A stretch of DNA of 64,000 nucleotides. It comes from Bacteroidota bacterium (lineage in GTDB: Bacteria > Bacteroidota > Ignavibacteria > OLB7). The notes below the pieces were generated by a model. That model was not told the DNA's origin and did not search any database. It worked only from the letters and a program-made list of their open reading frames with translations. Positions 1-64,000 of the stretch are shown piece by piece; the stretch's first letter is position 1, and each line of letters opens with the position of its first letter. A program made the position numbers and the translations under genes. The stretch covers positions 1 through 64,000 of the forward strand of contig JAFDZV010000035.1 in the NCBI GenBank assembly GCA_018266795.1. The letters are read 5' to 3'.

Positions 1-2
1 AT

Positions 3-743
3 GGTGTGACCGGCTGGACCGGAGCAATCGGAATGCTAGGGCGGCCACCGAGGTCTACATGCACGCCCGCCACGGCGCCCTTGCGATCTATCGGCGCAAC
101 GGGTGCCACGGGAGCAACGGGCGCGAAGGGAGCGACGGGTGTCGATGGTGTGACCGGCTGGACCGGAGCGATAGGTCCGCAGGGGAATCCGGGGGCAGAT
201 GGGTCCGTTGGAGCAACGGGACCGAAAGGAGCCACCGGCGCCGACGGCGTCACCGGGCCTCGAGGCCCCAACGGACTGCCGGGCGGCCCAGGTGCCACGG
301 GCGCAACGGGAGCCACCGGTGCGGTTGGACCGTCGATCCCCCTGGAGTGCATCCTGCGTGCCGGCGATCCCACGCAGTTCATTATCAACGGAGTGAACGG
401 TCCCGCCAATCCAGGTGAGATCGGTGGAGACAACAAGGCCTTTCGTGCGCGCGTGGATCTCACCAATGCGACGCAGGCACGCGTCATGGTGACGATCACG
501 GCAACCAGCCAGTTCCCCGGAAGCTTCGCGCGCGGAGAGTATTCCACCGATGGGCTTACGTGGACCTCGCTGTCCGGTGCGAACGATTCACCCACTGCGC
601 CGCTCGATCAGATCGGCGTTGCAAAGTCGCCCTGGATTTCCCTGACGACGGGCGCTCGGAACGACGTCATGCTGCGCATGGCGTACTTCGGCGGCAATGG
701 CCAGACCGTTACCATCACGTTGATGTCGGTGCAGTTCAAGTAA
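3..743 (+). CDS. Collagen-like (Gly-X-Y) repeat protein, 5'-truncated
   Basis: The frame is already open at the window edge, so the N-terminus is missing. The first 110 or so residues are Gly-X-Y triplets rich in GAT, typical of bacterial collagen-like surface or secreted proteins. They are followed by a globular C-terminal domain of about 130 residues, starting near SIPLECILRAGDP, that I do not recognise. The triplets are interrupted in frame by about 20 non-collagen residues (bases 33-92, MLGRPPRSTCTP...). Bases 3-32 and about 148-177 are near-identical, so the block may reflect repeat rearrangement or an assembly join. A hairpin at 896-929 follows. The partner and location are unknown; structural or adhesive use is an inference. 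Confidence 0.75.
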   Translation, partial: GVTGWTGAIGMLGRPPRSTCTPATAPLRSIGATGATGATGAKGATGVDGVTGWTGAIGPQGNPGADGSVGATGPKGATGADGVTGPRGPNGLPGGPGATGATGATGAVGPSIPLECILRAGDPTQFIINGVNGPANPGEIGGDNKAFRARVDLTNATQARVMVTITATSQFPGSFARGEYSTDGLTWTSLSGANDSPTAPLDQIGVAKSPWISLTTGARNDVMLRMAYFGGNGQTVTITLMSVQFK

Positions 744-895
744 CTGCGTCGCCTGCAACTGACTGCCCCGGCCGCCTACGGGCGGGGGCGGATCGATGGA
801 GGTCTTCGCGCAACGTCAACGTTCGGTGTCGGCAGCGCGGCGGATGCCAAGGCATACGTCACACGATCCCCCAATCTGCGCGCCGATGCCACCCT

Positions 896-929
896 GCGCT
901 CCCCATGTCTCTCCCGGCATGGGGAGCGC
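896..929 (+). terminator. Hairpin downstream of the collagen-like gene
   Basis: A perfect 12-bp stem (GCGCTCCCCATG / CATGGGGAGCGC) with a 10-nt loop lies 150 bp after the stop codon. There is no T-tract. It is the only structure I see in gene-free stretch 744-1117, apart from the promoter element at 1010. Confidence 0.5.
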
Positions 930-1009
930 TGCATTTCGGGGCGTCGATGGCCCAATGGGGCGGTCAACCGGGCGGTGCGGTATGCATCGCGCACTACCGC
1001 GGAATCATC

Positions 1010-1017
1010 TAACTTTG
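1010..1017 (+). promoter_or_regulatory. Bacteroidota-type -7 element (TAACTTTG)
   Basis: An exact match to TAnnTTTG lies about 100 bp before the ATG at 1118. A second near-match, TAATTTTC, lies at 1084-1091. No clear -33 TTTG is seen. The same octamer, TAACTTTG, stands in front of recA on the other strand. Confidence 0.45.
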
Positions 1018-1117
1018 TCCCTCGTCATCTGCACGGATGTTCGGCATCGGACAGCCGGCACGCAGTGGACCGGGAGGGTTGGATAATTTTCCCTGCGGAC
1101 CCATCGTCTACTCAGTC

Positions 1118-2455
1118 ATGAACTCCAAGCCGCCGTTCTTTCTTCTGCAGGCAGCATTCGTACTCCTGACCTGCGGCTTCCATATCCTTCTCGCCCGGCA
1201 CATCTACATGAAGGTTGCAGGCCACAGCCCGCGGCTTCGTATCGGCTTGCTGGCAGCCCTTGCGGGCGCGGTGGTATTCCTCGATCTTCCGCTTGCGCAC
1301 TCCTTCATCATCTACAGGTTCTTCCATCCCACCTGGATCGATCGGCTGATGCATCAGTGGATTGCGCCGTTCATGACGATCCATTTCAACGTTGCCTTCT
1401 TCGGCGGGGTCTTTCTTTTCGGCCGGTACGTGCTCGGCCCGCTCTCCCGCGTCACCGGCCGCCTGTATCGCCGCATCGTGCGCGGCGAATCGAGCGGTGT
1501 GAACCCGGCGGCATCGATCGTGCGCCCTCACGCGCAGCCGCTCGCCATCGGCGGCCACCCGCAGATCCTGACGCCGCATATGGCCAGGCGCCGCTTCCTC
1601 ACCACTGCCGGTATGGCGGTGGCCGGCTACGCGGCCGGAGCAACCACCCTCTCGGCGATGAACTCCACCGATGATTACCGCCTCGAGCAGGTTGTGGTGA
1701 AGATGCCGAACCTTCCCCAGGCGTTGAAGGGAACAACGATCGCGCTCATCACGGATATTCATTCCTCGGTCTTCATGATGCGCGACGAGATGGAGCGCTA
1801 CGTGAAGGCGCTGAACGCGATGAATGCGGACATCGCAATCGTTGGCGGAGACTTCGTCAACAGCAAGCTCGGCGAGGTGTATCCCTTCGCCGAGGCGTTC
1901 AGCGCGCTCAGGGCGCCGCTTGGCGTGTACGGCGTCACGGGCAACCACGATTACTACACCGGGGAGGTGGAGAAGGTGGCGCACGAGGTGGAACAGTGCG
2001 GCATCAAGCTGATCCGCAATTCGAATCTCGCCATCGAGAAGAACGGGGAGAAGATCTGGCTGATGGGAATGGACGATGCGGACATCTACGATGTCAAGCC
2101 GTATCTGGAGACGGGCAAGTCGCCCCGCGGGACGATTGAGAACATGCTGCGCGGCGTGCCGGACGGTGCTCCGCGTCTCTTCCTCTGCCACAAGCCGTAT
2201 CCGTTCGAGGAGTACAGCACGCTCGGCATGGACCTCATGCTCTCCGGGCACACGCATGGCGGGCAGGTGGTGATCGCTCAGATGGACAACATCAATCTCT
2301 CCTTTGCCACACTTGCCTCACGCTACGTTGCGGGGCTGTATCGCGCCCGTTCGAACAGGCGTTCGCAGCTCTATGTCTCGCGCGGTGTTGGAACGGTTGG
2401 CCTGCCCATGCGTCTGAACTGCCCTCCGGAGGTGACGCGCATTGTTCTGGTCTGA
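1118..2455 (+). CDS. Membrane-anchored metallophosphoesterase (YkuE/YaeI-like)
   Basis: 445 aa. The first 150 residues hold three hydrophobic segments. They are followed by a twin-arginine-like stretch (ARRRFLTTAG), a fourth hydrophobic segment, and a calcineurin-type phosphoesterase domain. All metal-site motifs are present: TDIHS, GGDFVN, GNHDYY, CHKP and SGHTHGG. Homologues hydrolyse phosphomonoesters or diesters at the cell surface; the substrate here is unknown. The ATG at 1118 starts the first membrane segment. An upstream in-frame ATG at 1037 would add 27 non-hydrophobic residues. The gene ends 31 bp before the preferred start of the M28 peptidase, so the two are probably cotranscribed. 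Confidence 0.85.
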   Translation: MNSKPPFFLLQAAFVLLTCGFHILLARHIYMKVAGHSPRLRIGLLAALAGAVVFLDLPLAHSFIIYRFFHPTWIDRLMHQWIAPFMTIHFNVAFFGGVFLFGRYVLGPLSRVTGRLYRRIVRGESSGVNPAASIVRPHAQPLAIGGHPQILTPHMARRRFLTTAGMAVAGYAAGATTLSAMNSTDDYRLEQVVVKMPNLPQALKGTTIALITDIHSSVFMMRDEMERYVKALNAMNADIAIVGGDFVNSKLGEVYPFAEAFSALRAPLGVYGVTGNHDYYTGEVEKVAHEVEQCGIKLIRNSNLAIEKNGEKIWLMGMDDADIYDVKPYLETGKSPRGTIENMLRGVPDGAPRLFLCHKPYPFEEYSTLGMDLMLSGHTHGGQVVIAQMDNINLSFATLASRYVAGLYRARSNRRSQLYVSRGVGTVGLPMRLNCPPEVTRIVLV

Positions 2456-2486
2456 CGGCTCACGAGAGGCCCGATCGCCGGGCGGG

Positions 2487-4052
2487 TTGAGGCAACTTCT
2501 CCGCGCCGCGGCATGTCTGGCCCTGCTCTGCGTGGCGCGAAACCTGTTCGCGCAGGCGTCGCTGCCGGCTGAAGCCGTTGCGCGCATGACCCCGTTGCGC
2601 GCTCGCACGCACATCTACACGCTTGCATCCGATCGCATGCTCGGTCGCGATACGCCGAGCCCGGAGCTGGACAGTGCAGCCGACTATATCACAGCGTGCT
2701 TTCGGCGGTACGGCGTGGAGCCGGTCAACGGATCGTATGCACACCAGTACAACCTTGTTCAACAGGATCTCGGCTCGCCGAACAGGCTCGCAATCGGCGG
2801 ACGTCTCTTCGCGCTGAAGACTCAGTTCGTTCCGCTGGAGTTCTCCTCCTCGGGCCACGCAGTGGCGGAGGCAGTGTTCGTTGCGTACGGCCTGTCGCGC
2901 CCCGATTCCGCATACGACAACTACGCAGGAGTCGACGTGCGCGGCAGGATCGCGGTGGCGTTCGAGGGAGAACCGGAGGATCGCGGCGGCCTGTTCACGC
3001 GCGCCCGCGAGAAGATGCGGACGGCCGCCGGCCATGGGGCAATCGGATTGATCCTTCTTCCGAATCCGGCGCGCTCGATTGCAATGAAGGTGAACGGTTT
3101 CCCATGGCCCGCGCTGTACGGCGGGGCCGGCCTGCCGCAGTCCTGGCGGCTGGAGCTTCCATCCGATTCGGACGCCATTCCGTGCGTAAGCGCGGACGGG
3201 TCCGTGATGCATGCGCTGCTTGGCTCTGCGGCCGACGGCGATTCCCTTGCGCCGCTCATGGCATCGCTGGATGCCGGCTCGTCCCGGGCCGTCGGCCGCT
3301 CGCTCGGAGTGGCGGATCTTCAGACCACCATCGACTCCCGGCGGCGCGCGGTTCGCAACGTCGTGGGCGTGGTTCGCGGTGCCCGGCTTCCCGATGAATA
3401 CGTGGTGATCGGCGCTCACTACGATCACATCGGCCATGGACGTCGTGGTGATGCCTCCGGACGGTCGCTCCGCGATACGATTTTCAACGGTGCGGACGAC
3501 AACGCAAGTGGAACCGCCGCCATGCTTCTTGCCGCCGAAGCGTTTGCATCGCTTCGGAACGATCAGCGCCCTGCACGGAGCCTGCTGTTCATTGCCTTCA
3601 GCGGCGAGGAGAAGGGACTGTACGGTTCGCGGGCCTATGTAGAACGGCCGTCCGTTCCGAACCGCGACGTTGCCGCCATGATCAACCTGGACATGGTTGG
3701 CCGCAACCAGCCCAATCGGCTCTCGGTTGCAGGCACCACACGCTCGACACTGCTGGACGAGATGCTTGCGAAGGCAAATCGCGACGAGCCGATGGATCTC
3801 GCGTTCGATCTCGAGCAGATGTTCTCACGCAGCGATCAGGCCAGCTTCGCCGCCTGCGGGATTCCGGTGCTCTTCTTCTCCAGCGGTCTGCATCCGGACT
3901 ATCACCGGCCGGGCGACGAGCCGCAAAAGATCGACGTTGCGAAGGTGGCCCACGTTGCGCGCCTTGCCGCGCGCACTGCGTGGGTTATCGCCGAATGGCC
4001 GGAACGCCCGCGCAGCATGAGTGCAGGGGATGAACATCTGCCGCAGGAATAG
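2487..4052 (+). CDS. Secreted M28-family zinc peptidase
   Basis: 521 aa from a TTG start at 2487, which gives a clean signal peptide (MRQLLRAAACLALLC... FAQA). An upstream TTG at 2442 would overlap the preceding gene by 14 bp. A protease-associated region comes first, then the M28 catalytic domain. The two-zinc site can be read in order: AHYDH, ADDNASG, SGEEKG, NLDMVG and DYHRPGD. Members are extracytoplasmic aminopeptidases or carboxypeptidases. The neighbouring Xaa-Pro peptidase at 6316 suggests periplasmic or outer-surface peptide degradation. Exact specificity cannot be read from the sequence. Confidence 0.9.
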   Translation: MRQLLRAAACLALLCVARNLFAQASLPAEAVARMTPLRARTHIYTLASDRMLGRDTPSPELDSAADYITACFRRYGVEPVNGSYAHQYNLVQQDLGSPNRLAIGGRLFALKTQFVPLEFSSSGHAVAEAVFVAYGLSRPDSAYDNYAGVDVRGRIAVAFEGEPEDRGGLFTRAREKMRTAAGHGAIGLILLPNPARSIAMKVNGFPWPALYGGAGLPQSWRLELPSDSDAIPCVSADGSVMHALLGSAADGDSLAPLMASLDAGSSRAVGRSLGVADLQTTIDSRRRAVRNVVGVVRGARLPDEYVVIGAHYDHIGHGRRGDASGRSLRDTIFNGADDNASGTAAMLLAAEAFASLRNDQRPARSLLFIAFSGEEKGLYGSRAYVERPSVPNRDVAAMINLDMVGRNQPNRLSVAGTTRSTLLDEMLAKANRDEPMDLAFDLEQMFSRSDQASFAACGIPVLFFSSGLHPDYHRPGDEPQKIDVAKVAHVARLAARTAWVIAEWPERPRSMSAGDEHLPQE

Positions 4053-4394
4053 CGGTGCGAAGTAACAATGGCCGCCTTCCCCTGTATGTTGATCGTCGTC
4101 CGGTCGAACAGAACGGAGATCCTTTCGCCATCTGTTCGCACGGGACGCGCCGCCGGGCGAGGCGCAGCGGCCTGCGCCGGACGGATGCGGGGCAACGGCA
4201 GTGCACCTGCCGTGGTGGAGGAGAGTGATTAGCACCTCAAAGTGTATGTTGCCGGTGCGGACGCCGGGCCGTTCGGCCGGCATCTGCAACCTTGAACGTT
4301 CTGTTCCGAATGAGCAGCAGCAATCGGGGCGCATCGATCGTCATGCGCGATGCCGCCGAAATCAATTGCATGACGACGAACTTCGATTACGAGA
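4053..4394. other. Gene-free stretch upstream of the 4395 gene
   Basis: 342 bp with no credible coding frame. TATGTTGA (about 4085) and TATGTTGC (4245-4252) are weak matches to the -7 element. Nothing else was recognised. Confidence 0.4.
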
Positions 4395-5225
4395 ATGAAC
4401 ATGAGAATGCTTTCGATGGCGATTCTTCTGTTTGCCACCGCGACGTTTGCGGCGGCACAGACCGGCACACTGACGGTGAAGGCCGGAACCAAGGTGCCAT
4501 ATACAATCAGCTCCACGATGGACATGACCGAGAGTGTCCAGGGGAATGATGTCGCCATCAACAGAGTGATCGAGAGCCGGACATCGCTCACCGCCAAGAA
4601 GATTGCGAAGAACAAGATCGACTGGGTGCTCGACGTATCGCGCATGCATATGCGCATGACCAATCCGATGGCCGGCAAGCCGGTGGACAGCAACCTGAAG
4701 GTGAAACCGACGCAGTTCTCCACGGACCAGACCGGGCATCTGCTCGGGGTTGCCATGCTGGATCCCGCATTCAAGCAGGCGATGCAATCCTCCGGGCAGG
4801 GAAGTCAGATTGAACTGATGTTCTCCCCGATGCTCCGCCGCGCCGTCAAGCCCGGTGACAGCTGGGAGGAGACGCGGCAGGATACGTCGGAGGTTCAGGA
4901 GGGTGTTGGCGGAACGATGGTGGTTCACGTCACCACGCGCTATACCTACGAGGGGGATGTGGACACACTGAGCACAAAGGCGGCACGCGTTCGCTACGAA
5001 ACCACCTCGCTCGCCATCGACGGCTCACTGGAGGCGCAGGGGGCGAAGATGACGATCGACGGTGACGGTACGGGGGGCGGCCTTACCTACTACTCGCTCA
5101 ACGATGGGCTGATGCTCAACTCCACTGCGAATATGGAGACAAGCGTACGTATCTCGATGACGTCGCCGCAGGAGCTGATCATTCCAGTCACGCAGAAGCT
5201 TTCAACCACCACGGTGCGTAAGTAG
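4395..5225 (+). CDS. Secreted protein of unknown function (DUF6263-like)
   Basis: 276 aa with a signal peptide (MNMRMLSMAILLFATATFAAAQ). The mature part is mostly beta-strand by composition, with no membrane segment. The pattern KAGTKVPYTIS followed later by MLRRAVKPGDSWEE resembles proteins annotated as DUF6263 in Bacteroidota, but that assignment is from memory. Three closely spaced ATGs (4395, 4401, 4407) could each start it. It is followed by a hairpin at 5276 and another secreted protein of similar style, which may be functionally linked. No catalytic motif is visible. Confidence 0.7.
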   Translation: MNMRMLSMAILLFATATFAAAQTGTLTVKAGTKVPYTISSTMDMTESVQGNDVAINRVIESRTSLTAKKIAKNKIDWVLDVSRMHMRMTNPMAGKPVDSNLKVKPTQFSTDQTGHLLGVAMLDPAFKQAMQSSGQGSQIELMFSPMLRRAVKPGDSWEETRQDTSEVQEGVGGTMVVHVTTRYTYEGDVDTLSTKAARVRYETTSLAIDGSLEAQGAKMTIDGDGTGGGLTYYSLNDGLMLNSTANMETSVRISMTSPQELIIPVTQKLSTTTVRK

Positions 5226-5275
5226 GTGGCGTCGTGCAGCCATCACAGCATGCCGCAGCCGCGGTATACGATTGT

Positions 5276-5306
5276 CCGGGAGTTGCATTCAGCGTGCGAC
5301 TCCCGG
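5276..5306 (+). terminator. Hairpin between two secreted-protein genes
   Basis: CCGGGAGT and ACTCCCGG form an 8-bp stem around a 15-nt loop, 50 bp after the 4395 gene and 40 bp before the next start. There is no T-tract. Confidence 0.4.
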
Positions 5307-5347
5307 CTTGCCATTCGTCAATCCCCGTTCCGAAATCCCTCGACGCT

Positions 5348-6277
5348 ATGATCACGTGCGTGCGCACCGGTATCCGTTCGCTTCTGTTCCTGTTGCTCCT
5401 GGTGTGCGGCAGCTCACTTCACGCGCAGGAGAAGAAGCATGACAGCCTGGAGCTTCGTTATCGTTTCGTGCCGGGGCAGACGCTCACCTACCGTGTGTTC
5501 GGGTACGACACGATCGTGATCTACGATTCCACCGTGCACGCCCTGTCGCGCGAGCGCGAGGAGATGGTGACGTATCGCTGCGACTCGATCGTGCCGCAAG
5601 GGTACGTGATGACGCTGCGAACCACGGCGTACAAGGCAACGGAGCGGCGCGATACGGCGACGCCGGTGGTAGTGACCTCGCATCCCTGGGTGGGGCGCAG
5701 CATACGTTTCCTCATGAGCCCTACCGGCCGTCGGCTGGATCTTCTGGCAAGTCCCAACGTTCCCGCGACCGGTCCCGGGGGGCCATTCGCTCCCATGGTC
5801 CTTCCGAATCTCGGTGCGGACTCCACCTACATCGGGAGTTCAGATCAATACGTCAACGAGCAGTGGACCGTGGATGCGCTCTATCCGCCGATCAGGTGGC
5901 GGGGCAACTGCATGCGGAACGTCGAGCGGCGGTTCGATACGCTCGGCAATCCGGTGGTGGAGGTATCGTTCTCGGAGGTTGGGAACAACGCCTATCGCCA
6001 GCCCGGCAAGGGCGATCCCACCACGAGCTCCCTGAGCAACGGAGGCGGCAGCTATTACTGCTCAGCTCGGTATGCGTACCCGATCGCCGGCAACTACGAG
6101 ATGATCAACAACCTCACGATGGACTTCCCCGCTCCCGCTGCACGCAAGCTCCGCGGGCGACATACCACCGGCATACTGATTCAATTCATCTCCGACAGCG
6201 AGCACCCGGGGTTCAAGCCGGAGGAGAGGCCGCAGCGATCGTCGAAACATGGTGGCAGGAGCCGGAAGAAGCACTGA
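5348..6277 (+). CDS. Secreted protein of unknown function
   Basis: 309 aa. The ATG at 5348 begins a signal peptide ending in SSLHAQ; an in-frame ATG at 5234 would put 38 unlikely residues before it. The mature region is soluble, with a strand-rich pattern similar in style to the 4395 product (LRYRFVPGQTLTYRV near the N-terminus, FLMSPTGRRLDLL in the middle). The C-terminus is strongly basic (KHGGRSRKKH). It lies 38 bp before the Xaa-Pro peptidase gene on the same strand. I do not recognise the family. Confidence 0.7.
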   Translation: MITCVRTGIRSLLFLLLLVCGSSLHAQEKKHDSLELRYRFVPGQTLTYRVFGYDTIVIYDSTVHALSREREEMVTYRCDSIVPQGYVMTLRTTAYKATERRDTATPVVVTSHPWVGRSIRFLMSPTGRRLDLLASPNVPATGPGGPFAPMVLPNLGADSTYIGSSDQYVNEQWTVDALYPPIRWRGNCMRNVERRFDTLGNPVVEVSFSEVGNNAYRQPGKGDPTTSSLSNGGGSYYCSARYAYPIAGNYEMINNLTMDFPAPAARKLRGRHTTGILIQFISDSEHPGFKPEERPQRSSKHGGRSRKKH

Positions 6278-6315
6278 GTGTTCTGCAAACGGCCTTTCTT
6301 CACGTGGAGTTGAGA

Positions 6316-7773
6316 ATGCACAATCAGCAGATCGGCACCAACGCACACCGGCGGTTCATGCGGAGGGGGCTTGCCTTCGCTATCGGTGCGGCGGCGTTCC
6401 TGGCGCAGGGGCCGCCGTTGCTGCATGCCCAGGCTGCAGGGCGTTACGATCACTACGACATTCACGATCCGGATTTCCCCTCACGCCAGGAGTACGCCCG
6501 CCGGCGTACCGATGTGCTGGCCCGGCTGGATACGTCGTCGGCGATGCTTCTTCTGGCCGCGGAGGTTCGGAATCGTTCGGGAGACGTGGACTATCAGTAC
6601 CGCCAGCGCAACAGTCTGCTGTATCTGACGGGCGTGACCGAAGAAGGCGCCGCGCTGCTGCTGCTGCCGCGACCGATCCGTGTCGATGGCGTGATGACGT
6701 CGCAGGTTCTCTTCGTTCAACCGCGCAACGCATCATCCGAAGTCTGGACCGGTCTCCTGATGGGCCCCGCGACCGCCGCGAAGATCAGCGGTATTCCGGT
6801 TGTGCTTCCGAACTCCCGCCTTCACGGCGTGGTGGATACGGCGTTGCAGCATATCTCCACGCTTTACTTCGACGACTGGCCGCACGGCGCGGAGCACGAA
6901 CCGCTCACCGGGGCATCGTTCGATCTGGAACGCGAAGGGAAGGCGCAGCTAGCGCGAGGGCACGCGCATCTCAGGGTGACCGAGGCGTCCGGCATCCTGA
7001 ACCCGATGCGCGTGATCAAGTCTCCGGTGGAGATCGCATTGATGCAGCGGGCAATCGATATCAGCATCGAAGGGCATCGCGCCACGATCCGGAGCGCGCG
7101 GCCGGGGATGCATGAATATGAACTCGCGGCCACGATGGAATACCAGTTCCATCGTCTCGGTTCGGAGTATCCCGGCTATCCCAGCATCGTTGGCTCGGGG
7201 CCGAACAGCTGCATCCTCCACTACGAAACCAACAGGCGGGCCGTGCAGGACGGCGAGCTCGTGCTCATGGATTGCGGCGCAGAGTACCACGGGTACACTG
7301 CCGATGTAACCCGCACCTTTCCCATCAGCGGCACCTTCTCGCCGGAGCAGCGCGCGATATACGATCTGGTGTACGAGGCGCAGACTGCGGGTATCGATGC
7401 CTGCCGTCCCGGTTCGGATTTTCATGCGGCCCACCGCAAGGCCGTCGACATCATAGCCGCCGGCCTGAAGCGGCTGGGCATCATCAACGACGAGCGCGAT
7501 TATCGAAAGTACTTCATGCACGGCACGTCGCACTTCCTCGGCCTCGATGTGCACGATGTGGGCATTCCGGGCGAGCTGCAGCCCGGCATGATTCTCACGG
7601 TGGAGCCGGGCATCTACATCCCTGCCGGCAGCGACTGCGATCGGAAGTGGTGGAACATCGGCGTACGGATCGAGGATGATATCCTGGTTACCAGGGACGC
7701 GCCGGTAAATCTCTCCGGCGCATTGGCACGCTCCGCTTCGGACATCGAAGCATTGGTCCGTTCCGGCCGCTGA
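6316..7773 (+). CDS. Secreted Xaa-Pro aminopeptidase (M24B)
   Basis: 485 aa. An AMP_N-type N-terminal domain precedes a pita-bread M24 domain. The five metal ligands are visible: D and D in DCGAEYHGYTADVTRTFP, H in HGTSHFLGLDVHDVG, E in LTVEPGIYIP and E in VRIEDD. It cleaves N-terminal residues preceding proline. A leader (MRRGLAFAIGAAAFLAQG... LLHAQA) indicates export, unlike cytoplasmic PepP. The ATG at 6316 is preceded by GGAG; the ATG at 6358, exactly at the leader, is the alternative. It probably works with the M28 peptidase at 2487 in peptide scavenging. Confidence 0.9.
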   Translation: MHNQQIGTNAHRRFMRRGLAFAIGAAAFLAQGPPLLHAQAAGRYDHYDIHDPDFPSRQEYARRRTDVLARLDTSSAMLLLAAEVRNRSGDVDYQYRQRNSLLYLTGVTEEGAALLLLPRPIRVDGVMTSQVLFVQPRNASSEVWTGLLMGPATAAKISGIPVVLPNSRLHGVVDTALQHISTLYFDDWPHGAEHEPLTGASFDLEREGKAQLARGHAHLRVTEASGILNPMRVIKSPVEIALMQRAIDISIEGHRATIRSARPGMHEYELAATMEYQFHRLGSEYPGYPSIVGSGPNSCILHYETNRRAVQDGELVLMDCGAEYHGYTADVTRTFPISGTFSPEQRAIYDLVYEAQTAGIDACRPGSDFHAAHRKAVDIIAAGLKRLGIINDERDYRKYFMHGTSHFLGLDVHDVGIPGELQPGMILTVEPGIYIPAGSDCDRKWWNIGVRIEDDILVTRDAPVNLSGALARSASDIEALVRSGR

Positions 7774-8038
7774 GAACGCTCCTCATCGTGGTGGCCGTGT
7801 ACAGCAGGCAATTCCGTTCCGCTCCATCTCCGCGTGTGCGTATGCACCGCGCGAACCTCACCGCACGCAACGTCTTCAGCGCAGTACCCCGGAGCTGCGG
7901 CCCGTTCCTGCGGGCGCAGGCTACCGCAGCGGCCTCGTAGCAGCGTCGCCATCACCGCTGTGGCTATCGCCCCGGATCGCTTCGTTCGGTGAAAGCCGTC
8001 GCGCGCGTATCTTCGGTCAACAGTGGAGGGTGCTCGCC

Positions 8039-8554
8039 ATGCAGAAGACCTATCTCATCGATGGCTATAACGTGATTCATGCCTCGCCGGTGTTCAGACG
8101 ACTGTTCAACAACACCGGCCACGAGGCCGCACGCGCCGCGCTTGTCAATGCCGTTGCCACCTTCGCCGAACGGAACAACAGTCGTTGCACCATCATCTTC
8201 GACGGCGCCGCCGAGGCCGGGCAGGTAACTCCCAATGTGAATGTGGTGGCGAGCAATGGGAGGAGTGCGGACGATTTGATCCGCGACGCCGCACGCCGCG
8301 AGGGGAGGCGCCTGGCGGTTGTATCCTCCGACATGGAGATCGTTGCCACGGCCCGCGCCAACATGGCGGAGATCGTACATGCCAAGGCGTTCGTGGCGCA
8401 GCTCACCGTGGGAACGCATACGCAACCCGCGTCCGCACCCGGAGCCGCTGCGCGCCCTCACCGCATCGCCGAGCTGCGCGAGCGCTCCGAGAAGCCGGGC
8501 GCAATCTCGCGCGACGACCTGGATGAATGGAAGCGCCTGTTCGAAGGCGAGTAG
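8039..8554 (+). CDS. YacP-like NYN-domain (PIN-fold) RNase
   Basis: 171 aa. The N-terminal YLIDGYNVIHA and later IIFDGAAE, SADDLIRDAARR and VVSSDMEI are the acidic motifs of the NYN/YacP (DUF901) family, metal-dependent nucleases related to PIN domains. Bacillus Rae1 is a member that cuts mRNA on the ribosome. The ATG at 8039 has a good Shine-Dalgarno (GGAGGG at 8025-8030); a GTG at 8030 is less likely. TTCG-N19-TATCTTCG at 7985-8015 is a plausible Bacteroidota-type promoter. A perfect 14-bp hairpin at 8643 follows. Substrate unknown. Confidence 0.85.
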   Translation: MQKTYLIDGYNVIHASPVFRRLFNNTGHEAARAALVNAVATFAERNNSRCTIIFDGAAEAGQVTPNVNVVASNGRSADDLIRDAARREGRRLAVVSSDMEIVATARANMAEIVHAKAFVAQLTVGTHTQPASAPGAAARPHRIAELRERSEKPGAISRDDLDEWKRLFEGE

Positions 8555-8642
8555 TGCGCGCATGCTCGATTGCGGAAGCCCGCAGGCTCGCGGACGATTG
8601 AACGGCCCCGCCGTGCAATCTGCGGCCTGCGCTCCAACAATA

Positions 8643-8678
8643 AACGGCCCGTCCCGGAAGTAATCGGGACGGGCCGTT
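8643..8678. terminator. Bidirectional hairpin between convergent genes
   Basis: A perfect 14-bp stem (AACGGCCCGTCCCG / CGGGACGGGCCGTT) with an 8-nt loop sits between the ends of the NYN gene (+) and the 8744 gene (-). It has no T-tract on either side. Confidence 0.65.
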
Positions 8679-8743
8679 CCACAGTTGTCGAGCATCGTCA
8701 GGCGCTGTGCCCGGACCGATCCGCATGCCGGGGGACATGCCTC

Positions 8744-9184
8744 TCAGGGGATCATCCAGACTCTGCGGGCCTTGAGCCGATGCTGCAGCAGATTTGAAAT
8801 CGCCTTCAGACTATACTCCACTCCAAACCGGTCGCGCAGCCAACGCTGAATCTCGTTCAACGTGCCGACATGCTCCGATTTCAGTTTGCAGCGCAGTTCT
8901 TCCAGCTCGCTGCGATTGATCCTCATCCGTCCCGGGTCGGCATTCTCATCATGGATGAGAGCATCCAGTCCGTGTTGAGTATACTCCTTCAACCATCGGT
9001 GCACGCTTCGTTCCGAGCATCCGATCATGGCGCTCACTTCCGACAGGGGGAGAGAGGGCGCCTCCTTCAATATCCGGAGCATCTTCAAACGATTCGTCTG
9101 CTGCTGCTGACCGGTATACTGCCGTTCCAGAGCTGCGAGGGTCCGCAGGCTCTCCTCAATTCGACCGTTCCGTTTTCGTGGCAT
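8744..9184 (-). CDS. Stand-alone IS630-type helix-turn-helix protein
   Basis: 146 aa. After a short helical lead-in (RLKMLRILKEAPSLP) comes a first HTH (SEVSAMIGCSERSVHRWLKE). A second winged-helix segment of the IS630/Tc1 transposase type follows (TLNEIQRWLRDRFGVEYSLK). The protein stops at KARRVWMIP, just where the DDE catalytic domain of a transposase would begin, so it can bind DNA at most. It aligns along its whole length with the N-terminal third of the 10553-11788 product. It could be a domesticated regulator or a transposase relic. The intact frame and defined stop favour the former. Confidence 0.75.
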   Translation of the reverse strand: MPRKRNGRIEESLRTLAALERQYTGQQQQTNRLKMLRILKEAPSLPLSEVSAMIGCSERSVHRWLKEYTQHGLDALIHDENADPGRMRINRSELEELRCKLKSEHVGTLNEIQRWLRDRFGVEYSLKAISNLLQHRLKARRVWMIP

Positions 9185-9241
9185 AAACGTCTTCGGTTCA
9201 ACTCAATATGGGGGTGGTGCGTGTCCGGCGATGGTACACGC

Positions 9242-9397
9242 TCAGCAGCCAATGATAACCATGCTGCCGTCAACAAGGAAGCGCAGCATCCTGATACGCA
9301 CATCCTGGGTTTCGCCGCGGTACCGCTGGTCCATCGATTGAATCGTCTCGATGTTTTCTTCGGCCTGAATCTGTTCGGCGTTCTTCGTGCGTTGCAT
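9242..9397 (-). CDS. 51-aa mini-homologue of the HTH regulators' N-terminus
   Basis: The frame begins MQRTKNAEQIQAEENIE and continues QRYRGETQDVRIRMLRF before ending VIIGC-stop. It matches the first 40 residues of the two neighbouring regulators (HYRGESQEPRIKVLRLL in the 10553 gene, QYTGQQQQTNRLKMLRIL in the 8744 gene). The HTH itself is missing. A strong Shine-Dalgarno (AGGAG at 9406-9410, 8 bp before the ATG) suggests it is translated. It may be a truncated relic, or a small partner that interacts with the larger regulators through the shared N-terminal segment; the latter is inference. Confidence 0.55.
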   Translation of the reverse strand: MQRTKNAEQIQAEENIETIQSMDQRYRGETQDVRIRMLRFLVDGSMVIIGC

Positions 9398-9768
9398 GGG
9401 GACAACTCCTGTTGAAGTTACTTGGGGGACCTTGTTATATCATGATCGATCCTTGGCGACCACGTTGGCCGGCCGGTGAAGTGCTGCCGCCCAGGTGGGA
9501 GCGGCGGGATCCGTGCCGCAGTGTGCACCTCGAAAACCCTTTCAACAGGGTATGCAGTGCAGGCGGATCTCCACCGGTGATCGGGCTTTCGCGCTGGTGC
9601 AGGTGGCCCCTTGCACCATTGCCGCCGAGGTTCCGTTCCGCGTGAACGTTCTCACACGGTTGCGCGCCGTTTGGAAGGGATCGCATCTCGAATGCCGACG
9701 CGCTGTGATCCCGTGAGCGACGACCGGGCTTTGTGGAGCCCGATCGTCGCCCCCTTCAGACTGGGTTC
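9398..9768. other. Gene-free stretch downstream of the 9769 gene
   Basis: 371 bp. It holds the Shine-Dalgarno of the mini-gene (9406-9410) and the hairpin at 9717-9750. The remaining sequence shows no convincing gene. Confidence 0.4.
9717..9750 (-). terminator. Hairpin after the 9769 secreted-protein gene
   Basis: GCGACGACCGGGCT and AGCCCGATCGTCGC pair over 14 positions with one mismatch around a 6-nt loop, 19 bp downstream of the minus-strand stop codon. No T-tract. Confidence 0.55.
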
Positions 9769-10392
9769 TCAGTAGATCTGGTAGGCCGAGCCGGAGTAAT
9801 CGTCCGCAGTGGGCTCGTAACCGGAGATCTGCGGGCCGATATGCTGGCCGGGGCTCAGGGGCTGAACAACTGCAACGCCCGTGGAGTTGAGCGAGACCGA
9901 GTACGGCCACACGCTGAAGTCGCCCTGATAGCACGGGTGGAACAGCGTTGTGAGGCCGGAGTTGCAGCGGAGCACGTTCGGATCGGCGACAACGCTGACG
10001 TTCAGGCTGCCCGTGCTGGGAGCCGGAGTATATCCGAGCAGCACACCCTGATTGATTGCTGCGTCGGCAAGCCATGCGTAGATCGTCTTGGTTGTTGCAG
10101 CGTCGATAAGCGTTCCGTTCTCGCCGTTGAAGCGGATCGAGTCGCTCATGATCTGATAGCTGACCGAACCGGTGGAGGTACGGAACGAACCGACCACGGT
10201 GATGACCGTATGTGTCGGCCGCTGATTCTTTGCCAGGATCGGAGTGCCCGTGCCATCGTTGATAAAGCCAACCTGTACCGGGAAGGTGCCGATCAACGTC
10301 GCAGACGGATCCGGCAGGTAAACCCGGTTCTGGGCAGAGACAATGGTGTTGAGTGTCGCAAGGAGGAAGAGGGATACAACTACGTTCTTCAT
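9769..10392 (-). CDS. Secreted protein of unknown function within the HTH island
   Basis: 207 aa. The ATG at 10392 starts a signal peptide (MKNVVVSLFLLATLNTIVSAQ). The mature protein is soluble, rich in Ser/Thr/Val and strand-forming, with three cysteines (LRCNSGL, HPCYQGD region). No known domain is recognised. GAAATTTG at 10475-10482 (minus strand), with ATTG 21 bp further upstream, is a candidate promoter. It lies between the LuxR-fused regulator and the mini-homologue, all on the minus strand. Control by those regulators is a reasonable guess but not shown. Confidence 0.65.
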   Translation of the reverse strand: MKNVVVSLFLLATLNTIVSAQNRVYLPDPSATLIGTFPVQVGFINDGTGTPILAKNQRPTHTVITVVGSFRTSTGSVSYQIMSDSIRFNGENGTLIDAATTKTIYAWLADAAINQGVLLGYTPAPSTGSLNVSVVADPNVLRCNSGLTTLFHPCYQGDFSVWPYSVSLNSTGVAVVQPLSPGQHIGPQISGYEPTADDYSGSAYQIY

Positions 10393-10474
10393 GAGTGATT
10401 CAGCCTGAAGGGATTGAGGGATTGACCTGAGAAGGGGAATAACCATGCAGCAGAACGCATGATCACGACCGCCA

Positions 10475-10482
10475 CAAATTTC
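10475..10482 (-). promoter_or_regulatory. Candidate -7 element (GAAATTTG) for the 9769 gene
   Basis: Read on the minus strand, GAAATTTG differs at one position from TAnnTTTG. ATTG lies 21 bp upstream (10504-10507), fitting the -33/-7 spacing. It would give a leader of about 75 nt. Confidence 0.35.
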
Positions 10483-10552
10483 GCCTGTCCGGTGTACAGT
10501 GGACAATTGCACTTTTGTGGAAATCTTCAGACGTAGCACGCGCAGGCCGTGC

Positions 10553-11788
10553 TTACGAATTATGGAGGTTGAGACGAGGTGTGAAGTACTTCGCGAAGAG
10601 TTCCGTGTAGCTGCGCGTTCCGGTCTTGCGATGCACCGATCCGAGGTGTTTCTTGATGGCGTCTTCGGAGATGCTGAGCTGATCGGCGATCTCCTTGTAG
10701 GAGAGTCCGAGAAGCCGAAGCATCACGACACGACGTTCCTGAGTGGAGAGTCCGGCCTCCTGCGTCATGTTCTTCAACGCGTCATGGAACATCCGGTCAA
10801 CCGGGTGCGCATAATGGTAGCGGGCGATGAGGTCGGAGAGCATGTAAATGATGAAAGGCTCCATCAATGCCACCGTATTCCTCGATCGTTCAGAAGTGAT
10901 GGGCTTTGTACGGTCGCGCCAGAGAAAGATCGTTCCCAAATACGCGTGATCGTTGTAGTAATAATCGAAGCTGACAGGCGGATGGAATTGATCGACGGGA
11001 AGTCCCTGACTGCGAAAATTATCGAGCAGTCGATCGGACGGGCGTTCACCTTGGTGGTACGACGTGACGGACACGCCTTCAACGCCGGACGTTGCGTCCA
11101 CCGTGATCATCATGTCCGGTTGATATTCATCGGGATCCTGCAGGGCGCAGTTGATGTTCACATATATCGAGACGCGATCCACCTCACCGATCAATTCCAG
11201 CAGCGCCTCGCGATACCGGTCGACAGCGCGTTGCGTGTCGTTTGTCAGCGGCAGACGGTTCAAAAAGTGAAGTATGTTGTCAGGAATAACCGCCTTCTCC
11301 GCCGCGGCAGATACGGCCTTTCCCTCGGCCACACGTATCTCTCCGCCATCTGAAACAAGCCACATGCGGCGTGCCTTCAGCTTGCGCTGCAACAGATTGG
11401 CAACACCTTTCAAACTGTAGCGGAGTCCGAACCGTTGCTCCAACCAGGTTTGCACATCATTCAGGGTAGTAAGCTCCCCAGTGTGCAGTTTGTTGCGCAA
11501 CTCGTCGATCTCATGGCGACCAAGCGTGCTTGCCCTGCTGCCGGCGCGCGTGCGATTGCTGAGCAACCCTTCGATACCGTCGCTCTGATATGCTGCCCAC
11601 CAACGATTGGCACTGCGCTCCGAACTTCCCGCGAGCGATGCTGCCTGTTCGAGAGTGCGCGTAGGATTCTCCTTCAGAAGTCGCAGCACCTTGATGCGCG
11701 GCTCCTGTGATTCTCCCCTGTAATGTTGCTCGAGGTTGAGCAGGAATTCCAGGCTCTCGTGAATATGTGCTGTCCGTTGCCGAGCCAT
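10553..11788 (-). CDS. Regulator fusing an IS630-type HTH to a LuxR-type HTH
   Basis: 411 aa in three parts. Residues 1 to about 135 match the IS630/Tc1 transposase DNA-binding region (EQAASLAGSSERSANRWW, then TLNDVQTWLEQRFGLRYS). Residues about 150 to 335 are a soluble region with no recognised motif, perhaps a sensor. The C-terminal 65 residues are a GerE/LuxR HTH (LSTQERRVVMLRLLGLSYKE, IADQLSISEDAIKKHL). The DDE transposase domain is absent, so the mobile-element DNA-binding domain appears recruited into a regulator with two different DNA-binding ends. The ATG at 11788 is chosen because its MARQR start aligns with MPRKR in the 8744 paralogue; a TTG at 11824 is possible. Confidence 0.8.
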   Translation of the reverse strand: MARQRTAHIHESLEFLLNLEQHYRGESQEPRIKVLRLLKENPTRTLEQAASLAGSSERSANRWWAAYQSDGIEGLLSNRTRAGSRASTLGRHEIDELRNKLHTGELTTLNDVQTWLEQRFGLRYSLKGVANLLQRKLKARRMWLVSDGGEIRVAEGKAVSAAAEKAVIPDNILHFLNRLPLTNDTQRAVDRYREALLELIGEVDRVSIYVNINCALQDPDEYQPDMMITVDATSGVEGVSVTSYHQGERPSDRLLDNFRSQGLPVDQFHPPVSFDYYYNDHAYLGTIFLWRDRTKPITSERSRNTVALMEPFIIYMLSDLIARYHYAHPVDRMFHDALKNMTQEAGLSTQERRVVMLRLLGLSYKEIADQLSISEDAIKKHLGSVHRKTGTRSYTELFAKYFTPRLNLHNS

Positions 11789-13035
11789 TGGCCGGAATCG
11801 TTCGGTACCGTGATCAACCCACAATTAACACGCGTCAACGTTTGCGCATGCAAAATCGCTCTACACGGTTAGTTATGGGTAGACGAAAGGATAGAAGTAG
11901 AATTGAACCGGCCGCATGTTGCCACTGTCGGCGGGCGATGAAGTTCTTGCCCGACGTGACTCTCGATTGATTGCCTGGACAATGTGTATCTGCCGGAGGG
12001 GCGAAATCGCGGCACTCAACAGTTGGGGACAGGCGTTGAATGTCTACGAAATCGTTTGGCGCGGGATGCGCAGAAGCAAGTGCACGTGCGCTCGAGTGCG
12101 ATAGGTCCGTACTGCGGAAGTCGTAGGAAGCAGGAAGTCGGAATCTAGAAGATTCGAGCGCGGCGAAGATACAATTGTGTCCGGTCGTCAACAAGATATG
12201 CGGCCCGAAAAAATGGTAAGTCCATCCACTTTCTGTAGCTATGCGAAACAATGGGACGTGTGCGGTAAACAACGGGGCTCGAAGATACGAAACGAATGGG
12301 CCATACTTCATTGCTCCGAAAGCGATCTTCGGAGTGCGCTCGTTCGTTCATCCTGGCCTTCAGAGCAACATCCTTCTGATAACCGGCCGAAGCGGCGAAT
12401 CTGGGCTGGACCGGTATTCATTTGCCCCGCGTGAGAGCGGATTTGAAGGACCTCGTCGTTCGCCGCACATGTTCCTGTGTTGGATGCGGCGTGCATCGCA
12501 GCCGACTCGAAACCATTGTGGGGCGCGCTCGCGGTAACGGCATCGAGAATCGCATCCACAAGATTTCAACTTTCCGCAGGAGTCGCAAGCGATTCCGATG
12601 CAGGGATCGGACCTTGGAACGGAATCGCCTGTGCCATGGAACCGGCCCGCACCCCGTCCGATCGCATTCGCGCTAAACGTCGGGGGTGCTTCGCTCCGCA
12701 TGGGTCAATGTACGTCATCCATGTCATCGGGCAAATATATACAATAGTACGCGGTGAATCTTCATACATCATACAGTAAGTCGATCGCTCAACGCTCGTC
12801 CGCGGTATCGGCACGGTGCCTGTGTTCCGTTCGGCCTGCCGCGCGAACGTCTACCGCGAATGCCTCCCGCGAACGGCGATCGGCCGCCCATTGTGCCCGC
12901 ACACTCTCGTGCGGCATGGCGGCGTTCCCGGCAGCTCGGTGCCCGCAGGCAATTCCGAACGGCAATCGTATTTGCGGTTGGCCCGAAGAGCGGCGGTGTA
13001 GCCGAGGCTACGCAGGATCATCCGGAGGCTCGATC
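11789..13035. other. 1.25-kb gene-free region
   Basis: No convincing gene on either strand: short open frames show no family features and no consistent codon use. Three minus-strand promoter-like octamers occur: TATCTTCG (12164-12171, with CTTG 20 bp upstream), TATCTTCG (12280-12287) and TATATTTG (12732-12739). They could drive a long leader of the 10553 gene or an untranslated RNA. The region is less GC-rich than its surroundings. Confidence 0.5.
12732..12739 (-). promoter_or_regulatory. Orphan -7 element (TATATTTG)
   Basis: A perfect TAnnTTTG on the minus strand in an AT-rich patch. The next minus-strand start codon is 940 bp downstream, so its transcript is unknown. Confidence 0.3.
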
Positions 13036-14802
13036 TCAGCGGCCTGAAAACACGAGGTCCACGCCGTTGGTTGCCCATCGCGGCCGCACGCGAACAGTTC
13101 CCTGCCAGGCCACATATGCCTCGGCGTGGCGATAGGGCATCAGCGAGCCGTAATCGTACACGCCCGTGCGGCTATCGTCGCGGAACGCGCTGATCTCGTA
13201 TTCCCCCTCCGGAAGCGCCTTGAACTCCCACGCTCCTCCCTTCACATCCTTCAATGTGTACCGCGTGCCGGAACCAACTGCCGTCGCCACCACCACATGT
13301 GCCGCACCGGGGGCCGCAGTGTCCGTCAGTGTACCCTGCAGCGTTCCGCTCTGTCGCGGGAGCGTCACGGCGATCGGGATGCGTGCCACAGAGTCCGGCC
13401 GATTGCCTGCCAGGTCGCGAAAGCGCCGGCGATCGATCTCCAGTATCGCCCGCTGCACGCCGATCAGCGTATCCAGCGGCCGGGCGGTGAACTGCGTTGG
13501 AGACGTTCGCTCCACCTTGAAGCGTGCCCGCGCTCCCTTTGCCGCCGTGTCGCGCATCACAACCGCTCCCTCCAGAACCGTGTCGCGCACCGGCTCATCG
13601 AACGCAATCGCGATCGAATCCGGGAACGCATACGCCCTCACGGAATCGATCGCAAGCGGAAGCAGAAGAGGAGGGGTGGAGTCCTCGCCGGAGGCCACCG
13701 TGAACGTGGCGTGGGCGGCGCTGTCCGGCATCCTGTTGCCGGCAGTATCGCGCATGTCGTGAAGCGTGATCAGCGCCTCCGCCTTCGCAGGAAGCGGCGT
13801 ATGGATCACGTCCACAATCAGCCTGGAGGCCGCAGTACGCCAGGCGTTGGAGACTGTTGCCGTGTCGCCCCCGGCGGTAACCGTGATGTTCGCTGCACGA
13901 AGATCGGCGGTGTCGATCGGTTCGCTGAGCTTCAGCTCCGTCAGCACCGGCGAGATCGACCGCGCACCGTACAGCGTCGGCGCCGTGAGATCGTCCGGCG
14001 CCGGCCGAAGGCGTATCGAGATGCCGGCAACCACCTCGCCAGCGGAATCCAGGCTCACATCCTTCGTGCTCACCCCGAAGGCATCCTGGCCGGGCGTGTA
14101 GAGCTGATCGGCAGGATCATCGACAACGGCCGCTATCCTGAAGCGCCCCGGCGGAATCCCCTCCATGGAGAATCTGCCGTCATCACCGATCGGTGCTATG
14201 AACTCGGGATGAATTGAATCGGGCCGAAAGCGTCCTGCGAATCCGGTCGTGTCCTCAGGGAGAATCCAGGCAAAGATGAACGCCTTCCCCTGCGCCTTTC
14301 CCAGCACGTTTCCCTGAATGCGGCCGCTGTCGATATGGTGGCCCGTTGCGAAGCGGAGTGTATACGGATGGCCAAGCCTGTTGTTGGAGAGATCGGTGAT
14401 GGAGGAGCCCAGCGTTACAGCATACGTCCGGTCTTCCAGCAGCGGCTTGCTGAACGAGATCTCCATCGTACTTCCGCTCCAGCTGTACTCCGGCTGTTCC
14501 GCAGGGATGGGAGTAATCACAACTGCTGCAGGCACGGCGGCTTCGTTCACATATTCGCTGAACGTGATGGAGATCGTACGGTCATGGAAGTCGATTGCGC
14601 CGCTGGCAGGCAGCGTCGTGACAACCGTTGGGGCCGTGGTATCGGGCGGGCCGCCGGGTGGCGCGGCCTGCCAGTTGGACGCGCACGATGTAAGGCTCAA
14701 CGATACAATGCAGGCAGCAATCGCCAGCACGATCCATGCCGGAATCCGCGGCACCGCGGCGCCGCCCTTTCTGGATTCAGAGTTGCTTCCGTGATATTGC
14801 AT
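13036..14802 (-). CDS. Lipoprotein with Ig-like (Big_5/SbsA-type) domain
   Basis: 588 aa. The lipobox is LTSC, followed by the PPGGPPDTTAPTVVTTLPA signature and an SbsA-type Ig-like domain (about residues 55-150). A carboxypeptidase-regulatory-like section follows (RIQGNVLGKAQGKAFIF... GRFRIAAVVDD), then further Ig-like repeats. This architecture is widespread in Bacteroidota as an outer-membrane lipoprotein of unknown role. The ATG at 14802 gives a long n-region. A GTG at 14754 (PRIPAWIVLAIAACIVSLS) preceded by AGAAAGGGCGG may be the real start. It lies 117 bp downstream of ettA on the same strand. Confidence 0.8.
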   Translation of the reverse strand: MQYHGSNSESRKGGAAVPRIPAWIVLAIAACIVSLSLTSCASNWQAAPPGGPPDTTAPTVVTTLPASGAIDFHDRTISITFSEYVNEAAVPAAVVITPIPAEQPEYSWSGSTMEISFSKPLLEDRTYAVTLGSSITDLSNNRLGHPYTLRFATGHHIDSGRIQGNVLGKAQGKAFIFAWILPEDTTGFAGRFRPDSIHPEFIAPIGDDGRFSMEGIPPGRFRIAAVVDDPADQLYTPGQDAFGVSTKDVSLDSAGEVVAGISIRLRPAPDDLTAPTLYGARSISPVLTELKLSEPIDTADLRAANITVTAGGDTATVSNAWRTAASRLIVDVIHTPLPAKAEALITLHDMRDTAGNRMPDSAAHATFTVASGEDSTPPLLLPLAIDSVRAYAFPDSIAIAFDEPVRDTVLEGAVVMRDTAAKGARARFKVERTSPTQFTARPLDTLIGVQRAILEIDRRRFRDLAGNRPDSVARIPIAVTLPRQSGTLQGTLTDTAAPGAAHVVVATAVGSGTRYTLKDVKGGAWEFKALPEGEYEISAFRDDSRTGVYDYGSLMPYRHAEAYVAWQGTVRVRPRWATNGVDLVFSGR

Positions 14803-14919
14803 TGAACAGCCATGATGTTCGCCTTCACGCGGAACCGGGGTGCCGGCCTCCTCGGAGCCCGGTTTCCGCAGCAGGCCGGAGCAGCTCCCGCCCGGCCCGC
14901 TCTGCGCGGCACCGTGATC

Positions 14920-16593
14920 CTATTCTCGAACCAGACGCTTGTACTTGATACGATGCGGGCGATCGGCCTCGATCCCGAGGCGGCGCTTGCGATCCTCCTC
15001 GTACTGCGAATAGTTGCCGTCGAACCAGCGCACGTTGCTCTCGCCTTCGAATGCAAGGATATGCGTTGCCACGCGATCGAGGAACCAGCGATCGTGCGAG
15101 ATCACCACCGCGCATCCCGCGAACTCCATCAAGGCTTCCTCCAGGGCGCGCAGCGTGTTCACGTCCAGATCGTTTGTCGGCTCGTCCAGCAGCAGCACGT
15201 TCCCACCTTCCTTCAGCATCTTCGCCAGATGTACGCGATTGCGTTCGCCGCCGGAGATCTCGCTCACCTTCTTCTGCTGATCGCTTCCGTTGAAGTTGAA
15301 CCGTGCCACGTACGCCCGCGAATTCACCTCGCGATTGCCGAGCGCTATCAGATCCTGTCCGTCGGAGATCTCCTGCCAGATCGTCTTCTCCGGGTCCAGC
15401 GGGCGTGCCTGGTCCACATAGGAGAGCTTCACCGTATCGCCGATCGTGAACTCGCCTGCGTCCGCCGTCTCCTGACCCGTGATCATCCTGAAGAGCGTGG
15501 TCTTGCCTGCACCGTTCGGACCGATAACGCCGATGATGCCGCCGGGAGGGAGGGAGAAGCTGAGGTCCTCGTACAGAAGCCGGTCGCCGAAGCCCTTTGC
15601 AACGGACCTCGCCTCGATCACGGTGTTGCCGAGGCGCGGTCCGTTCGGGATGAAGATCTCCATCTCCTCGCTCTGGCGTTCGTGTTCCTCGCTCAGCATC
15701 TTCTCGTAGGCCGCGATGCGGGCCTTGCTCTTGGCATGCCGCCCCTTCGGATTCGTACGCACCCACTCCAGCTCCTCGGCCAGCGCCTTCTGCCGCTTGG
15801 ATTCCTGGCGCTCCTCCAGCTCCAGCCGGCTCTTCTTCTGCTCGAGCCACGAGGAATAATTCCCTTCGAACGGGATTCCCTGGCCGCGATCCAGCTCCAG
15901 AATCCATCCGGCAACATTATCCAGGAAGTAGCGATCGTGCGTCACCGCGATGATCGTTCCCTTGTACTGCGCGAGATGCTGCTCCAGCCACGCCACGGAC
16001 TCGGCGTCCAGATGGTTCGTCGGCTCGTCCAGCAACAGCACGTCGGGCTCCTGAAGCAGCAGGCGGCAGAGTGCAACGCGGCGGCGTTCGCCGCCGGAGA
16101 GAACGGAGATCGGCGTATCGCCGTCCGGGCATCGGAGCGCATCCATAGCCTGTTCCAGCTTGCTGTCCAGATCCCACGCGTTCAGGTGCTCGATCCGTTC
16201 CTGCAGCTTCGCCTGCTTCTCCATCAGGAGATCGAAGTCCGCGTCCGGCTCCGCGAACTGCGCGCTGATTGCCTCGTACTCCTTCAACAGCGCCACCGTC
16301 TCCGCGGCTCCCTCCTCGACGATCTCGCGCACCGTTCGCGTCGGATCCAGCTCCGGTTCCTGCGAGAGCAGCCCGAATGTGATTCCCTTCTGAGCGTTGA
16401 TCTGTCCATCGTAGTCCGCGTCCACGCCGGCGATGATGCGCAGCAGCGTGCTCTTGCCTGCGCCGTTCAAGCCCAGTACGCCGATCTTCGCGCCGTAGAA
16501 GAAGGAGAGATAGATGTCCTTCAGAACCTGTTTGTTGTTGCGGTGGGTTTTGCCCACCCCTATCATCGAAAAAATGATCTTGTTATCGCTCAT
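14920..16593 (-). CDS. ettA: EttA, energy-dependent translational throttle ABC-F protein
   Basis: 557 aa, the usual EttA length. There are two ABC domains: Walker A GLNGAGKS and GPNGAGKTT, signatures LSGGERRRV and ISGGERNRV, Walker B LLLDEPTNHLD and LLLDEPTNDLD. Between domain motifs lie the arm insertion (about residues 95-140) and the basic linker (RTNPKGRHAKSKARI). No transmembrane region is present. EttA binds the ribosomal E site and couples the first peptide bond to the ATP/ADP ratio. The start is unambiguous (MSDNKIIFSM). The upstream spacer holds the low-complexity array at 16616-16880. Confidence 0.95.
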   Translation of the reverse strand: MSDNKIIFSMIGVGKTHRNNKQVLKDIYLSFFYGAKIGVLGLNGAGKSTLLRIIAGVDADYDGQINAQKGITFGLLSQEPELDPTRTVREIVEEGAAETVALLKEYEAISAQFAEPDADFDLLMEKQAKLQERIEHLNAWDLDSKLEQAMDALRCPDGDTPISVLSGGERRRVALCRLLLQEPDVLLLDEPTNHLDAESVAWLEQHLAQYKGTIIAVTHDRYFLDNVAGWILELDRGQGIPFEGNYSSWLEQKKSRLELEERQESKRQKALAEELEWVRTNPKGRHAKSKARIAAYEKMLSEEHERQSEEMEIFIPNGPRLGNTVIEARSVAKGFGDRLLYEDLSFSLPPGGIIGVIGPNGAGKTTLFRMITGQETADAGEFTIGDTVKLSYVDQARPLDPEKTIWQEISDGQDLIALGNREVNSRAYVARFNFNGSDQQKKVSEISGGERNRVHLAKMLKEGGNVLLLDEPTNDLDVNTLRALEEALMEFAGCAVVISHDRWFLDRVATHILAFEGESNVRWFDGNYSQYEEDRKRRLGIEADRPHRIKYKRLVRE

Positions 16594-16615
16594 GGTCTTG
16601 ATTGGTCGTCGTTCA

Positions 16616-16880
16616 GGAAAGCTCTCAAGTTACGTTGGTTGGTTGGTTGTTGTCAGTAGTTAGTTGTTAGTAGTTGGTTGTCAGTAGTCAGTGGGGAATA
16701 GGAGGGTATTTTTTCGCCTGCTCACCGGCAACGACAACCACCCACCGACAACTGACTACTGACTCTTGACAATGGCCACTGACAACGGACAACCACCCAC
16801 CGACGACTGACTCTTGACAATGGCCCGCTGACTACCGGCTCATGGCAACGGCCACTGACAACCAACTACTGGCAACTGAC
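16616..16880. repeat. Low-complexity word array (GTTG/CAAC type)
   Basis: The left half is built of TTGGTTGGTTG, TCAGTAGT and TTAGTTG words; the right half of CAACTGAC, CTACTGAC and CACCCACCGAC words. The halves are roughly reverse complements, so a long imperfect hairpin can form in the trmO-ettA intergenic transcript. Similar words (GGCAACTGACAACTGACTAA) recur at 53532-53552. Confidence 0.7.
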
Positions 16881-17701
16881 TAACCAATATCTCCCCACTC
16901 TCGATGGAACAGAACATGCACCGGGCCATCGTGCAGACCCGCGGCTGCGGCTTCATCGCGTACCGCCTCCGGAGCGTAGCCGCTTTCGATTCGCTCTGCG
17001 CGCACGGCTCTCCCCTCGAGATGAAAGATCACGCGCCACGACTTCACGGAGAGCTCCAGTGTTCCATCGCTCCGCTCCCGTATTCTTCTGTAGGGATGCG
17101 GGAACGGAGTTCGTTGCAGCGTAGCGTGTGCGGAGAGCTCCAGGTACACACCGTGCGCGGCCAGCCATGCAAGCTGCCGGCGCGCGTTCTCGTTCCAGTC
17201 CACACTGTACAGCTCCTCGCTGGCGGCAACGGAGTCCAGCCATCCCGCACGCGCGTAGGGATGCGCCTCCACGTAGGGGAGATATGGCTTGATGTCTAGG
17301 ACTGGCGTCCCATCCAGAATGTCCACGTCACCAACGCGAAGCGTGCGCCCTCGGATCTTCAACAGCCGAAGAAGCGAGAGTCCTATCGGATTGGGCCGAT
17401 GCGGCGACCGCGTTGCGAAAAGACCGCGGCGCGTGCCGTCGCCGCGCGGCGGAAGAACCTTCGGCCTCCACGTGTCGTTGCGATCGAACCAGTAGATCAC
17501 CCAGATGAACTCGAAGCCATGCAGATCGGCGAGAGCCTGCTCGAAGTTGCGCCCGGCATACAGCTCGATCGCTCCCTCCGCTCCCTGCCGGGCAGTGCCG
17601 GGCTGTCGTGGAGCGTCGGAGCGGTCTGAATAGGGCGTGCGGATGACGCCTATCGGCTCCATTGTGATCGTGCGCCGGATATCGCCTTCGTGATCGTTCA
17701 T
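16880..17701 (-). CDS. trmO: TrmO/TsaA, tRNA t6A37 methyltransferase
   Basis: 273 aa. The N-terminal UPF0066 domain starts at MEPIGVIRTPYSD and contains LHGFEFIWVIYWFDR and the hallmark RSPHRPNPIGLSLL. TrmO uses SAM to N6-methylate t6A at position 37 of tRNA(Thr). The C-terminal extension of about 100 residues is typical of longer members. The ATG at 17701 is possible, but the family begins at the ATG at 17662. The -7-like octamer at 17721-17728 would make the mRNA almost leaderless for 17701, favouring 17662. The t6A-forming genes tsaE and tsaB lie elsewhere in the window. Confidence 0.88.
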   Translation of the reverse strand: MNDHEGDIRRTITMEPIGVIRTPYSDRSDAPRQPGTARQGAEGAIELYAGRNFEQALADLHGFEFIWVIYWFDRNDTWRPKVLPPRGDGTRRGLFATRSPHRPNPIGLSLLRLLKIRGRTLRVGDVDILDGTPVLDIKPYLPYVEAHPYARAGWLDSVAASEELYSVDWNENARRQLAWLAAHGVYLELSAHATLQRTPFPHPYRRIRERSDGTLELSVKSWRVIFHLEGRAVRAERIESGYAPEAVRDEAAAAGLHDGPVHVLFHREWGDIG

Positions 17702-17720
17702 CGGGTATCGATTGGTGATG

Positions 17721-17728
17721 CAAATATC
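17721..17728 (-). promoter_or_regulatory. -7-like element (GATATTTG) before trmO
   Basis: One mismatch to TAnnTTTG on the minus strand, 20 bp upstream of the ATG at 17701, between the terminator at 17782 and the gene. Confidence 0.4.
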
Positions 17729-17781
17729 GAAAGTGCGGCGCGACGGTAGCGTGCCGCCGGTGCAGGATGGTACGGTAACGA

Positions 17782-17821
17782 ACACGCCGGCATCCAATGT
17801 CCTCACTGGATGCCGGCGTGT
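17782..17821 (-). terminator. Strong hairpin after the solute-binding protein gene
   Basis: ACACGCCGGCATCCA and TGGATGCCGGCGTGT form a perfect 15-bp stem with a 10-nt loop, 55 bp past the stop codon of the 17876-19159 gene. Confidence 0.65.
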
Positions 17822-17875
17822 GATTGTTCGTGCCTCCGCGCAACGCGGCGCGTGCCCGGTAGCGGATGATGTGCC

Positions 17876-19159
17876 CTATGCGGCCAGGTAGGAGGATATC
17901 CAGCCATGCCGGCGCGGGATCTCGTTGGATGCCAGCACCTCGACGTCGTCGCCGGCGAGTGCGATCGGCTGTGCACCGATGCCGCTGCTCAACAGATAGT
18001 GCGGGCCCGCCAGCGTTCCGCCCTCCTGATCAACCGAGAGCGTGCCCCGTGCGCTTGCAAGGCTCATGGTCGGGAAGGCGGCCGCGAGTTCGCGAACGTC
18101 GTTCCCGGTTGTCAGCAGTGCGTGGTCGATCAGATTGGCCGTATCGTAGCCGAGCAGTGCGAAAGCGTTCGGGGCACCGTGCCCGTTACGCTGGAAGCGG
18201 GAAGCAAAGAGCCGGCTCTCCTCCGGAGCGAACGCCGGCGCCCAAACGCCCACCGTGTAGGTGCGGAGCCGCGAGAGGATGGTTCCTCCGCCCGGCGCGT
18301 TCCCTGCGGAGAGTGGAGCGCGCGGATCGATGCTTATCACGGGGATGCCGCATGCTGCTGCCGAGGCCGCATAGGCATTGAGGAAATCTCCATCGGCCGC
18401 CGTTGCATGCAGCGAGAGTACGAAGTCCGGCGCGGCGTTCACTATCTGCTTCACAACGGTGCGCGGTTCCAGGCGTTCCGCTCGCGCATTTGTGACAACG
18501 GAGTGAACCACTGTTCCGCCGGCGCGCTCGAAGGCGAGACGGAAGGCCGGACCGATATCGAAGCCGCTCTCCACGAAGGAGGAGGCGATGGCGCAGCGGC
18601 TTCCGAGATGTTTCGCCGCCCATGTGCCGGCGCGATAGGCGCCCTGCCACAGGCCGAGTGTGCTCTGGAAGAGATAGGGGGAGCTGCCTGCTCGGTCGCC
18701 GATTCGTTCGCCGGCGTGTACCGCAAGGAACGGCACACTGCCGTCTTCAAACATGTCGCGAACCCAGCGTGCCGCGGACGGATTCATCATGCCGACAACA
18801 ACGTCCGCGCTGCGATCCTTTGCAATGCGACGAGCCGCGGCGATTGCCCGGTTCACACCATGGCCAATCGTTATCCCGTTCACCTCGATGCCCCTGCGCC
18901 CGACAAGGCGCTCGCGCGAGCCGAGGAACGTCTCGATGCCGGCGCGTACCATTCCCGCGCCCGGCGCTCCCTGGTCCGGATGGAGCAGGGCCACGCGTAC
19001 CGGCCTTCCGGAGGCGCCGAACGGCGAGAGCGCCGATCCGTTCTGAGCGCTGTTGAAACCCGAGAGGATGGGTCTGGTGACAACCGCCGCGGATGCAAGG
19101 CCCAGCTTCTTCAGGGCGCTGCGTCTGCTGTCGTCGGTGTACGATGTGTCCGTCTTCAT
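17876..19159 (-). CDS. Tat-exported type 1 periplasmic binding protein (LivJ-like)
   Basis: 427 aa. A twin-arginine-type leader (SRRSALKKLGLASAAVV) precedes a Leu/Ile/Val-binding-type fold: VRVALLHPDQGAPGAG, SADVVVGMMNPSAARWV, FLAVHAGE, and a late LLGYDTANLIDHAL. Such proteins deliver amino acids, amides or urea to ABC permeases, or act as sensors. No permease or ATPase gene is nearby, so an orphan binding or sensing role is possible. Ligand unknown. The start at 19159 (MKTDTSYTDD) leaves a reasonable Tat n-region. Confidence 0.8.
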   Translation of the reverse strand: MKTDTSYTDDSRRSALKKLGLASAAVVTRPILSGFNSAQNGSALSPFGASGRPVRVALLHPDQGAPGAGMVRAGIETFLGSRERLVGRRGIEVNGITIGHGVNRAIAAARRIAKDRSADVVVGMMNPSAARWVRDMFEDGSVPFLAVHAGERIGDRAGSSPYLFQSTLGLWQGAYRAGTWAAKHLGSRCAIASSFVESGFDIGPAFRLAFERAGGTVVHSVVTNARAERLEPRTVVKQIVNAAPDFVLSLHATAADGDFLNAYAASAAACGIPVISIDPRAPLSAGNAPGGGTILSRLRTYTVGVWAPAFAPEESRLFASRFQRNGHGAPNAFALLGYDTANLIDHALLTTGNDVRELAAAFPTMSLASARGTLSVDQEGGTLAGPHYLLSSGIGAQPIALAGDDVEVLASNEIPRRHGWISSYLAA

Positions 19160-19856
19160 ACGTCAGCCTGATTGGTTGCGTCCGCGCCGCGTGCATGCGA
19201 GGGGGAGCCTGTCCTACGCAGACACTACGATTCGTAATCCATGAATGCGCACGATGAGGGGAATCTCATCACGGCACAACAGATGATGCCGGCGTGCGAT
19301 TACGTGGGGCGCAGAGCGAGTTGTGAGCTTGAATATCTACCCGTTGGCGTACACTGTTGGGCCAGTTGATGGCGTCGGCGGGATATCGGTACGCACTGAA
19401 ATGGAATCATTCCGGGCAGTTGCCGAACCGAGTGTCCGGAGTCGCGAAACACGGACCCGAACGATTCTGGTGCGGCAGCAACGAGAGACGATCCTTCCGG
19501 AGGCGGAAGGTGCTGCGAAGATACAAGACTTTTGTTTGAACGCCGCGGCGGCCGGTGGCGGCGCGGACATATTTTTCGGCAATACACCTGCAAGGCCCAT
19601 GAAACATGGGGTTGCGGGGCGTTCTACAACAGTATTTCAGGGTGATAATGCAAACGCCCGAACGTTGAGAGCGCCGGGCGTTTCTGCATGTGAACGGGAT
19701 GGATTGCTACCAGACAGCTGATCGCGCTATCGGCGGTTCTTCATAACCACTTGATAACCAAGGGTCTGGTTCTTCGCCCGCTTGCCCGCGGCTTGCCGAG
19801 AGTTCCTGGCCGGTTGCAGGACAAAGCCGGGCGGAAGGCAATAACGTTCTGGTTTG
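19160..19856. other. Gene-free stretch between recA and the binding-protein gene
   Basis: 697 bp. It contains a hairpin at 19652-19683 and a minus-strand promoter-like octamer TATCTTCG at 19516-19523, which could serve the 17876-19159 gene with a leader of about 350 nt. No convincing open frame, no tRNA. Confidence 0.45.
19652..19683 (-). terminator. Hairpin downstream of recA
   Basis: AAACGCCCG and CGGGCGTTT form a perfect 9-bp stem around a 14-nt loop, 174 bp beyond the recA stop codon. The stem ends in TTT on the minus strand, so it may terminate recA transcripts. Confidence 0.5.
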
Positions 19857-20930
19857 TCAGGAACTCTTTGACTTTCCCTTCGCCGGTGCGGCCTCCGGTT
19901 CCTCATCGTTCGTTCCCACCAGCGAACCCGGCGTGCGGATGCCCAGGCGTTCGCGAACCTGTGCCTCGAGTGCGAGGAAGGTTGGGCCCTGATCCTGCAG
20001 CAGCTTCTTCAATTGATCGCGGCCCTGCACACGTTCGTCGCCGAGCGTGAACCAGGAGCCGCTCTTCTGAATGATCCCGTGTTCGATTGCCAGATCGATC
20101 ACGTCGCCGACCTTGGAGATCCCCTCGTTGTACATGATGTCGAACTCGACTTCCTTGAACGGCGGAGCCACCTTGTTCTTCACGATCTTGGCGCGTACCC
20201 GGTTGCCAACGATCTCCTGCCCATCCTTCAGCACCTCCTTGCGCCGCACATCGATGCGTACCGAGGCGTAGAACTTCAGCGCGTTGCCGCCGGTTGTGGT
20301 CTCCGGGTTTCCGTAGATCACACCGATCTTCGAGCGAAGCTGGTTGGTGAACAGAACGATTGCATTGGAGCGGCCGATTGCCGCGTTCAGCTTTCGCATT
20401 GCCTGCGACATCAGGCGTGCCTGCGAGCCCATCTGAGCGTCGCCCATCTCGCCTTCGATCTCCACGCGCGGCGTGAGCGCGGCAACGGAGTCCACCACAA
20501 CCACGTCGATCGCGCCGGAGCGAACCAGCGTCTCCACGATCTCCAATGCCTGCTCGCCGAACTCGGGCTGCGCCAGCAGGAGGTTGTTCACGTCCACACC
20601 GAGACGGGCGGCGTACTGTATGTCCAGAGCATGTTCGGCATCGACAAACGCGGCTACGCCGCCGCGCTTCTGGGCTTCGGCGATTACATGGAGGCAGACG
20701 GTCGTCTTGCCGGAGGACTCCGGCCCATAGATTTCCGTGATACGACCGCGGGGAATGCCGCCGATGCCGATCGCACCATCGAGTGAAAGCGACCCGGTGG
20801 AGATCGCCTCGGCCGGAACAACCGCCGAGTCGCTCAGACGCATGATCGCGCCCTTGCCGAACTGCTTTTCGATCTGATCGACCGCGTTCGTAATAGCCCG
20901 CTGCCGTGCGTCCTTCGTTAGTTCTGCCAT
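19857..20930 (-). CDS. recA: RecA recombinase
   Basis: 357 aa. Begins [17 protein letters not shown] and carries Walker A GPESSGKT, the EHALD box, [11 protein letters not shown] (L2 region) and the standard core, ending with a Ser/Lys/Glu-rich tail. It forms ATP-dependent filaments on single-stranded DNA for recombination and triggers LexA self-cleavage where an SOS system exists. The ATG at 20930 is chosen by alignment with the family; upstream in-frame ATGs (20981, 21062) would add an atypical basic stretch. The promoter element TAACTTTG is at 21091-21098, giving a leader of about 155 nt. Confidence 0.97.
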
Positions 20931-21090
20931 AGAAGAGCTTCTACCAAGAGTTGGTTGTCTGTCCGTGTGTGTGTTCTGCATGAGGAGGGAGCGCTTCGGG
21001 TTCCGCGATTGCCGCCTGCGCCGTGCGCGCCATCGCCTGTGCGACGAAGCGGGCCTGGCCATGCAATTCGGAACGGTGGTTGAAGCGGGA

Positions 21091-21098
21091 CAAAGTTA
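21091..21098 (-). promoter_or_regulatory. -7 element (TAACTTTG) upstream of recA
   Basis: A perfect TAnnTTTG on the minus strand, about 160 bp before the recA ATG. I saw no obvious LexA palindrome nearby. Confidence 0.5.
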
Positions 21099-21298
21099 GA
21101 GTTTTTCGAGGGACGGTGCATTGTTTTTTATCCCTCCGCTGTAGAAAGATTAGGGTATGTATGTCCGGTTTGACGGCCGCGCAGCCCCATCCAGTGCGGC
21201 TTCCAGGGCGGTGGCCCCGAGCCTGGCCGCACAGTTCATACCATTGCGAATGCGAGTATATTGGGAGCCGCTTCAATTCCCCTGGAGAAACCAAATAC

Positions 21299-22489
21299 AT
21301 GGCCGGCGATCCGCTGCAATCCTTCACGGAGCACCTCCAAACCGCTCTCGAGAACACCACGTTCGCAAAGCTGTCGCTTGGCGCATACCGCGGCCCGACG
21401 GCCGGATTGCGGGGCATCATGATCCGCGAGGTGGAGATTCGCGGCGAGCGCCGGCTGAACTTCGCGTGGCGTTATGCGGACCACGAGACCTCGCAGCACT
21501 ATTCCCTCGCCGAGGGGACTGATCGGGTGCGCGAACTGCTCGGTGCGGAGTTCGCCGGCGGTCACCTCTTCACCACGGAGCGCGACTGGCATCTGGAGAT
21601 CGACGGCGCGCAGCGGGCGCGTATCAGCTCCGGCAGGCCATCGGTTCCCGTACGGCCCTCGACCCGCCACGATCGAAGCAAGCCCCGGCCGATGGATCGC
21701 CGCAGCACATGGCTTCACGCGCTCGGGGTGATGAACGAGCGCGGAGAAGTCCGGGAGAGAATGGGGGACAAGTGGCGGCAGATCAACAGGTTCACCGAGA
21801 ACATTGCCGCCCTGTTCGATGCGTCTGAGCTGGCTGGCCGGGAGTCGCTCTCGATCGTGGACATGGGATGTGGCAAGGGATACCTGACGTTCGCCGCCTA
21901 CGACTACTTCGCCAACGTCCGCGGTCTGGATGTTGCCGTGCTGGGTGTGGAGGTGCGTTCCGGCCTGGTGGAATTCTGCAACGATGTGGCGCGCGAATGC
22001 GGCTTCACCGGCCTCCGGTTTCAGGCGGGGATGATAGGCGATCTGGACATGCCGGCGGCGGACATTCTGATCGCACTGCACGCCTGCGATACGGCGACGG
22101 ACGAGGCGATCTTCAGGGGGATCACTGCGAACGCCTCGCTCATCATCTGCGCGCCGTGCTGCCACAAGGAACTGCGTCCGCAGATGCATGCGCCGGAGGT
22201 TCTGCGGCCGCTGCTGCGGCACGGCATCATGATGGATCGTGAGGCGGAGATGGTGACCGATGGACTACGAGCCCTGCTGCTGGAGAGGAGCGGATACAGC
22301 ACGCGGGTCTTCGAGTTCATCGCAACGGAGCATACACCGAAGAACAACATGGTGGTGGGAATCCGGCATCAGCGTCCGGTGGACGTTGACGCCGCCCGGC
22401 GCCAGATAGCATCGATGAAGCAGTTCTTCGGCATCGAGCACCAGCGGCTGGAGGAACTGCTGGAGGAACATATGCGACACGAGATATGA
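21299..22489 (+). CDS. SAM-dependent methyltransferase (PF13679/METTL25-like)
   Basis: 396 aa. An N-terminal region of about 170 residues precedes a Rossmann methyltransferase domain with motif I IVDMGCGKGYLTFA. ALHACDTATDEAI and APCCHKEL follow, a combination seen in the Methyltransf_32 (RRNAD1/METTL25) family. The substrate is not known; RNA is suggested by relatives. The ATG at 21299 follows a GGAG. TATATTGG at 21257-21264 is a weak -7 match. It converges on the flippase gene across an AT-rich hairpin array. Confidence 0.8.
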   Translation: MAGDPLQSFTEHLQTALENTTFAKLSLGAYRGPTAGLRGIMIREVEIRGERRLNFAWRYADHETSQHYSLAEGTDRVRELLGAEFAGGHLFTTERDWHLEIDGAQRARISSGRPSVPVRPSTRHDRSKPRPMDRRSTWLHALGVMNERGEVRERMGDKWRQINRFTENIAALFDASELAGRESLSIVDMGCGKGYLTFAAYDYFANVRGLDVAVLGVEVRSGLVEFCNDVARECGFTGLRFQAGMIGDLDMPAADILIALHACDTATDEAIFRGITANASLIICAPCCHKELRPQMHAPEVLRPLLRHGIMMDREAEMVTDGLRALLLERSGYSTRVFEFIATEHTPKNNMVVGIRHQRPVDVDAARRQIASMKQFFGIEHQRLEELLEEHMRHEI

Positions 22490-22612
22490 GATAGGAGATA
22501 TGACGGTGAGGTGTCACGGCCGTACGGTCGTTGAGAGAGCGCCGCGGTTCATAACTCATCACCCATCGCTCCCTGTGTCCGCTCATATCTCATATTTCAT
22601 CGTTCATATTTT
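22476..22612. repeat. Inverted word array (ATATGAGAT / TCATATCTC) between convergent genes
   Basis: ATATGAGATAGGAGATATGA on the left and CTCATATCTCATATTTCATC on the right are near reverse complements, separated by about 70 bp, and can fold into a long hairpin. The array runs into the last codons of both flanking genes. It probably acts as a shared terminator. Confidence 0.6.
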
Positions 22613-23984
22613 CCCCCCGCGGTGTCTTTCGCAGCGAGAGCGAGAACTGTGCGATGCGGTCGCGCACCAGCGGGCCGAAGCTGCGCGAGCGGCGGAGCAC
22701 GGAGCGGATGGTGAACGGCACGTAGCGGTTCATCCTCTGCGTAAGCAGCACGGCGGTTACCGTTGTGCCAAGCAGCACGGCGGTCGCCATCCCTTCGGTT
22801 CCCAGGAACCATGTAAGCACCAGGCCGCCCAGAATCAGCACGGCCGTTCCGATCAGTGTGCCGCGGTAGAGATCGCGCGTGTGGCCGATGCCGAGCAGTA
22901 CTGCGGACGGGACGATCACGAACGGCATCACGAAGCCGCCCGCCATCAGCAACTGGAACTCCTCCACGGCGTCCGGCTTGTGCAGCACGAACGGCACAAT
23001 CCATGGAGCCAGGGCGATCATCACGATGGTGAGCGGGATCATCAGCGCCGCAACGGCCGCGGTTGCCAGCTCCGTTACCTCTTCGACGGCCTCGATGCGC
23101 TTCTGCGAGTACGCGCGCGAGGTGGCAGGGACAAGCAGCAGTTGAACCGCATCGCGCACCGAGTCGAAAAACCGGTAGAAGGTACGCGCGGCGTTGTACA
23201 GACCCGCAGCTACGCTCCCCTTCAGGCCGCTCACGATGATGACGTCGCTCTGCTGCTGAAGCACCGTCAGCATGCCGGTGCCCCCCTGGTGGATGCCGAG
23301 GTCAAGAAGGCGCCGCAGCGACGGCATGAAATTCCGGAACGTTGGAAACAGCAGGCGCCCGCAGACGATGACGCCCAGCACGGAACTGGCCGTGAACGCG
23401 ATCACGTTGTAGTTCACGAACGTCACCGATGTTCTGAATGTGCCGTTGATCTCTCCGAGCACCATCAGCCCCACGAGAATAGCGAAGTAGATCAGGTCCA
23501 CGAAGAAGATCGCCACGATGCGGTAGCTGATCTGCAGAACGCGGATCGCCACGGTGCGCACCACGTTGGTCAGCACCAGCAGCGTCATCAGCAGGAACGA
23601 GTCGGCAACCAGCGGCGACTTGAGAAGCGGCGCGAACAGCCCGCGGCCCAGCGTCACGATCAATCCAAGCGCGAGTGTGAAGACGGCATAGAGCAGAAAT
23701 GCGGCGGTGATAACCGGTCGCGGATCTTCCTTCCCTTCGGCGGCAATCTTCACCATCGGCTGGAGCACGAAGAAGTCGCCTACCAGCACGATCACCATGA
23801 ACACTACCTGGAAGATGGTCCACGCGCCCCACTCCTCGGGGCTGAGAATGCGGAGAGGAATGATGATCACGGCAACGCCGTAGATCATCGGCAGTACCTT
23901 GTCGGCGGCGGCCCAGATCGCAAGTACCAGAGGAGACTTCGTGCGTCCGGATGAGGGTGACTGAACGGATTGCGATTCGGGCAT
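22590..23984 (-). CDS. Polysaccharide flippase (Wzx/MATE-like family)
   Basis: 464 aa with about 12 to 14 hydrophobic segments spread over the length and short polar loops, as in Polysacc_synt lipid-linked oligosaccharide flippases. The first helix starts at SPLVLAIWAAADKVLPMIYG. It would move lipid-linked sugars across the inner membrane. The ATG at 23984 is 18 nt after the predicted transcription start of TATATTTG (24009-24016); an ATG at 24011 overlaps that element, so 23984 is preferred. It follows the heparinase-like gene closely. Confidence 0.85.
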   Translation of the reverse strand: MPESQSVQSPSSGRTKSPLVLAIWAAADKVLPMIYGVAVIIIPLRILSPEEWGAWTIFQVVFMVIVLVGDFFVLQPMVKIAAEGKEDPRPVITAAFLLYAVFTLALGLIVTLGRGLFAPLLKSPLVADSFLLMTLLVLTNVVRTVAIRVLQISYRIVAIFFVDLIYFAILVGLMVLGEINGTFRTSVTFVNYNVIAFTASSVLGVIVCGRLLFPTFRNFMPSLRRLLDLGIHQGGTGMLTVLQQQSDVIIVSGLKGSVAAGLYNAARTFYRFFDSVRDAVQLLLVPATSRAYSQKRIEAVEEVTELATAAVAALMIPLTIVMIALAPWIVPFVLHKPDAVEEFQLLMAGGFVMPFVIVPSAVLLGIGHTRDLYRGTLIGTAVLILGGLVLTWFLGTEGMATAVLLGTTVTAVLLTQRMNRYVPFTIRSVLRRSRSFGPLVRDRIAQFSLSLRKTPRGENMNDEI

Positions 23985-23992
23985 CGGCTGGA

Positions 23993-26029
23993 TTACGGAA
24001 GTAAGCGACAAATATACGCGAATTGGTTCGGAGCGTTCGTCCCGGCACCGATATGCCCCGATATGCCGATCAGCGTTGCCCGCGCGGCCACACCGTAGCT
24101 GGGCGAGTACCAGCCTTCGGTGAGCGTAAGCGGAACCGAGGCCTCCATCTGCAGCCGCTCTCCCGAGGGGCGCTGCAGTTCGAGCCTGTTCGGATCGATC
24201 CGCACCACCAACACCTCCGCCGGCAGAGTGAAGCGTGTTGCGGTCCGATGCGGACCGCTTGCAACGAACGTATCCAGCACGTGCAACTCATCGCCACTCA
24301 ACGTCCACCTGCGCTGCACCAGCACGCCGCCTCCGGGGAGCCTGCCGTACGCATGGTGTTCGGCGTGGAGCGTGGCTCCGCTCTCCGTGGGGTTCCACTC
24401 CAGGATGGTCACGTCGGTATGGTCATTGCGAACCCTCCAGAGTCCGCTGAACTCCGCGATCTCCGCGCCGTCCACCACGGGGGCGTTGTGCGCCAGGCTG
24501 GATCTGAGCTCGTTGCGCAGCGCGAGATCCCGGGAGTAACAGTAGGTGCCGGGATCGACGATGAACGCTCCGCTCCGGCCATGCAGTGTAAAGGAGAGCG
24601 TGTCGTTGTTTCCATGCAGGCCGATCGGCCCCACATCGGCGAACACATACATGCCGTTGCCGCGCAGCGCCGCGAAGCCGCCGTCGCGATACAGCCGTGA
24701 AGCCGGCGTTGGCGCGGAAGCCCGTGCTGGTACGGCTTCCGCGGCGTTCGAGCCTCGGGCCGCTGCAGTGCCGTTCGCCGTGAGGAGCGCGGCCAGCGAT
24801 GTTCCGCCGGCTGTTGCGCCGAAGTCGTTCCGCCCGAACACCGCCGCCGCAAGCGCCATCGTGTCGCGATGGTCGTACAGCTCCTGCCGGATGCTCATGC
24901 GAAGAATCACGCCGTCGTCGGAATCCCCGAGCTGCGGAACCGTTCCGCTCCCGGGTATGTAATCGCGCATGAATTCCGCCATGCGCTCCACATGCGCCCG
25001 CGCCTGCTCCGGGAAGGGATGGCCGCTCCGTTCCAGAGCCGCAAGTGCTATCAGATACATCTCCAGCACAAGACGGTGATAGCAGATCGAACGCTCGTAG
25101 TGCACGCCGTCCGGAAGCACCTGATGCTCCAGTTCGTCGAGCAGCCGGCGGCGTCCCTCACCAAGCCAGCGATCCCCCTCAGTGCTCCCTGCGAAGAGCG
25201 ACCCGAGCATCACCATGCCGAAGCAGTTGGAGATGTAGTGATTCGTCAGATTGCTGAAGTACTCCAGATTGTTCTCGAGATAGCTTCCATGCCCCCAGGC
25301 GAGCGCCAGGTACTCCAGCCACCACTCATCCGAAATTCCCGGCGCGCCATGGAAGAACGCAAATCCCAGCACCAGCCAGAAGCCGCGGATCGCCACCTCC
25401 ATCGGCATCGTCCAGTTGATGCCGGTGTTGACAGGGTTTGCCCCGCGCCAGCTATCCACGCGCGATGTGAACTCGCGCACCCAGCGATCATCCTCCGTTG
25501 CCCACCACGCCTTCCCCAGCCAGCCGATCCAGTACATCCGGTTCAGTTCCCACACATACTTGACATCGGCGCCGGGAACGTCCAGGAACGTGACGGTATT
25601 GAACGGCGCTGCCGGCCATACATGCCCGCATCCGTAGTCCATGCCCCAGTTGTATGCGCCGGCTCCGCCGGCCAGGCAGAGTCCGAGGGCTTCGAAGTGC
25701 CCCGCTGCGAAGAGCTCCGCATCGTGCACCATGCTCGCTCGCGATTGAAGCGCCAGCATCCGCTCCATCAGCTCGCCGCCCCGGCGGTCGGCCGTGAATG
25801 GAATGCGTCTGGATGCGTTGCGTTGGAATGCATCCAGGAAATTCGTTCCGGGCACAGTCGGTGGGAATGATGCGGCAAGTTGCGCGGGTGTGGGGAGGGG
25901 GATGGGGGACGCAGCGTATCGCCTGCGGCGAAGCTCCTGCCGGAACACTTCCACAACGTGTGCCGGGCCGTGACGCTTCGCGGAGGCAATCAGAAACTGG
26001 AGTCGTCGCGCCAGCTTTTTATGAGCCAT
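23993..26029 (-). CDS. Heparinase II/III-family polysaccharide lyase-like protein
   Basis: 678 aa. An alpha-helical toroid domain occupies roughly residues 60-430 (FNTVTFLDVPGADVKYVWEL, NHYISNCFGMVMLG). A C-terminal beta-sandwich follows, with the typical GLHGNNDTLSFTLHGRSGAF and VDPGTYCY. No signal peptide is seen. Such genes are common in exopolysaccharide clusters, and here the next gene is a flippase, so it may process a polymer or its intermediates. The ATG at 26029 overlaps the end of the preceding lipoprotein gene by 40 bp; an ATG at 26179 would overlap more and adds atypical residues. Confidence 0.85.
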   Translation of the reverse strand: MAHKKLARRLQFLIASAKRHGPAHVVEVFRQELRRRRYAASPIPLPTPAQLAASFPPTVPGTNFLDAFQRNASRRIPFTADRRGGELMERMLALQSRASMVHDAELFAAGHFEALGLCLAGGAGAYNWGMDYGCGHVWPAAPFNTVTFLDVPGADVKYVWELNRMYWIGWLGKAWWATEDDRWVREFTSRVDSWRGANPVNTGINWTMPMEVAIRGFWLVLGFAFFHGAPGISDEWWLEYLALAWGHGSYLENNLEYFSNLTNHYISNCFGMVMLGSLFAGSTEGDRWLGEGRRRLLDELEHQVLPDGVHYERSICYHRLVLEMYLIALAALERSGHPFPEQARAHVERMAEFMRDYIPGSGTVPQLGDSDDGVILRMSIRQELYDHRDTMALAAAVFGRNDFGATAGGTSLAALLTANGTAAARGSNAAEAVPARASAPTPASRLYRDGGFAALRGNGMYVFADVGPIGLHGNNDTLSFTLHGRSGAFIVDPGTYCYSRDLALRNELRSSLAHNAPVVDGAEIAEFSGLWRVRNDHTDVTILEWNPTESGATLHAEHHAYGRLPGGGVLVQRRWTLSGDELHVLDTFVASGPHRTATRFTLPAEVLVVRIDPNRLELQRPSGERLQMEASVPLTLTEGWYSPSYGVAARATLIGISGHIGAGTNAPNQFAYICRLLP
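24009..24016 (-). promoter_or_regulatory. -7 element (TATATTTG) before the flippase gene
   Basis: A perfect TAnnTTTG on the minus strand, 25 bp before the ATG at 23984. It is embedded in the last codons of the heparinase gene, so the flippase may have its own promoter within the operon. Confidence 0.45.
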
Positions 26030-26520
26030 ACGTCGTTCGGTGAGTTGCGTACAAGGCGAAGCGTGGCGCGCCCTTCGATGCGGAAGAGATCGTTCGCCTG
26101 CAATGCAATCGTCAGCGTGTAGGAGCGGGATACATCCGTCAGCAGCGAGTCGCCATCCTGCGTCACATACTCGTTCCACTGCAGGTCTATCTGGTCAGCG
26201 CCCTTGAAGAGATTGTAGGTTGTACGCACCTCCTCGTCACGATTGAACGTGACGTCGGTTGCGCGGTCGGGGTTGTAGTAGCGGAACTGGAAATCGGGAT
26301 GGAGCAGCTGGCCGTAGATCAGCGTGTCGCGATAGGTGTATGCGTACTGAATATTCTGGAACACTCCGGACACCGTTCGCTGGTCGCCGAGCGTTGTCAG
26401 GCTCGGCTGCAAGGCCGGCTCCAGCTTCGGAGCGAACGGATTCGTGCAGCCGATGGCCAGCAGCGCCGGAAGAAGCAGCATTGCAGCAGGGGCCAGACGA
26501 TATCGTGTTGCCAGGATCAA
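25990..26520 (-). CDS. Small lipoprotein, NTF2-like style
   Basis: 176 aa with lipobox AIGC near residue 25. The mature part ends in RATLRLVRNSPNDVWLIKSW, matching FTFRLSKQNEWYISSWRD at the end of the upstream lipoprotein (26613-27245), so the two are probable paralogues. The alternating pattern and the final strand with a Trp pair resemble NTF2-like folds, an inference. It overlaps the heparinase-like gene by 40 bp. Role unknown, perhaps linked to the polysaccharide genes. Confidence 0.7.
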   Translation of the reverse strand: MILATRYRLAPAAMLLLPALLAIGCTNPFAPKLEPALQPSLTTLGDQRTVSGVFQNIQYAYTYRDTLIYGQLLHPDFQFRYYNPDRATDVTFNRDEEVRTTYNLFKGADQIDLQWNEYVTQDGDSLLTDVSRSYTLTIALQANDLFRIEGRATLRLVRNSPNDVWLIKSWRDDSSF

Positions 26521-26552
26521 TCGGACGTGCGGACGAAATGTGCGTTGGCGCG

Positions 26553-26590
26553 GGTCTTCAGCCTGCGCGTTGTGGCGCAGGCTGAAGACC
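26553..26590 (-). terminator. Perfect 16-bp hairpin between the two lipoprotein genes
   Basis: GGTCTTCAGCCTGCGC and GCGCAGGCTGAAGACC pair perfectly around GTTGTG. A third half-site (CTGAAGACCCGCG, about 26599-26611) allows an alternative pairing. It may attenuate transcription inside the operon, or be a repeat element. Confidence 0.55.
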
Positions 26591-26612
26591 TGCGCCTACT
26601 GAAGACCCGCGG

Positions 26613-27245
26613 CTACTTGTCGATGAATCGTGCCTTGATCAATGACCAGCTGGTCTTGTTCGGAATGGCTACGTCGCGCCAGGAGGAAATGTACCACTCG
26701 TTCTGTTTCGAAAGACGGAACGTGAAGAGAAGCGTGCCGTCGGCGTCGCGTTCGGCGTCGTCACGCATGTGCGGAAAGTGCACGGAGTACGTGGCGCTGA
26801 ACTGAAGCGAGTCGGCAATCGGAACGTCGGTTACATCCGTCGGCGAGAACTGAACCGAACAGACGCTCCCCTTCATCAACTGCGCGAAGATGTTTCCGAT
26901 GTAGGTCTCCTCCTGATCGATCCCCCACTGAACGAACTTCGAAGGGGCCGCGGAGAGCCCCTGGGCGGAGGGATAGAAGACGAACGGAGGAAGCCCGAGC
27001 GATGTGTCGCTGAAGCACTTGCGGTAGTCGCTCGCGTTCGCGGACGTCAGCGCGCTTTCCAGATTCCTCAGCACCACCGATGGCGTGGTTGGCTGCTCGA
27101 ACGTGGAGCCGGCGTTGATCGGATTCTCCGGCTGGCGCGTGTCGAACAATCCGCAGCCCCCCACCAGCGCAAGGATCGGAACAAGCAGCAGCAACAGCCC
27201 CGCCGCGCCGCGCCCCTTCCCGGGATATCGTTCAGCCTGCTTCAT
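26613..27245 (-). CDS. Small lipoprotein, paralogue of the 25990 product
   Basis: 210 aa with signal sequence and lipobox VGGC near residue 31. The C-terminal FTFRLSKQNEWYISSW is shared in style with the downstream lipoprotein. There is no catalytic motif. The start codon ATG at 27245 lies in the second copy of a 20-bp tandem duplication. The first copy carries a Shine-Dalgarno and an ATG that encodes only seven residues before a TGA overlapping this start. Translation of the lipoprotein may therefore depend on reinitiation. Confidence 0.75.
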   Translation of the reverse strand: MKQAERYPGKGRGAAGLLLLLVPILALVGGCGLFDTRQPENPINAGSTFEQPTTPSVVLRNLESALTSANASDYRKCFSDTSLGLPPFVFYPSAQGLSAAPSKFVQWGIDQEETYIGNIFAQLMKGSVCSVQFSPTDVTDVPIADSLQFSATYSVHFPHMRDDAERDADGTLLFTFRLSKQNEWYISSWRDVAIPNKTSWSLIKARFIDK

Positions 27246-27271
27246 GATCGTTCAGCCTGCTTCATGATCGT
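27232..27271 (-). repeat. Tandem 20-bp duplication spanning a start codon
   Basis: Two adjacent copies of ATCATGAAGCAGGCTGAACG (minus strand). Each holds an ATG, and because the unit is 20 bp the two ATGs are in different frames. Confidence 0.85.
27242..27265 (-). CDS. Seven-residue leader peptide (MKQAERS)
   Basis: GGAG lies 7 nt before the ATG at 27265. The frame reads MKQAERS and stops at a TGA overlapping the next ATG (ATGA), the arrangement for translational coupling to the 26613-27245 gene. It arose from the tandem duplication. Whether it is translated is an inference. Confidence 0.4.
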   Translation of the reverse strand: MKQAERS

Positions 27272-27315
27272 TCTCCGTGCGCGCTCACGTTCCGCAGAAG
27301 CTTCACCCCAGCGGC

Positions 27316-28143
27316 TCATGCCCGCCTGCTCAACACCAGCATCCGTTCGGAGCGGGCGGGATCGTACCGGTCTCCGTCATAGCTTCCGAACCATTCCACC
27401 GGCTCCAGGCCGGCGTCGAACAGCATCCCCTCGATCTCGTCCGGCGAGTAGAGCCGTACGGACTCGGTGAACGTGCGGGTCTGGCCGCCGTTAACCGGGA
27501 TCACCATCTGCTTCTCCACCCGGCCGTTCGTGATGCGCCGTTCCTCACCGATCGTGACTCCATCCACTTCCTTCGTGCTCTGCGCCACGAGCGTTGCGCG
27601 AAGCCGCTGCTCGTTGATCAGATCCAGCGCATAGAAGCCACCCGGGAGGAGCGAGTTGCGGACCCGCTGGAGAACCAGCGCGTCGTCCGCATGATCGTCG
27701 AAGTAACCGAAGCTCGTGAACAACTGCAATGCAAGATCGAACTCATTCTCGAACGCGATTGCGCGCATGTCGGAACGGACGAAGCGGATCGAGAGCCCCT
27801 CGGAATCGGCCTCGGCGCGGGCGTACGCGAGAAGCGTGGGGGAGAGATCGACTGCGGTGACCAGGAGTCCGCGCTCCGCGAGCGCCACTGCATGGCGTCC
27901 GGGGCCGCACGCCAGATCCAGCGCATGCGGCTGCTGCCTGTCCGCACGCGGCAGATTGGTTGTCCGGAGAATCAGGTCCACACAGGCATCAGCCTCCTCG
28001 CGGTCGCGATGGCCGTACAGCTTCAGGTAGTAATCGCTGCGGAACCATTCCTCGAACCACGCCGCGCTCGCGTCGGCGGTGGAACCGGTTTCCCCATCCG
28101 GTGTCCGGTTGTTCGTCCGATCGTCGTATGCTGCGTCGGTCAT
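27316..28143 (-). CDS. Class I SAM-dependent methyltransferase
   Basis: 275 aa. Motif I is [19 protein letters not shown], followed by [26 protein letters not shown] and [14 protein letters not shown], a standard small-molecule-type methyltransferase order. The substrate is unknown. The ATG overlaps the recR stop codon (ATGA at 28140-28143), so it is translationally coupled to recR. It is followed by the leader peptide and lipoprotein genes. Confidence 0.85.
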
Positions 28144-28736
28144 ACCGTCACACGTCCTTCCAGTGCACGGGAGATCGTTGCCTCGTCGATGAACTGCAGT
28201 TCGCTTCCCAGCGGTATCCCGCGGGCGATGCGCGTCACCTTGATCTCGAACGGCTTCAGCATCTTGGCCAGGTAGAGCGTAGTCATCTCCCCTTCAACGT
28301 TCGGGTTGAGCGCCAGGATCACCTCATCCACGCCGTTCTGCACGCGCTGAATCAGCTCGCGCACCTTCAGCTCCTCCGGGCCGACCCCCTCCAACGGGTT
28401 GATCACGCCGCCCAGCACGTGGTACAGGCCGGTGTAATCGTTCGTCTTCTCCACGGCCAGCACGTCGCTCGGCTCCTCCACAACGCATACCAGACTCCGG
28501 TCGCGTTTGGTGGACTGGCAGATCGGGCAGGGATCGGTCTCTGTGATGTTCTGGCATACGGAGCAGTAGTGCGTCCGCTCTGTCATTCCCACCAGCGCCT
28601 GTGCCAGGGCAGCCACCTCCTCGCGAGGCTGCTTCAACAGATAGAGCGCAATGCGCTGGGCCGTCTTTCGCCCGATGGTTGGAAGACGGCTCAGATGTTC
28701 GATGACGGCTTCCAGCGATTCCGATGTGTAGAGCAT
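28140..28736 (-). CDS. recR: RecR recombination mediator
   Basis: 198 aa, the family length. Helix-hairpin-helix region [18 protein letters not shown], four-cysteine zinc motif [16 protein letters not shown], then a Toprim domain with [14 protein letters not shown] and NPNVEGEMT. With RecF/RecO it loads RecA on gapped DNA. The ATG at 28736 ([11 protein letters not shown]) gives the canonical N-terminus. It is the first gene of a minus-strand run continuing to the flippase. TATCTTGC at 28780-28787 is a weak -7 candidate. Confidence 0.95.
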
Positions 28737-28902
28737 GCCAGGCGTGTGCCAAACGTGTTGAGGAGCACGGTATAGTGTTGCAAGATACAGCCGGCGTGGC
28801 GGACGGCATAGGAAGATGACGAACGGCAACAATCGTTTTGTTCCGCTATCTTCCGCCTCCGGTTCGGCGCGCCGAAGCCATTCGTGCCCGGGCCGCACTC
28901 CG

Positions 28903-30084
28903 ATGAAACTCCAACCCTCGATTCCACACGGCACTCCTCCGGAGATCGAATTGCTCCTGCTGTTGCTGCGTGCCGATGACGGCGCGCGTATCGGCAGGCT
29001 TGCTGCATCCGGGCCGGAGTGGGATGCCGTTCTGCGATTCGCCTTCCGGCATCGTCTGGTGCCGATGCTGCATCATCGGTTGCAGGCGGCCGGTGCTCCC
29101 GATCTGCCGGATTCATTCCGGGAGGCCGTGCGCGAACAGGCGGAGGCGAACGCCCGGAACAATCTGCTCCTTGCCGGCGAGCTGATCGGTGTGCTGGCAC
29201 TGCTGGGCCGCAGCGGCCTGAAGGCTCTTCCGCTCAAGGGGCCTCTTCTTGCGCAGGATCTGTACGGTTCGCTCTCCATGCGCTCGTACAGCGATATCGA
29301 TCTCCTTGTGCGAACGGCGGACGCCGCCCGGTCGATCGAGCTCCTTCGCGGCCTCGGCTATCGGCCGAGGCCGGAACTCCCGGCAGCCGGGGAGGAGGCA
29401 TATCGCCGCTACGAGTACGATCGCTCCATGGAGAACACGGCCAACGGTGCGCACCTGGAACTGCATTGGCGGCTCCTTGAACGAACGATCGCCTTTCCGC
29501 TGGACGAGGAGGAACTCTGGGCGTTGCTGCGCGAAGGCTCGTTTGCCGGCGCCCCCGCGATGGCCATGCCGGACCACGTGCAGTTGCTCTTCCTTGCGGC
29601 CCATGGAGCCAAGCATGCATGGTCCATCCTGGGCTGGACGCTGGACGTGGCAAGGCTTGCAGGGAAGGATGGGTTGGAGTGGGACCAGCTGGCGGCGCTT
29701 GCACGCGATGGCGGCTGCCAGCGGCTGCTGCATGTCGCGCTGGCGCTGGCAGGGGAGCTCTGGGGGCTCGAGCTGCCGGAGAGATTCGCAACGCGGCTGA
29801 TGGCGGACACCGCCGCCGCCGATATCGCGGGCTCGATCCTTGAACGCTCCCTGGTCCGCATGCAGGAGGAGATCTCCAGCCGGGAGGAGGCGCGCTGCTA
29901 CCTCTCCATGCGCGAACGCCTTCGCGATCGGGTTCGGTTTCGCTGGCTGTGGCTGGTTACTCCCAATCTCGCCGATCGGCGGGCGCTTCGCTTCCCCGCC
30001 GTGCTCTCCTTTCTCTACATCCCTGCCCGTCCGCTTCGCCTTGCGTGGCGGGCCTTCGCACGCCGCGGTGCTTCCGAGCCGTGA
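28903..30084 (+). CDS. Nucleotidyltransferase family protein (PF14907 type)
   Basis: 393 aa. The central block [14 protein letters not shown] followed by [10 protein letters not shown] is the nucleotidyltransferase-fold active site (GxxL... DxD) of the NTP_transf_5 family. AAHGAKHAW and HLELHWRL are further family motifs. Members usually occur in capsule or exopolysaccharide loci, with no proven reaction. It is divergent from recR and near the flippase and heparinase genes. The ATG at 28903 ([10 protein letters not shown]) is preferred over 28816, which adds a low-complexity lead. Confidence 0.82.
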
Positions 30085-30153
30085 GCGGCGTGTGGGCGGT
30101 GCAGGCTGCCGTCAGCGCGCCATCGAGGTCCGAACTTCCGTCATCACCTCCCG

Positions 30154-30522
30154 TCACTCCATGCGGTCGCGGTACAGCCGCGCATCGAACAACGTTATCG
30201 GAACGATGCCGACGAGATAGGCCAGCAGATCCAGCGGATCGAATGTGGAGCCGAATGCGATGCGGAGAATGCCCTTGAATGCCAGACGGTCCGCAAGGTG
30301 AAGCAGCTGCAGAAACTCCACCGCGAACGCGAAGCCCAGCACGCCGACGGCGATCGAGATGGAGGAGGCACGCGAGCCGATGCGAACCAGCGAGAAGATG
30401 AAGATCACCACCATCACGTCGCCGCCGTACCCTCTGATGAATTCGCCCAGCGGGAGGAACGCAATCAGCAGGCCGAGCAGGAGAGTCGCGAGCGCAAGAA
30501 CGATGGAGGTACGTCTGGGCAT
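30154..30522 (-). CDS. DUF2809 family membrane protein
   Basis: 122 aa with four hydrophobic segments. The pattern FIRGYGGDVMVVIFIF, then AVEFLQLL and GILRIAFGSTFDPLDLLAY, fits DUF2809 (YjgA/VanZ-like) integral membrane proteins of unknown function. The ATG at 30522 (MPRRTSIVLAL) directly precedes the first helix. It lies 122 bp after the M16 peptidase gene on the same strand. Confidence 0.8.
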   Translation of the reverse strand: MPRRTSIVLALATLLLGLLIAFLPLGEFIRGYGGDVMVVIFIFSLVRIGSRASSISIAVGVLGFAFAVEFLQLLHLADRLAFKGILRIAFGSTFDPLDLLAYLVGIVPITLFDARLYRDRME

Positions 30523-30644
30523 GGAGTGCGAACGGGAGAGAGTAAGGGGAAGGATGCCTGCGGTTTCGGAGCGGTGCCGGCGGAACGGTGCGGAGTGCGG
30601 ATGCGGCCCGGAGACATCGCCCCGGGCCGCATACATGCAGGGTT

Positions 30645-33600
30645 CTACGGCCTGCTTTCCTCGATGGCCTTTGCATCGGCCGGCATCCAGAAGTCGCGCG
30701 GGTAAAGGCGATACAGCTTCGTGGCTGCTCCCTCCGCGGACTGCAGGTACTGTTCGTACAACGCCATCTGCTTCTCCGGTCCTATCACGAAGTAGACTCC
30801 GCCGCGTACGTCCGCTGCCTTGATACCGTAGCCCGGAAGCACCTTGCTGTACACTGCCGGCATGCGATCGAACAGCATGTTTCCGAGGCCCGCGGAGTTC
30901 CTGAGCGCAAGGATTCCCTTCCGGAACGTCCGTACCGCGTCCGGTGTAATGCCGTCGGCAAGATCCGCTGCAATCGCCTCGCCGCGCGACTCGTATCCGG
31001 ATGCGGCGCGCGACTCGTCGAAGGCGAGAGCAATGGCATACTCCGAGAGATTCGTATCGCGCGGTGCCTTCTTCAACTCGTCGATCACGAAGCGAAGCGT
31101 CTGCGGCAGCTCCGGGCAGCGTTCCGCGTAGTAGGATATGCGGCCCACACCGGGAGAGTTCGAGAGGCCGTTGCTGTAGGCGAGGCCGGCTCCCCATGTC
31201 TTCATGAAGATGCCGTGCGACCCATGCCCGCTGTAGAGCTTGCCGGCGAGAATCTCCAGCAGTGCCTCCCGGCTGGTATCGCTGTAGGTTGGGGCGAGCG
31301 CCGAGTTCAGGAACACGCCGCTGGAGGTGTTCGGGTTCACCAGCCCGACAAACAGCGGCTTCGCGCCCGGCATGCGGTCCTGAAGCCGGGCATCCACGTA
31401 GCGGGAGTTGGAGGCCGGCAGCCGCTGCATCGGCATCTTGGCGAGGCTTCCCACCAGATCGTTGACGGAGCTCTGCAGCGCCTGCTGGTTTTCCTTGGAG
31501 CCGATCATGAACATCCGCGCGCCTCCGGTAACCAGCAGATGTTTGCGAAGATTGTTCATTTCGTTCAGCGCCTGCGCCGGAGGCACCAGGAGATCGTGGC
31601 GGATCTCGAGGCAGAGGTAGCGCCAGTCACCTTCGAGCGAAGCATCGGGAATATCGCCGAGGAGTACGGCGAGATCCGCCGCGGCATCGTGGGCATTGGC
31701 CTGCGCGGCTCCGGGAAGCCCGGCCATCTCATCGGTGAATCCCTTCATCGAGGCCGGCAGTGCCTGGGCGGCATCCTTGCCGCCGCCAAGCGCCTGGGCA
31801 AGCGAGAGCAGATCCGCGCGCGAACTTCCCTTCGCGGCTTCCGCGAGGTGCGAAAGGAAGCCGGCGACGGCCTTCTGTTCCGCGGGCGTTCCCGGATCCT
31901 TCAACAGCCACCGCAGCCGGTGCGCGTTGTGCGCCCGCGTGAGGAACGATTCCGTGGCAAGCATCAGCCCGTCATCCTGCCAGCGATATGCCGCCGACAT
32001 TCCGGTTACCCACGCCTCCTCCGGGCCCTTCATCGTATTGCGCAGCCCGCTCAATGTCTGGTCCACCACGTCGCGCAGGCGCGGCAGATTCTCAGGGCGC
32101 CAGTCCGGATACAGAAGCACGCGCTTCATCCAGCCGATTGCGCGCTTCGATTCCTCCAGGTCGTTCCCGGAGCCGCGCACCACGATCTCGTGCCGGCCGG
32201 TGCGCCCGTTGGTGCTGAACGCTGCGTTGAGGCTCAGGATCTCCTCGCGCAGACGGCCGCTCATTTCGTCGTACGGAATCGCGCGGCCGTTCTCGTAGAT
32301 GCCCGCGCTCGTCATCAGCGTCGGCAGGAGCGAGAGATAGACATAGTCCTTGTCGGCGACGCCATTCAACCGGAGCGCGAGGCCCGTGGTTGCGCTGGTC
32401 ATGTTGTCGAACGTGGAGGCCACCATCGGAACATTGCCGGCGAGCGTCGTGCTCCTGAAGTCCAGCTGGTCGTCCAGCGTCATCGGCGGCGAGTCGATGA
32501 ACTTCGCACGCTTCGCACTTGCAGCCAGCCGTTCGATCTCCGCGGAACCGGCATCGTAGTCGCTCCGGTACCTGGCGATGGCGGCCTGATCGTCGCTTAC
32601 GCCGTAGTGCTTCTCCAGGCGCGCAACCTCGGCGTCGATCCTCTCCTTGCGCTCCTCTGTTTCCCTGGCCAGCAAGGCTGCGCTCGGGCGCGATGCGCAT
32701 GCAACCGGAAGCTGGTCCAGCATCCGCCACGCAGCGATCCGGTCGCGCCAGAAATTCTTTCCGTTGTCCAGCAGCCGCTCGATATCTCCCAGCTCGCGAT
32801 GCAGCGTCACCTGTTTGCTGAAGCCGCTCCGTTCGGCAAGGTGATCCAGATGATTCATCCAGGCGGATCCCGTTCCACGGAATCCGAAGCCGGGGGGAGT
32901 GTTCACGAACTTGGCCAGGTTGCGCCGCTGTTCGATCACGCGGTTCCGCATGCGCGCGTTGAACTCCTTCACCTCGGGCGAGTTGTCCGCCCAGGAGGCG
33001 ATCCTCTTCAACTCCTCCATGATGCGCCCGCGGATCGCCTTGATCTTCTCCTCCGTCATGTTCGCCTGCGGCATGTCGTCCAGGCCGATGTACATGGGGG
33101 AGCCCTGATCGTCCGAAGCCCAGCCGAATACGCCCTGTGCGCCAGCATCCATCGAGCGCGTCTTCGTGTCGATGAAGACGTGGTAGAGATTGCTCGTCTC
33201 GTCGCTCGCCACATTCTGAACGAGGAGCGATTGCAGAAGCTGCTCCTCCCGGGTCAGGTTCAGTTGCGCCGGCCACGCAAACACCAGCGGCGCCGGCTCC
33301 TGTTCGTTGGCTGACGGGTATTGCGCGTTGATGATGGTGCCCGGCGCGGCTCCGACCGGCTTCGGCAGGTTCTTCACCGTCATCACGTTCAATGGCGCCA
33401 GCGAGCCCGGCTGCAATGCGTTGAGCATCTGGTCGGTGCGGCGCAGGATCTCGTCCGTCTTCATCTCCTTCGGGAACGATCCCACCATCCCCATGTTGTC
33501 CAGGCGGTAGTGGTCGTGGTGGAAGCGGCGGATATCCTCCGGCTGCATCACACGGATCGCGGAAGGAAGGCCGCCGGAGACGAATGTCATCGGATGTCCC

Positions 33601-34268
33601 TTGCCGTAGGTCGCGATATCCAGCTCGTATCCCAGGCGCGTCCATGGCCGCTCGAACGTGCTCACCATCTCGTTGTACACCGTTCCCTTCTCTTCCAGTC
33701 GAAGCCTGGAATCGCCCGGGTTCACGGAGATGCCGAAGTTGCACACCTCGCGGCGAATCTCTTCGTCGGTATAGTCCGGATACAGCAGCGCATTCATCCG
33801 CCGTTCGAACTGCTGATAGAAAACCTCGGAGCCGGCCGATGTGTAGAAGTCGTAGCAGGTACGCAATTGCTGCGTGAACGCGGAGGAGCCGGCGAGCGAC
33901 ATCCCTTCCAGGTTTGCGGTGTAGCGTCCGTTGTTTCCCTTGCCCAGCAGCAGGTGCTCCTGCGTGTGCGGCTCCCCCATGTCCGATGTGGGGATGCTGT
34001 TCACCCAGATGAAGCCCTGCGGCACTGACTGGATCTTCAACAGATCCAGAACGAAGCCGGTGCGGACATGCCGGAAGCGGGCGCCCATCGGGTGGTCTGC
34101 GTCATCCAGATAGAGTGCCTCCGCGCGGAAGCCGTTCAGAACCATGCCCTCCTGAAGATTGGAGAGCGAGCCGTCCGCAGTCTGTGCCCGGGCAACAGGC
34201 GACGAAGCCAGCAGCGAGCCGAACAGAAGAGCGGTTGCAAGTCCGGTGTAGAGATGGTGTCGCAGCAT
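30645..34268 (-). CDS. Secreted M16-family (insulinase/PreP-like) zinc peptidase
   Basis: 1207 aa with signal peptide (MLRHHLYTGLATALLFG... VARAQ). The inverted zinc motif HxxEH is present as PHTQEHLLL near residue 100, with the distal glutamate in GTVYNEMVS. Two homologous halves follow, the second lacking the metal site, as in PreP. It would degrade peptides in a closed chamber in the periplasm. At 1207 residues it is longer than typical PreP (about 1000). The ATG at 34268 is set by the leader; upstream in-frame sequence is the antisense of the CWC gene. Confidence 0.88.
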   Translation of the reverse strand: MLRHHLYTGLATALLFGSLLASSPVARAQTADGSLSNLQEGMVLNGFRAEALYLDDADHPMGARFRHVRTGFVLDLLKIQSVPQGFIWVNSIPTSDMGEPHTQEHLLLGKGNNGRYTANLEGMSLAGSSAFTQQLRTCYDFYTSAGSEVFYQQFERRMNALLYPDYTDEEIRREVCNFGISVNPGDSRLRLEEKGTVYNEMVSTFERPWTRLGYELDIATYGKGHPMTFVSGGLPSAIRVMQPEDIRRFHHDHYRLDNMGMVGSFPKEMKTDEILRRTDQMLNALQPGSLAPLNVMTVKNLPKPVGAAPGTIINAQYPSANEQEPAPLVFAWPAQLNLTREEQLLQSLLVQNVASDETSNLYHVFIDTKTRSMDAGAQGVFGWASDDQGSPMYIGLDDMPQANMTEEKIKAIRGRIMEELKRIASWADNSPEVKEFNARMRNRVIEQRRNLAKFVNTPPGFGFRGTGSAWMNHLDHLAERSGFSKQVTLHRELGDIERLLDNGKNFWRDRIAAWRMLDQLPVACASRPSAALLARETEERKERIDAEVARLEKHYGVSDDQAAIARYRSDYDAGSAEIERLAASAKRAKFIDSPPMTLDDQLDFRSTTLAGNVPMVASTFDNMTSATTGLALRLNGVADKDYVYLSLLPTLMTSAGIYENGRAIPYDEMSGRLREEILSLNAAFSTNGRTGRHEIVVRGSGNDLEESKRAIGWMKRVLLYPDWRPENLPRLRDVVDQTLSGLRNTMKGPEEAWVTGMSAAYRWQDDGLMLATESFLTRAHNAHRLRWLLKDPGTPAEQKAVAGFLSHLAEAAKGSSRADLLSLAQALGGGKDAAQALPASMKGFTDEMAGLPGAAQANAHDAAADLAVLLGDIPDASLEGDWRYLCLEIRHDLLVPPAQALNEMNNLRKHLLVTGGARMFMIGSKENQQALQSSVNDLVGSLAKMPMQRLPASNSRYVDARLQDRMPGAKPLFVGLVNPNTSSGVFLNSALAPTYSDTSREALLEILAGKLYSGHGSHGIFMKTWGAGLAYSNGLSNSPGVGRISYYAERCPELPQTLRFVIDELKKAPRDTNLSEYAIALAFDESRAASGYESRGEAIAADLADGITPDAVRTFRKGILALRNSAGLGNMLFDRMPAVYSKVLPGYGIKAADVRGGVYFVIGPEKQMALYEQYLQSAEGAATKLYRLYPRDFWMPADAKAIEESRP

Positions 34269-34336
34269 GATCGGAAGGATTGAAGTTCCGGGCATTGTGC
34301 CCGCATGGCCTGCGGCTGCAGGCACAGCCCGCGGGG

Positions 34337-34738
34337 TTACGGCCGGAACTGTTGGTTGTTGGCGCCGGCGGCGCAGCGAGCGCATATGCATACCTGCCCG
34401 CGAGCCCCCGCGGGAACGGCCTCCAGCGTTTCGGGAGCGAACGCGGCTGCTCCGCACCAGCAAACGGCACCCGCGGCAGCCTCGTCGGCGGCGGCATCGT
34501 CGGCGGCGGCATCGGCGGCGGCGGCATCGGCGGCGGCTGCAATCGCACAGTGATTGGGCCCCGCGCAGAGCGGGCATCGCGCCGGATCGAACGTCGCCGG
34601 CATCTGTCCGGAGGCCTGGCCCGAGCTGGAGAAGAAGTCCGGAACGGGAATACGTTCTTCTGGCATATTGAACTGATCAACATAGAGCTTTGCCGTGCGT
34701 TCGGCAAGAGCCATGTCGCCGCACTCGGGCATACACAT
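34337..34738 (-). CDS. Cysteine-rich CWC protein with Ala/Asp repeat insert
   Basis: 133 aa. The cysteine pattern CPLCAGPNHC ... CWCG ... GQVCICARC matches the small zinc-ribbon-like Cysteine-rich_CWC family. Between the first cysteines and CWC lies a run of alanine with aspartate every few residues, encoded by a 15-bp tandem repeat (34490-34545). The N-terminal 45 residues (ALAERTAKLYVDQFNMPEER) are an extra domain-like part. Short CWC proteins usually lack such an insert. Function unknown. Confidence 0.65.
   Translation of the reverse strand: MCMPECGDMALAERTAKLYVDQFNMPEERIPVPDFFSSSGQASGQMPATFDPARCPLCAGPNHCAIAAAADAAAADAAADDAAADEAAAGAVCWCGAAAFAPETLEAVPAGARGQVCICARCAAGANNQQFRP
34490..34545 (-). 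repeat. 15-bp GC-rich tandem repeat in the CWC gene
   Basis: About three and a half copies of a CGGCGGCGGCATCGK unit in frame, giving the (Ala)n-Asp blocks. Confidence 0.8.
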
Positions 34739-34859
34739 GTACGTCCGTGCCTTTTGCCGCTAACCAAGAACTGCATATTCCGGCAGGAGGGGTTCAAGCA
34801 GGTGGCTGCGCCGGCCCGGCCGGATCGCGGGGGAGGGAAGCCGGCGGAAGCCGTGCCGG

Positions 34860-36428
34860 CTATTTGGAGGTAACCGTAAACTCCACGCGCCTGTTCTTCT
34901 GCCGCCCTTCGTCCGTTTCGTTGGAGGCCACCGGCCGCGACTTCCCGTAGCCGGCCCAGCCCAGGCGGTCGCTTGCCACACCCTTCTCCGTCAGATACTG
35001 CACCACCTCGCGCGCGCGGCTCATCGAGAGCGTCATGTTGCTCTGGTCCGATCCAACATTGTCCGTATGCCCGGCGATGTCGATATGCATGGTGGGGTTC
35101 TCGTTCATGAGCTGCACCACGCGGTTCAGCTCAGGGAACGACTCGGGCATCAGCGTTGCCTTGCCGGACTCGAAGAAGATGTTGTTCAGCCGGATGGTGC
35201 TGCCAACTTCGATCGGCACCAGGAAGAGATCCACGGATTGTTCCCGGTACTCCAGCACCTTCGAGAGATCGATGTTCGTGTTGATGGGATAGTAGCCCGG
35301 GGCCTCGCCCCGCACGCCGTAGCGGGCACCCCCCGGGAGCGTGAGCTTGTATCCCTCCGCCGGCGTGGAGTTCGCCACTCCGGCCTCGCGCCCCTCGGGA
35401 AGAAATTCGTAGCGGATGCGCGCGCTGATCGCCTTGCCGGTCTTCGAGTTGAAGGCCTTTCCGGAGATCAGCACCACCGGCTTCGGCTTCACCGCCTGGC
35501 GCAGCCGCACCCGGAAGATATCCGCCATGCCGAAGGAGTTCTTGTAGGAGACAAGGTAGGCGTAGTCGCCGGCGGCGGAGATGGTGTAGTAGGCGTCGAA
35601 CGCGGGCGAGTTGATCGGGGCACCCAGATTTACCGGCTCAGACCAGTGCTGCCACGTGTCGTCCAGGCGCCGGGTCATGAAGATGTCGTAGTTGCCGAGG
35701 CCGTGGTGTCCCTTGCTCGCGAAGTAGAGTGTCTGCCCGTCGGCGGCCAGGAACGGGCACGACTCTCCCTCGCTCGTATTGACTGCAGGCCCCAGGTTCG
35801 TCGGCTTCGTGAATCGGCCGTTCTCCTGCATGAAGCTCACGTACAGATCCAGATCGCCGTACGTGTCATCCGCCTGAATGCCGAGCAGCAGCGTCTTGCC
35901 GTCGTTGCAGAGATAGGCGTTGGCGAACTCGCTGGTGTTCACGTAGTCGTCGATCTCGATCGGCGTCGGCTTCGTCCATCCGTCCGCCGTGCGGTGCGAG
36001 ATCGAGAAGCCTCGCTCCGTGCTTCCGTCGTCGTTGTATCGATAGTCGAGGAAGAGGGTGTTGCCGTCCGGAAGGATCGAGTTGAGGCCGTTGTACGCCC
36101 ACGTATTGAGCGGAGCGGGAAGCGGAACGGCCTCGCCCCACGTGCCGTCCGCCCTGAGCGTGGAATAGTAGATGTCGAAGTCGCGCTCCATCCCCTTCAC
36201 CTTGGGGAGCACCTCGCGCTGGAAATAGAGCGTGCGCCCGTCCGGCGAGATCACCGGACAGAGTTCGCGAAAGATCGTGTTGATGTTCGCCCCGAGATTT
36301 TCGAGCGTGTCGGTGCCGGACTTGTCGGTTGAACGTGGCTGCGCGGCCAGCGGAAGCACGGCGATCGCCATGCTCGCAATCGGAAGCAGACAGCACGCGA
36401 AGAGTAAATCGGTGAAGGTTCTGGACAT
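34860..36428 (-). CDS. OmpA-family protein with PD40 beta-propeller
   Basis: 522 aa. After a signal sequence come WD40-like PD40/TolB repeats (ISPDGRTLYFQRE, LAADGQTLYFASKG, residues about 55-300). A carboxypeptidase-regulatory-like beta-sandwich (VLISGKAFNSKTGKAISARI) follows, then a C-terminal OmpA domain (FFESGKATLMPES... IAGHTDNVG... WAGYGKSRP). The order resembles PorE of the T9SS without TPRs. It probably links the outer membrane to peptidoglycan. It follows another OmpA-family gene by 41 bp. Confidence 0.88.
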   Translation of the reverse strand: MSRTFTDLLFACCLLPIASMAIAVLPLAAQPRSTDKSGTDTLENLGANINTIFRELCPVISPDGRTLYFQREVLPKVKGMERDFDIYYSTLRADGTWGEAVPLPAPLNTWAYNGLNSILPDGNTLFLDYRYNDDGSTERGFSISHRTADGWTKPTPIEIDDYVNTSEFANAYLCNDGKTLLLGIQADDTYGDLDLYVSFMQENGRFTKPTNLGPAVNTSEGESCPFLAADGQTLYFASKGHHGLGNYDIFMTRRLDDTWQHWSEPVNLGAPINSPAFDAYYTISAAGDYAYLVSYKNSFGMADIFRVRLRQAVKPKPVVLISGKAFNSKTGKAISARIRYEFLPEGREAGVANSTPAEGYKLTLPGGARYGVRGEAPGYYPINTNIDLSKVLEYREQSVDLFLVPIEVGSTIRLNNIFFESGKATLMPESFPELNRVVQLMNENPTMHIDIAGHTDNVGSDQSNMTLSMSRAREVVQYLTEKGVASDRLGWAGYGKSRPVASNETDEGRQKNRRVEFTVTSK

Positions 36429-36469
36429 GCTTCAGACGATGTTGAAAGGGTAAGCCAACGCCGGGGACC

Positions 36470-37672
36470 TCACCGGGAGTAGATCACGATGCTGGCGCGG
36501 CGATCCTCCTGCTTCCCCAGCTTCCGCGCCTCCTCGCTCTGATCTGCATAGGCCTCGCCGTACGACTTCGGGATGATGATGGCCGCGGGGACACTGCGGC
36601 TCTTCAGATAGGCCGTCACTGTCTCGGCGCGACGCTTGGAGAGCGCATTGTTCAGGGCTTCGTTGCCGCGCGCGTCCGTATAGACCTCGACGAAGACGCC
36701 TGCGGGAGACGCAGTGGCGAGAAGGGCATCGATTGCCTGCTTTCCGGCGTCGTTCAGATCGGCCTTGCCGAGATCGAAGTACACATTGGTCTGATGTGTC
36801 TGGAATCCCTCCGCGTTGGTCAGCATGGAGAGCTTGCCGGGGCGCGGGAGTCCGTAATGCGTTGCCACCACGCGCTTCTCGCCCGGTGCCAGCGGCTTCA
36901 GATCCCACTTCAGCAGCAGGCCGCTGTCCGTGTAGCTGCCGGAGGCGAGGCTCACGTCCCAGGTCACCGAGTGGAGATAGGGCCAGCGCCCGGCGTAGAG
37001 CGCATCCGGCTTCACGGCCTTTCCCTTCTGCGTCACCAGCACGGCGGCCAGATCGGACGTACTCCCCGGGACACGATACACCAGCACCTCGCCCGGAATG
37101 TTCCCGTGCTCGAACGCCGTCTGGTCCGCAACGCGCCGGCCATCGGCGTCCATCTGGCAGGCGTCGTTGTCGTCGATCATGGTGTCGATCAGAAGCGCAA
37201 GCCCCACGCTGCGTGTGGCGTCCGCCGTGTTGGTCAGTTCGTACTCGATACGATAGTACTGGCCCCAGCCACCCACGGGGACATCCTTGAAGTCCTTGTC
37301 CACCGGGATGAGGCGCTGCGTGATGTGCACGTCGTTGAAGTCGAAGCTGATCTTCGTCTGCGCCGATGCCTCGGCTCCCTTCGTGTAGAGCGTGCCGGTG
37401 AGATACTCAACGTCGTGCGGGAAGCGGGGTGAATTGCTCGCGAACTTGCCGTCCACGTTCGCAACGAAGTGCGAGGTGGAGTAGGGGACCGGATAGCCGT
37501 ACATCAGCCGCTTGTTGCCGGTGCCGATCGTGAAGCGGCCGTCCTCGCCGCTGTTGCGCTGCGGATAGGTTCCGCTATCCTCGTCTCCCGAATTGAGTGT
37601 GGCGCAGCCCGCGACCGAGGTCACGATCAGAGCAAGTGCCAGCAGGCGATGGAATGGGTGTGGGACCAGCAT
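36470..37672 (-). CDS. OmpA-family lipoprotein
   Basis: 400 aa. Lipobox VAGC near residue 23, a beta-rich central region of about 270 residues that I do not recognise, and a C-terminal OmpA-like domain (VYFDLGKADLNDAGKQAI, EVYTDARGNEALNNALSKRR). The OmpA part is peptidoglycan-binding by homology. It is the first gene of a minus-strand group with the PD40-OmpA gene. TTTG-N19-TAAATTCG at 37792-37822 is a good candidate promoter 120 bp upstream. Confidence 0.82.
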   Translation of the reverse strand: MLVPHPFHRLLALALIVTSVAGCATLNSGDEDSGTYPQRNSGEDGRFTIGTGNKRLMYGYPVPYSTSHFVANVDGKFASNSPRFPHDVEYLTGTLYTKGAEASAQTKISFDFNDVHITQRLIPVDKDFKDVPVGGWGQYYRIEYELTNTADATRSVGLALLIDTMIDDNDACQMDADGRRVADQTAFEHGNIPGEVLVYRVPGSTSDLAAVLVTQKGKAVKPDALYAGRWPYLHSVTWDVSLASGSYTDSGLLLKWDLKPLAPGEKRVVATHYGLPRPGKLSMLTNAEGFQTHQTNVYFDLGKADLNDAGKQAIDALLATASPAGVFVEVYTDARGNEALNNALSKRRAETVTAYLKSRSVPAAIIIPKSYGEAYADQSEEARKLGKQEDRRASIVIYSR

Positions 37673-37791
37673 CGGATGCGAAGGTTTCGGTACGGACAGT
37701 GAAGGGAAGTGGATTCAGCACCGGCGCCGGAGTGCCGCAGGATGGCCTGCCCGTGGCCATCGGGTTCCGTGCGCGATACATCTGTGCGCCG

Positions 37792-37822
37792 CGAATTTAC
37801 ATCGAATGCCGTCGATGCCAAA
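37792..37822 (-). promoter_or_regulatory. Bacteroidota-type promoter (TTTG-N19-TAAATTCG)
   Basis: On the minus strand, TTTG (37819-37822) and TAAATTCG (37792-37799) are separated by 19 bp, as in -33/-7 promoters of Bacteroidota. It is about 120 bp before the OmpA lipoprotein. Confidence 0.55.
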
Positions 37823-38150
37823 GGCGATCCATGGCGGGCGGGGCATTGGCCGGTATGCCGGGATATCTATCGTTGTGCGATGGCTTCTCCCATGGAGCGA
37901 CCTCAGGCGTTGCGCCGGGAGCAGCGCATGCGGTTCGCGCCGGTGCCGTGATCGCGTCGGGTGGAGGGAGAGGCTGATGGAGATGTGCGCGATGATTGAA
38001 TCAACCGTGGCAGGCCGGGCGTCCTTCAACGCCCGCGGCTCCCGGATCATTCTTCGCTCGATTCGATAAGGCGATTCGTGCAACCTCATTTCCCGATGTT
38101 CGTAGCGACCGCAACCCCGATCGTCCGGTCCCTCGGAGGTCCTATGTAAT

Positions 38151-38378
38151 GTTCCTGACAGAACCGGGATGTTGTCCGGTTCCGCTCGATCTATTCGTGC
38201 CCCAGCCGGCTGTTCGCGTCAGGACCCTTCGCCGCGCGTTGCACGCGCAACTCAGGGTGACCACGAACTACAGCAAGCCTGGATCCGTCCATCGGACGGA
38301 TCCGAGCGAGCGTCCGAAGAACCATGCGCCTGGTGACCAATGGCCGTCGATGACGTTCGAGGCCGTTCTGTCAGGAAC
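38151..38378. repeat. Element bounded by GTTCCTGACAGAAC / GTTCTGTCAGGAAC
   Basis: A perfect 14-nt inverted repeat 200 bp apart, enclosing a 10-bp hairpin (GGATCCGTCC ATC GGACGGATCC, 38281-38303). The left arm continues as CGGGATG, shared with the copy at 50184. Confidence 0.6.
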
Positions 38379-38468
38379 CCTTGGTTGCGCAACGCCGGCG
38401 GGCAGACTGTTGCCGCCCGGCATTGTCGGGAACTCGTCAGCATCTCTTCTATCAACACGGAGTATTTC

Positions 38469-39473
38469 ATGAAGATTCTCGTTATCGGCGGCACCATTTT
38501 TCTCGGGCGCCACGTTGTTCAATCCGCACTGGAGCGCGGGCACGAAGTGACCCTGTTCAATCGCGGCCAGCATTTCCCCGAGCTGTTCCCGGAGGTGGAG
38601 AAGATCCGCGGCGACCGCCTCGTGAATGCCGATCTGCTGAAGGGGAGAAGCTGGGATGCGGTGGTTGATCCCTCCGGAGAATTTCCGCGCGCGATACGGC
38701 TGATTGCGGACGTGGTGGGGGATACCGTGGGGCACTACACCTACATCTCCAGTCTGAACGCCTACTCCGATGTAAGCAAGCCGAACATGGATGAGAGCGG
38801 GCCGGAGGCGACGATGGAGGATGAGACCGTCGAGGAGGTGACGCACGAGACCTACGGTCCGTTGAAGGTTCTCTGCGAGAAGACCGCGGAGGCGATGATG
38901 CCGGGGAGGGTGTTCAACGTGCGGGCCGGGCTGATTGTGGGGCCGTGCGATTTCTCCGATCGCTTCACCTACTGGCCGCGCCGCGTGGCTCGCGGCGGCG
39001 AGGTGCTTGCGCCGGAACATCCGGATGTCGCCACGCAGTTCGTGGACGTTCGCGATCTCGCCGATTGGATTGTGCGGATGGCGGAGAAGGGGGGCGTCGG
39101 CACCTACAATGCAACGGGACCGGACTACACGATGACGATGGGGCACCTGCTGGAGGTCTGCCGTGAGGTGACGGGGAGCGATGCAAGGTTCACATGGGCG
39201 AGCGCGGAGTTCCTTCTGGAGCATGGCGTTGCGCCGTGGAGCGAGTTGCCGCTCTGGCTTCCCTCGAACGATCCGGAGATCGCCGGGTTTGCCACCACGA
39301 ACTGCGACAAGGCGTTCGCCTCCGGCCTTACCTTCCGTCCGCTGGCCGATACGGTTGCGGCGACGCTGGAGTGGGCGGCCACGCTCCCGGCCGATCGCGC
39401 CCCGCGTGCCGGCATGGCGCCGGAGCGCGAAGCCGAACTGCTGAGTGCGCTGCATGCCCACGTGCCGGAGTAG
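38469..39473 (+). CDS. NAD(P)-dependent epimerase/dehydratase family protein
   Basis: 334 aa. Begins MKILVIGGTIFLGRHVVQSA, a Rossmann GGTxFLGxH nucleotide-binding site of the extended SDR type. It continues with VDPSGEFPRAIRLIADVVG, YISSLNAYSD and YGPLKVLCE, the YxxxK catalytic pair. Substrates are probably nucleotide sugars or mRNA-like factors in some relatives; not resolved here. The ATG at 38469 is preceded by CGGAG. A hairpin overlaps its stop codon. Confidence 0.88.
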   Translation: MKILVIGGTIFLGRHVVQSALERGHEVTLFNRGQHFPELFPEVEKIRGDRLVNADLLKGRSWDAVVDPSGEFPRAIRLIADVVGDTVGHYTYISSLNAYSDVSKPNMDESGPEATMEDETVEEVTHETYGPLKVLCEKTAEAMMPGRVFNVRAGLIVGPCDFSDRFTYWPRRVARGGEVLAPEHPDVATQFVDVRDLADWIVRMAEKGGVGTYNATGPDYTMTMGHLLEVCREVTGSDARFTWASAEFLLEHGVAPWSELPLWLPSNDPEIAGFATTNCDKAFASGLTFRPLADTVAATLEWAATLPADRAPRAGMAPEREAELLSALHAHVPE

Positions 39474-39482
39474 AACTCCGGC
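39464..39482 (+). terminator. Hairpin overlapping the epimerase stop codon
   Basis: GCCGGAGT and ACTCCGGC pair over 8 bp around a 3-nt loop that includes part of the TAG stop. Confidence 0.45.
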
Positions 39483-39550
39483 GCTGCCTGCCTGTGGCGG
39501 TCCGCGGCGATGCGATGGCGTTTATCCATTGCGACTCCGTTCGGAGAATA

Positions 39551-40396
39551 TCAGTGCCCCGCGCCCTGCAGCAGCGCCACCACATCCTTGTGCCCTTCCT
39601 GCTGTGCTTCCATGATCGGGGTGGAGGCGAATTCGTCCTTGGCATTCGGGTCCGCTCCCTTCGAAAGGAGGCTGCGGACCACATCGGCGTATCCCTTGCT
39701 GGCGGCCTCGTGCAGAGGAGTGCGCCCGCGCGCGTCCGCCGCGTTCGCATCGGCGCCGGCGGAGAGGAGCAGGGCCGCCATGGTTGCGTTCGCCTTTTCC
39801 GCGGCGATGTGCAGGGCCGTGTAGCCGCGATGCGCCCGTGTGCCCGTCTCGGCTCCTCGCTTCAACAGGAGGGAGGCCATCTCCTCGCGGCCGTAGTAGA
39901 CCGCATAGCAGAGCGCGTTCCACCCCTCGGAGCTGTTCTGTGCGTTGATCTCGCCTCCCCTGTCCAGGAGCATGGTCGCCATCTCGATGTTGCCGGCGGC
40001 TGCGGCCATGTGAAGCGGGCTTACGCCATCGGCCGCAACCCGGTTCGGATCGGCACCGTGGTCGAGCAGCAGGCGCACCATGCCCGGTTTGGACTGCGTC
40101 GCCGCAATGAGGAGCGGCGTCTCCTTCCGCATGCTCTCCGCGTTCACATCGGCTCCCCGTGTCAACAGCACGGTGGCCATCTTCTCGTCCCCCCGAAGTG
40201 CCGCAACGTGCAATGCCGTCTCACCACGCGCCGTGTGCGTGCCGAGCAGGGTGGGGCTCTTCTTCAGAAGCGTTTCCACTCTGCGGATATCGCCGGAGCG
40301 GGCGGCACGCATGAACAGCGAATCGCTGGTGCCGGCGTGTGCCGGGATTGCGGAGGCGGCGAGCGCTGCAACTGCAACTGCGAACAATGTTCTCAT
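39551..40396 (-). CDS. Secreted ankyrin-repeat protein
   Basis: 281 aa with signal peptide (MRTLFAVAVAALAASAIPAHA). Eight ankyrin repeats fill the mature protein; examples are GETALHVAALRGDEKMATVL and GRTPLHEAASKGYADVVRSL. No other domain. Ankyrin repeats bind proteins; a periplasmic partner is assumed. It is convergent with the epimerase gene and 48 bp downstream of the polyprenyl synthase gene. Confidence 0.9.
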   Translation of the reverse strand: MRTLFAVAVAALAASAIPAHAGTSDSLFMRAARSGDIRRVETLLKKSPTLLGTHTARGETALHVAALRGDEKMATVLLTRGADVNAESMRKETPLLIAATQSKPGMVRLLLDHGADPNRVAADGVSPLHMAAAAGNIEMATMLLDRGGEINAQNSSEGWNALCYAVYYGREEMASLLLKRGAETGTRAHRGYTALHIAAEKANATMAALLLSAGADANAADARGRTPLHEAASKGYADVVRSLLSKGADPNAKDEFASTPIMEAQQEGHKDVVALLQGAGH

Positions 40397-40444
40397 CGGT
40401 TCTCGTTTGCGTGTTCAACGGTGGATGATCGGCGATGGTTAGCT

Positions 40445-41419
40445 CTATGCGTTCCGCTTCAGCGCGAACTCCACGAAGCCGAGCAGGGAACGCTTCGCGG
40501 GCCCCTCCGGGAAATCCGCGATCGCCTCGCGGGCCCGGGCGCAGTACTCGATTGCCGTCTTCTCCGCGTACACCAGCCCGCCGTACTGCGTCACGAAGTC
40601 GCGCACCGCGCGCGAGCGCTCCTCGGACTCCTCGCCCTTCTTGATCAACCCGAGAATCCGCTTGGACTCCTTGCGCGGGGCGTTGTTCATCGAATAGATA
40701 AGCGGCAGCGTCAGCTTCCGTTCCTTCAGGTCGTTGCCGGTCGGCTTGCCGATCGCCGCGCCGGTGGAGACGTAGTCGAAGATGTCGTCGCGAATCTGGA
40801 ACGCGATTCCCACCATCTCGCCGTAGGCGCGCAGGGCCTTGCAGGCCTCCGGATCGCTCGTGGCGCTGGAGGCGCCAAGCTCGCAGCAGGCACCGATCAG
40901 CGAGGCGGTCTTGTCCGAGATGATCCTGAAATACTCCGACTCCTGAATATCCAGCTTGCGCGACTTCTGAATCTGAAGCAGCTCCCCCTCGCTCATCCGC
41001 TTCACCGTCTCCGACGTGATCTTCAGAAAGCCGAATTCGTTGTGCTCCACGGCAACCAGAAGGCCGCGCGATAGGAGATAGTCACCCACGAGCACGGAGA
41101 CCTTGTTCTTCCAGACGGCGTTGATGGATGGGAGCCCGCGGCGTTCCTCCGCTTCGTCCACGACATCGTCGTGCACCAGCGTTGCGGTGTGGAGCAGCTC
41201 CACCATGGTTGCGCCCACGAACGTGCGATGCGATATGCCGCCGGCCACTTCGGCCGCGAGAAGCACCAGCATGGGGCGAACCTGCTTCCCCTTCTGGCGA
41301 AGGATATATCGCACAACGATATCCAGCAGCAGGATCTTGGAGTGCATGGACTCGCGGAAGAACCTGCGGAACTCCTTCAGTTGGGCGTCGATCGGTTGAG
41401 AGATTGAGCTTAGGTCCAT
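40445..41419 (-). CDS. Polyprenyl diphosphate synthase (trans-isoprenyl)
   Basis: 324 aa. First Asp-rich motif LVHDDVVDEAEERRG, second FQIRDDIFDY, with the basic KGKQVRPMLVLLAA before. Small residues just before the first motif suggest a long product, as in octaprenyl or solanesyl synthases that supply quinone side chains. The ATG at 41419 (MDLSSISQPIDAQL) is preferred to 41512, which precedes atypical residues. The next gene upstream is tatC. Confidence 0.92.
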   Translation of the reverse strand: MDLSSISQPIDAQLKEFRRFFRESMHSKILLLDIVVRYILRQKGKQVRPMLVLLAAEVAGGISHRTFVGATMVELLHTATLVHDDVVDEAEERRGLPSINAVWKNKVSVLVGDYLLSRGLLVAVEHNEFGFLKITSETVKRMSEGELLQIQKSRKLDIQESEYFRIISDKTASLIGACCELGASSATSDPEACKALRAYGEMVGIAFQIRDDIFDYVSTGAAIGKPTGNDLKERKLTLPLIYSMNNAPRKESKRILGLIKKGEESEERSRAVRDFVTQYGGLVYAEKTAIEYCARAREAIADFPEGPAKRSLLGFVEFALKRNA

Positions 41420-41532
41420 TCGCGTCGAGTGGAGGGGAAGACGCGCAGGGCCGGCGGAACAGAATGGTTCATTCCAGCGCCGTACGCATGATGGAGAACA
41501 ACGATGCCGCAACTACGGCCTGCCTCAAGGCG

Positions 41533-41557
41533 GGTCCCGATGCGTCGCATCGGGACC
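41533..41557 (-). terminator. Palindromic hairpin downstream of tatC
   Basis: GGTCCCGATGCG and CGCATCGGGACC are perfect 12-nt arms around a single base, 100 bp past tatC and before the polyprenyl synthase gene. Confidence 0.5.
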
Positions 41558-41590
41558 AACATTCCGGTGCATGCGGCCGTGCCGGCTCAG

Positions 41591-41657
41591 AGTTCCTGTC
41601 TATTCGGCGCTGCAAGGCCCGTAGGCTCTGAAGTGCAATCCGGTTTCGATAGGAACT
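41591..41657. repeat. Element bounded by AGTTCCTGTC / GATAGGAACT
   Basis: A 10-bp stem (one G-T pair) encloses 47 nt. The right arm abuts the tatC stop codon (41659). It shares arm sequence with the elements at 38151 and 50184. Confidence 0.55.
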
Positions 41658-41658
41658 G

Positions 41659-42774
41659 TCATGTGCTCGGCGTCAGCTCGCCCGCATCCCGGCTCCGTTT
41701 TGCCACCACGGCCACGTAAATGCTCAACTCGTAGAGGCCGTAGAGCGGGATGGCCAGCAACAACTGGTTGAACGGGTCCGGCGTTGGCGTGACGATTGCC
41801 GCCACGATCAGGATCACCACGATCGCGTGCCGACGGTACTTGCGCAGGAACGCCGGCGTGATGATGCCGAACCGCGAAAGCCCGTAGCTCACCACCGGCA
41901 TTTCGAACACCACACCGCAGGCCAGGATGAACCCGAGGATGAAGCTGAAGTAGGCCGATATCGTGAAGCGATTCTCCACGCCCGCGAACGTGAAGTCGCT
42001 GGAGAACCCGAGCGAGGCCGGTATCATCACGAAGTAGGCGAATGCCACGCCGCCAAGGAAGCAGGCGATTGTTGCGATGGACACCCAGCTTGCCACGCGG
42101 CGCTCACGCTCGTACAGCCCCGGGCGAACGAAGCCCCAGAACTGCCAGATGATGAAGGGAATGGCGAGGATCAATCCGCTGATCAGCGCCACCTGCACCG
42201 CAAGCATCACCTGCCCCATCGGCTCGGTGTTCTGAAGTTTCAGCGGCGTGGCCAGCCTGGTGGCCGGCCCCAGGATGATATCCTCCACAATCCGGTTCAG
42301 GAACACGCCGCAGAGAATGGCGCAGAGCACCAGTGCAATCAGCGCCTTGATGATTCGCCAGCGGAGCTCCTCCAGGTGATCGAAGAATCCCATCTCCCGA
42401 TCCTCGGGCTCCTCGATGGCATCGGAGTAGTGCTCGCCAACCGCGCCGGAGTATCCCCGCGGAGCGTCGTACATCCCTCCCTCGAAATGGTCGTACTCCC
42501 GGCTTCGTTCGGAGTCCCGGCTTCGTTCGGAGTCCCGGCTTCGTTCGGAGTCCCGGCTTCGTTCGGAGTCATCGCGCCACGTATCGCGGTGCGATGTCTC
42601 CTCGGGGCGGCGTGCATCCTCCGGGTAGGAGGGCTCGTGATTCTCGTTCACCGGACCCGGCCCCGCGCCCGGTTCCCGGTGTTCACCGGAGGAATGCTCT
42701 CCGTGCTCTCCGTGGCCGGGCGTGCCCGGCTGATCGGGAGCGTTCGGATCTTCTGTGTCGTCGATCGTTGGCAT
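41659..42774 (-). CDS. tatC: TatC with a long, repeat-bearing N-terminal extension
   Basis: 371 aa. The TatC core begins at about residue 130 (GFFDHLEELRWRIIKALIAL) and has six membrane helices, with FWGFVRPGLYERERR and the cap region. It is the receptor for twin-arginine signal peptides; the window contains possible Tat substrates. The extension of about 128 residues is polar, Glu/Pro/His/Ser-rich, and contains four exact copies of DSERSR from an 18-bp tandem repeat. Standard TatC lacks it. Start ATG at 42774. No tatA/tatB gene nearby. Confidence 0.92.
   Translation of the reverse strand: MPTIDDTEDPNAPDQPGTPGHGEHGEHSSGEHREPGAGPGPVNENHEPSYPEDARRPEETSHRDTWRDDSERSRDSERSRDSERSRDSERSREYDHFEGGMYDAPRGYSGAVGEHYSDAIEEPEDREMGFFDHLEELRWRIIKALIALVLCAILCGVFLNRIVEDIILGPATRLATPLKLQNTEPMGQVMLAVQVALISGLILAIPFIIWQFWGFVRPGLYERERRVASWVSIATIACFLGGVAFAYFVMIPASLGFSSDFTFAGVENRFTISAYFSFILGFILACGVVFEMPVVSYGLSRFGIITPAFLRKYRRHAIVVILIVAAIVTPTPDPFNQLLLAIPLYGLYELSIYVAVVAKRSRDAGELTPST
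42499..42570 (-). repeat. Four perfect 18-bp tandem copies in tatC
   Basis: The unit GACTCCGAACGAAGCCGG encodes DSERSR, repeated four times without a difference (72 bp). Confidence 0.95.
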
Positions 42775-42846
42775 GGATCAATTGATTCGGTTCGGCGCAT
42801 GTGGGCGCCGCGAACGCATCCGCACGCGATGTGCGGATGCCTGGGA

Positions 42847-44184
42847 TCAGGCGGCGACCGGCTCAGCGGGGCGTGAGCCGACGCCTGCAAGAATTTCGGG
42901 ATAGAGCGGGAAGCCGGAGCAGAATTCCTGCACCTCGTTCTTCACGCTCGTCAGTGTGGCCGCATCGGTGCTGTTGGCGAGCACGCGATCGATCAGCCCT
43001 GCGATCCGCTCCATCTCCGGCTCCATCATGCCGCGCGTGGTCATGGCCGGCGCGCCCAGGCGGATGCCGGACGTGATGAGCGGAGACTTATCGTCGAACG
43101 GCACGGCATTCTTATTGCACGTGATGCCGGCTGCATCCAGAGCATGCTCCGCCGCCTTGCCGGTGATATCCTTGTTTCGCAGGTCGACCAGAAGCAGATG
43201 GTTGTCCGTGCCGCCGGAGATCACGTTGTATCCGCGATTCATCAGCGCAGCGGCCAGCGCCTGTGCGTTGCGGATCACCTGGCCGGTGTAGACCTTGAAA
43301 TCATCCGTGAGCGCCTCGCCGAAGGCCACGGCCTTCGCCGCGATCACATGCATCAACGGGCCTCCCTGAATTCCCGGCATCACCCAGCCATCGATCACCT
43401 CGGACATCATCTTCACGCGCCCGGACTTCGGGGCCGTCAGGCCGAACGGGTTCTCGAAGTCGCGGCCCAGCAGGATCAGCCCGCCGCGCGGTCCGCGGAG
43501 CGTCTTGTGCGTGGTGGATGTCACCACGTGGCAATGCTCCAGCGGCGAGTTCAGCCAGCCCTTCGCGATCAGCCCTGCCGGATGCGCCATGTCCGCCATC
43601 AGGAACGCTCCCACCTCGCGCGCTATCTCGCCGAACGTTCCGTAGTCGATGTTGCGGCTGTACGCCGATGCGCCAACCGTGATCATCTTCGGCCGATGCT
43701 GCAGCGCGGCATCTCGCACGGCATCGTAGTCGATGTGGCCGGTATCGGGCTTCACGCCGTAGGAGACGAAGTTGTAGAATCGTCCGGAGAAGTTCACCGG
43801 CGAGCCGTGCGTAAGGTGCCCGCCGTGCGAGAGGTTCATCCCCAGCACTGTATCGCCATGCTGAAGGAAGGAGAAGTAGACCGCCATGTTCGCGGAGGAG
43901 CCGGAGTGCGGCTGAACGTTGGCGTATTCCGCGCCGAACAGTTTCCTTGCCCGCTCCTGTGCAAGCGTCTCGGCAACATCAACCCACTCGCAGCCGCCGT
44001 AGTAGCGGCGCCCCGGGTAGCCTTCGGCATACTTGTTCGTAAGCGGAGAGCCCTGCGCCTCCAGCACTGCCTGGCTGGTGAAGTTCTCACTCGCGATCAG
44101 CTCGATCTTGTCGTTCTGCCGGTACACCTCGCCGGCGATCGCTGTGAAGAGTTCGGGGTCGTTCGTTCTGAGATGATCGTACAT
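42847..44184 (-). CDS. glyA: Serine hydroxymethyltransferase
   Basis: 445 aa. [19 protein letters not shown] starts a canonical sequence with [20 protein letters not shown] and the PLP-lysine motif [14 protein letters not shown]. It interconverts serine and glycine with tetrahydrofolate. The ATG at 44184 agrees with the family; upstream in-frame ATGs are not supported. It lies 168 bp after rpiB on the same strand. Confidence 0.97.
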
Positions 44185-44352
44185 GGTGAGAGAGAAGGTT
44201 GTCGTTGGTCGGTCGCAGATAGAAGCCGCTCGGTTTCTGTTGGGTATGTCGGTTCGGAGTTCCGGGATCATCGGCACGAGATGCGCGCCGTACGATCTGC
44301 TGCGACCGGCGGGCACGGCTGCATCGCGCACGCGCCGGCCCGGTGAACGGCG

Positions 44353-44829
44353 TCACGGCGCCTCGTTGCGCATCAACGCCCGGGTCTCCGTCAGATCGTG
44401 AATCTTCTGTACACGGCGGCAATGGCGTTCATCGCTCGACGCGGGCGTCGCAAGAAACCGCTGCACGATGTCGCGGGCCGTGTCCCACGTCATCAGCCGT
44501 TCGCCGATCGTGAGCACGTTCGCGTGGTTGTGCTCGCGTGCAAGCTCCGCCATCTGTGCCGTGACGCAGTTGGCGGCGCGCACGCCGTGCGACTTGTTGG
44601 CAACGATCGATACGCCGATGCCGGAACCGCAGACGATGATGCCGAACTCCGCATCACCCCGCGATACCGCCTCGGCCGCCTCGTGTGCGTAGTCCGGATA
44701 ATCGGTGGAGTTCGCCGTGTGCGTACCGAAATCCGTCACGTCGTATCCGGCGTCGCGAAGCATCGCGGCGATGCGGTTCTTGTAGTCCAGGCCGCCGTGA
44801 TCGGCAGCGAGAGCAATCGGTCCGGGCAT
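44353..44829 (-). CDS. rpiB: Ribose 5-phosphate isomerase B
   Basis: 158 aa. IALAADHGGLDYKNRIA, DYPDYAHEAAEAV and CGSGIGVSIVANK (with the catalytic cysteine) define RpiB/LacAB. It interconverts ribulose and ribose 5-phosphate. TATATTTG at 44905-44912 is 75 bp upstream. Confidence 0.95.
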   Translation of the reverse strand: MPGPIALAADHGGLDYKNRIAAMLRDAGYDVTDFGTHTANSTDYPDYAHEAAEAVSRGDAEFGIIVCGSGIGVSIVANKSHGVRAANCVTAQMAELAREHNHANVLTIGERLMTWDTARDIVQRFLATPASSDERHCRRVQKIHDLTETRALMRNEAP

Positions 44830-44904
44830 TCAATTCGGCAGGCTGGCCGGAAATTCCGGCGTGAGAGAGGGATGCGGATGGCCACCGGTGCCAACCATGC
44901 GGGC

Positions 44905-44912
44905 CAAATATA
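44905..44912 (-). promoter_or_regulatory. -7 element (TATATTTG) before rpiB
   Basis: A perfect TAnnTTTG on the minus strand, about 75 bp before the ATG. Confidence 0.5.
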
Positions 44913-45113
44913 CGGAAGCAACGGTGAGGAGGGAGGCGCCATGCGTTACGAATAATGATCCCGGGACCGGAGCGGTGCCGGCGCCGTGCGATGAACGTCG
45001 GCAAAACGCCTGCGTGAGAGAACTCGCCCCACGCGTTGCACTATGGGTTCCCGAGATGATTGCCGGCAATCGTCCACTCCCGTCAGTGGTCATCACAAGT
45101 CCGCCGGCCTCGG

Positions 45114-45346
45114 CGATGTCCATGATGGATCGGGGGCCTCGACGCGATATTCTTCGGCAACGATCCACCTGTTGTCTTCGCGAGCCCGCGCGAAGCGGTG
45201 CGTGGCGATCTCTGCGGGTTGGCCTCACCTGCCTGGTATGGTTCGGTACGTTGAGCGGGAAAGATCGCCACGCCCCTCCTCCGCCTGCGCGGCGTCGGGG
45301 CTCGCGAAGACGATCGATGTACATGGTGCGCAATGCCTGTGGTCAT
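45114..45346 (-). repeat. Palindrome-rich repeat, copy A (intergenic)
   Basis: About 230 bp that aligns, minus strand to plus strand, with 63643-63874 (inside nuoL) at roughly three in four positions by eye. Nested inverted pairs CTTCGCGAGCC/GGCTCGCGAAG and GTGGCGATCT/AGATCGCCAC allow a long fold. At least two frames on the minus strand are open through it. Confidence 0.8.
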
Positions 45347-45428
45347 GAGCAGGCGAGCAGAGCAATGCCGTGGTCCACTTGCAGGGCGCGTTACGGCGTA
45401 GCCGATGATACCGCGATGGCTGTGCGAG

Positions 45429-46451
45429 CTAGAACAGATAGGTGATCGTGGCGGTGGCGGCGTTCGCTCCGGCGATGTCGCCTCCCAGTGCGCCGGCGAC
45501 GTCGATGATCAGATTCTGCGGCCAGTGAACCGAGAAGCCGGTCGTGATGCTGGTGCGTGTCCCCCATCCAAGCCGTATGCCGACCGGCGTGCCGGGAATG
45601 CCGCACTCGGCGGCCAGGCTCACCGCAGGAGGAAGCGGATCGTACTGCGCGAGCCTGATCTCCGCGATGCCGAGAACGTATGCCTCCGGCTTCGCGTGCG
45701 CCACCGTGGGAAGCCCCGTTGGATCAACGCGCGCCGGAACGCCTTGGGTCTCCTGGAGCGGATAGAGATAGCTTCCGCTCAGACGCGCACTGGCCGCTGC
45801 AAGCCGGTGCGGCCCCTTCTGTTCCCCCGCCAGGTTATTCAGCGTGGCGGAGGCGTAGAACCAGTCGTGATCGGTGAACGTGTTCTCGAACTCCAGCATG
45901 CCACCCAGATCGAGCGCATAGCCGGTGGAGCTCTCCAGGCCCGTGCCTACCGGAGTGAAGCCCAGATAGCGTATGGTTGTGCCGATGGCGCCCGGGCCGA
46001 TCTTCAGTGCGCCCGCGGCGGAGATCGCCCACTCGCTGCTCCCGGTCGTCCCGTTCCGCTTGCCGTCCTGAGTGTACGCCGGCACATCGCTCAGGCCGTA
46101 ATAGACAATGCTCCCCCCGATTCCCGCTGCGCCGCCGGCAGGCATGCCGAATCCCGCCATGCCCAGATGTTGATTGTAGGGGAGAAAGCTGTAGGAGAAG
46201 CTTGCCGCCCGCTGATCCAGGCCGGCAAGCGAAGCCGGGTTGCCGAAGAGCGCATCGCCTCCGGCTCGAAACGGCGTGAAGGCGCCGGCAAGCGCCGCGC
46301 TGCGCGCCGGCACCGCACGATTCAGAAATGCTCCCGCATACCCTCCCACCTCCTGCGCTTCACAGCGCGCCGAACCCGCAACCAACCCGAATGCGGCAAC
46401 GACAGCCGCGGTGCGGATCGAAATGTGGTTGGGACGGGGAGCTGACGGCAT
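45429..46451 (-). CDS. PorV/PorQ-family outer-membrane beta-barrel protein
   Basis: 340 aa with signal peptide (AAVVAAFGLVAGSARCEAQ). The start of the mature protein (FLNRAVPARSAALAGAFTPF, then GGDALFGNPASLAGL) matches the hallmark of PorV/PorQ/UPF0164 barrels. Alternating strands continue to a C-terminal aromatic (TITYLF). PorV and PorQ shuttle T9SS cargo at the outer membrane; the nearby T9SS-type cargo genes support this. I cannot separate PorV from PorQ. Confidence 0.8.
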   Translation of the reverse strand: MPSAPRPNHISIRTAAVVAAFGLVAGSARCEAQEVGGYAGAFLNRAVPARSAALAGAFTPFRAGGDALFGNPASLAGLDQRAASFSYSFLPYNQHLGMAGFGMPAGGAAGIGGSIVYYGLSDVPAYTQDGKRNGTTGSSEWAISAAGALKIGPGAIGTTIRYLGFTPVGTGLESSTGYALDLGGMLEFENTFTDHDWFYASATLNNLAGEQKGPHRLAAASARLSGSYLYPLQETQGVPARVDPTGLPTVAHAKPEAYVLGIAEIRLAQYDPLPPAVSLAAECGIPGTPVGIRLGWGTRTSITTGFSVHWPQNLIIDVAGALGGDIAGANAATATITYLF

Positions 46452-46582
46452 GGGGAGTGGATCGGACGTGATTGTTACGATGCCTGTGCGGAAATCCTCC
46501 GGCGAAGCTCGGTGCGGCGCGCCGCCTGCTGTTCTGCGCTGCGCGCCGATGAGCAGCGGACGGCGCTTCCAGTATCGCCCGG

Positions 46583-46996
46583 CTAGCGCGAGATCATCAC
46601 CTTGTTGACGATTCGCTGGTTGCTTGCTTCCAGAACAACCAGATACGGACCGCTGGCCAGGTTGTAGGTCTGAAAGCGGAACGTCTGGTCTCCTTTCGAA
46701 ACCGCCACCACCGGCAACTGCTCCACGAGCTTTCCGAGGATGTTGTAGAGAGCAACGCGCACGCTCTTTGCGTCGTCCGGGAAGTAGGCGTCCACCGTGA
46801 TCGTTTCATTCTCCACGGAACGGAGCACCGAAACGGAAAGGTCCTTCTTCTTCGGATCCGGCTGCTGCTGCTCCGCGGCAATCGAGGCACGGGCATGCAT
46901 GCCGCCGCTCAACACCGCCGCGCGCAGAGTGCCGGCGCAGAGAAGCCCTGCGGCGAGTGCCGCTGCAACGAGGCGATTGAACGATGTAGGAAGCAT
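46583..46996 (-). CDS. Short secreted protein with T9SS type A-like C-terminal domain
   Basis: 137 aa with signal sequence. After about 25 linker residues the protein is almost only a Por_Secre_tail-like domain (VRVALYNILGKLVEQL, then TYNLASGPYLVVLEASNQRI). Cargo proteins normally carry a large passenger before this domain; here there is none. Its ATG overlaps the stop codon of the preceding gene (TGATG at 46994-46998), so the two are translated together. TATATTTG at 47054-47061 lies inside that preceding gene and could be a promoter, or just coding sequence. Confidence 0.72.
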   Translation of the reverse strand: MLPTSFNRLVAAALAAGLLCAGTLRAAVLSGGMHARASIAAEQQQPDPKKKDLSVSVLRSVENETITVDAYFPDDAKSVRVALYNILGKLVEQLPVVAVSKGDQTFRFQTYNLASGPYLVVLEASNQRIVNKVMISR

Positions 46997-49920
46997 CAAT
47001 GGCTGCTCACGATAATTGGCATGATCTGCTTCTGCCCGGCACTCTCGATGACGCAAATATACGTGCCGCTGGCCACAATCTCCCCGCGCGAGTTCGTGCC
47101 GTCCCACGTGACCTGATGGAAGCCCGCGTCAACGGATGCGCCCTCCAGCAGCGTGCGTACCGCTGCGCGCCCGGCATCGTAGATCGTGATCGTCACAGCG
47201 CCGCTGGCATGCGGCTTGTAGACGATCACCGCACCGCCGGGCGCCTGGGAGACGACGAACGGATTCGGCGCAACGAATCCCTCGGTTGGCGGCGGCGGAA
47301 CTTCGAATGCCGCGGACATTCCCCGCCTGCAAAGCGGCTGCCCTGCGCCGTCGCAGCAGATGCGAACGCGGAACGGACCTGTGAGTGTATCAGGCACCAC
47401 GAACGTATACGTGCCGGCGTGCGCGCTCACCGACGGTGCAAGCATCATCCATCCGGTGCCGCTGCCGGCAATCTCCAGGCGAACGGTCTCGCAGGCGAAC
47501 GTGTCGCTGCTCCACGTTACCGTGCGCGAGCGCAGCCCGGCATTCCCCTGCTGCGAGATCGCCAGCGGAACCGTGTTGATTGGGATCGCAACCACGTGCG
47601 GCTGCGTTGCGGTAACGTGCCAGCGGTCGCGATAGCGGAACCAGATGCGCACCGTGTCCCCGGCGTTGCAGATGTCATCCGGGCAGCCGATCGTATCCGT
47701 GGCAACGGCGCTGTCTCCGTGAACCGCTACCGCCCGGTCACCCGTCCAGATTGTTCCGTCGGACGACCGTTCCAGATACACACTGTCGGCACAGCTCACC
47801 GGCACCGAAAGGCCCAGCGTGTCGCCGAACCCGGGCACCGGAGCGCTCTGCACGGCGATGGATCCGAACTGCGCGGGTGCGATCGTGAACTCCTTGGACG
47901 TGTCCGCCTGCGACGCAAGATCGGGATCACGCACAATCAGCCGGTATGTCCCGGGTGCGAGATTGTTCGTGGGAATGACAAGCGAGTCGATGCCGGCCCC
48001 CACGTTGAGCGGGTCGCGGCGTGCAGTGTTCAGATAGTGATCCTTCTGCGGCACCATTCCGCCGGCTCCGAGGAGGTCCACATTGACCGTGCTGTCGCCA
48101 CCGATGCTCCGGCTCCATGTCAGCACGATCTGCGATGCTCCGCAATAGTTCGTGTTGTCCGTGCGAATCACCTCGAACGGATTCGGCTGCCGCGCGCCGA
48201 TTGCATACGTCGCCCCTTTCGTGCTCACGATGAGATCGTTCAGGCTGTCGTTGTCCAGGTCAGCGATCGCTGCGGATTGTACCGTCCCCTCGAGCGGGAA
48301 GGTCCGCACCGTCTCGAAGTACGGCTGCGCTCCGGTATGCTGTCCGTCGAAGACGTCGCTCGAATAGTCGGCAAGGCGAAGAACCTTCACCGTGTCGCCG
48401 TTGGCGATCACCACTTCCGATCTGTTGGTGGCGATGCCGCCGGAGCTGTCCGGCAGCAGGTGCCCGGCCGCCAGCAGCCTGCCGCTGAACGCATATCCCA
48501 CGAACGCCTTCATGTAGGTGCGTCCGGTGCCGGCGGCGGAGTCCGCCACGTTGCGGCGCAACACCCACAGCATGTTGCTGGCCACGTCGCTTCCGTCCGC
48601 ATTGCGATACGCGGCAAGAATCTCGGGGCCTTCGTTGTGAAAGAACAGGCGGTCTCCGGTGTCGCCGGCCTGGCGGCTCCGGACATTCCCGTCCACATCG
48701 GCCACGACGATCGTCCATCCGTGATTCTGCGCGTTGATGGCATCGCCGCCGGATGGTGTGAAGCTGCCGAACAGCGTGTCCTTTGCGCTGTAGGCGTCCC
48801 GGAGCAGCAGCGATGGAACACCGGGGCGCGCCGCGTCCTGCTCCTGTGCGATCAGCCGGAAGAACTGCTCGGCCGAGAGAGAGGAGCTTCGGAGGAACAT
48901 GAAGTAGGTCGAGATCTGCGTCGGCAGCGCATCAACCGGCTGCGCCGGATCGGTGCGCAGCTCCTTCGGCTCCGCTCCCTTTGGATTCCGCTCCAGGAGC
49001 TCGATGGAGTACGCCTTGTCCGACGACGTTCTCGTTGCTCCGTTCGGCGGCTGCGAGGAGTAGGGTTGAAGCGTGAGATAGGGAGCCGTGGAGAGGCCGA
49101 TGTAGATGCCGTGCGTGGAGATGCTCTTGTCGTAGTAGAGCGCCGGGTGCTGCGGATAGATGCGAGGCGCAACATTGTATCGCCATACCAGCGACGCCGG
49201 GGATGCCCCGACGCCGGTGTCGTACCTGCGCACCTCGTTGATCCTGTCGTCGCGCGCGTCGTTGCCGGATCGGCTGACGGCCAGCAGATAGCTGCTGTCC
49301 ACGAGCATGAGCGGATACAGTCCCAGGCGCGCGGTTGCGGCGTCGGGTCCGAGCGCCGGCGGGGGGATCTCCAGACGCTGCGCGGGCTTGGCATCGCTCT
49401 TTGCCAGGAAGCATGCGAAGGTGTTGTCGTCCTGCGCCTGCAGCCGTTCCACTCCGACGCCGATGTATGCCGGGCGGGTACCCTCCTCCGGCGCAAGCAC
49501 ATCGCGTGCCAGCAGGCCGGTGAGGCGGATCGTTGTTGCATCGGCGGCACTGAACAGACCCCGGTAGTTGTTCCGGGCATCGGTCAGGCCGCGATGCGAT
49601 ACGATATAGAGCATCGTATCGCCGGCGGTGCCGATAACCTGCTGCATCCTCTCCTCGGGAGCGAAGCGAATGCCGCCTACGAGCAGGCTCGAGGAGTTGG
49701 CAAGGCTTCGCGTACGCCACTTGATCACCATGCTGTCAACACGCTGCCGGTCCAGCTGTACATCGTTGGATCGTGTTCCCTCCGGTGTTCCCATGGGGTA
49801 CCACCACGCGGAGGGCTTCTGTGCACGGGCCTGGAAGGCCATGCCCAGCATCAGCAGCGCAAGGCAGAGCGGGATGCGACGGAAATAATCTCGGGGCGTC
49901 ATCGTTCGTCGTTGTTCCAC
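46996..49920 (-). CDS. Large secreted protein with FG-GAP/FlgD-like features (T9SS cargo)
   Basis: 974 aa with signal peptide (PLCLALLMLGMAFQARAQ). The middle has VCBS/FG-GAP-like lines (AAIADLDNDSLNDLIVS). The C-terminus is a FlgD-like Ig domain (GFHQVTWDGTNSRGEIVASG) used as a sorting or capping domain in T9SS organisms. The passenger is otherwise unrecognised. An alternative ATG at 49902 gives a shorter n-region. TATATTAG at 49980-49987 (minus) is a weak -7 match. Confidence 0.78.
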   Translation of the reverse strand: MEQRRTMTPRDYFRRIPLCLALLMLGMAFQARAQKPSAWWYPMGTPEGTRSNDVQLDRQRVDSMVIKWRTRSLANSSSLLVGGIRFAPEERMQQVIGTAGDTMLYIVSHRGLTDARNNYRGLFSAADATTIRLTGLLARDVLAPEEGTRPAYIGVGVERLQAQDDNTFACFLAKSDAKPAQRLEIPPPALGPDAATARLGLYPLMLVDSSYLLAVSRSGNDARDDRINEVRRYDTGVGASPASLVWRYNVAPRIYPQHPALYYDKSISTHGIYIGLSTAPYLTLQPYSSQPPNGATRTSSDKAYSIELLERNPKGAEPKELRTDPAQPVDALPTQISTYFMFLRSSSLSAEQFFRLIAQEQDAARPGVPSLLLRDAYSAKDTLFGSFTPSGGDAINAQNHGWTIVVADVDGNVRSRQAGDTGDRLFFHNEGPEILAAYRNADGSDVASNMLWVLRRNVADSAAGTGRTYMKAFVGYAFSGRLLAAGHLLPDSSGGIATNRSEVVIANGDTVKVLRLADYSSDVFDGQHTGAQPYFETVRTFPLEGTVQSAAIADLDNDSLNDLIVSTKGATYAIGARQPNPFEVIRTDNTNYCGASQIVLTWSRSIGGDSTVNVDLLGAGGMVPQKDHYLNTARRDPLNVGAGIDSLVIPTNNLAPGTYRLIVRDPDLASQADTSKEFTIAPAQFGSIAVQSAPVPGFGDTLGLSVPVSCADSVYLERSSDGTIWTGDRAVAVHGDSAVATDTIGCPDDICNAGDTVRIWFRYRDRWHVTATQPHVVAIPINTVPLAISQQGNAGLRSRTVTWSSDTFACETVRLEIAGSGTGWMMLAPSVSAHAGTYTFVVPDTLTGPFRVRICCDGAGQPLCRRGMSAAFEVPPPPTEGFVAPNPFVVSQAPGGAVIVYKPHASGAVTITIYDAGRAAVRTLLEGASVDAGFHQVTWDGTNSRGEIVASGTYICVIESAGQKQIMPIIVSSH

Positions 49921-50325
49921 GGACGCTGCGCCAGGTTCCGGAGCTGTTCGGATCTGTGACGAAGCGGGTTAGATGACGACTAATATAGACCCTCCGGCAC
50001 GTTCACGCATTGCTATTTGAAGGCCGGTTGTGAAATCCATATGAAGCGCTATTTTCATCGGAGCGTTTTCAAGTCGCACTCAGAATCAGGGAGACTTTTG
50101 CACACGGGCCGCGAATGTTGCGGGCGAATGCGTCGAAGCAGATGTCGCCGGCAGCGGCCCAGAAACCAACCGGTACCGATTACAGTTCCTGTCACAACCG
50201 GGATGCGCTTCAAGGCTTGCAGGCCGTGCGGCGCCGAAGGGTGGGAACTCCTACAACGCAATGATCCGGACGCCGTCGCGCCCATCGGGCGAAGACGGAT
50301 GTGCAAAAGAACCTCAGGCACGATC
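49921..50325. other. Divergent gene-free region before porX
   Basis: 405 bp between a minus-strand cargo gene and porX (+). It contains the weak -7 element at 49980-49987 and the AGTTCC-type element at 50184-50249. Nothing else recognised. Confidence 0.45.
50184..50249. repeat. Element bounded by AGTTCC / GGAACT
   Basis: A 6-bp arm pair around 54 nt. GTTCCTGTCACAACCGGGATG matches GTTCCTGACAGAACCGGGATG of the 38151 element at all but two positions (written here in pieces: GTTCCTG, CA, AACCGGGATG). Confidence 0.5.
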
Positions 50326-51894
50326 ATGAAATCATCCTGGCAGATACTCTGGGTGGACGACGAGATAGATCTGTTGCGCCCCCACATCAAGCTTCTTCAG
50401 GCGAAGGGATACAACGTGGACACCGTCACCAACGGCGAGGATGCCGTGGCATTGGTGAGGGAGCGCCCGTTCGATCTCGTCTTCCTCGATGAGTCCATGG
50501 TCGGCATGGGCGGGCTGGAAACGTTGGCGGAGATCAAGGAACTGGACGCCTCCGTACCGGTGGTGATGGTGACGAAGAACGAGGCGGAATCGGTGATGGA
50601 CGAGGCCATCGGGCGCCGCATCTCCGATTATCTCACCAAGCCGGTCAATCCAACGCAGATCCTGCTGGCCTGCAAGAAGTTCCTGGAGGGGAAGCGGATC
50701 GCTGCGGACTATGCGTCGCGCGACTACACGAAGGAGTTCAACCAGATCGCGGTGCAGTTGATGAACCCGCTGAGCTGGGAGGAGTGGATCGCGCTCTACT
50801 CCAAGCTCAGTTCCTGGGAGATCGAGTTCGACCGCCATCGCGATCTCGGCTTCGAGCAGACGCTTGCCGATCAGATGCGCGATGCGAACGCGGAGTTCAG
50901 CAAGTTCGTGGAACGGAACTACCGCGGCTGGCTTGATACGAACAATTCCGATCGTCCGCTGCTGAGCGTGGACATCGTCAACGAGTACGTGCTCCCATCG
51001 GTGAAGGCGGACAAAGGGCCTACGTTCCTCTTCGTGATCGACTGCATGCGGCTGGATCAGTGGCTGGTGATGGAGGAGCTGCTTGGCCAGTACTTCCAGA
51101 TTCAGCGCGACTACTATTACGGCATTCTTCCAACGGCCACACCGTATGCGCGGAATGCGATCTTCGCCGGCCTCTTCCCCTCGGAAATCGAGAACCACTA
51201 CCCGGATCTGTGGCAGGGAGGGAACGACGACGATCACTCGCAGAACAAGTACGAGAAGGAACTGCTGGAGAAGCTTCTGCAGCGCAAGCGTGTCCAGCTT
51301 CGCAGCGGTATCCGCTACGTGAAGATCATCGATACGGACTTCGGCAAGAAGATCGAGTCCGAGATCATGAGTTACTCGCAGTCGCAGCTCACCGCGGTGG
51401 TTGTCAACGCGGTGGACATGATGGCGCACTCCCGGAGCGACTATCCCATTCTGAAGGAGATCGCGCCGGATGAATCGGCCTACCGTTCGCTTACCCGAAG
51501 CTGGTTCGAGCATTCGAGTTTCTTCGGCATGCTGCGGGCCCTGGCCGGCGTAAAGAACGTCAACATCATCGTTACCACTGACCACGGCGCCATCCGCTGC
51601 ATGCGCGGCGCAAAGGCGCTGGGCGATCGCGAGACCTCCACCAACCTTCGCTACAAGTATGGGCGGAACGTGAAGGTGGATGAGAAGTATGCCGTATACG
51701 TCCGCAACCCGGACGATTTCAAGCTGCCGCGGCGCGGCATGATGATCGATTATGTCATAGCTAAGGAGGATTACTACTTCGTCTATCCGACCGAGTATCA
51801 TTACTACCTGAATCATTACCGCGACAGCTTCCAGCATGGCGGTATCTCGATGGAGGAGATGATACTCCCCGTGGCGACACTGAAGCCGCGGTAG
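50326..51894 (+). CDS. porX: PorX-like T9SS response regulator with PglZ domain
   Basis: 522 aa. The receiver domain has WVDDE, phosphoacceptor D55 in VFLDESM, VTK and LTKP. After a helical linker comes a PglZ/alkaline-phosphatase-like domain: FVIDCMRLDQW, TPYARNAIFAGLFPSE (nucleophile Thr), VVNAVDMMAHSR, VTTDHGAIRC and HGGISMEEMILPV. The length and order match PorX, which with the kinase PorY controls T9SS genes through an ECF sigma factor and cleaves oligonucleotides. The kinase is not nearby. The ATG at 50326 gives the usual PorX start. Confidence 0.92.
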   Translation: MKSSWQILWVDDEIDLLRPHIKLLQAKGYNVDTVTNGEDAVALVRERPFDLVFLDESMVGMGGLETLAEIKELDASVPVVMVTKNEAESVMDEAIGRRISDYLTKPVNPTQILLACKKFLEGKRIAADYASRDYTKEFNQIAVQLMNPLSWEEWIALYSKLSSWEIEFDRHRDLGFEQTLADQMRDANAEFSKFVERNYRGWLDTNNSDRPLLSVDIVNEYVLPSVKADKGPTFLFVIDCMRLDQWLVMEELLGQYFQIQRDYYYGILPTATPYARNAIFAGLFPSEIENHYPDLWQGGNDDDHSQNKYEKELLEKLLQRKRVQLRSGIRYVKIIDTDFGKKIESEIMSYSQSQLTAVVVNAVDMMAHSRSDYPILKEIAPDESAYRSLTRSWFEHSSFFGMLRALAGVKNVNIIVTTDHGAIRCMRGAKALGDRETSTNLRYKYGRNVKVDEKYAVYVRNPDDFKLPRRGMMIDYVIAKEDYYFVYPTEYHYYLNHYRDSFQHGGISMEEMILPVATLKPR

Positions 51895-52003
51895 GTGCTC
51901 CGGGAGTTCGACGAGATGTGGGGAGGGAACGAGGCTGATGGAACGGCGACGGCGCGCATGCACGCGGCCCTCGCCGGCCGGCGGTGACGAAGAGGTCACG
52001 ACT

Positions 52004-52495
52004 ATGGATACCGAGATATATTCCTCATTCGCTGAGGAAGAGACGTACCGGCTTGGCGAGTCATTCGCCAGCAGACTTCGTGGCGGCGATATCGTTGCGT
52101 TCTATGGCGATCTGGGCGCCGGCAAGACAGAGTTCATCAAGGGAATCTGTCAGGGCATGAACGTCGAGGAAATCGTTTCCAGTCCGACGTACACGATTGT
52201 CAATCAATACGTTGGAACGGATGCCGACGGTGAGGAGGTGGGGATCTTCCACATCGATCTGTACAGGATCGAGAAGAGCGAGGAGCTGATCGAGGTTGGC
52301 CTCGCCGATCTGTTTGCCGACCGGCTTTCGATCAAGCTGATCGAATGGGCGGAGAACGCCGAACCGGTGATGCCGAAGGTACGATACGATGTGATCGTCA
52401 CTGCCCTCGACGATGAGAATCAGCGGCGCATCGAGATAATATTTCGCGACGGGCTTGCCATGAGCGGAGTGCGAACGCACGCCTACAGCTGGTGA
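52004..52495 (+). CDS. tsaE: TsaE, tRNA t6A biosynthesis ATPase
   Basis: 163 aa. Walker A YGDLGAGKTEFIKG and the SPTYTIVNQY and FHIDLYRIEKSEEL motifs are typical. It supports the TsaB-TsaD complex that makes t6A37 in tRNA. The ATG at 52004 has a Shine-Dalgarno GAGGT and begins the family N-terminus; the 22 extra residues from 51938 are Arg/Pro-rich and unlikely. It follows porX and precedes tsaB. Confidence 0.94.
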   Translation: MDTEIYSSFAEEETYRLGESFASRLRGGDIVAFYGDLGAGKTEFIKGICQGMNVEEIVSSPTYTIVNQYVGTDADGEEVGIFHIDLYRIEKSEELIEVGLADLFADRLSIKLIEWAENAEPVMPKVRYDVIVTALDDENQRRIEIIFRDGLAMSGVRTHAYSW

Positions 52496-52783
52496 GCCGA
52501 ACGTAACATCGGTGACAGGGCGACCCTTCTCCGTTCGCAGTCTCGGCGAGACAGGCGACCGGGCAGCGGTCGCCCGTTGTGTAGATGCGGCGGCACCCGA
52601 TCGCGCCGCCGCCGTGCGGCGCTTGCGGCGCGGCTCCGCGCCCGTCTGCAATCCGCCTTCGGGCGGCGAAGTGCATCCCCCGGCCTCCCCGAACCACCGG
52701 TGTGCCTCGCGTTGTTCGCATGAGCTCCGAGGCCGGCGGTTGAAATCTCCCCGGTACGCTTCCCTTTGATCCTGTCCCAATAG

Positions 52784-53449
52784 ATGCTCGCAGCAATCGA
52801 AACAACGGGCGATACATGTGGTGTGGCGCTGTTCGACGGTAACACGCTCCGCACGGAGCTGTATGTGGATCTCGAGCGCGCGCACGATCGATTGCTGGCG
52901 TCATTGTTCCAGCAGGCGCTGGAGATCGCCGGCGCCCGCCCGTCCGATATCGAGCATTACGCGGTCTCCGTGGGGCCGGGCTCGTATACCGGCATACGGA
53001 TCGGCATTGCGTTCGCAATCGGCGCAGCGCTCGCCGCCCATGCCGGCATGGTCGCGGTTCCCACGCTCGGCGCGATCGCCTTCGATGCCCATTTCTCCGG
53101 ACAGCTCGGCGGGCGTTCGCGCATTCTCTCGCTCATACCCGCGGGGCGCGAGGGTCTGTATGCCGGCCTCTACGACGTTGCGCCGGAGTTCCGGCTGCTC
53201 ACGGCGGTGCGCACGGTGCCGGAGCATCAGGTGCCGACGCTTCTCAACGAAAGCATCGTGGCGGCGGGGCCGGGAATCGCTCAGCTCGGGAACGCATGTA
53301 TCGGAAACGTGGTGGCCGGCACCGGGCATCTGACTGCCCGGTCCGTTGGCCGCTACGGCCTGCACCTGCACTACAACGGCGAGACGACGACGCCCGCCGA
53401 TATCCGCCCGTTGTATATTAGCGACTTCAAACCGAAGGTTGCTGGGTAG
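52784..53449 (+). CDS. tsaB: TsaB, t6A complex dimerisation protein
   Basis: 221 aa. MLAAIETTGDTCGVALFDG and VSVGPGSYTGIRIGIAFAIG are the ASKHA-fold signature of TsaB, the inactive partner that activates TsaD. The gap to tsaE (52496-52783) is open but non-genic and contains GGGCGACC/GGTCGCCC-type hairpin words. tsaD is not in the window. Confidence 0.95.
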   Translation: MLAAIETTGDTCGVALFDGNTLRTELYVDLERAHDRLLASLFQQALEIAGARPSDIEHYAVSVGPGSYTGIRIGIAFAIGAALAAHAGMVAVPTLGAIAFDAHFSGQLGGRSRILSLIPAGREGLYAGLYDVAPEFRLLTAVRTVPEHQVPTLLNESIVAAGPGIAQLGNACIGNVVAGTGHLTARSVGRYGLHLHYNGETTTPADIRPLYISDFKPKVAG

Positions 53450-53531
53450 GAAATCGAGGTGCGGCGCTTCGGATGCGCCGGCACGATTCCCTGCGGCTCG
53501 TTTCGGTTCCAGGCCGGTGGCTTCTGCCACC

Positions 53532-53552
53532 GGCAACTGACAACTGACTAAC
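53532..53552 (+). repeat. CAACTGAC word repeat before accD
   Basis: GGCAACTGACAACTGACTAA, matching the word style of 16616-16880. It lies just upstream of the accD ATG. Confidence 0.55.
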
Positions 53553-53567
53553 ACGGATATCCCTTCC

Positions 53568-54461
53568 ATGGCCTGGTTCAATCGCACCAAGCAGAACATC
53601 GAAGACCAGCAGTCGCGCGACATGCCCGATGGTCTATGGACGAAGTGTTCGAACTGCGGTGAGATCACATACAAGAAGCAACTCGAGGAGAATTTCTATA
53701 CCTGCCCGAAGTGCAACAAACACTTCCGCATCGGATCGAATCAGTACATCGACCTGCTGATGGATGAGGGATCGTTTCACGAGGAGGCGACGGATCTCGT
53801 CTCCACCGATCCGCTTCACTTCGTGGACGAGAAGCCGTACACGGCGCGCATTGCGAAGGGAATGCGCGATACCGGACTTCGCGATGCGATACGTATCGGC
53901 ACCGGAACGATCGAGGGTCTGGAGTGCACGCTGGCCGTGATGGACTTCAGCTTCATCGGCGGCTCGATGGGCTCCGTTGTGGGGGAGAAGTTCAGCCGTG
54001 CGGCCGACATATCGCGCCAGCGTCGCATTCCGCTCGTTGCGATCACGGCGTCCGGCGGCGCGCGCATGATGGAGGCCGCGATCTCGTTGATGCAGATGGC
54101 CAAGACATCCGTGCGCCTGGCGCAGCTGGCCGAGGCGCGCGTTCCGTACTTCGTCGTGCTCACGGACCCCACCACCGGCGGCGTAACCGCTTCGTTCGCC
54201 ATGCTCGGCGACGTGACGCTTGCCGAGCCGAACGCGCTGATCGGATTCGCCGGGCCTCGCGTGATCGAGCAGATGACCAAGAAGAAACTTCCCGAAGGCT
54301 TCCAGCGTTCCGAGTTCCAGTTGAAACACGGCTTCGTGGATCATATCGTTCATCGCAAGGATCTGCGCCGTACGCTGAGCCGTTTGTTCACTCTTCTTCC
54401 CGTTCCCGCCAAGTCGCAGGAGATCGCCTCGAATGGTCTGCACGCCCGTGCGGAGGCCTGA
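53568..54461 (+). CDS. accD: Acetyl-CoA carboxylase carboxyltransferase subunit beta
   Basis: 297 aa. Zinc ribbon with Cys27, Cys30, Cys46 and Cys49 (CSNC, CPKC), then the crotonase-like core with SGGARMMEA, DPTTGGVTASFAMLGD and GFAGPRVIEQ. It transfers the carboxyl group to acetyl-CoA for fatty acid synthesis. accA is not in the window. The start is fixed by MAWFNRTKQNI. Confidence 0.97.
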   Translation: MAWFNRTKQNIEDQQSRDMPDGLWTKCSNCGEITYKKQLEENFYTCPKCNKHFRIGSNQYIDLLMDEGSFHEEATDLVSTDPLHFVDEKPYTARIAKGMRDTGLRDAIRIGTGTIEGLECTLAVMDFSFIGGSMGSVVGEKFSRAADISRQRRIPLVAITASGGARMMEAAISLMQMAKTSVRLAQLAEARVPYFVVLTDPTTGGVTASFAMLGDVTLAEPNALIGFAGPRVIEQMTKKKLPEGFQRSEFQLKHGFVDHIVHRKDLRRTLSRLFTLLPVPAKSQEIASNGLHARAEA

Positions 54462-54574
54462 GGGCTTCGGCCGCGGAACCGCCTGCACGGCATTGCGGGA
54501 AGGAAGTGCGATTGGTAGTTGATGGTGGCCGCCACTGCCCGGCCGTCCGTTTCACATCGTGGAGTTTATTGTAT

Positions 54575-55540
54575 ATGCCACCGGCATCGATATCGTCCGG
54601 GTCGAAGAAAGGGTTGCGCGGGCGCCGAAAGCATCCCGCCGTTCATCTGATCGGTTTTCCGATGGATCTCGGAGCGGACCGTCGCGGCGTGGACATGGGG
54701 CCCTCGGCTCTGCGCATCGCGGACATCGACGAGAAGATTCGCGCTCTGGGATATGTGGTGGAGGATGAGGGGGACATCGAGATTCAGGTGCCGGAGGTGC
54801 TGAAGATTCGCGACCCCCATTTGAAGTATCTCCCGGAGATCACGGCCGCGTGCGAGAAGCTTGCACGCAAGGTGAAGCGCGTGCTTCGGCACGGATCGTT
54901 CCCGCTTGTGCTTGGCGGCGATCACTCCATGGCCATCGGCACCATCGCGGGCGTGTCGGGCTACTGCCGCGACGAGGGAAAGCGCCTCGGTGTGATCTGG
55001 ATCGATGCGCACTCGGATATCAACATCCCGGGGACATCCCCCTCCGGGAACATTCACGGCATGCCGGTAGCCGCGTTGATCGGCATCGGCTCGCCGGCGC
55101 TGGCGAAGGTTGGCGGTGATTTCAGGAAGCTCGATCCCGGTAACATCGTGATGATCGGTCTGCGATCGGTTGATGCAGGCGAGCGCAAGCTGATCAAGGA
55201 ACACGGCGTACGCACCTTCACCATGACCGATATCGATCGCCTCGGGATCTATCGCGTGATGGAGGAGACGCTTCAGTACCTCGGCGAGCGCGCCGATCAT
55301 ATCCATGTGTCGTTCGATCTGGACAGCGTGGACCCGACCACTGCGGAGGGAGTCGGCACGCCGGTGCCGGGCGGCCTTACCTACCGCGAGGCGCATCTCA
55401 TCATGGAGATGATAGCGGAGTTCGGTGCATTCAGTTCGCTCGAGGTGGCGGAGGTGAATCCGATTCTGGATACCATGAATCGCAGCGCGCTCTTTGCAGC
55501 CGATCTCGTTGCTTCGGCAATGGGGAAGAGAATCCTGTAG
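54575..55540 (+). CDS. rocF: Arginase
   Basis: 321 aa. The two-manganese ligands are in LGGDHSMAIGT, IWIDAHSDIN and SFDLDSVDPTTAEGVGTPV, with the arginase-type NIHGMPVAALIG. It hydrolyses arginine to ornithine and urea; agmatinase is less likely given this loop. The ATG at 54575 follows GGAG; the frame upstream is an antisense-like extension of accD. Confidence 0.9.
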   Translation: MPPASISSGSKKGLRGRRKHPAVHLIGFPMDLGADRRGVDMGPSALRIADIDEKIRALGYVVEDEGDIEIQVPEVLKIRDPHLKYLPEITAACEKLARKVKRVLRHGSFPLVLGGDHSMAIGTIAGVSGYCRDEGKRLGVIWIDAHSDINIPGTSPSGNIHGMPVAALIGIGSPALAKVGGDFRKLDPGNIVMIGLRSVDAGERKLIKEHGVRTFTMTDIDRLGIYRVMEETLQYLGERADHIHVSFDLDSVDPTTAEGVGTPVPGGLTYREAHLIMEMIAEFGAFSSLEVAEVNPILDTMNRSALFAADLVASAMGKRIL

Positions 55541-55544
55541 CCGG

Positions 55545-55618
55545 TAATTCCTGGTTGGTTGTCAATAGGGAATGGGCGCAACCGCAAATAACTATTGACA
55601 CCTGACCAATAACGACTT
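55545..55618. repeat. Word-like repeat before panC
   Basis: TTCCTGGTTGGTTGTCAATA and later AACTATTGACACCTGACC form an imperfect inverted pair in the rocF-panC spacer. Confidence 0.45.
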
Positions 55619-55630
55619 TCCCTCCTGTAC

Positions 55631-56473
55631 ATGAAGATCGTCGAGAGCATCGCCGGGCTGCGGGATGTCGTTCGCCTGAAGCGCCGGAGCGGCGCGCGCA
55701 TCGGCTTCGTGCCGACGATGGGATACCTGCATGCGGGCCATCTCTCACTGGTGTCGGCATCGCGATCCGCTGCGGACTACACCATTGCATCGATCTACGT
55801 CAACCCGACGCAGTTCGCTCTCGGCGAGGATCTGAGCCGCTATCCGCGCGATCCCGGGGGTGATCGTGCGAAGCTTGAGGCCGCCGGCTGCGATCTGCTC
55901 TACATGCCCGCGCAGGAGGAGATCTATCCGGAGGGATACGGCACCTTCGTGGATGTGGAGGGGGTCACGGCCCGCTACGAAGGGGCGTTCCGCCCCGATC
56001 ACTTCCGCGGTGTGGCGACCATCGTGGCAAAGCTCTTCATGATCGTTGCGCCGGAGGTTGCCGTCTTCGGGCAGAAGGATGCGCAGCAGGTGGCCGTGGT
56101 GCGCCGGATGATCGCGGATCTCCACTTCGACATCGAATTGCTGGTATGCCCCACCATGCGCGATCCGGACGGGCTGGCCATGAGCTCGCGCAACGTCTAT
56201 CTCTCGGCGAATGAACGGGAGGAGGCGCTCTCGATATCGCGCGGACTCCGGGCGGCGAAGAACGCGATCGAATCCGGCGCATCGATCCAGGATGCGGAGA
56301 ACATGCTGCGCCGGGCGATCTCGCCGGCGTTCGCCGTGGACTATGCGGATATCATCAACGCCGCAACCTTCCAGCCTGCGGTCTCGCTGAACGATCCTCT
56401 GCTTGCGGTCTTTGCCGGACGCATCGGCTCCACCCGCCTCATCGACAACATGCCTGTAGGTGCGGGACGATAG
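55631..56473 (+). CDS. panC: Pantothenate synthetase
   Basis: 280 aa. FVPTMGYLHAGHLSLV (HIGH-like), IYVNPTQFALGEDLSRYPR, FGQKDAQQVAVVRRM and GLAMSSRNVYL are the catalytic motifs. It joins pantoate and beta-alanine with ATP for CoA synthesis; panD, which makes beta-alanine, is the next gene. Confidence 0.96.
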   Translation: MKIVESIAGLRDVVRLKRRSGARIGFVPTMGYLHAGHLSLVSASRSAADYTIASIYVNPTQFALGEDLSRYPRDPGGDRAKLEAAGCDLLYMPAQEEIYPEGYGTFVDVEGVTARYEGAFRPDHFRGVATIVAKLFMIVAPEVAVFGQKDAQQVAVVRRMIADLHFDIELLVCPTMRDPDGLAMSSRNVYLSANEREEALSISRGLRAAKNAIESGASIQDAENMLRRAISPAFAVDYADIINAATFQPAVSLNDPLLAVFAGRIGSTRLIDNMPVGAGR

Positions 56474-56518
56474 TTGCCGGCATCATGGTTGTTCGCGTTG
56501 CAGGGGGGGCGTACTTGG

Positions 56519-56827
56519 TTCTTGGTACGTGGTTCTTTGGAAGCACGAAGCACTAATCCGTGACAATGAAGGGGAAGTGGTGAAGGCACGAGCTACAGAC
56601 GGGTTGCACGGTCGATGCATGACGGCTCTGACAATCCAACATGGCCCGGTAGTTCCGCCCTATCTGTAGAGCGACGCCGTCATACTGCTTCCAAGCTCCC
56701 GGCAGGGAGCGGCCTGTGCGTTTCGAGTATGTCGGGGAGCGAACTCCGCGACAACGAAGGGGGCTGGTACTTTGCACGATCGGCTTCGGTTGGCTGTAGT
56801 TCTTGGTACGTGGTTCTTTGGAAGCAC
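56519..56827 (+). repeat. Direct 28-nt repeats (TTCTTGGTACGTGGTTC... ) 280 bp apart
   Basis: Both copies run TTCTTGGTACGTGGTTCT then TTGGAAGCAC. The second continues CAAGCACGAAGAACCAAG, partly complementary to its own start. Confidence 0.75.
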
Positions 56828-56869
56828 CAAGCACGAAGAACCAAGGGCCACGAACTGTACGCCTCTTCG

Positions 56870-56877
56870 TAGATTTG
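56870..56877 (+). promoter_or_regulatory. -7 element (TAGATTTG) upstream of panD
   Basis: A perfect TAnnTTTG about 108 bp before the ATG at 56985. Confidence 0.5.
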
Positions 56878-56984
56878 CACTGCAATCATCTCTTACTTTT
56901 TCCGTCACTGAGTGCGCATCAACTTTGTGATGCCGGCGCGAAACAGCGCCGGTTTGTACGTGCAGAACTACTCTGGAGTGGCCC

Positions 56985-57377
56985 ATGGATCGCTTCATGT
57001 TCAAGTCCAAGATTCATCGTGCAACTGTCACGCAGGCGGAGCTTTATTATGAGGGAAGCCTCACGGTGGACTCCAGTCTGCTGGAGGCGGCCGATCTGCT
57101 GGAGTACGAGAAGGTCTCCGTGGTCAACGTCAACAACGGCGAGCGGTTCGAGACCTATCTGATTGCCGGTGAACCGGACAGCGGTGTTATCTGCCTGAAC
57201 GGCGCCGCCGCGCGCCGCGGGGCCGTGGGGGATGAGATCATCATCATCAGCTATGCCGCCATGGGGGAGGAGGAAGCTCGCACGCACAGGCCGCGGGTGG
57301 TGCTGGTGGATCGGAGAAATCGGATTCTCTCGGTCACGAACAGCCAGACGGCCGGAAAGGAATTCATCAACGTCTAG
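56985..57377 (+). CDS. panD: Aspartate 1-decarboxylase precursor
   Basis: 130 aa. The self-cleavage Gly24-Ser25 lies in YYEGSLTVD, giving the pyruvoyl enzyme that makes beta-alanine. [20 protein letters not shown] is the conserved end region. The ATG at 56985 gives Ser25, as in other PanD; a second ATG (56997) would shift it. Terminator at 57409. Confidence 0.96.
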
Positions 57378-57408
57378 CCGTCGATCGGCCGGAGATGTTG
57401 TTTGCAAG

Positions 57409-57437
57409 GGTCCGGAACGCTATCGTTGCCGGACCCG
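57409..57437 (+). terminator. Hairpin after panD
   Basis: GGGTCCGG and CCGGACCC form an 8-bp perfect stem around a 13-nt loop, 32 bp past the stop codon. Confidence 0.6.
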
Positions 57438-57623
57438 CTTGTTATCCGTCCATCGCGATCGCAATCCGTATGGCGAGGCGCCCCGTGCGGGAGGGCTGCC
57501 GTCGTCATGCACATGGTCCCGGCCTGCCGGGTTCGACAACGGGCCGGACTCTTCTGCCGGCACACTTTTCTGCGCTCGATGCAGGGCGCCGCAGGGCTTG
57601 CAGGCCACATAACCGAGGTACAC

Positions 57624-58517
57624 ATGATTCGCAGAATCCTACCCCTTGTAGCGGCAGCGTTCGTTACGATCATCCTTGCCGGCTGTCTGGACGCCGATGA
57701 AACGTTCGTCATCAACCCGGACGGAAGCGGCAAGGTCAGTGTGGAGAGTACTGTAGAGCAGATGGATATGGGATTCTCCGATGACAGCAAGAAGGTCTCC
57801 GCCAAGGAGGCCGTCAACAAGTTCGTTGCGGAGACGATCAACGGAAGCTCGGGCGTCGAGGTCTGGAAGGATGTCGTCTGCAAGCGTCTGGCCGACGGCA
57901 AGATGTATTTCAAGGGCACCGCCTACTTCAAGGATATCGCCGAGGTGGACCTGAAGAACGTCTCCACGTCGCGCTTCGGCGTGGAGCGCTCTGCGGGCGG
58001 CGACGTCACGTACTATCTGGGTGGCGATCCCGGTGCGAAGAGCGAGAGCGACGAGACGAAGGCTCCGGTACAGATGACCGACGAGGAGCTGAACGCCAAG
58101 GCGGACTCGATGAAGCAGAACACGGAGATGGGTCTCTCGATGATGCGGCCGTTCTTCAACGGCATGCGCGTTCATACCGTGCTCCGCTCCGCCGGCACGT
58201 TCAAGAGCGCCGCGGGATTCGACCATGCTCCGGACGGCAGCACGAGCATCCTGTTCAGCGGCCAGAAGATGATGAGCCTCGTGGATTCCCTCACCGGCCT
58301 TCCGAACTACTGGAAGGACGCGGTGCGCGCCGAGGCCTCGGGGCAGACGGACGCGCGTAATCAGGAGATGAAGAAGATGATGTTCGGTACGGACAAGCCG
58401 GGCGCCACGTATCAGGTCGAGGGGGCGAAGCCGCTCTTCGACTATGCCTCGGAGGTTCGCGCCGCGCGCAAGGGATATGCCGCGCTCCTGAAGAAGTTCG
58501 CCGTGAAGGAGAAGTGA
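57624..58517 (+). CDS. Lipoprotein of unknown function
   Basis: 297 aa. Lipobox LAGC near residue 21, then DADETFVINPDGSGKVSVE, a strand pattern also seen in LppM-like (DUF3153) proteins; this is a weak likeness. The rest is soluble and Lys/Met-rich with no motif. The ATG at 57624 has GAGGT 5 nt before it. Confidence 0.75.
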   Translation: MIRRILPLVAAAFVTIILAGCLDADETFVINPDGSGKVSVESTVEQMDMGFSDDSKKVSAKEAVNKFVAETINGSSGVEVWKDVVCKRLADGKMYFKGTAYFKDIAEVDLKNVSTSRFGVERSAGGDVTYYLGGDPGAKSESDETKAPVQMTDEELNAKADSMKQNTEMGLSMMRPFFNGMRVHTVLRSAGTFKSAAGFDHAPDGSTSILFSGQKMMSLVDSLTGLPNYWKDAVRAEASGQTDARNQEMKKMMFGTDKPGATYQVEGAKPLFDYASEVRAARKGYAALLKKFAVKEK

Positions 58518-58698
58518 TGCCGGCGGGAAGCCGCGCTTCGCACGCTTCGGTCGATATTCGTGAATCGAAGCGTGGCCTGGTGGATGCCGGGGCTCTGTTC
58601 CAATGGCCGGACGCCCCGCCAGCGTATCGCACTGCGATACTGTTCCTCAACGGCGTGTCGGGCCCGAGTTGTACTTCGGCCCCTTCCTCCGGAGTGAG

Positions 58699-58738
58699 AT
58701 CGCGGAGTACACTCCGCGATAATGGTACACTCCGCGAT
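58699..58738 (+). promoter_or_regulatory. Palindrome plus direct half-site before the nucleotidyltransferase gene
   Basis: ATCGCGGAGT AC ACTCCGCGAT is a perfect 22-bp palindrome. Eight bases later ACTCCGCGAT repeats. It ends about 60 bp before the ATG. Three half-sites in this layout suit an operator, but a repeat element or a hairpin is possible. Confidence 0.45.
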
Positions 58739-58799
58739 AACGCAGCTGGAAGTATCAAGGATCAATCCTCTCTGAACGTAGTAGTACCCGCTATCGCAT

Positions 58800-59567
58800 A
58801 TGAGTGAAGCTCGTCCGCTTGCAGCCGTGATCATGGCCGCCGGCAAAGGGACACGGATGAACAATCCGGCCATGGCGAAGGTGATGTTTCCGATCGGTGG
58901 CGTGCCGATGATCGATCACGTGGTGGCCCGCGCATTGGAGCAGGGAGCCGGGCTGGTGATCGTGGTGATCGGACACAATCGCGAGGCCGTGCGTGCGCAT
59001 CTGGTTCGGACGTTCGGAGATGCGGTTGCGTTTGCCGAACAGACCGAACAGCTCGGCACCGGGCATGCCGTGATGCAGGCCGTTCCTGCTCTCGAGGGAT
59101 TCCAGGGGGATGTGCTGGTGCTCTCCGGCGACGTCCCTCTTCTCGGCTCAGGGACGCTCTCCGGATTGCGGAGCGAGCATGCGAGAAGCGGGGCCGTAGC
59201 CACCGTGCTCACGGTGATCGCTCCGGATCCCAGCGGCTACGGCCGCATTATCCGCAACGACCGTGGTATGGTGGAGCGGATCGTCGAGCATCGCGACGCG
59301 ACGGATGAGGAGCGTGCCGTGGCCGAGATCAATTCCGGCATCTACATCTTCCGCTCGGCGGATCTGCTGGAGGCGCTCGCGCATCTCGGGAACGACAACG
59401 CTCAGCACGAGTATTACCTCACCGATGTCTTCGGATGGTTCCGCGACCGTCATTGCGCGGTTGCTGCGTTTGCAACGAACGACTTCAGCGAGGTGCAGGG
59501 AATCAACACGGTGGAACAGCTTGCCCGGGTGGACCTCGCGTTCGCCGCGCGCAACCCGGCTCACTGA
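58800..59567 (+). CDS. GlmU N-terminal-like nucleotidyltransferase
   Basis: 255 aa. AAVIMAAGKGTRMNNPAMAK, GTGHAVMQAVPAL, SGDVPLLGSGT and EINSGIYIF give a sugar-1-phosphate nucleotidyltransferase of the GlmU uridylyltransferase type. The left-handed beta-helix acetyltransferase half of GlmU is absent. It may pair with a separate acetyltransferase or use another sugar. The start is the ATG at 58800. Confidence 0.86.
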   Translation: MSEARPLAAVIMAAGKGTRMNNPAMAKVMFPIGGVPMIDHVVARALEQGAGLVIVVIGHNREAVRAHLVRTFGDAVAFAEQTEQLGTGHAVMQAVPALEGFQGDVLVLSGDVPLLGSGTLSGLRSEHARSGAVATVLTVIAPDPSGYGRIIRNDRGMVERIVEHRDATDEERAVAEINSGIYIFRSADLLEALAHLGNDNAQHEYYLTDVFGWFRDRHCAVAAFATNDFSEVQGINTVEQLARVDLAFAARNPAH

Positions 59568-59722
59568 CCGTTCCGTGCAAGGCGCTGCGCGTGCGGCGGC
59601 AGCCCGTTTCTCCAGCAACGATCATGGTCCGGCCCCGATGAGCGTATCGAGACCGGCATCACAGGAATCATGCCCTTGCAATGCCCGGCAGCGGCGCGGC
59701 GAGGGGAATTTGTCGAAGCATC

Positions 59723-60121
59723 ATGAAGATCTCCCATATCGGCATAGCCGTTGCCTCTCTCGAGAACGCGATCCAGACGTATGCGGCATTGTTCGGCAAC
59801 GACAATCCCCATCGCGAGCGGGTTGATGGGCAGCGCGTGGATGTTGCATCGTTTCCGGTGGGAGACGCCGTGGTGGAGCTTACGGCGGCTACGGACGAGA
59901 CGTCGCCCATCGCCCGGTTCATCGCCAAACGCGGCGAGGGGATTCATCATGTGGCAATGGAGGTGGAGGATATCGAGGCGGAGCTGGCGCGCCTGAAGGC
60001 CGCGGGCGTTCGTCTGATCAACGAAACGCCCACGGAAGGAGCGCACGACATGCTGGTGGCATTCCTTCATCCGTCGAGCTTCAACGGCGTGCTCGTGGAA
60101 CTCTGCCAGAAGAAGTCGTAG
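59723..60121 (+). CDS. mce: Methylmalonyl-CoA epimerase
   Basis: 132 aa. A VOC fold with HIGIAVASLENA, IHHVAMEVEDIEAELARL and LVELCQKK. It interconverts R- and S-methylmalonyl-CoA in propionate or succinate metabolism. The ATG at 59723 starts MKISHIGIAV; the open frame from 59681 is not supported. Metal ligands His5, His74-region and Glu near the end are visible. Confidence 0.92.
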   Translation: MKISHIGIAVASLENAIQTYAALFGNDNPHRERVDGQRVDVASFPVGDAVVELTAATDETSPIARFIAKRGEGIHHVAMEVEDIEAELARLKAAGVRLINETPTEGAHDMLVAFLHPSSFNGVLVELCQKKS

Positions 60122-60154
60122 GCATCGCACCCTCTCCCCGCAGGCACCGTTCGG

Positions 60155-60185
60155 TTTGATGCCCGGTGGGCGGTTTGTATACTTG
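60155..60185 (+). promoter_or_regulatory. Promoter TTTG-N19-TATACTTG
   Basis: TTTG at 60155-60158 and TATACTTG at 60178-60185 are separated by 19 bp, close to the Bacteroidota -33/-7 pattern. The ATG of the next gene is 28 bp further. Confidence 0.6.
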
Positions 60186-60212
60186 GCAATTCGTTCTCTC
60201 CTGCGCCCATCG

Positions 60213-60557
60213 ATGAGCACGCATCGCGGGTGTACTCACTTACAGCTTCCATCGGAAACAGACGGCGCTTCACAGGCCGCAGGCCTTGCGGCGCAGGCTG
60301 TTGTGGGAGCCATTACCGTAGGATCGTTCGTGGCAAAGCAGAAACCGAGTCCGGCAACCGCCTTTCTGTTGATCGCAATCTTCAATCTGATCGGCGCCGT
60401 CGCCTTCTTCATCCTCTACTTCGCAGATGTCTCCGCCGGAGGCAGGCGAAGCTATCTCTACCTGGTTATCGGCGGCATCTTCGCAGTGCTGGGTGTGGTC
60501 TCCTACCTGCTCTATCCCGTCTTCAAGAAGCGCCTGGATCGCCTCCGCCAGCCGTAG
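60213..60557 (+). CDS. Two-helix membrane protein of unknown function
   Basis: 114 aa. A polar N-terminal third is followed by two hydrophobic segments (TAFLLIAIFNLIGAVAFFIL and YLYLVIGGIFAVLGVVSYLL) and a short basic tail. It sits directly before nuoJ and is probably cotranscribed from the 60155 promoter. I do not recognise the family. ATG at 60213 is chosen from promoter distance. Confidence 0.65.
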   Translation: MSTHRGCTHLQLPSETDGASQAAGLAAQAVVGAITVGSFVAKQKPSPATAFLLIAIFNLIGAVAFFILYFADVSAGGRRSYLYLVIGGIFAVLGVVSYLLYPVFKKRLDRLRQP

Positions 60558-60614
60558 CCGCGGCCGTTGGCACCGTGCCGTACGTTCCGGTACAACCCCT
60601 TGTGCAGCATCTTC

Positions 60615-61115
60615 ATGTCCGACATCGCCTTCTATATCGTGGCCCTGCTCGGAATTGCGGCGGCAACCGCCGCGGTGGTTATGCGCGCAGCATTGCGGGC
60701 GGCCGTTGCCCTCGCCGTCAGCCTCTGCTGCGTGGCCGGCCTGTTCATGCTTCTGGGGGGGGAGATCGTCGCGGTGGTGCTGATTGCATGCATCTGCCTC
60801 GGGCTGTTCATGCTCCGGCGTTCTGCGGTGCGGGCTCCGGAGATTGCACCGCAGGCCGGGGAGTCCGGAACCGCACGCCGCTTTCCGGCGATGCTTGCCG
60901 CCGTTGCAATCGGCGCGATCCTCATCACCGTTGCCTGGACAACGCCGGTCTGGCGCGATGCCGTTCCCGCAACGATCGCCGGGGCGGGAACGCCCGGGAC
61001 GATCGGCACGATGCTGGCCGGCGACGATATCCTTCTGCTGTTGATCGCGCTTCTGGCGGTTCCGGTTGCGATTGCCGGCGCCATGCTTCTTCCATGGAGG
61101 AAGGGAGGGAAATGA
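60615..61115 (+). CDS. nuoJ: NADH-quinone oxidoreductase subunit J
   Basis: 166 aa with five hydrophobic segments. FYIVALLGIAAATAAVVMRA and LCCVAGLFMLLGGEIVAVVL follow the NuoJ pattern, including the conserved Gly-Glu in the third helix. It belongs to the membrane arm of complex I. nuoK, which normally follows directly, is 1.4 kb away beyond a lipoprotein gene. nuoA-I are not in the window. Confidence 0.85.
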   Translation: MSDIAFYIVALLGIAAATAAVVMRAALRAAVALAVSLCCVAGLFMLLGGEIVAVVLIACICLGLFMLRRSAVRAPEIAPQAGESGTARRFPAMLAAVAIGAILITVAWTTPVWRDAVPATIAGAGTPGTIGTMLAGDDILLLLIALLAVPVAIAGAMLLPWRKGGK

Positions 61116-61327
61116 AGTGCGGCGATGGCGGCCCGTGCCATGGTTCCCGGCGGATGGGCCGCAACCAAATGCATGTAGTGCGGAAAATGTATGGCGCGGC
61201 ACATCGGAAACGTTTATAATCGCCCTGCCATCGGATGCATCGCGCCGCTGTGACCGGCGCGATCGAGAAAAAAACTACCGGCGCGCTTTCGTTCATCATT
61301 CATGGGCGCATTGCCCAGTTATCTCCT

Positions 61328-62350
61328 ATGAACATCAGATCATCGGTTGCGACGATCGTGGCGCTCTGTGCACTGGTCGTTGCCTCGTGCCGTGACAATC
61401 CGGTTCACCACGACACTGCATCGATTACCGGGCATGTAACCGACGCCGTAACCGGCGCGCCTGTTGCGTCGGCCAACGTACAGCTCGATGGCGCCGCACC
61501 CGGCGTCACGACGGACTCACACGGCGCTTATACCATCACCCCGGTCTCCGCAGGCACACACACGGTGACCGCCTCGCATGCCGGATACAGCCCGGCCTCG
61601 GGAACGACAACGGTTGCAGCGGGAGGGAGCAGCACGCTGGACCTTGTGCTGCATCCCGAATCGGATGGTGGACGCGGCAACGTGCTCCCGTTCGACGGCG
61701 GCGATGACTACGGTCTGTTGAACAGTATGCAGTCGCTGAATCTGGGAAGCGGCTCCATTACCGTCGAAGGGTGGGTGCGTCCGGAATCGTTCGGCAGTTG
61801 GAACTGGCTTCTTTCCAAGGCCACGTCCAATTACGCCGTGGAGTTCATCTTCGGCATCGACAGATCCCGCCTCTCCTTCAATGTGAACGGCCAGAACGAG
61901 ACCGACAAGTTCTACACGGTATTCGGCCGCACCACGCTTGCAACGGGATCGTGGTTTCACATGGCCGCCGTCTACGACCGGACCGCCGGAACGGTACGCG
62001 TCTATCTCAACGGCGTGCTCGACGGTGAACGCACCATCGGCAGCGTGACGCCGGTATCGACGGAGAGCCCGGTATTCATGGGCGCGCGCGAGTACTTCGG
62101 TACGCGCACTCCTGCGGAGTACTTCCATGGTGCGATCGCCGACGTCCGGCTCTGGAACGTTGCGCGCACGCAGGCGCAGATTGCCGGTGCGATGCACACG
62201 CGGCTGCATGGCGACGAAGGCGGCCTGGTTGCCTATTGGAAGCTCGATGAAGGAGGCGGCAGCCTGGGGCACGATGCAACGGGACATGGACTGGATATGC
62301 CGCTCTTCGGCTCGCCGATATGGGGCACGGCGGATCTTCCGGTTCATTGA
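61328..62350 (+). CDS. LamG-domain lipoprotein between nuoJ and nuoK
   Basis: 340 aa. Lipobox VASC near residue 21. Residues about 30-110 are a carboxypeptidase-regulatory-like repeat (SITGHVTDAVTGAPVASANV). Then comes a LamG/concanavalin-like domain (LPFDGGDDYGLLNS, GSITVEGWVRPES, WFHMAAVYDRTAGTVRVYLN, AIADVRLWNVARTQAQI). Such domains bind carbohydrates or proteins on the outside. It has its own T-tract terminator (62383-62430), and its role bears no relation to complex I, so it appears inserted into the operon. Confidence 0.88.
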   Translation: MNIRSSVATIVALCALVVASCRDNPVHHDTASITGHVTDAVTGAPVASANVQLDGAAPGVTTDSHGAYTITPVSAGTHTVTASHAGYSPASGTTTVAAGGSSTLDLVLHPESDGGRGNVLPFDGGDDYGLLNSMQSLNLGSGSITVEGWVRPESFGSWNWLLSKATSNYAVEFIFGIDRSRLSFNVNGQNETDKFYTVFGRTTLATGSWFHMAAVYDRTAGTVRVYLNGVLDGERTIGSVTPVSTESPVFMGAREYFGTRTPAEYFHGAIADVRLWNVARTQAQIAGAMHTRLHGDEGGLVAYWKLDEGGGSLGHDATGHGLDMPLFGSPIWGTADLPVH

Positions 62351-62382
62351 GGCCCGCATCGGGACATCATTCTGGAAATATG

Positions 62383-62430
62383 GAGGCTGCGCCACGACGA
62401 AGCGATTCGTTGCGGCGCAGCCTCGTTTTT
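62383..62430 (+). terminator. Intrinsic terminator with T-tract after the LamG gene
   Basis: GAGGCTGCGCC and GGCGCAGCCTC form a perfect 11-bp stem around 20 nt, followed by G and TTTTT. It is the only hairpin with a clear T-tract that I saw in the window. Confidence 0.8.
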
Positions 62431-62520
62431 AACACATCCGGCGTCACGAGCGATGGTGTATATTCCGGCCGGCAGAACGGGTGCTGCCGGCCCAACGTTC
62501 ATCTATCGATCTGCATCGCG

Positions 62521-62850
62521 ATGTCGCTGACACCAGTAGGGCTGCCGCACTTCCTCACGGTTGCGGCCATTCTCTTCTCGCTCGGCATCTACGCCGTGAT
62601 TGCGCGGCGCAGCGGGCTGATGGTGCTTGCAGGCATTCAACTGCTTCTCGCCTCCGCCGGTGTCAACTTCGTTGCGTTCTCGCGCTACAGTACGGGCGAT
62701 CTTGCGCGAGCAATGACCGGTCATGTCGCCGTGATCATCGTGGCGATCCTTGCGGTGGCCCAGGCGATCGTTGCGGCGGCCATTGTCCGCAACCTCTACG
62801 GCCGCTTCTCCACGGTGAACGTGGATGAGGCGGACATCCTTCGGGACTAG
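62521..62850 (+). CDS. nuoK: NADH-quinone oxidoreductase subunit K
   Basis: 109 aa with three helices. HFLTVAAILFSLGIYAVIAR, GLMVLAGIQLLLASAGVNFV and VAVIIVAILAVAQAIVAAAI are the NuoK pattern, with the membrane glutamine/asparagine-rich turn before the third helix. Usually a glutamate is in helix 2; here GIQLLLASAGVN replaces the common GxELxxNAxN, so the key helix-2 glutamate is a Gln. The gene starts after a T-tract terminator; TATATTCC at 62459-62466 is a weak -7 candidate. Confidence 0.85.
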   Translation: MSLTPVGLPHFLTVAAILFSLGIYAVIARRSGLMVLAGIQLLLASAGVNFVAFSRYSTGDLARAMTGHVAVIIVAILAVAQAIVAAAIVRNLYGRFSTVNVDEADILRD

Positions 62851-63253
62851 ACTCCGTCCGCCAAGTCATTATCGTGCAGCGCCCTGATGAAGGCGGCGGA
62901 TGGTTGCCGCCACTGACGATGGCGGGTATGCCACGGATGTGAACGTCCGGCAATAGTCGTTGCAGGAGACGGCCGCGGAGCGGATGCCGACGCGGCGGCC
63001 TGTACCGGCCGGCCTCACCGTCCACTCCGCGGAACGATGCGCCGTGCGGGAGAGATGGCCTTCGCCGCCGCTTCGCGGTGCCGCCGCTTCGCGGTGCCGC
63101 CGCTTCGCTGCGCGAAGACTACGGGTGGTTATCGCAGAGGAATGCCCTGACGCAATCGGGGTTGATGTTCTCGAGCCGACTCCCGTGAAGAATTCAGATA
63201 CAGCCCCGGCCGGTCGTTGAACAACATCATCCGGTGCGCTGCTGCCTCCAATC
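62851..63253. other. nuoK-nuoL spacer with degraded repeat
   Basis: 403 bp, unusual for a nuo operon. It contains GCCGCCGCTTCGCGGT repeated 2.6 times (63064-63108) and a stretch similar to the end of the 230-bp element. Confidence 0.5.
63040..63160 (+). repeat. Degraded copy C of the 230-bp element, with 16-nt expansion
   Basis: GAGATGGCC, CCGCTTCGC, GCGAAGACTACGGGTGG and ATCG follow in the same order as in copies A and B, with a 16-nt unit amplified inside. The likeness is partial. Confidence 0.4.
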
Positions 63254-64000
63254 ATGACCGAGCTCGATCCAGCACTGCAACTCACACTTCTGTTGCTAGC
63301 GTTGCCGCTTGCCGCGTTTCTCTGCAACATCCTGATCGGTCTGGGCCGGCGCGGAACGGGAGAGGAGGAACGGGGTGGTGCGGGCGCAGAGTGGTGGATA
63401 GGTACCGTGCTCGGCTTCGCCATGCTGGCAACGGCAGCCGTCGCGGCGGCGATGGTCCTTTCCAGACCGGAGACCCCGCTGGAGCCGTCGTACTACCCGA
63501 AGGCGCAGGCATTTTTTACGCTCGTCGACCGTGGCGGCGGCATCGCGTCCGGCAGCATTTCCGTGGGCATCGTTGCCGGAAACACCTCATCGCTCCTGTT
63601 GATTCTGGTTGCGCTCATCGGGCTCTGTTCGCATCTCGCCGCTGCTGATGACAGCAGGCGTTGCACGCCACGTACATCGGTCGTCTTCGCGAGCCCTGAC
63701 GACGGCGAGGACGGAGGAGTGGCGCGGCGATCTGTTCCGCTCAACGTGCCTGACCATACCGGCCATGTGAGGCTGTCCCACGGAGATGGCCACGGCTTCG
63801 CTATGCGAAGCCTCGCGAAGGCCACAGGTGGATCCTTGCCGAAGGATGCCGCGCCGAACACCTCGATCCATCGGGGGCATCGTCGAGGTGGGGGGGCGTG
63901 CGAGGATGCCGGCTCCATGCGTACCGGCCGGGTCTTCAGCCGGGCGGGAAACGCGCTTCTTACGTTTGCCGCCGCCGGTGTCATCGTCTCCGGTGATCTT
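63254..64000 (+). CDS. nuoL: NADH-quinone oxidoreductase subunit L with in-frame repeat insert, 3'-truncated
   Basis: 249 codons are visible and the frame is open at the window edge. Residues 1-30 and 50-70 are hydrophobic helices, and IVAGNTSSLLLILVALIGLCSHLAA (positions about 106-130) is the next helix of NuoL. After it, in place of the short loop, come about 80 residues encoded by the palindrome-rich element (63643-63874), rich in Arg/Gly/His/Ser. Then RTGRVFSRAGNALLTFAAAG resumes like the NuoL RFFAYLNLF region. The frame survives, so the gene may still be functional, with an extra loop. Confidence 0.75.
   Translation, partial: MTELDPALQLTLLLLALPLAAFLCNILIGLGRRGTGEEERGGAGAEWWIGTVLGFAMLATAAVAAAMVLSRPETPLEPSYYPKAQAFFTLVDRGGGIASGSISVGIVAGNTSSLLLILVALIGLCSHLAAADDSRRCTPRTSVVFASPDDGEDGGVARRSVPLNVPDHTGHVRLSHGDGHGFAMRSLAKATGGSLPKDAAPNTSIHRGHRRGGGACEDAGSMRTGRVFSRAGNALLTFAAAGVIVSGDL
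63643..63874 (+). repeat. Palindrome-rich repeat, copy B (inside nuoL)
   Basis: Aligns with the minus strand of 45114-45346 across its length, including GTACATCG, GTCTTCGCGAGCC, GGCGATCT, CCGCTCAACGT, ACCATACC, GGTGGATC and CGATCCATC in the same order. Nested inverted pairs as in copy A. It contains no stop codon in the nuoL frame. Confidence 0.82.

Follow-up and report, generated by a model that had tools for sequence, protein, structure and literature searches.

What does a protein do that begins with the DNA-binding domain of a transposase and ends with that of a LuxR-type regulator? The question is raised by a gene in the window, the whole stretch of 64,000 nucleotides analysed here. The comparisons described below suggest that its product, P0001, is a true regulator of the LuxR type, restricted to one bacterial family, which has captured a transposase HTH and is paired with an operator and target of its own.

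The regulator gene and its domains

The gene and the three parts of its product are placed as follows.

10553–11788, minus strand: P0001 regulator gene, 411 aa, with an IS630-type paired HTH, a middle domain and a GerE/LuxR HTH; conserved in relatives
11369–11698, minus strand: IS630-type HTH pair, residues 31–140 (HTH_28/29, then HTH_32/33), from Pfam, NCBIfam and a tree
10784–11302, minus strand: middle domain, residues 163–335, without a Pfam match and weakly GAF/LuxR-ligand-like in a low-confidence model
10598–10753, minus strand: GerE/LuxR HTH, residues 346–397, from Pfam

The P0001 reading frame extends on the minus strand from an ATG at 11788 to a stop codon at 10553–10555. An alternative TTG start, 36 nt upstream, would give a protein of 423 aa, but the ATG is preferred because homologues start at its M-x-R motif. 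P0001 has a counterpart with 60% identity over its full length in another genome of its genus, and the conservation indicates that P0001 is a genuine gene and not a chance ORF.

The original prediction had described a transposon HTH pair, a middle region and a GerE domain, in that order, and both Pfam and NCBIfam bear this out. HTH_28, HTH_29 and HTH_33 exceed their gathering scores over residues 31–135, as do GerE and Sigma70_r4_2 over residues 346–397. The GerE match (PF00196) reaches 36.0 bits against a cut-off of 23.5, which places P0001 in the GerE/LuxR HTH superfamily, and the same model is above its cut-off in 10 scanned homologues. When the PDB was searched by sequence with P0001, the 19 matches all fell inside residues 311–399 and were mostly GerE relatives. 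The recognition helix of the GerE domain, which we place by analogy, presumably lies around K379-K380-H381. The NCBIfam IS630 transposase model NF033545 matches residues 31–140 with an E-value of 3e-14, under its whole-protein cut-off. The catalytic DDE part, which had been described as gone, is indeed absent, as the NCBIfam match stops at residue 140 and GerE comes after the middle domain. Moreover, the domain search did not match the N-terminus to any known LuxR partner domain.

Origin of the N-terminal HTH

Two further copies of the HTH lie close to the regulator gene.

8744–9184, minus strand: P0002, 146 aa, a lone IS630-type HTH (Pfam, tree)
9242–9397, minus strand: remnant, 51 codons long, of another copy of the N-terminal HTH (tblastn match and translation)

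The proposed kinship of the P0001 N-terminus with IS630 is upheld by Pfam, by NCBIfam, by its relatives outside the family and by a tree of the HTH. In this tree of 25 rows, which leaves out L121 and L128–L133 of the 16 matches from the phylum, a single branch, with support 99/97, unites the 11 fusions with P0002 and separates them from 13 IS630-type rows. The closest outside relatives include the OrfA protein of two-ORF IS630 elements, examples being plasmid-borne copies from Rhodothermus marinus and Pseudanabaena galeata, in each of which an annotated transposase ORF follows. An HTH of the P0001 type is present in 17 of 395 phylum genomes, and GerE is absent from all 16 of the outside matches, one of which runs into masked letters. 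A search with two query proteins located a DDE ORF at five of these 16 matches; the same search found none at the family loci L116 and L118, and no OrfB match was found near P0001 or P0002 in the stretches L001 and L010.

The captured domain sits in a non-mobile host gene, as seen from the single clade and from neighbours held in common with G001, the genome of the same genus. IS630 elements are bounded by terminal inverted repeats with duplication of a TA target. That P0001 is itself a mobile element seems unlikely, as no clear terminal repeats were seen in 10300–12100; the repeat search in this region gave four partial repeats, and the sole pair that spans the gene has arms of 13 nt.

In a tree built from the middle domain and GerE the fusions do not form one clade, and five changes are needed to account for them. 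A single clade is nevertheless not rejected (p-AU 0.27), which makes one capture of the IS630 HTH, with later losses or exchanges, likely.

P0002 lies about 1.4 kb from P0001 and nests in the fusion clade beside P0001 and its G001 orthologue (82/73). From this place in the tree, P0002 is probably a product of the fused family and not itself an ancestral transposase. Together with the remnant at 9242–9397 it appears to be what remains of local partial duplications, perhaps acting as a competitor of the regulator.

Distribution of the family

The architecture was surveyed in 41 genomes, in which G001 is of the same genus and G002, G003 and G004 are of the same family. The survey revealed a multicopy fusion family, with four fusions in the genome of the window (G000; 5.97 Mb, 71 contigs), three in G001, three in G004 and one in G003. 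The last of these is split over two contig ends, its halves having an overlapping stretch in common; a further G003 contig end bears the N-terminal 27 residues of another fusion, which is left out of the count. No fusion was found in G002, nor in 36 genomes of other families in the same class. P0001 does have matches in 17 of these 36, all inside residues 314–409, corresponding to GerE and the region just before it. Among the genomes searched, the fusion family thus appears to be confined to one bacterial family.

The genome of the window holds 13 matches to P0001, four of which span both ends (C28, C70 and two on C25). The others are the lone HTH of P0002, contig-edge pieces on C15 and C30, a GerE-only match on C8, and five proteins that have the middle domain and GerE without the IS630 HTH. 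The middle–GerE scaffold therefore occurs with and without the captured domain, and the HTH is optional. Searched for alone, with at most eight candidates scored per genome, the middle domain was found in one of the 395 phylum genomes, that of the window; among the genomes listed for this search, the family is represented by G000 and G002 only. A plasmid search returned 12 records, none of which covers both ends of P0001, and viral contigs gave a single weak match to residues 81–172. Two scans of genome_contigs yielded no member of the family: one returned nothing, the other 12 matches confined to GerE or its vicinity. The C15 paralogue (L048 54–1028) has lost its N-terminus at the contig end and has an HTH_3 (XRE) domain behind GerE (E 6e-9).

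The middle domain

No Pfam model matches residues of about 150–335 of P0001 above its cut-off, and a convincing match for the middle domain was found in none of the 21 family members scanned. The autoinducer-binding domain (Autoind_bind) was detected neither in P0001 (E up to 1) nor in 21 middle domains (E up to 5). The receiver, PAS and GAF models of Pfam were likewise unmatched by the P0001 sequence, and the GAF model had no match in the 21 family members. A sequence relationship to GAF was also sought by hhalign against 30 GAF_2 domains, where the score of 12.1 compares with values of up to 15.8 for column shuffles and so lends GAF no support; the distant LuxR paralogue L050, used as a bridge, gave nothing firm.

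Single-sequence structure models have a mean pLDDT of 51 for the whole protein and 50 for the middle domain, in which a helix, strands, a helix, two strands and a long helix follow one another. Foldseek gave no match to the middle-domain model at E ≤ 0.001, and designed and ribosomal proteins are among its highest-ranking rows. With VIA-align the same model of pLDDT 50 placed PDE GAF domains on top, with Z up to 6.0, together with the ligand domains of CepR2, QscR, LasR, SdiA and RhlR, with Z up to 5.1, although a Z below 8 may reflect merely a common arrangement. The structure prediction that had been suggested as a check on this region has delivered a weakly GAF/LuxR-ligand-like arrangement in a low-confidence model. 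At low confidence, the middle domain is probably an alpha/beta/alpha sensor of the GAF or LuxR ligand-binding type.

The linked secreted-protein gene

An all-against-all comparison of the flanks of the regulator genes identified a family of small secreted proteins encoded directly downstream and on the same strand. In the window its member is the following.

9769–10392, minus strand: secreted-protein gene encoding 207 aa with a signal peptide (MKNVVV...AQ, judged by eye), the proposed target, of a family found at 15 regulator loci

A secreted gene directly follows all 11 fusions, including the one that lies in two contig-end halves, and is also found after three HTH-less paralogues and the C15 paralogue; six HTH-less paralogues have no secreted gene directly downstream. 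The family has 16 copies in four of the five family genomes, which are precisely those that hold regulators, and all but one of the 16 stand beside a regulator, the remaining copy lying where its contig ends. Its members have a signal peptide, as judged by eye, and most have a cysteine-rich C-terminus. No convincing Pfam match was found among 15 members.

At seven loci a third secreted gene follows (L043 9671–10165, L048 2159–2683, L053 10932–11468, L058 8174–8674, L059 4813–5325, L061 1565–2119 and L115 5104–5613). Its product is small and secreted, shows by eye a motif resembling DGGxTWR, and in most cases has a T9SS type A sorting domain; in a scan of six of these proteins, those of all loci except L061, this domain is above the cut-off in five and below it in that of L059. 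T9SS sorting domains are a pointer to the Bacteroidota and their relatives. At L044 (6468–8898, G000 C44) two HTH-less family regulators stand in tandem and are followed by one secreted gene.

An operator-like site ahead of the secreted gene

A site of roughly 20 bp is common to the 15 intergenic regions that lead from a regulator to a secreted gene. In the window it is accompanied by a candidate promoter element.

10504–10523, minus strand: proposed operator built on the core CACAAAAGTGCAATTG, with a -33-like TTG at its end; the shared intergenic site
10475–10482, minus strand: proposed -7 element GAAATTTG, compared with the Bacteroides consensus TAnnTTTG; its TTTG starts 25 nt past the operator

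At L048 and L055 the site reads ACTACACAAAAGTGTAGTTG and contains a perfect inverted repeat, and that of the window, TTTCCACAAAAGTGCAATTG, has a degenerate left arm. A TTTG stands 24–25 nt after the best match to the L048/L055 string at 10 of the 15 loci, as compared with a mean of 0.12 and a maximum of 1 in 300 shuffles. With the two source loci set aside, the summed site matches of the other 13 come to 172, whereas shuffles reach no more than 149. Since the inverted repeats of single regions are mostly inside the shuffle range, it is the recurrence of one site at a fixed distance from the TTTG that speaks for an operator.

The agreement is not uniform. TATTG is found at about the place of the TTTG in L059 and L061, and a shortened or changed TTTG in L048 and L055. 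L043a can be fitted by eye with a spacing of 25 nt. Judged on letters alone, L043a, L043b, L058 and L060 come no closer to the operator consensus than shuffled sequences, and L053 has a p of 0.12; for these five the fit is one of spacing or by eye only. Two instances of the pattern AAAAGTGNANTTGN{22,27}TTTG were found in the 6-Mb genome of the window, both at modules, and three in G001; four of these five are at modules, and G002–G004 gave none. The same pattern appears seven times in the 36 genomes of other families, and so the third G001 site (C35:64000), which is between ORFs showing no module link, may be due to chance. Autoregulation was considered and rejected, as the spacing test found an operator upstream of none of 13 regulators. 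In the L054 intergenic region (5397–5892, minus strand) an operator variant, GTACACAAA(G/C)ATGTACTG, is present twice: the first copy comes immediately after the regulator, the second ahead of the secreted gene.

The regulator at L055 has no HTH, and yet its operator, a perfect palindrome, has the same core as those of four fusions (the window, L051, L042 and L052). This would make GerE the simplest reader of the site, and it is likely to be the domain that binds the proposed operator. Position 379 is Lys at all eight loci with an AAAAG operator and Arg at all seven without (operator types assigned by eye), a pairing that is not independent evidence because it involves only two changes on the tree.

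The available text on Bacteroides promoters gives a consensus of TAnnTTTG at -7 and TTTG near -33, and states that in Flavobacterium no -33 motif was found (PMC7366714). The lux box is described, in the accessible parts of two further papers, as a 20-bp inverted repeat centred at -42.5 (PMC3376562, PMC7585371). The centre of the operator proposed here is about 36 nt ahead of the TTTG and would therefore be near -42 to -44 if the TTTG starts near -7. Such spacing would match that of the lux box in class II LuxR promoters.

How the regulator may act

The account that we consider fairly probable is that P0001 is a LuxR-type one-component activator of the adjacent secreted gene, with GerE on the operator and the captured HTH as a second grip. 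A GerE dimer would bind the inverted-repeat operator of roughly 20 bp that overlaps the -33 element, and P0001 so bound would help RNA polymerase at the TAnnTTTG-like -7 element, activating rather than repressing the gene. The middle domain may sense a signal. The HTH pair would have been captured, probably once, from the OrfA part of an IS630 transposase by an ancestor of the regulator family, and may now hold a DNA target of its own, strengthening or redirecting the binding of the protein.

The position of the operator over a -33-like TTG is as well suited to occlusion as to class II activation, and P0001 might thus be a repressor that shuts the secreted gene from the -33 element until a signal releases it. 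This is unlikely, as the centre of the repeat is where LuxR-type activators sit according to the accessible parts of the literature (PMC3376562, PMC7585371), and several -7 elements, GAAATTTG of the window included, deviate from TAnnTTTG in a manner suited to an activator-dependent promoter. A different role is suggested by the presence of two unrelated DNA-binding folds at opposite ends of P0001, namely that the protein bridges or loops DNA with the IS630-type HTH on one site and GerE on another, which would be compatible with activation or repression. The stand-alone HTH paralogue P0002, 1.4 kb away, would then be a free competitor, and L042 has a longer inverted repeat between its -33 and -7 elements. 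Shuffles, however, yield an equally good repeat in 13 of 100 cases, no conserved second site for the transposase HTH was found, and the second half of the HTH pair is mostly lost in three fusions, all of which makes bridging distinctly improbable.

The erosion of the second half in these three members would suit a captured HTH that has given up DNA binding and become a module for protein contact or dimerisation, and so would the presence of HTH-less paralogues next to the same kind of target. Against this, S56, R62, W63, Y67 and G71 in the first HTH of the pair are invariant in all 12 rows and the Pfam HTH models match above their cut-offs, so that we regard a change to protein contact as quite unlikely. 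A broader scheme would see here a bacterial equivalent of the capture of transposases in eukaryotes, in which the fusion of one IS630 DNA-binding domain to a LuxR scaffold gave rise, within one bacterial family, to a radiation of cassettes of regulator, private operator and secreted protein, with both protein ends simultaneously holding different DNA sites and paralogues kept apart by diverging operators; it is tentative and, as a whole, doubtful.

Comparison with known systems

P0001 resembles the LuxR one-component regulators in its C-terminal GerE, in the domain of about 170 residues before GerE that is probably alpha/beta/alpha, and in a proposed inverted-repeat operator of roughly 20 bp over the -33/-35 region. 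By anatomy it would be like a LuxR class II activator. It differs from these regulators in the extra transposase HTH at its front, in a promoter of the Bacteroides -33/-7 type and in having no autoinducer-binding, receiver, PAS or GAF match by sequence, and by sequence it does not belong to the AHL receptors. The lack of a receiver-domain match also distinguishes it from the NarL/FixJ response regulators. With the OrfA of two-ORF IS630 transposases P0001 has in common the paired HTH over residues 31–140, and P0002 is of comparable length to OrfA. Unlike these transposases, P0001 has no DDE domain, no OrfB match nearby and neighbours in common with a sister genome.

Transposase capture in animals is a documented source of new regulatory proteins. 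The P0001 family is similar to the eukaryotic host–transposase fusions in that a DNA-binding domain of the IS630-Tc1-mariner group has been placed on a host protein and gene-family expansion has followed, but it is bacterial and built on a LuxR scaffold. Nematode F-box genes have captured a Tc1/mariner HTH for which protein contact or dimerisation is proposed, and a section heading of the paper, in the part available, states that this HTH is not involved in transcriptional regulation (PMC12062965); this calls for caution with the P0001 family. In the accessible parts of the open literature on bacterial transposase capture and transposase-derived regulators, no bacterial family of transposase-HTH/LuxR fusions was found.

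The HTH-less paralogues would allow the effect of the captured domain to be measured directly by domain removal, and the paired operators make it testable how a set of related regulators avoids cross-talk within a single cell. Two unnamed families, that of the middle domain and that of the secreted protein, were found only with the module in the genomes searched. Other LuxR-type proteins are encoded beside two of the fusion modules: MalT-like regulators at L042 (3137–5800) and L052 (7874–10600) adjoin those of C70 and of C28 in G001, respectively. The L042 protein consists of TPR_MalT and GerE, and that of L052 groups with it by BLAST.
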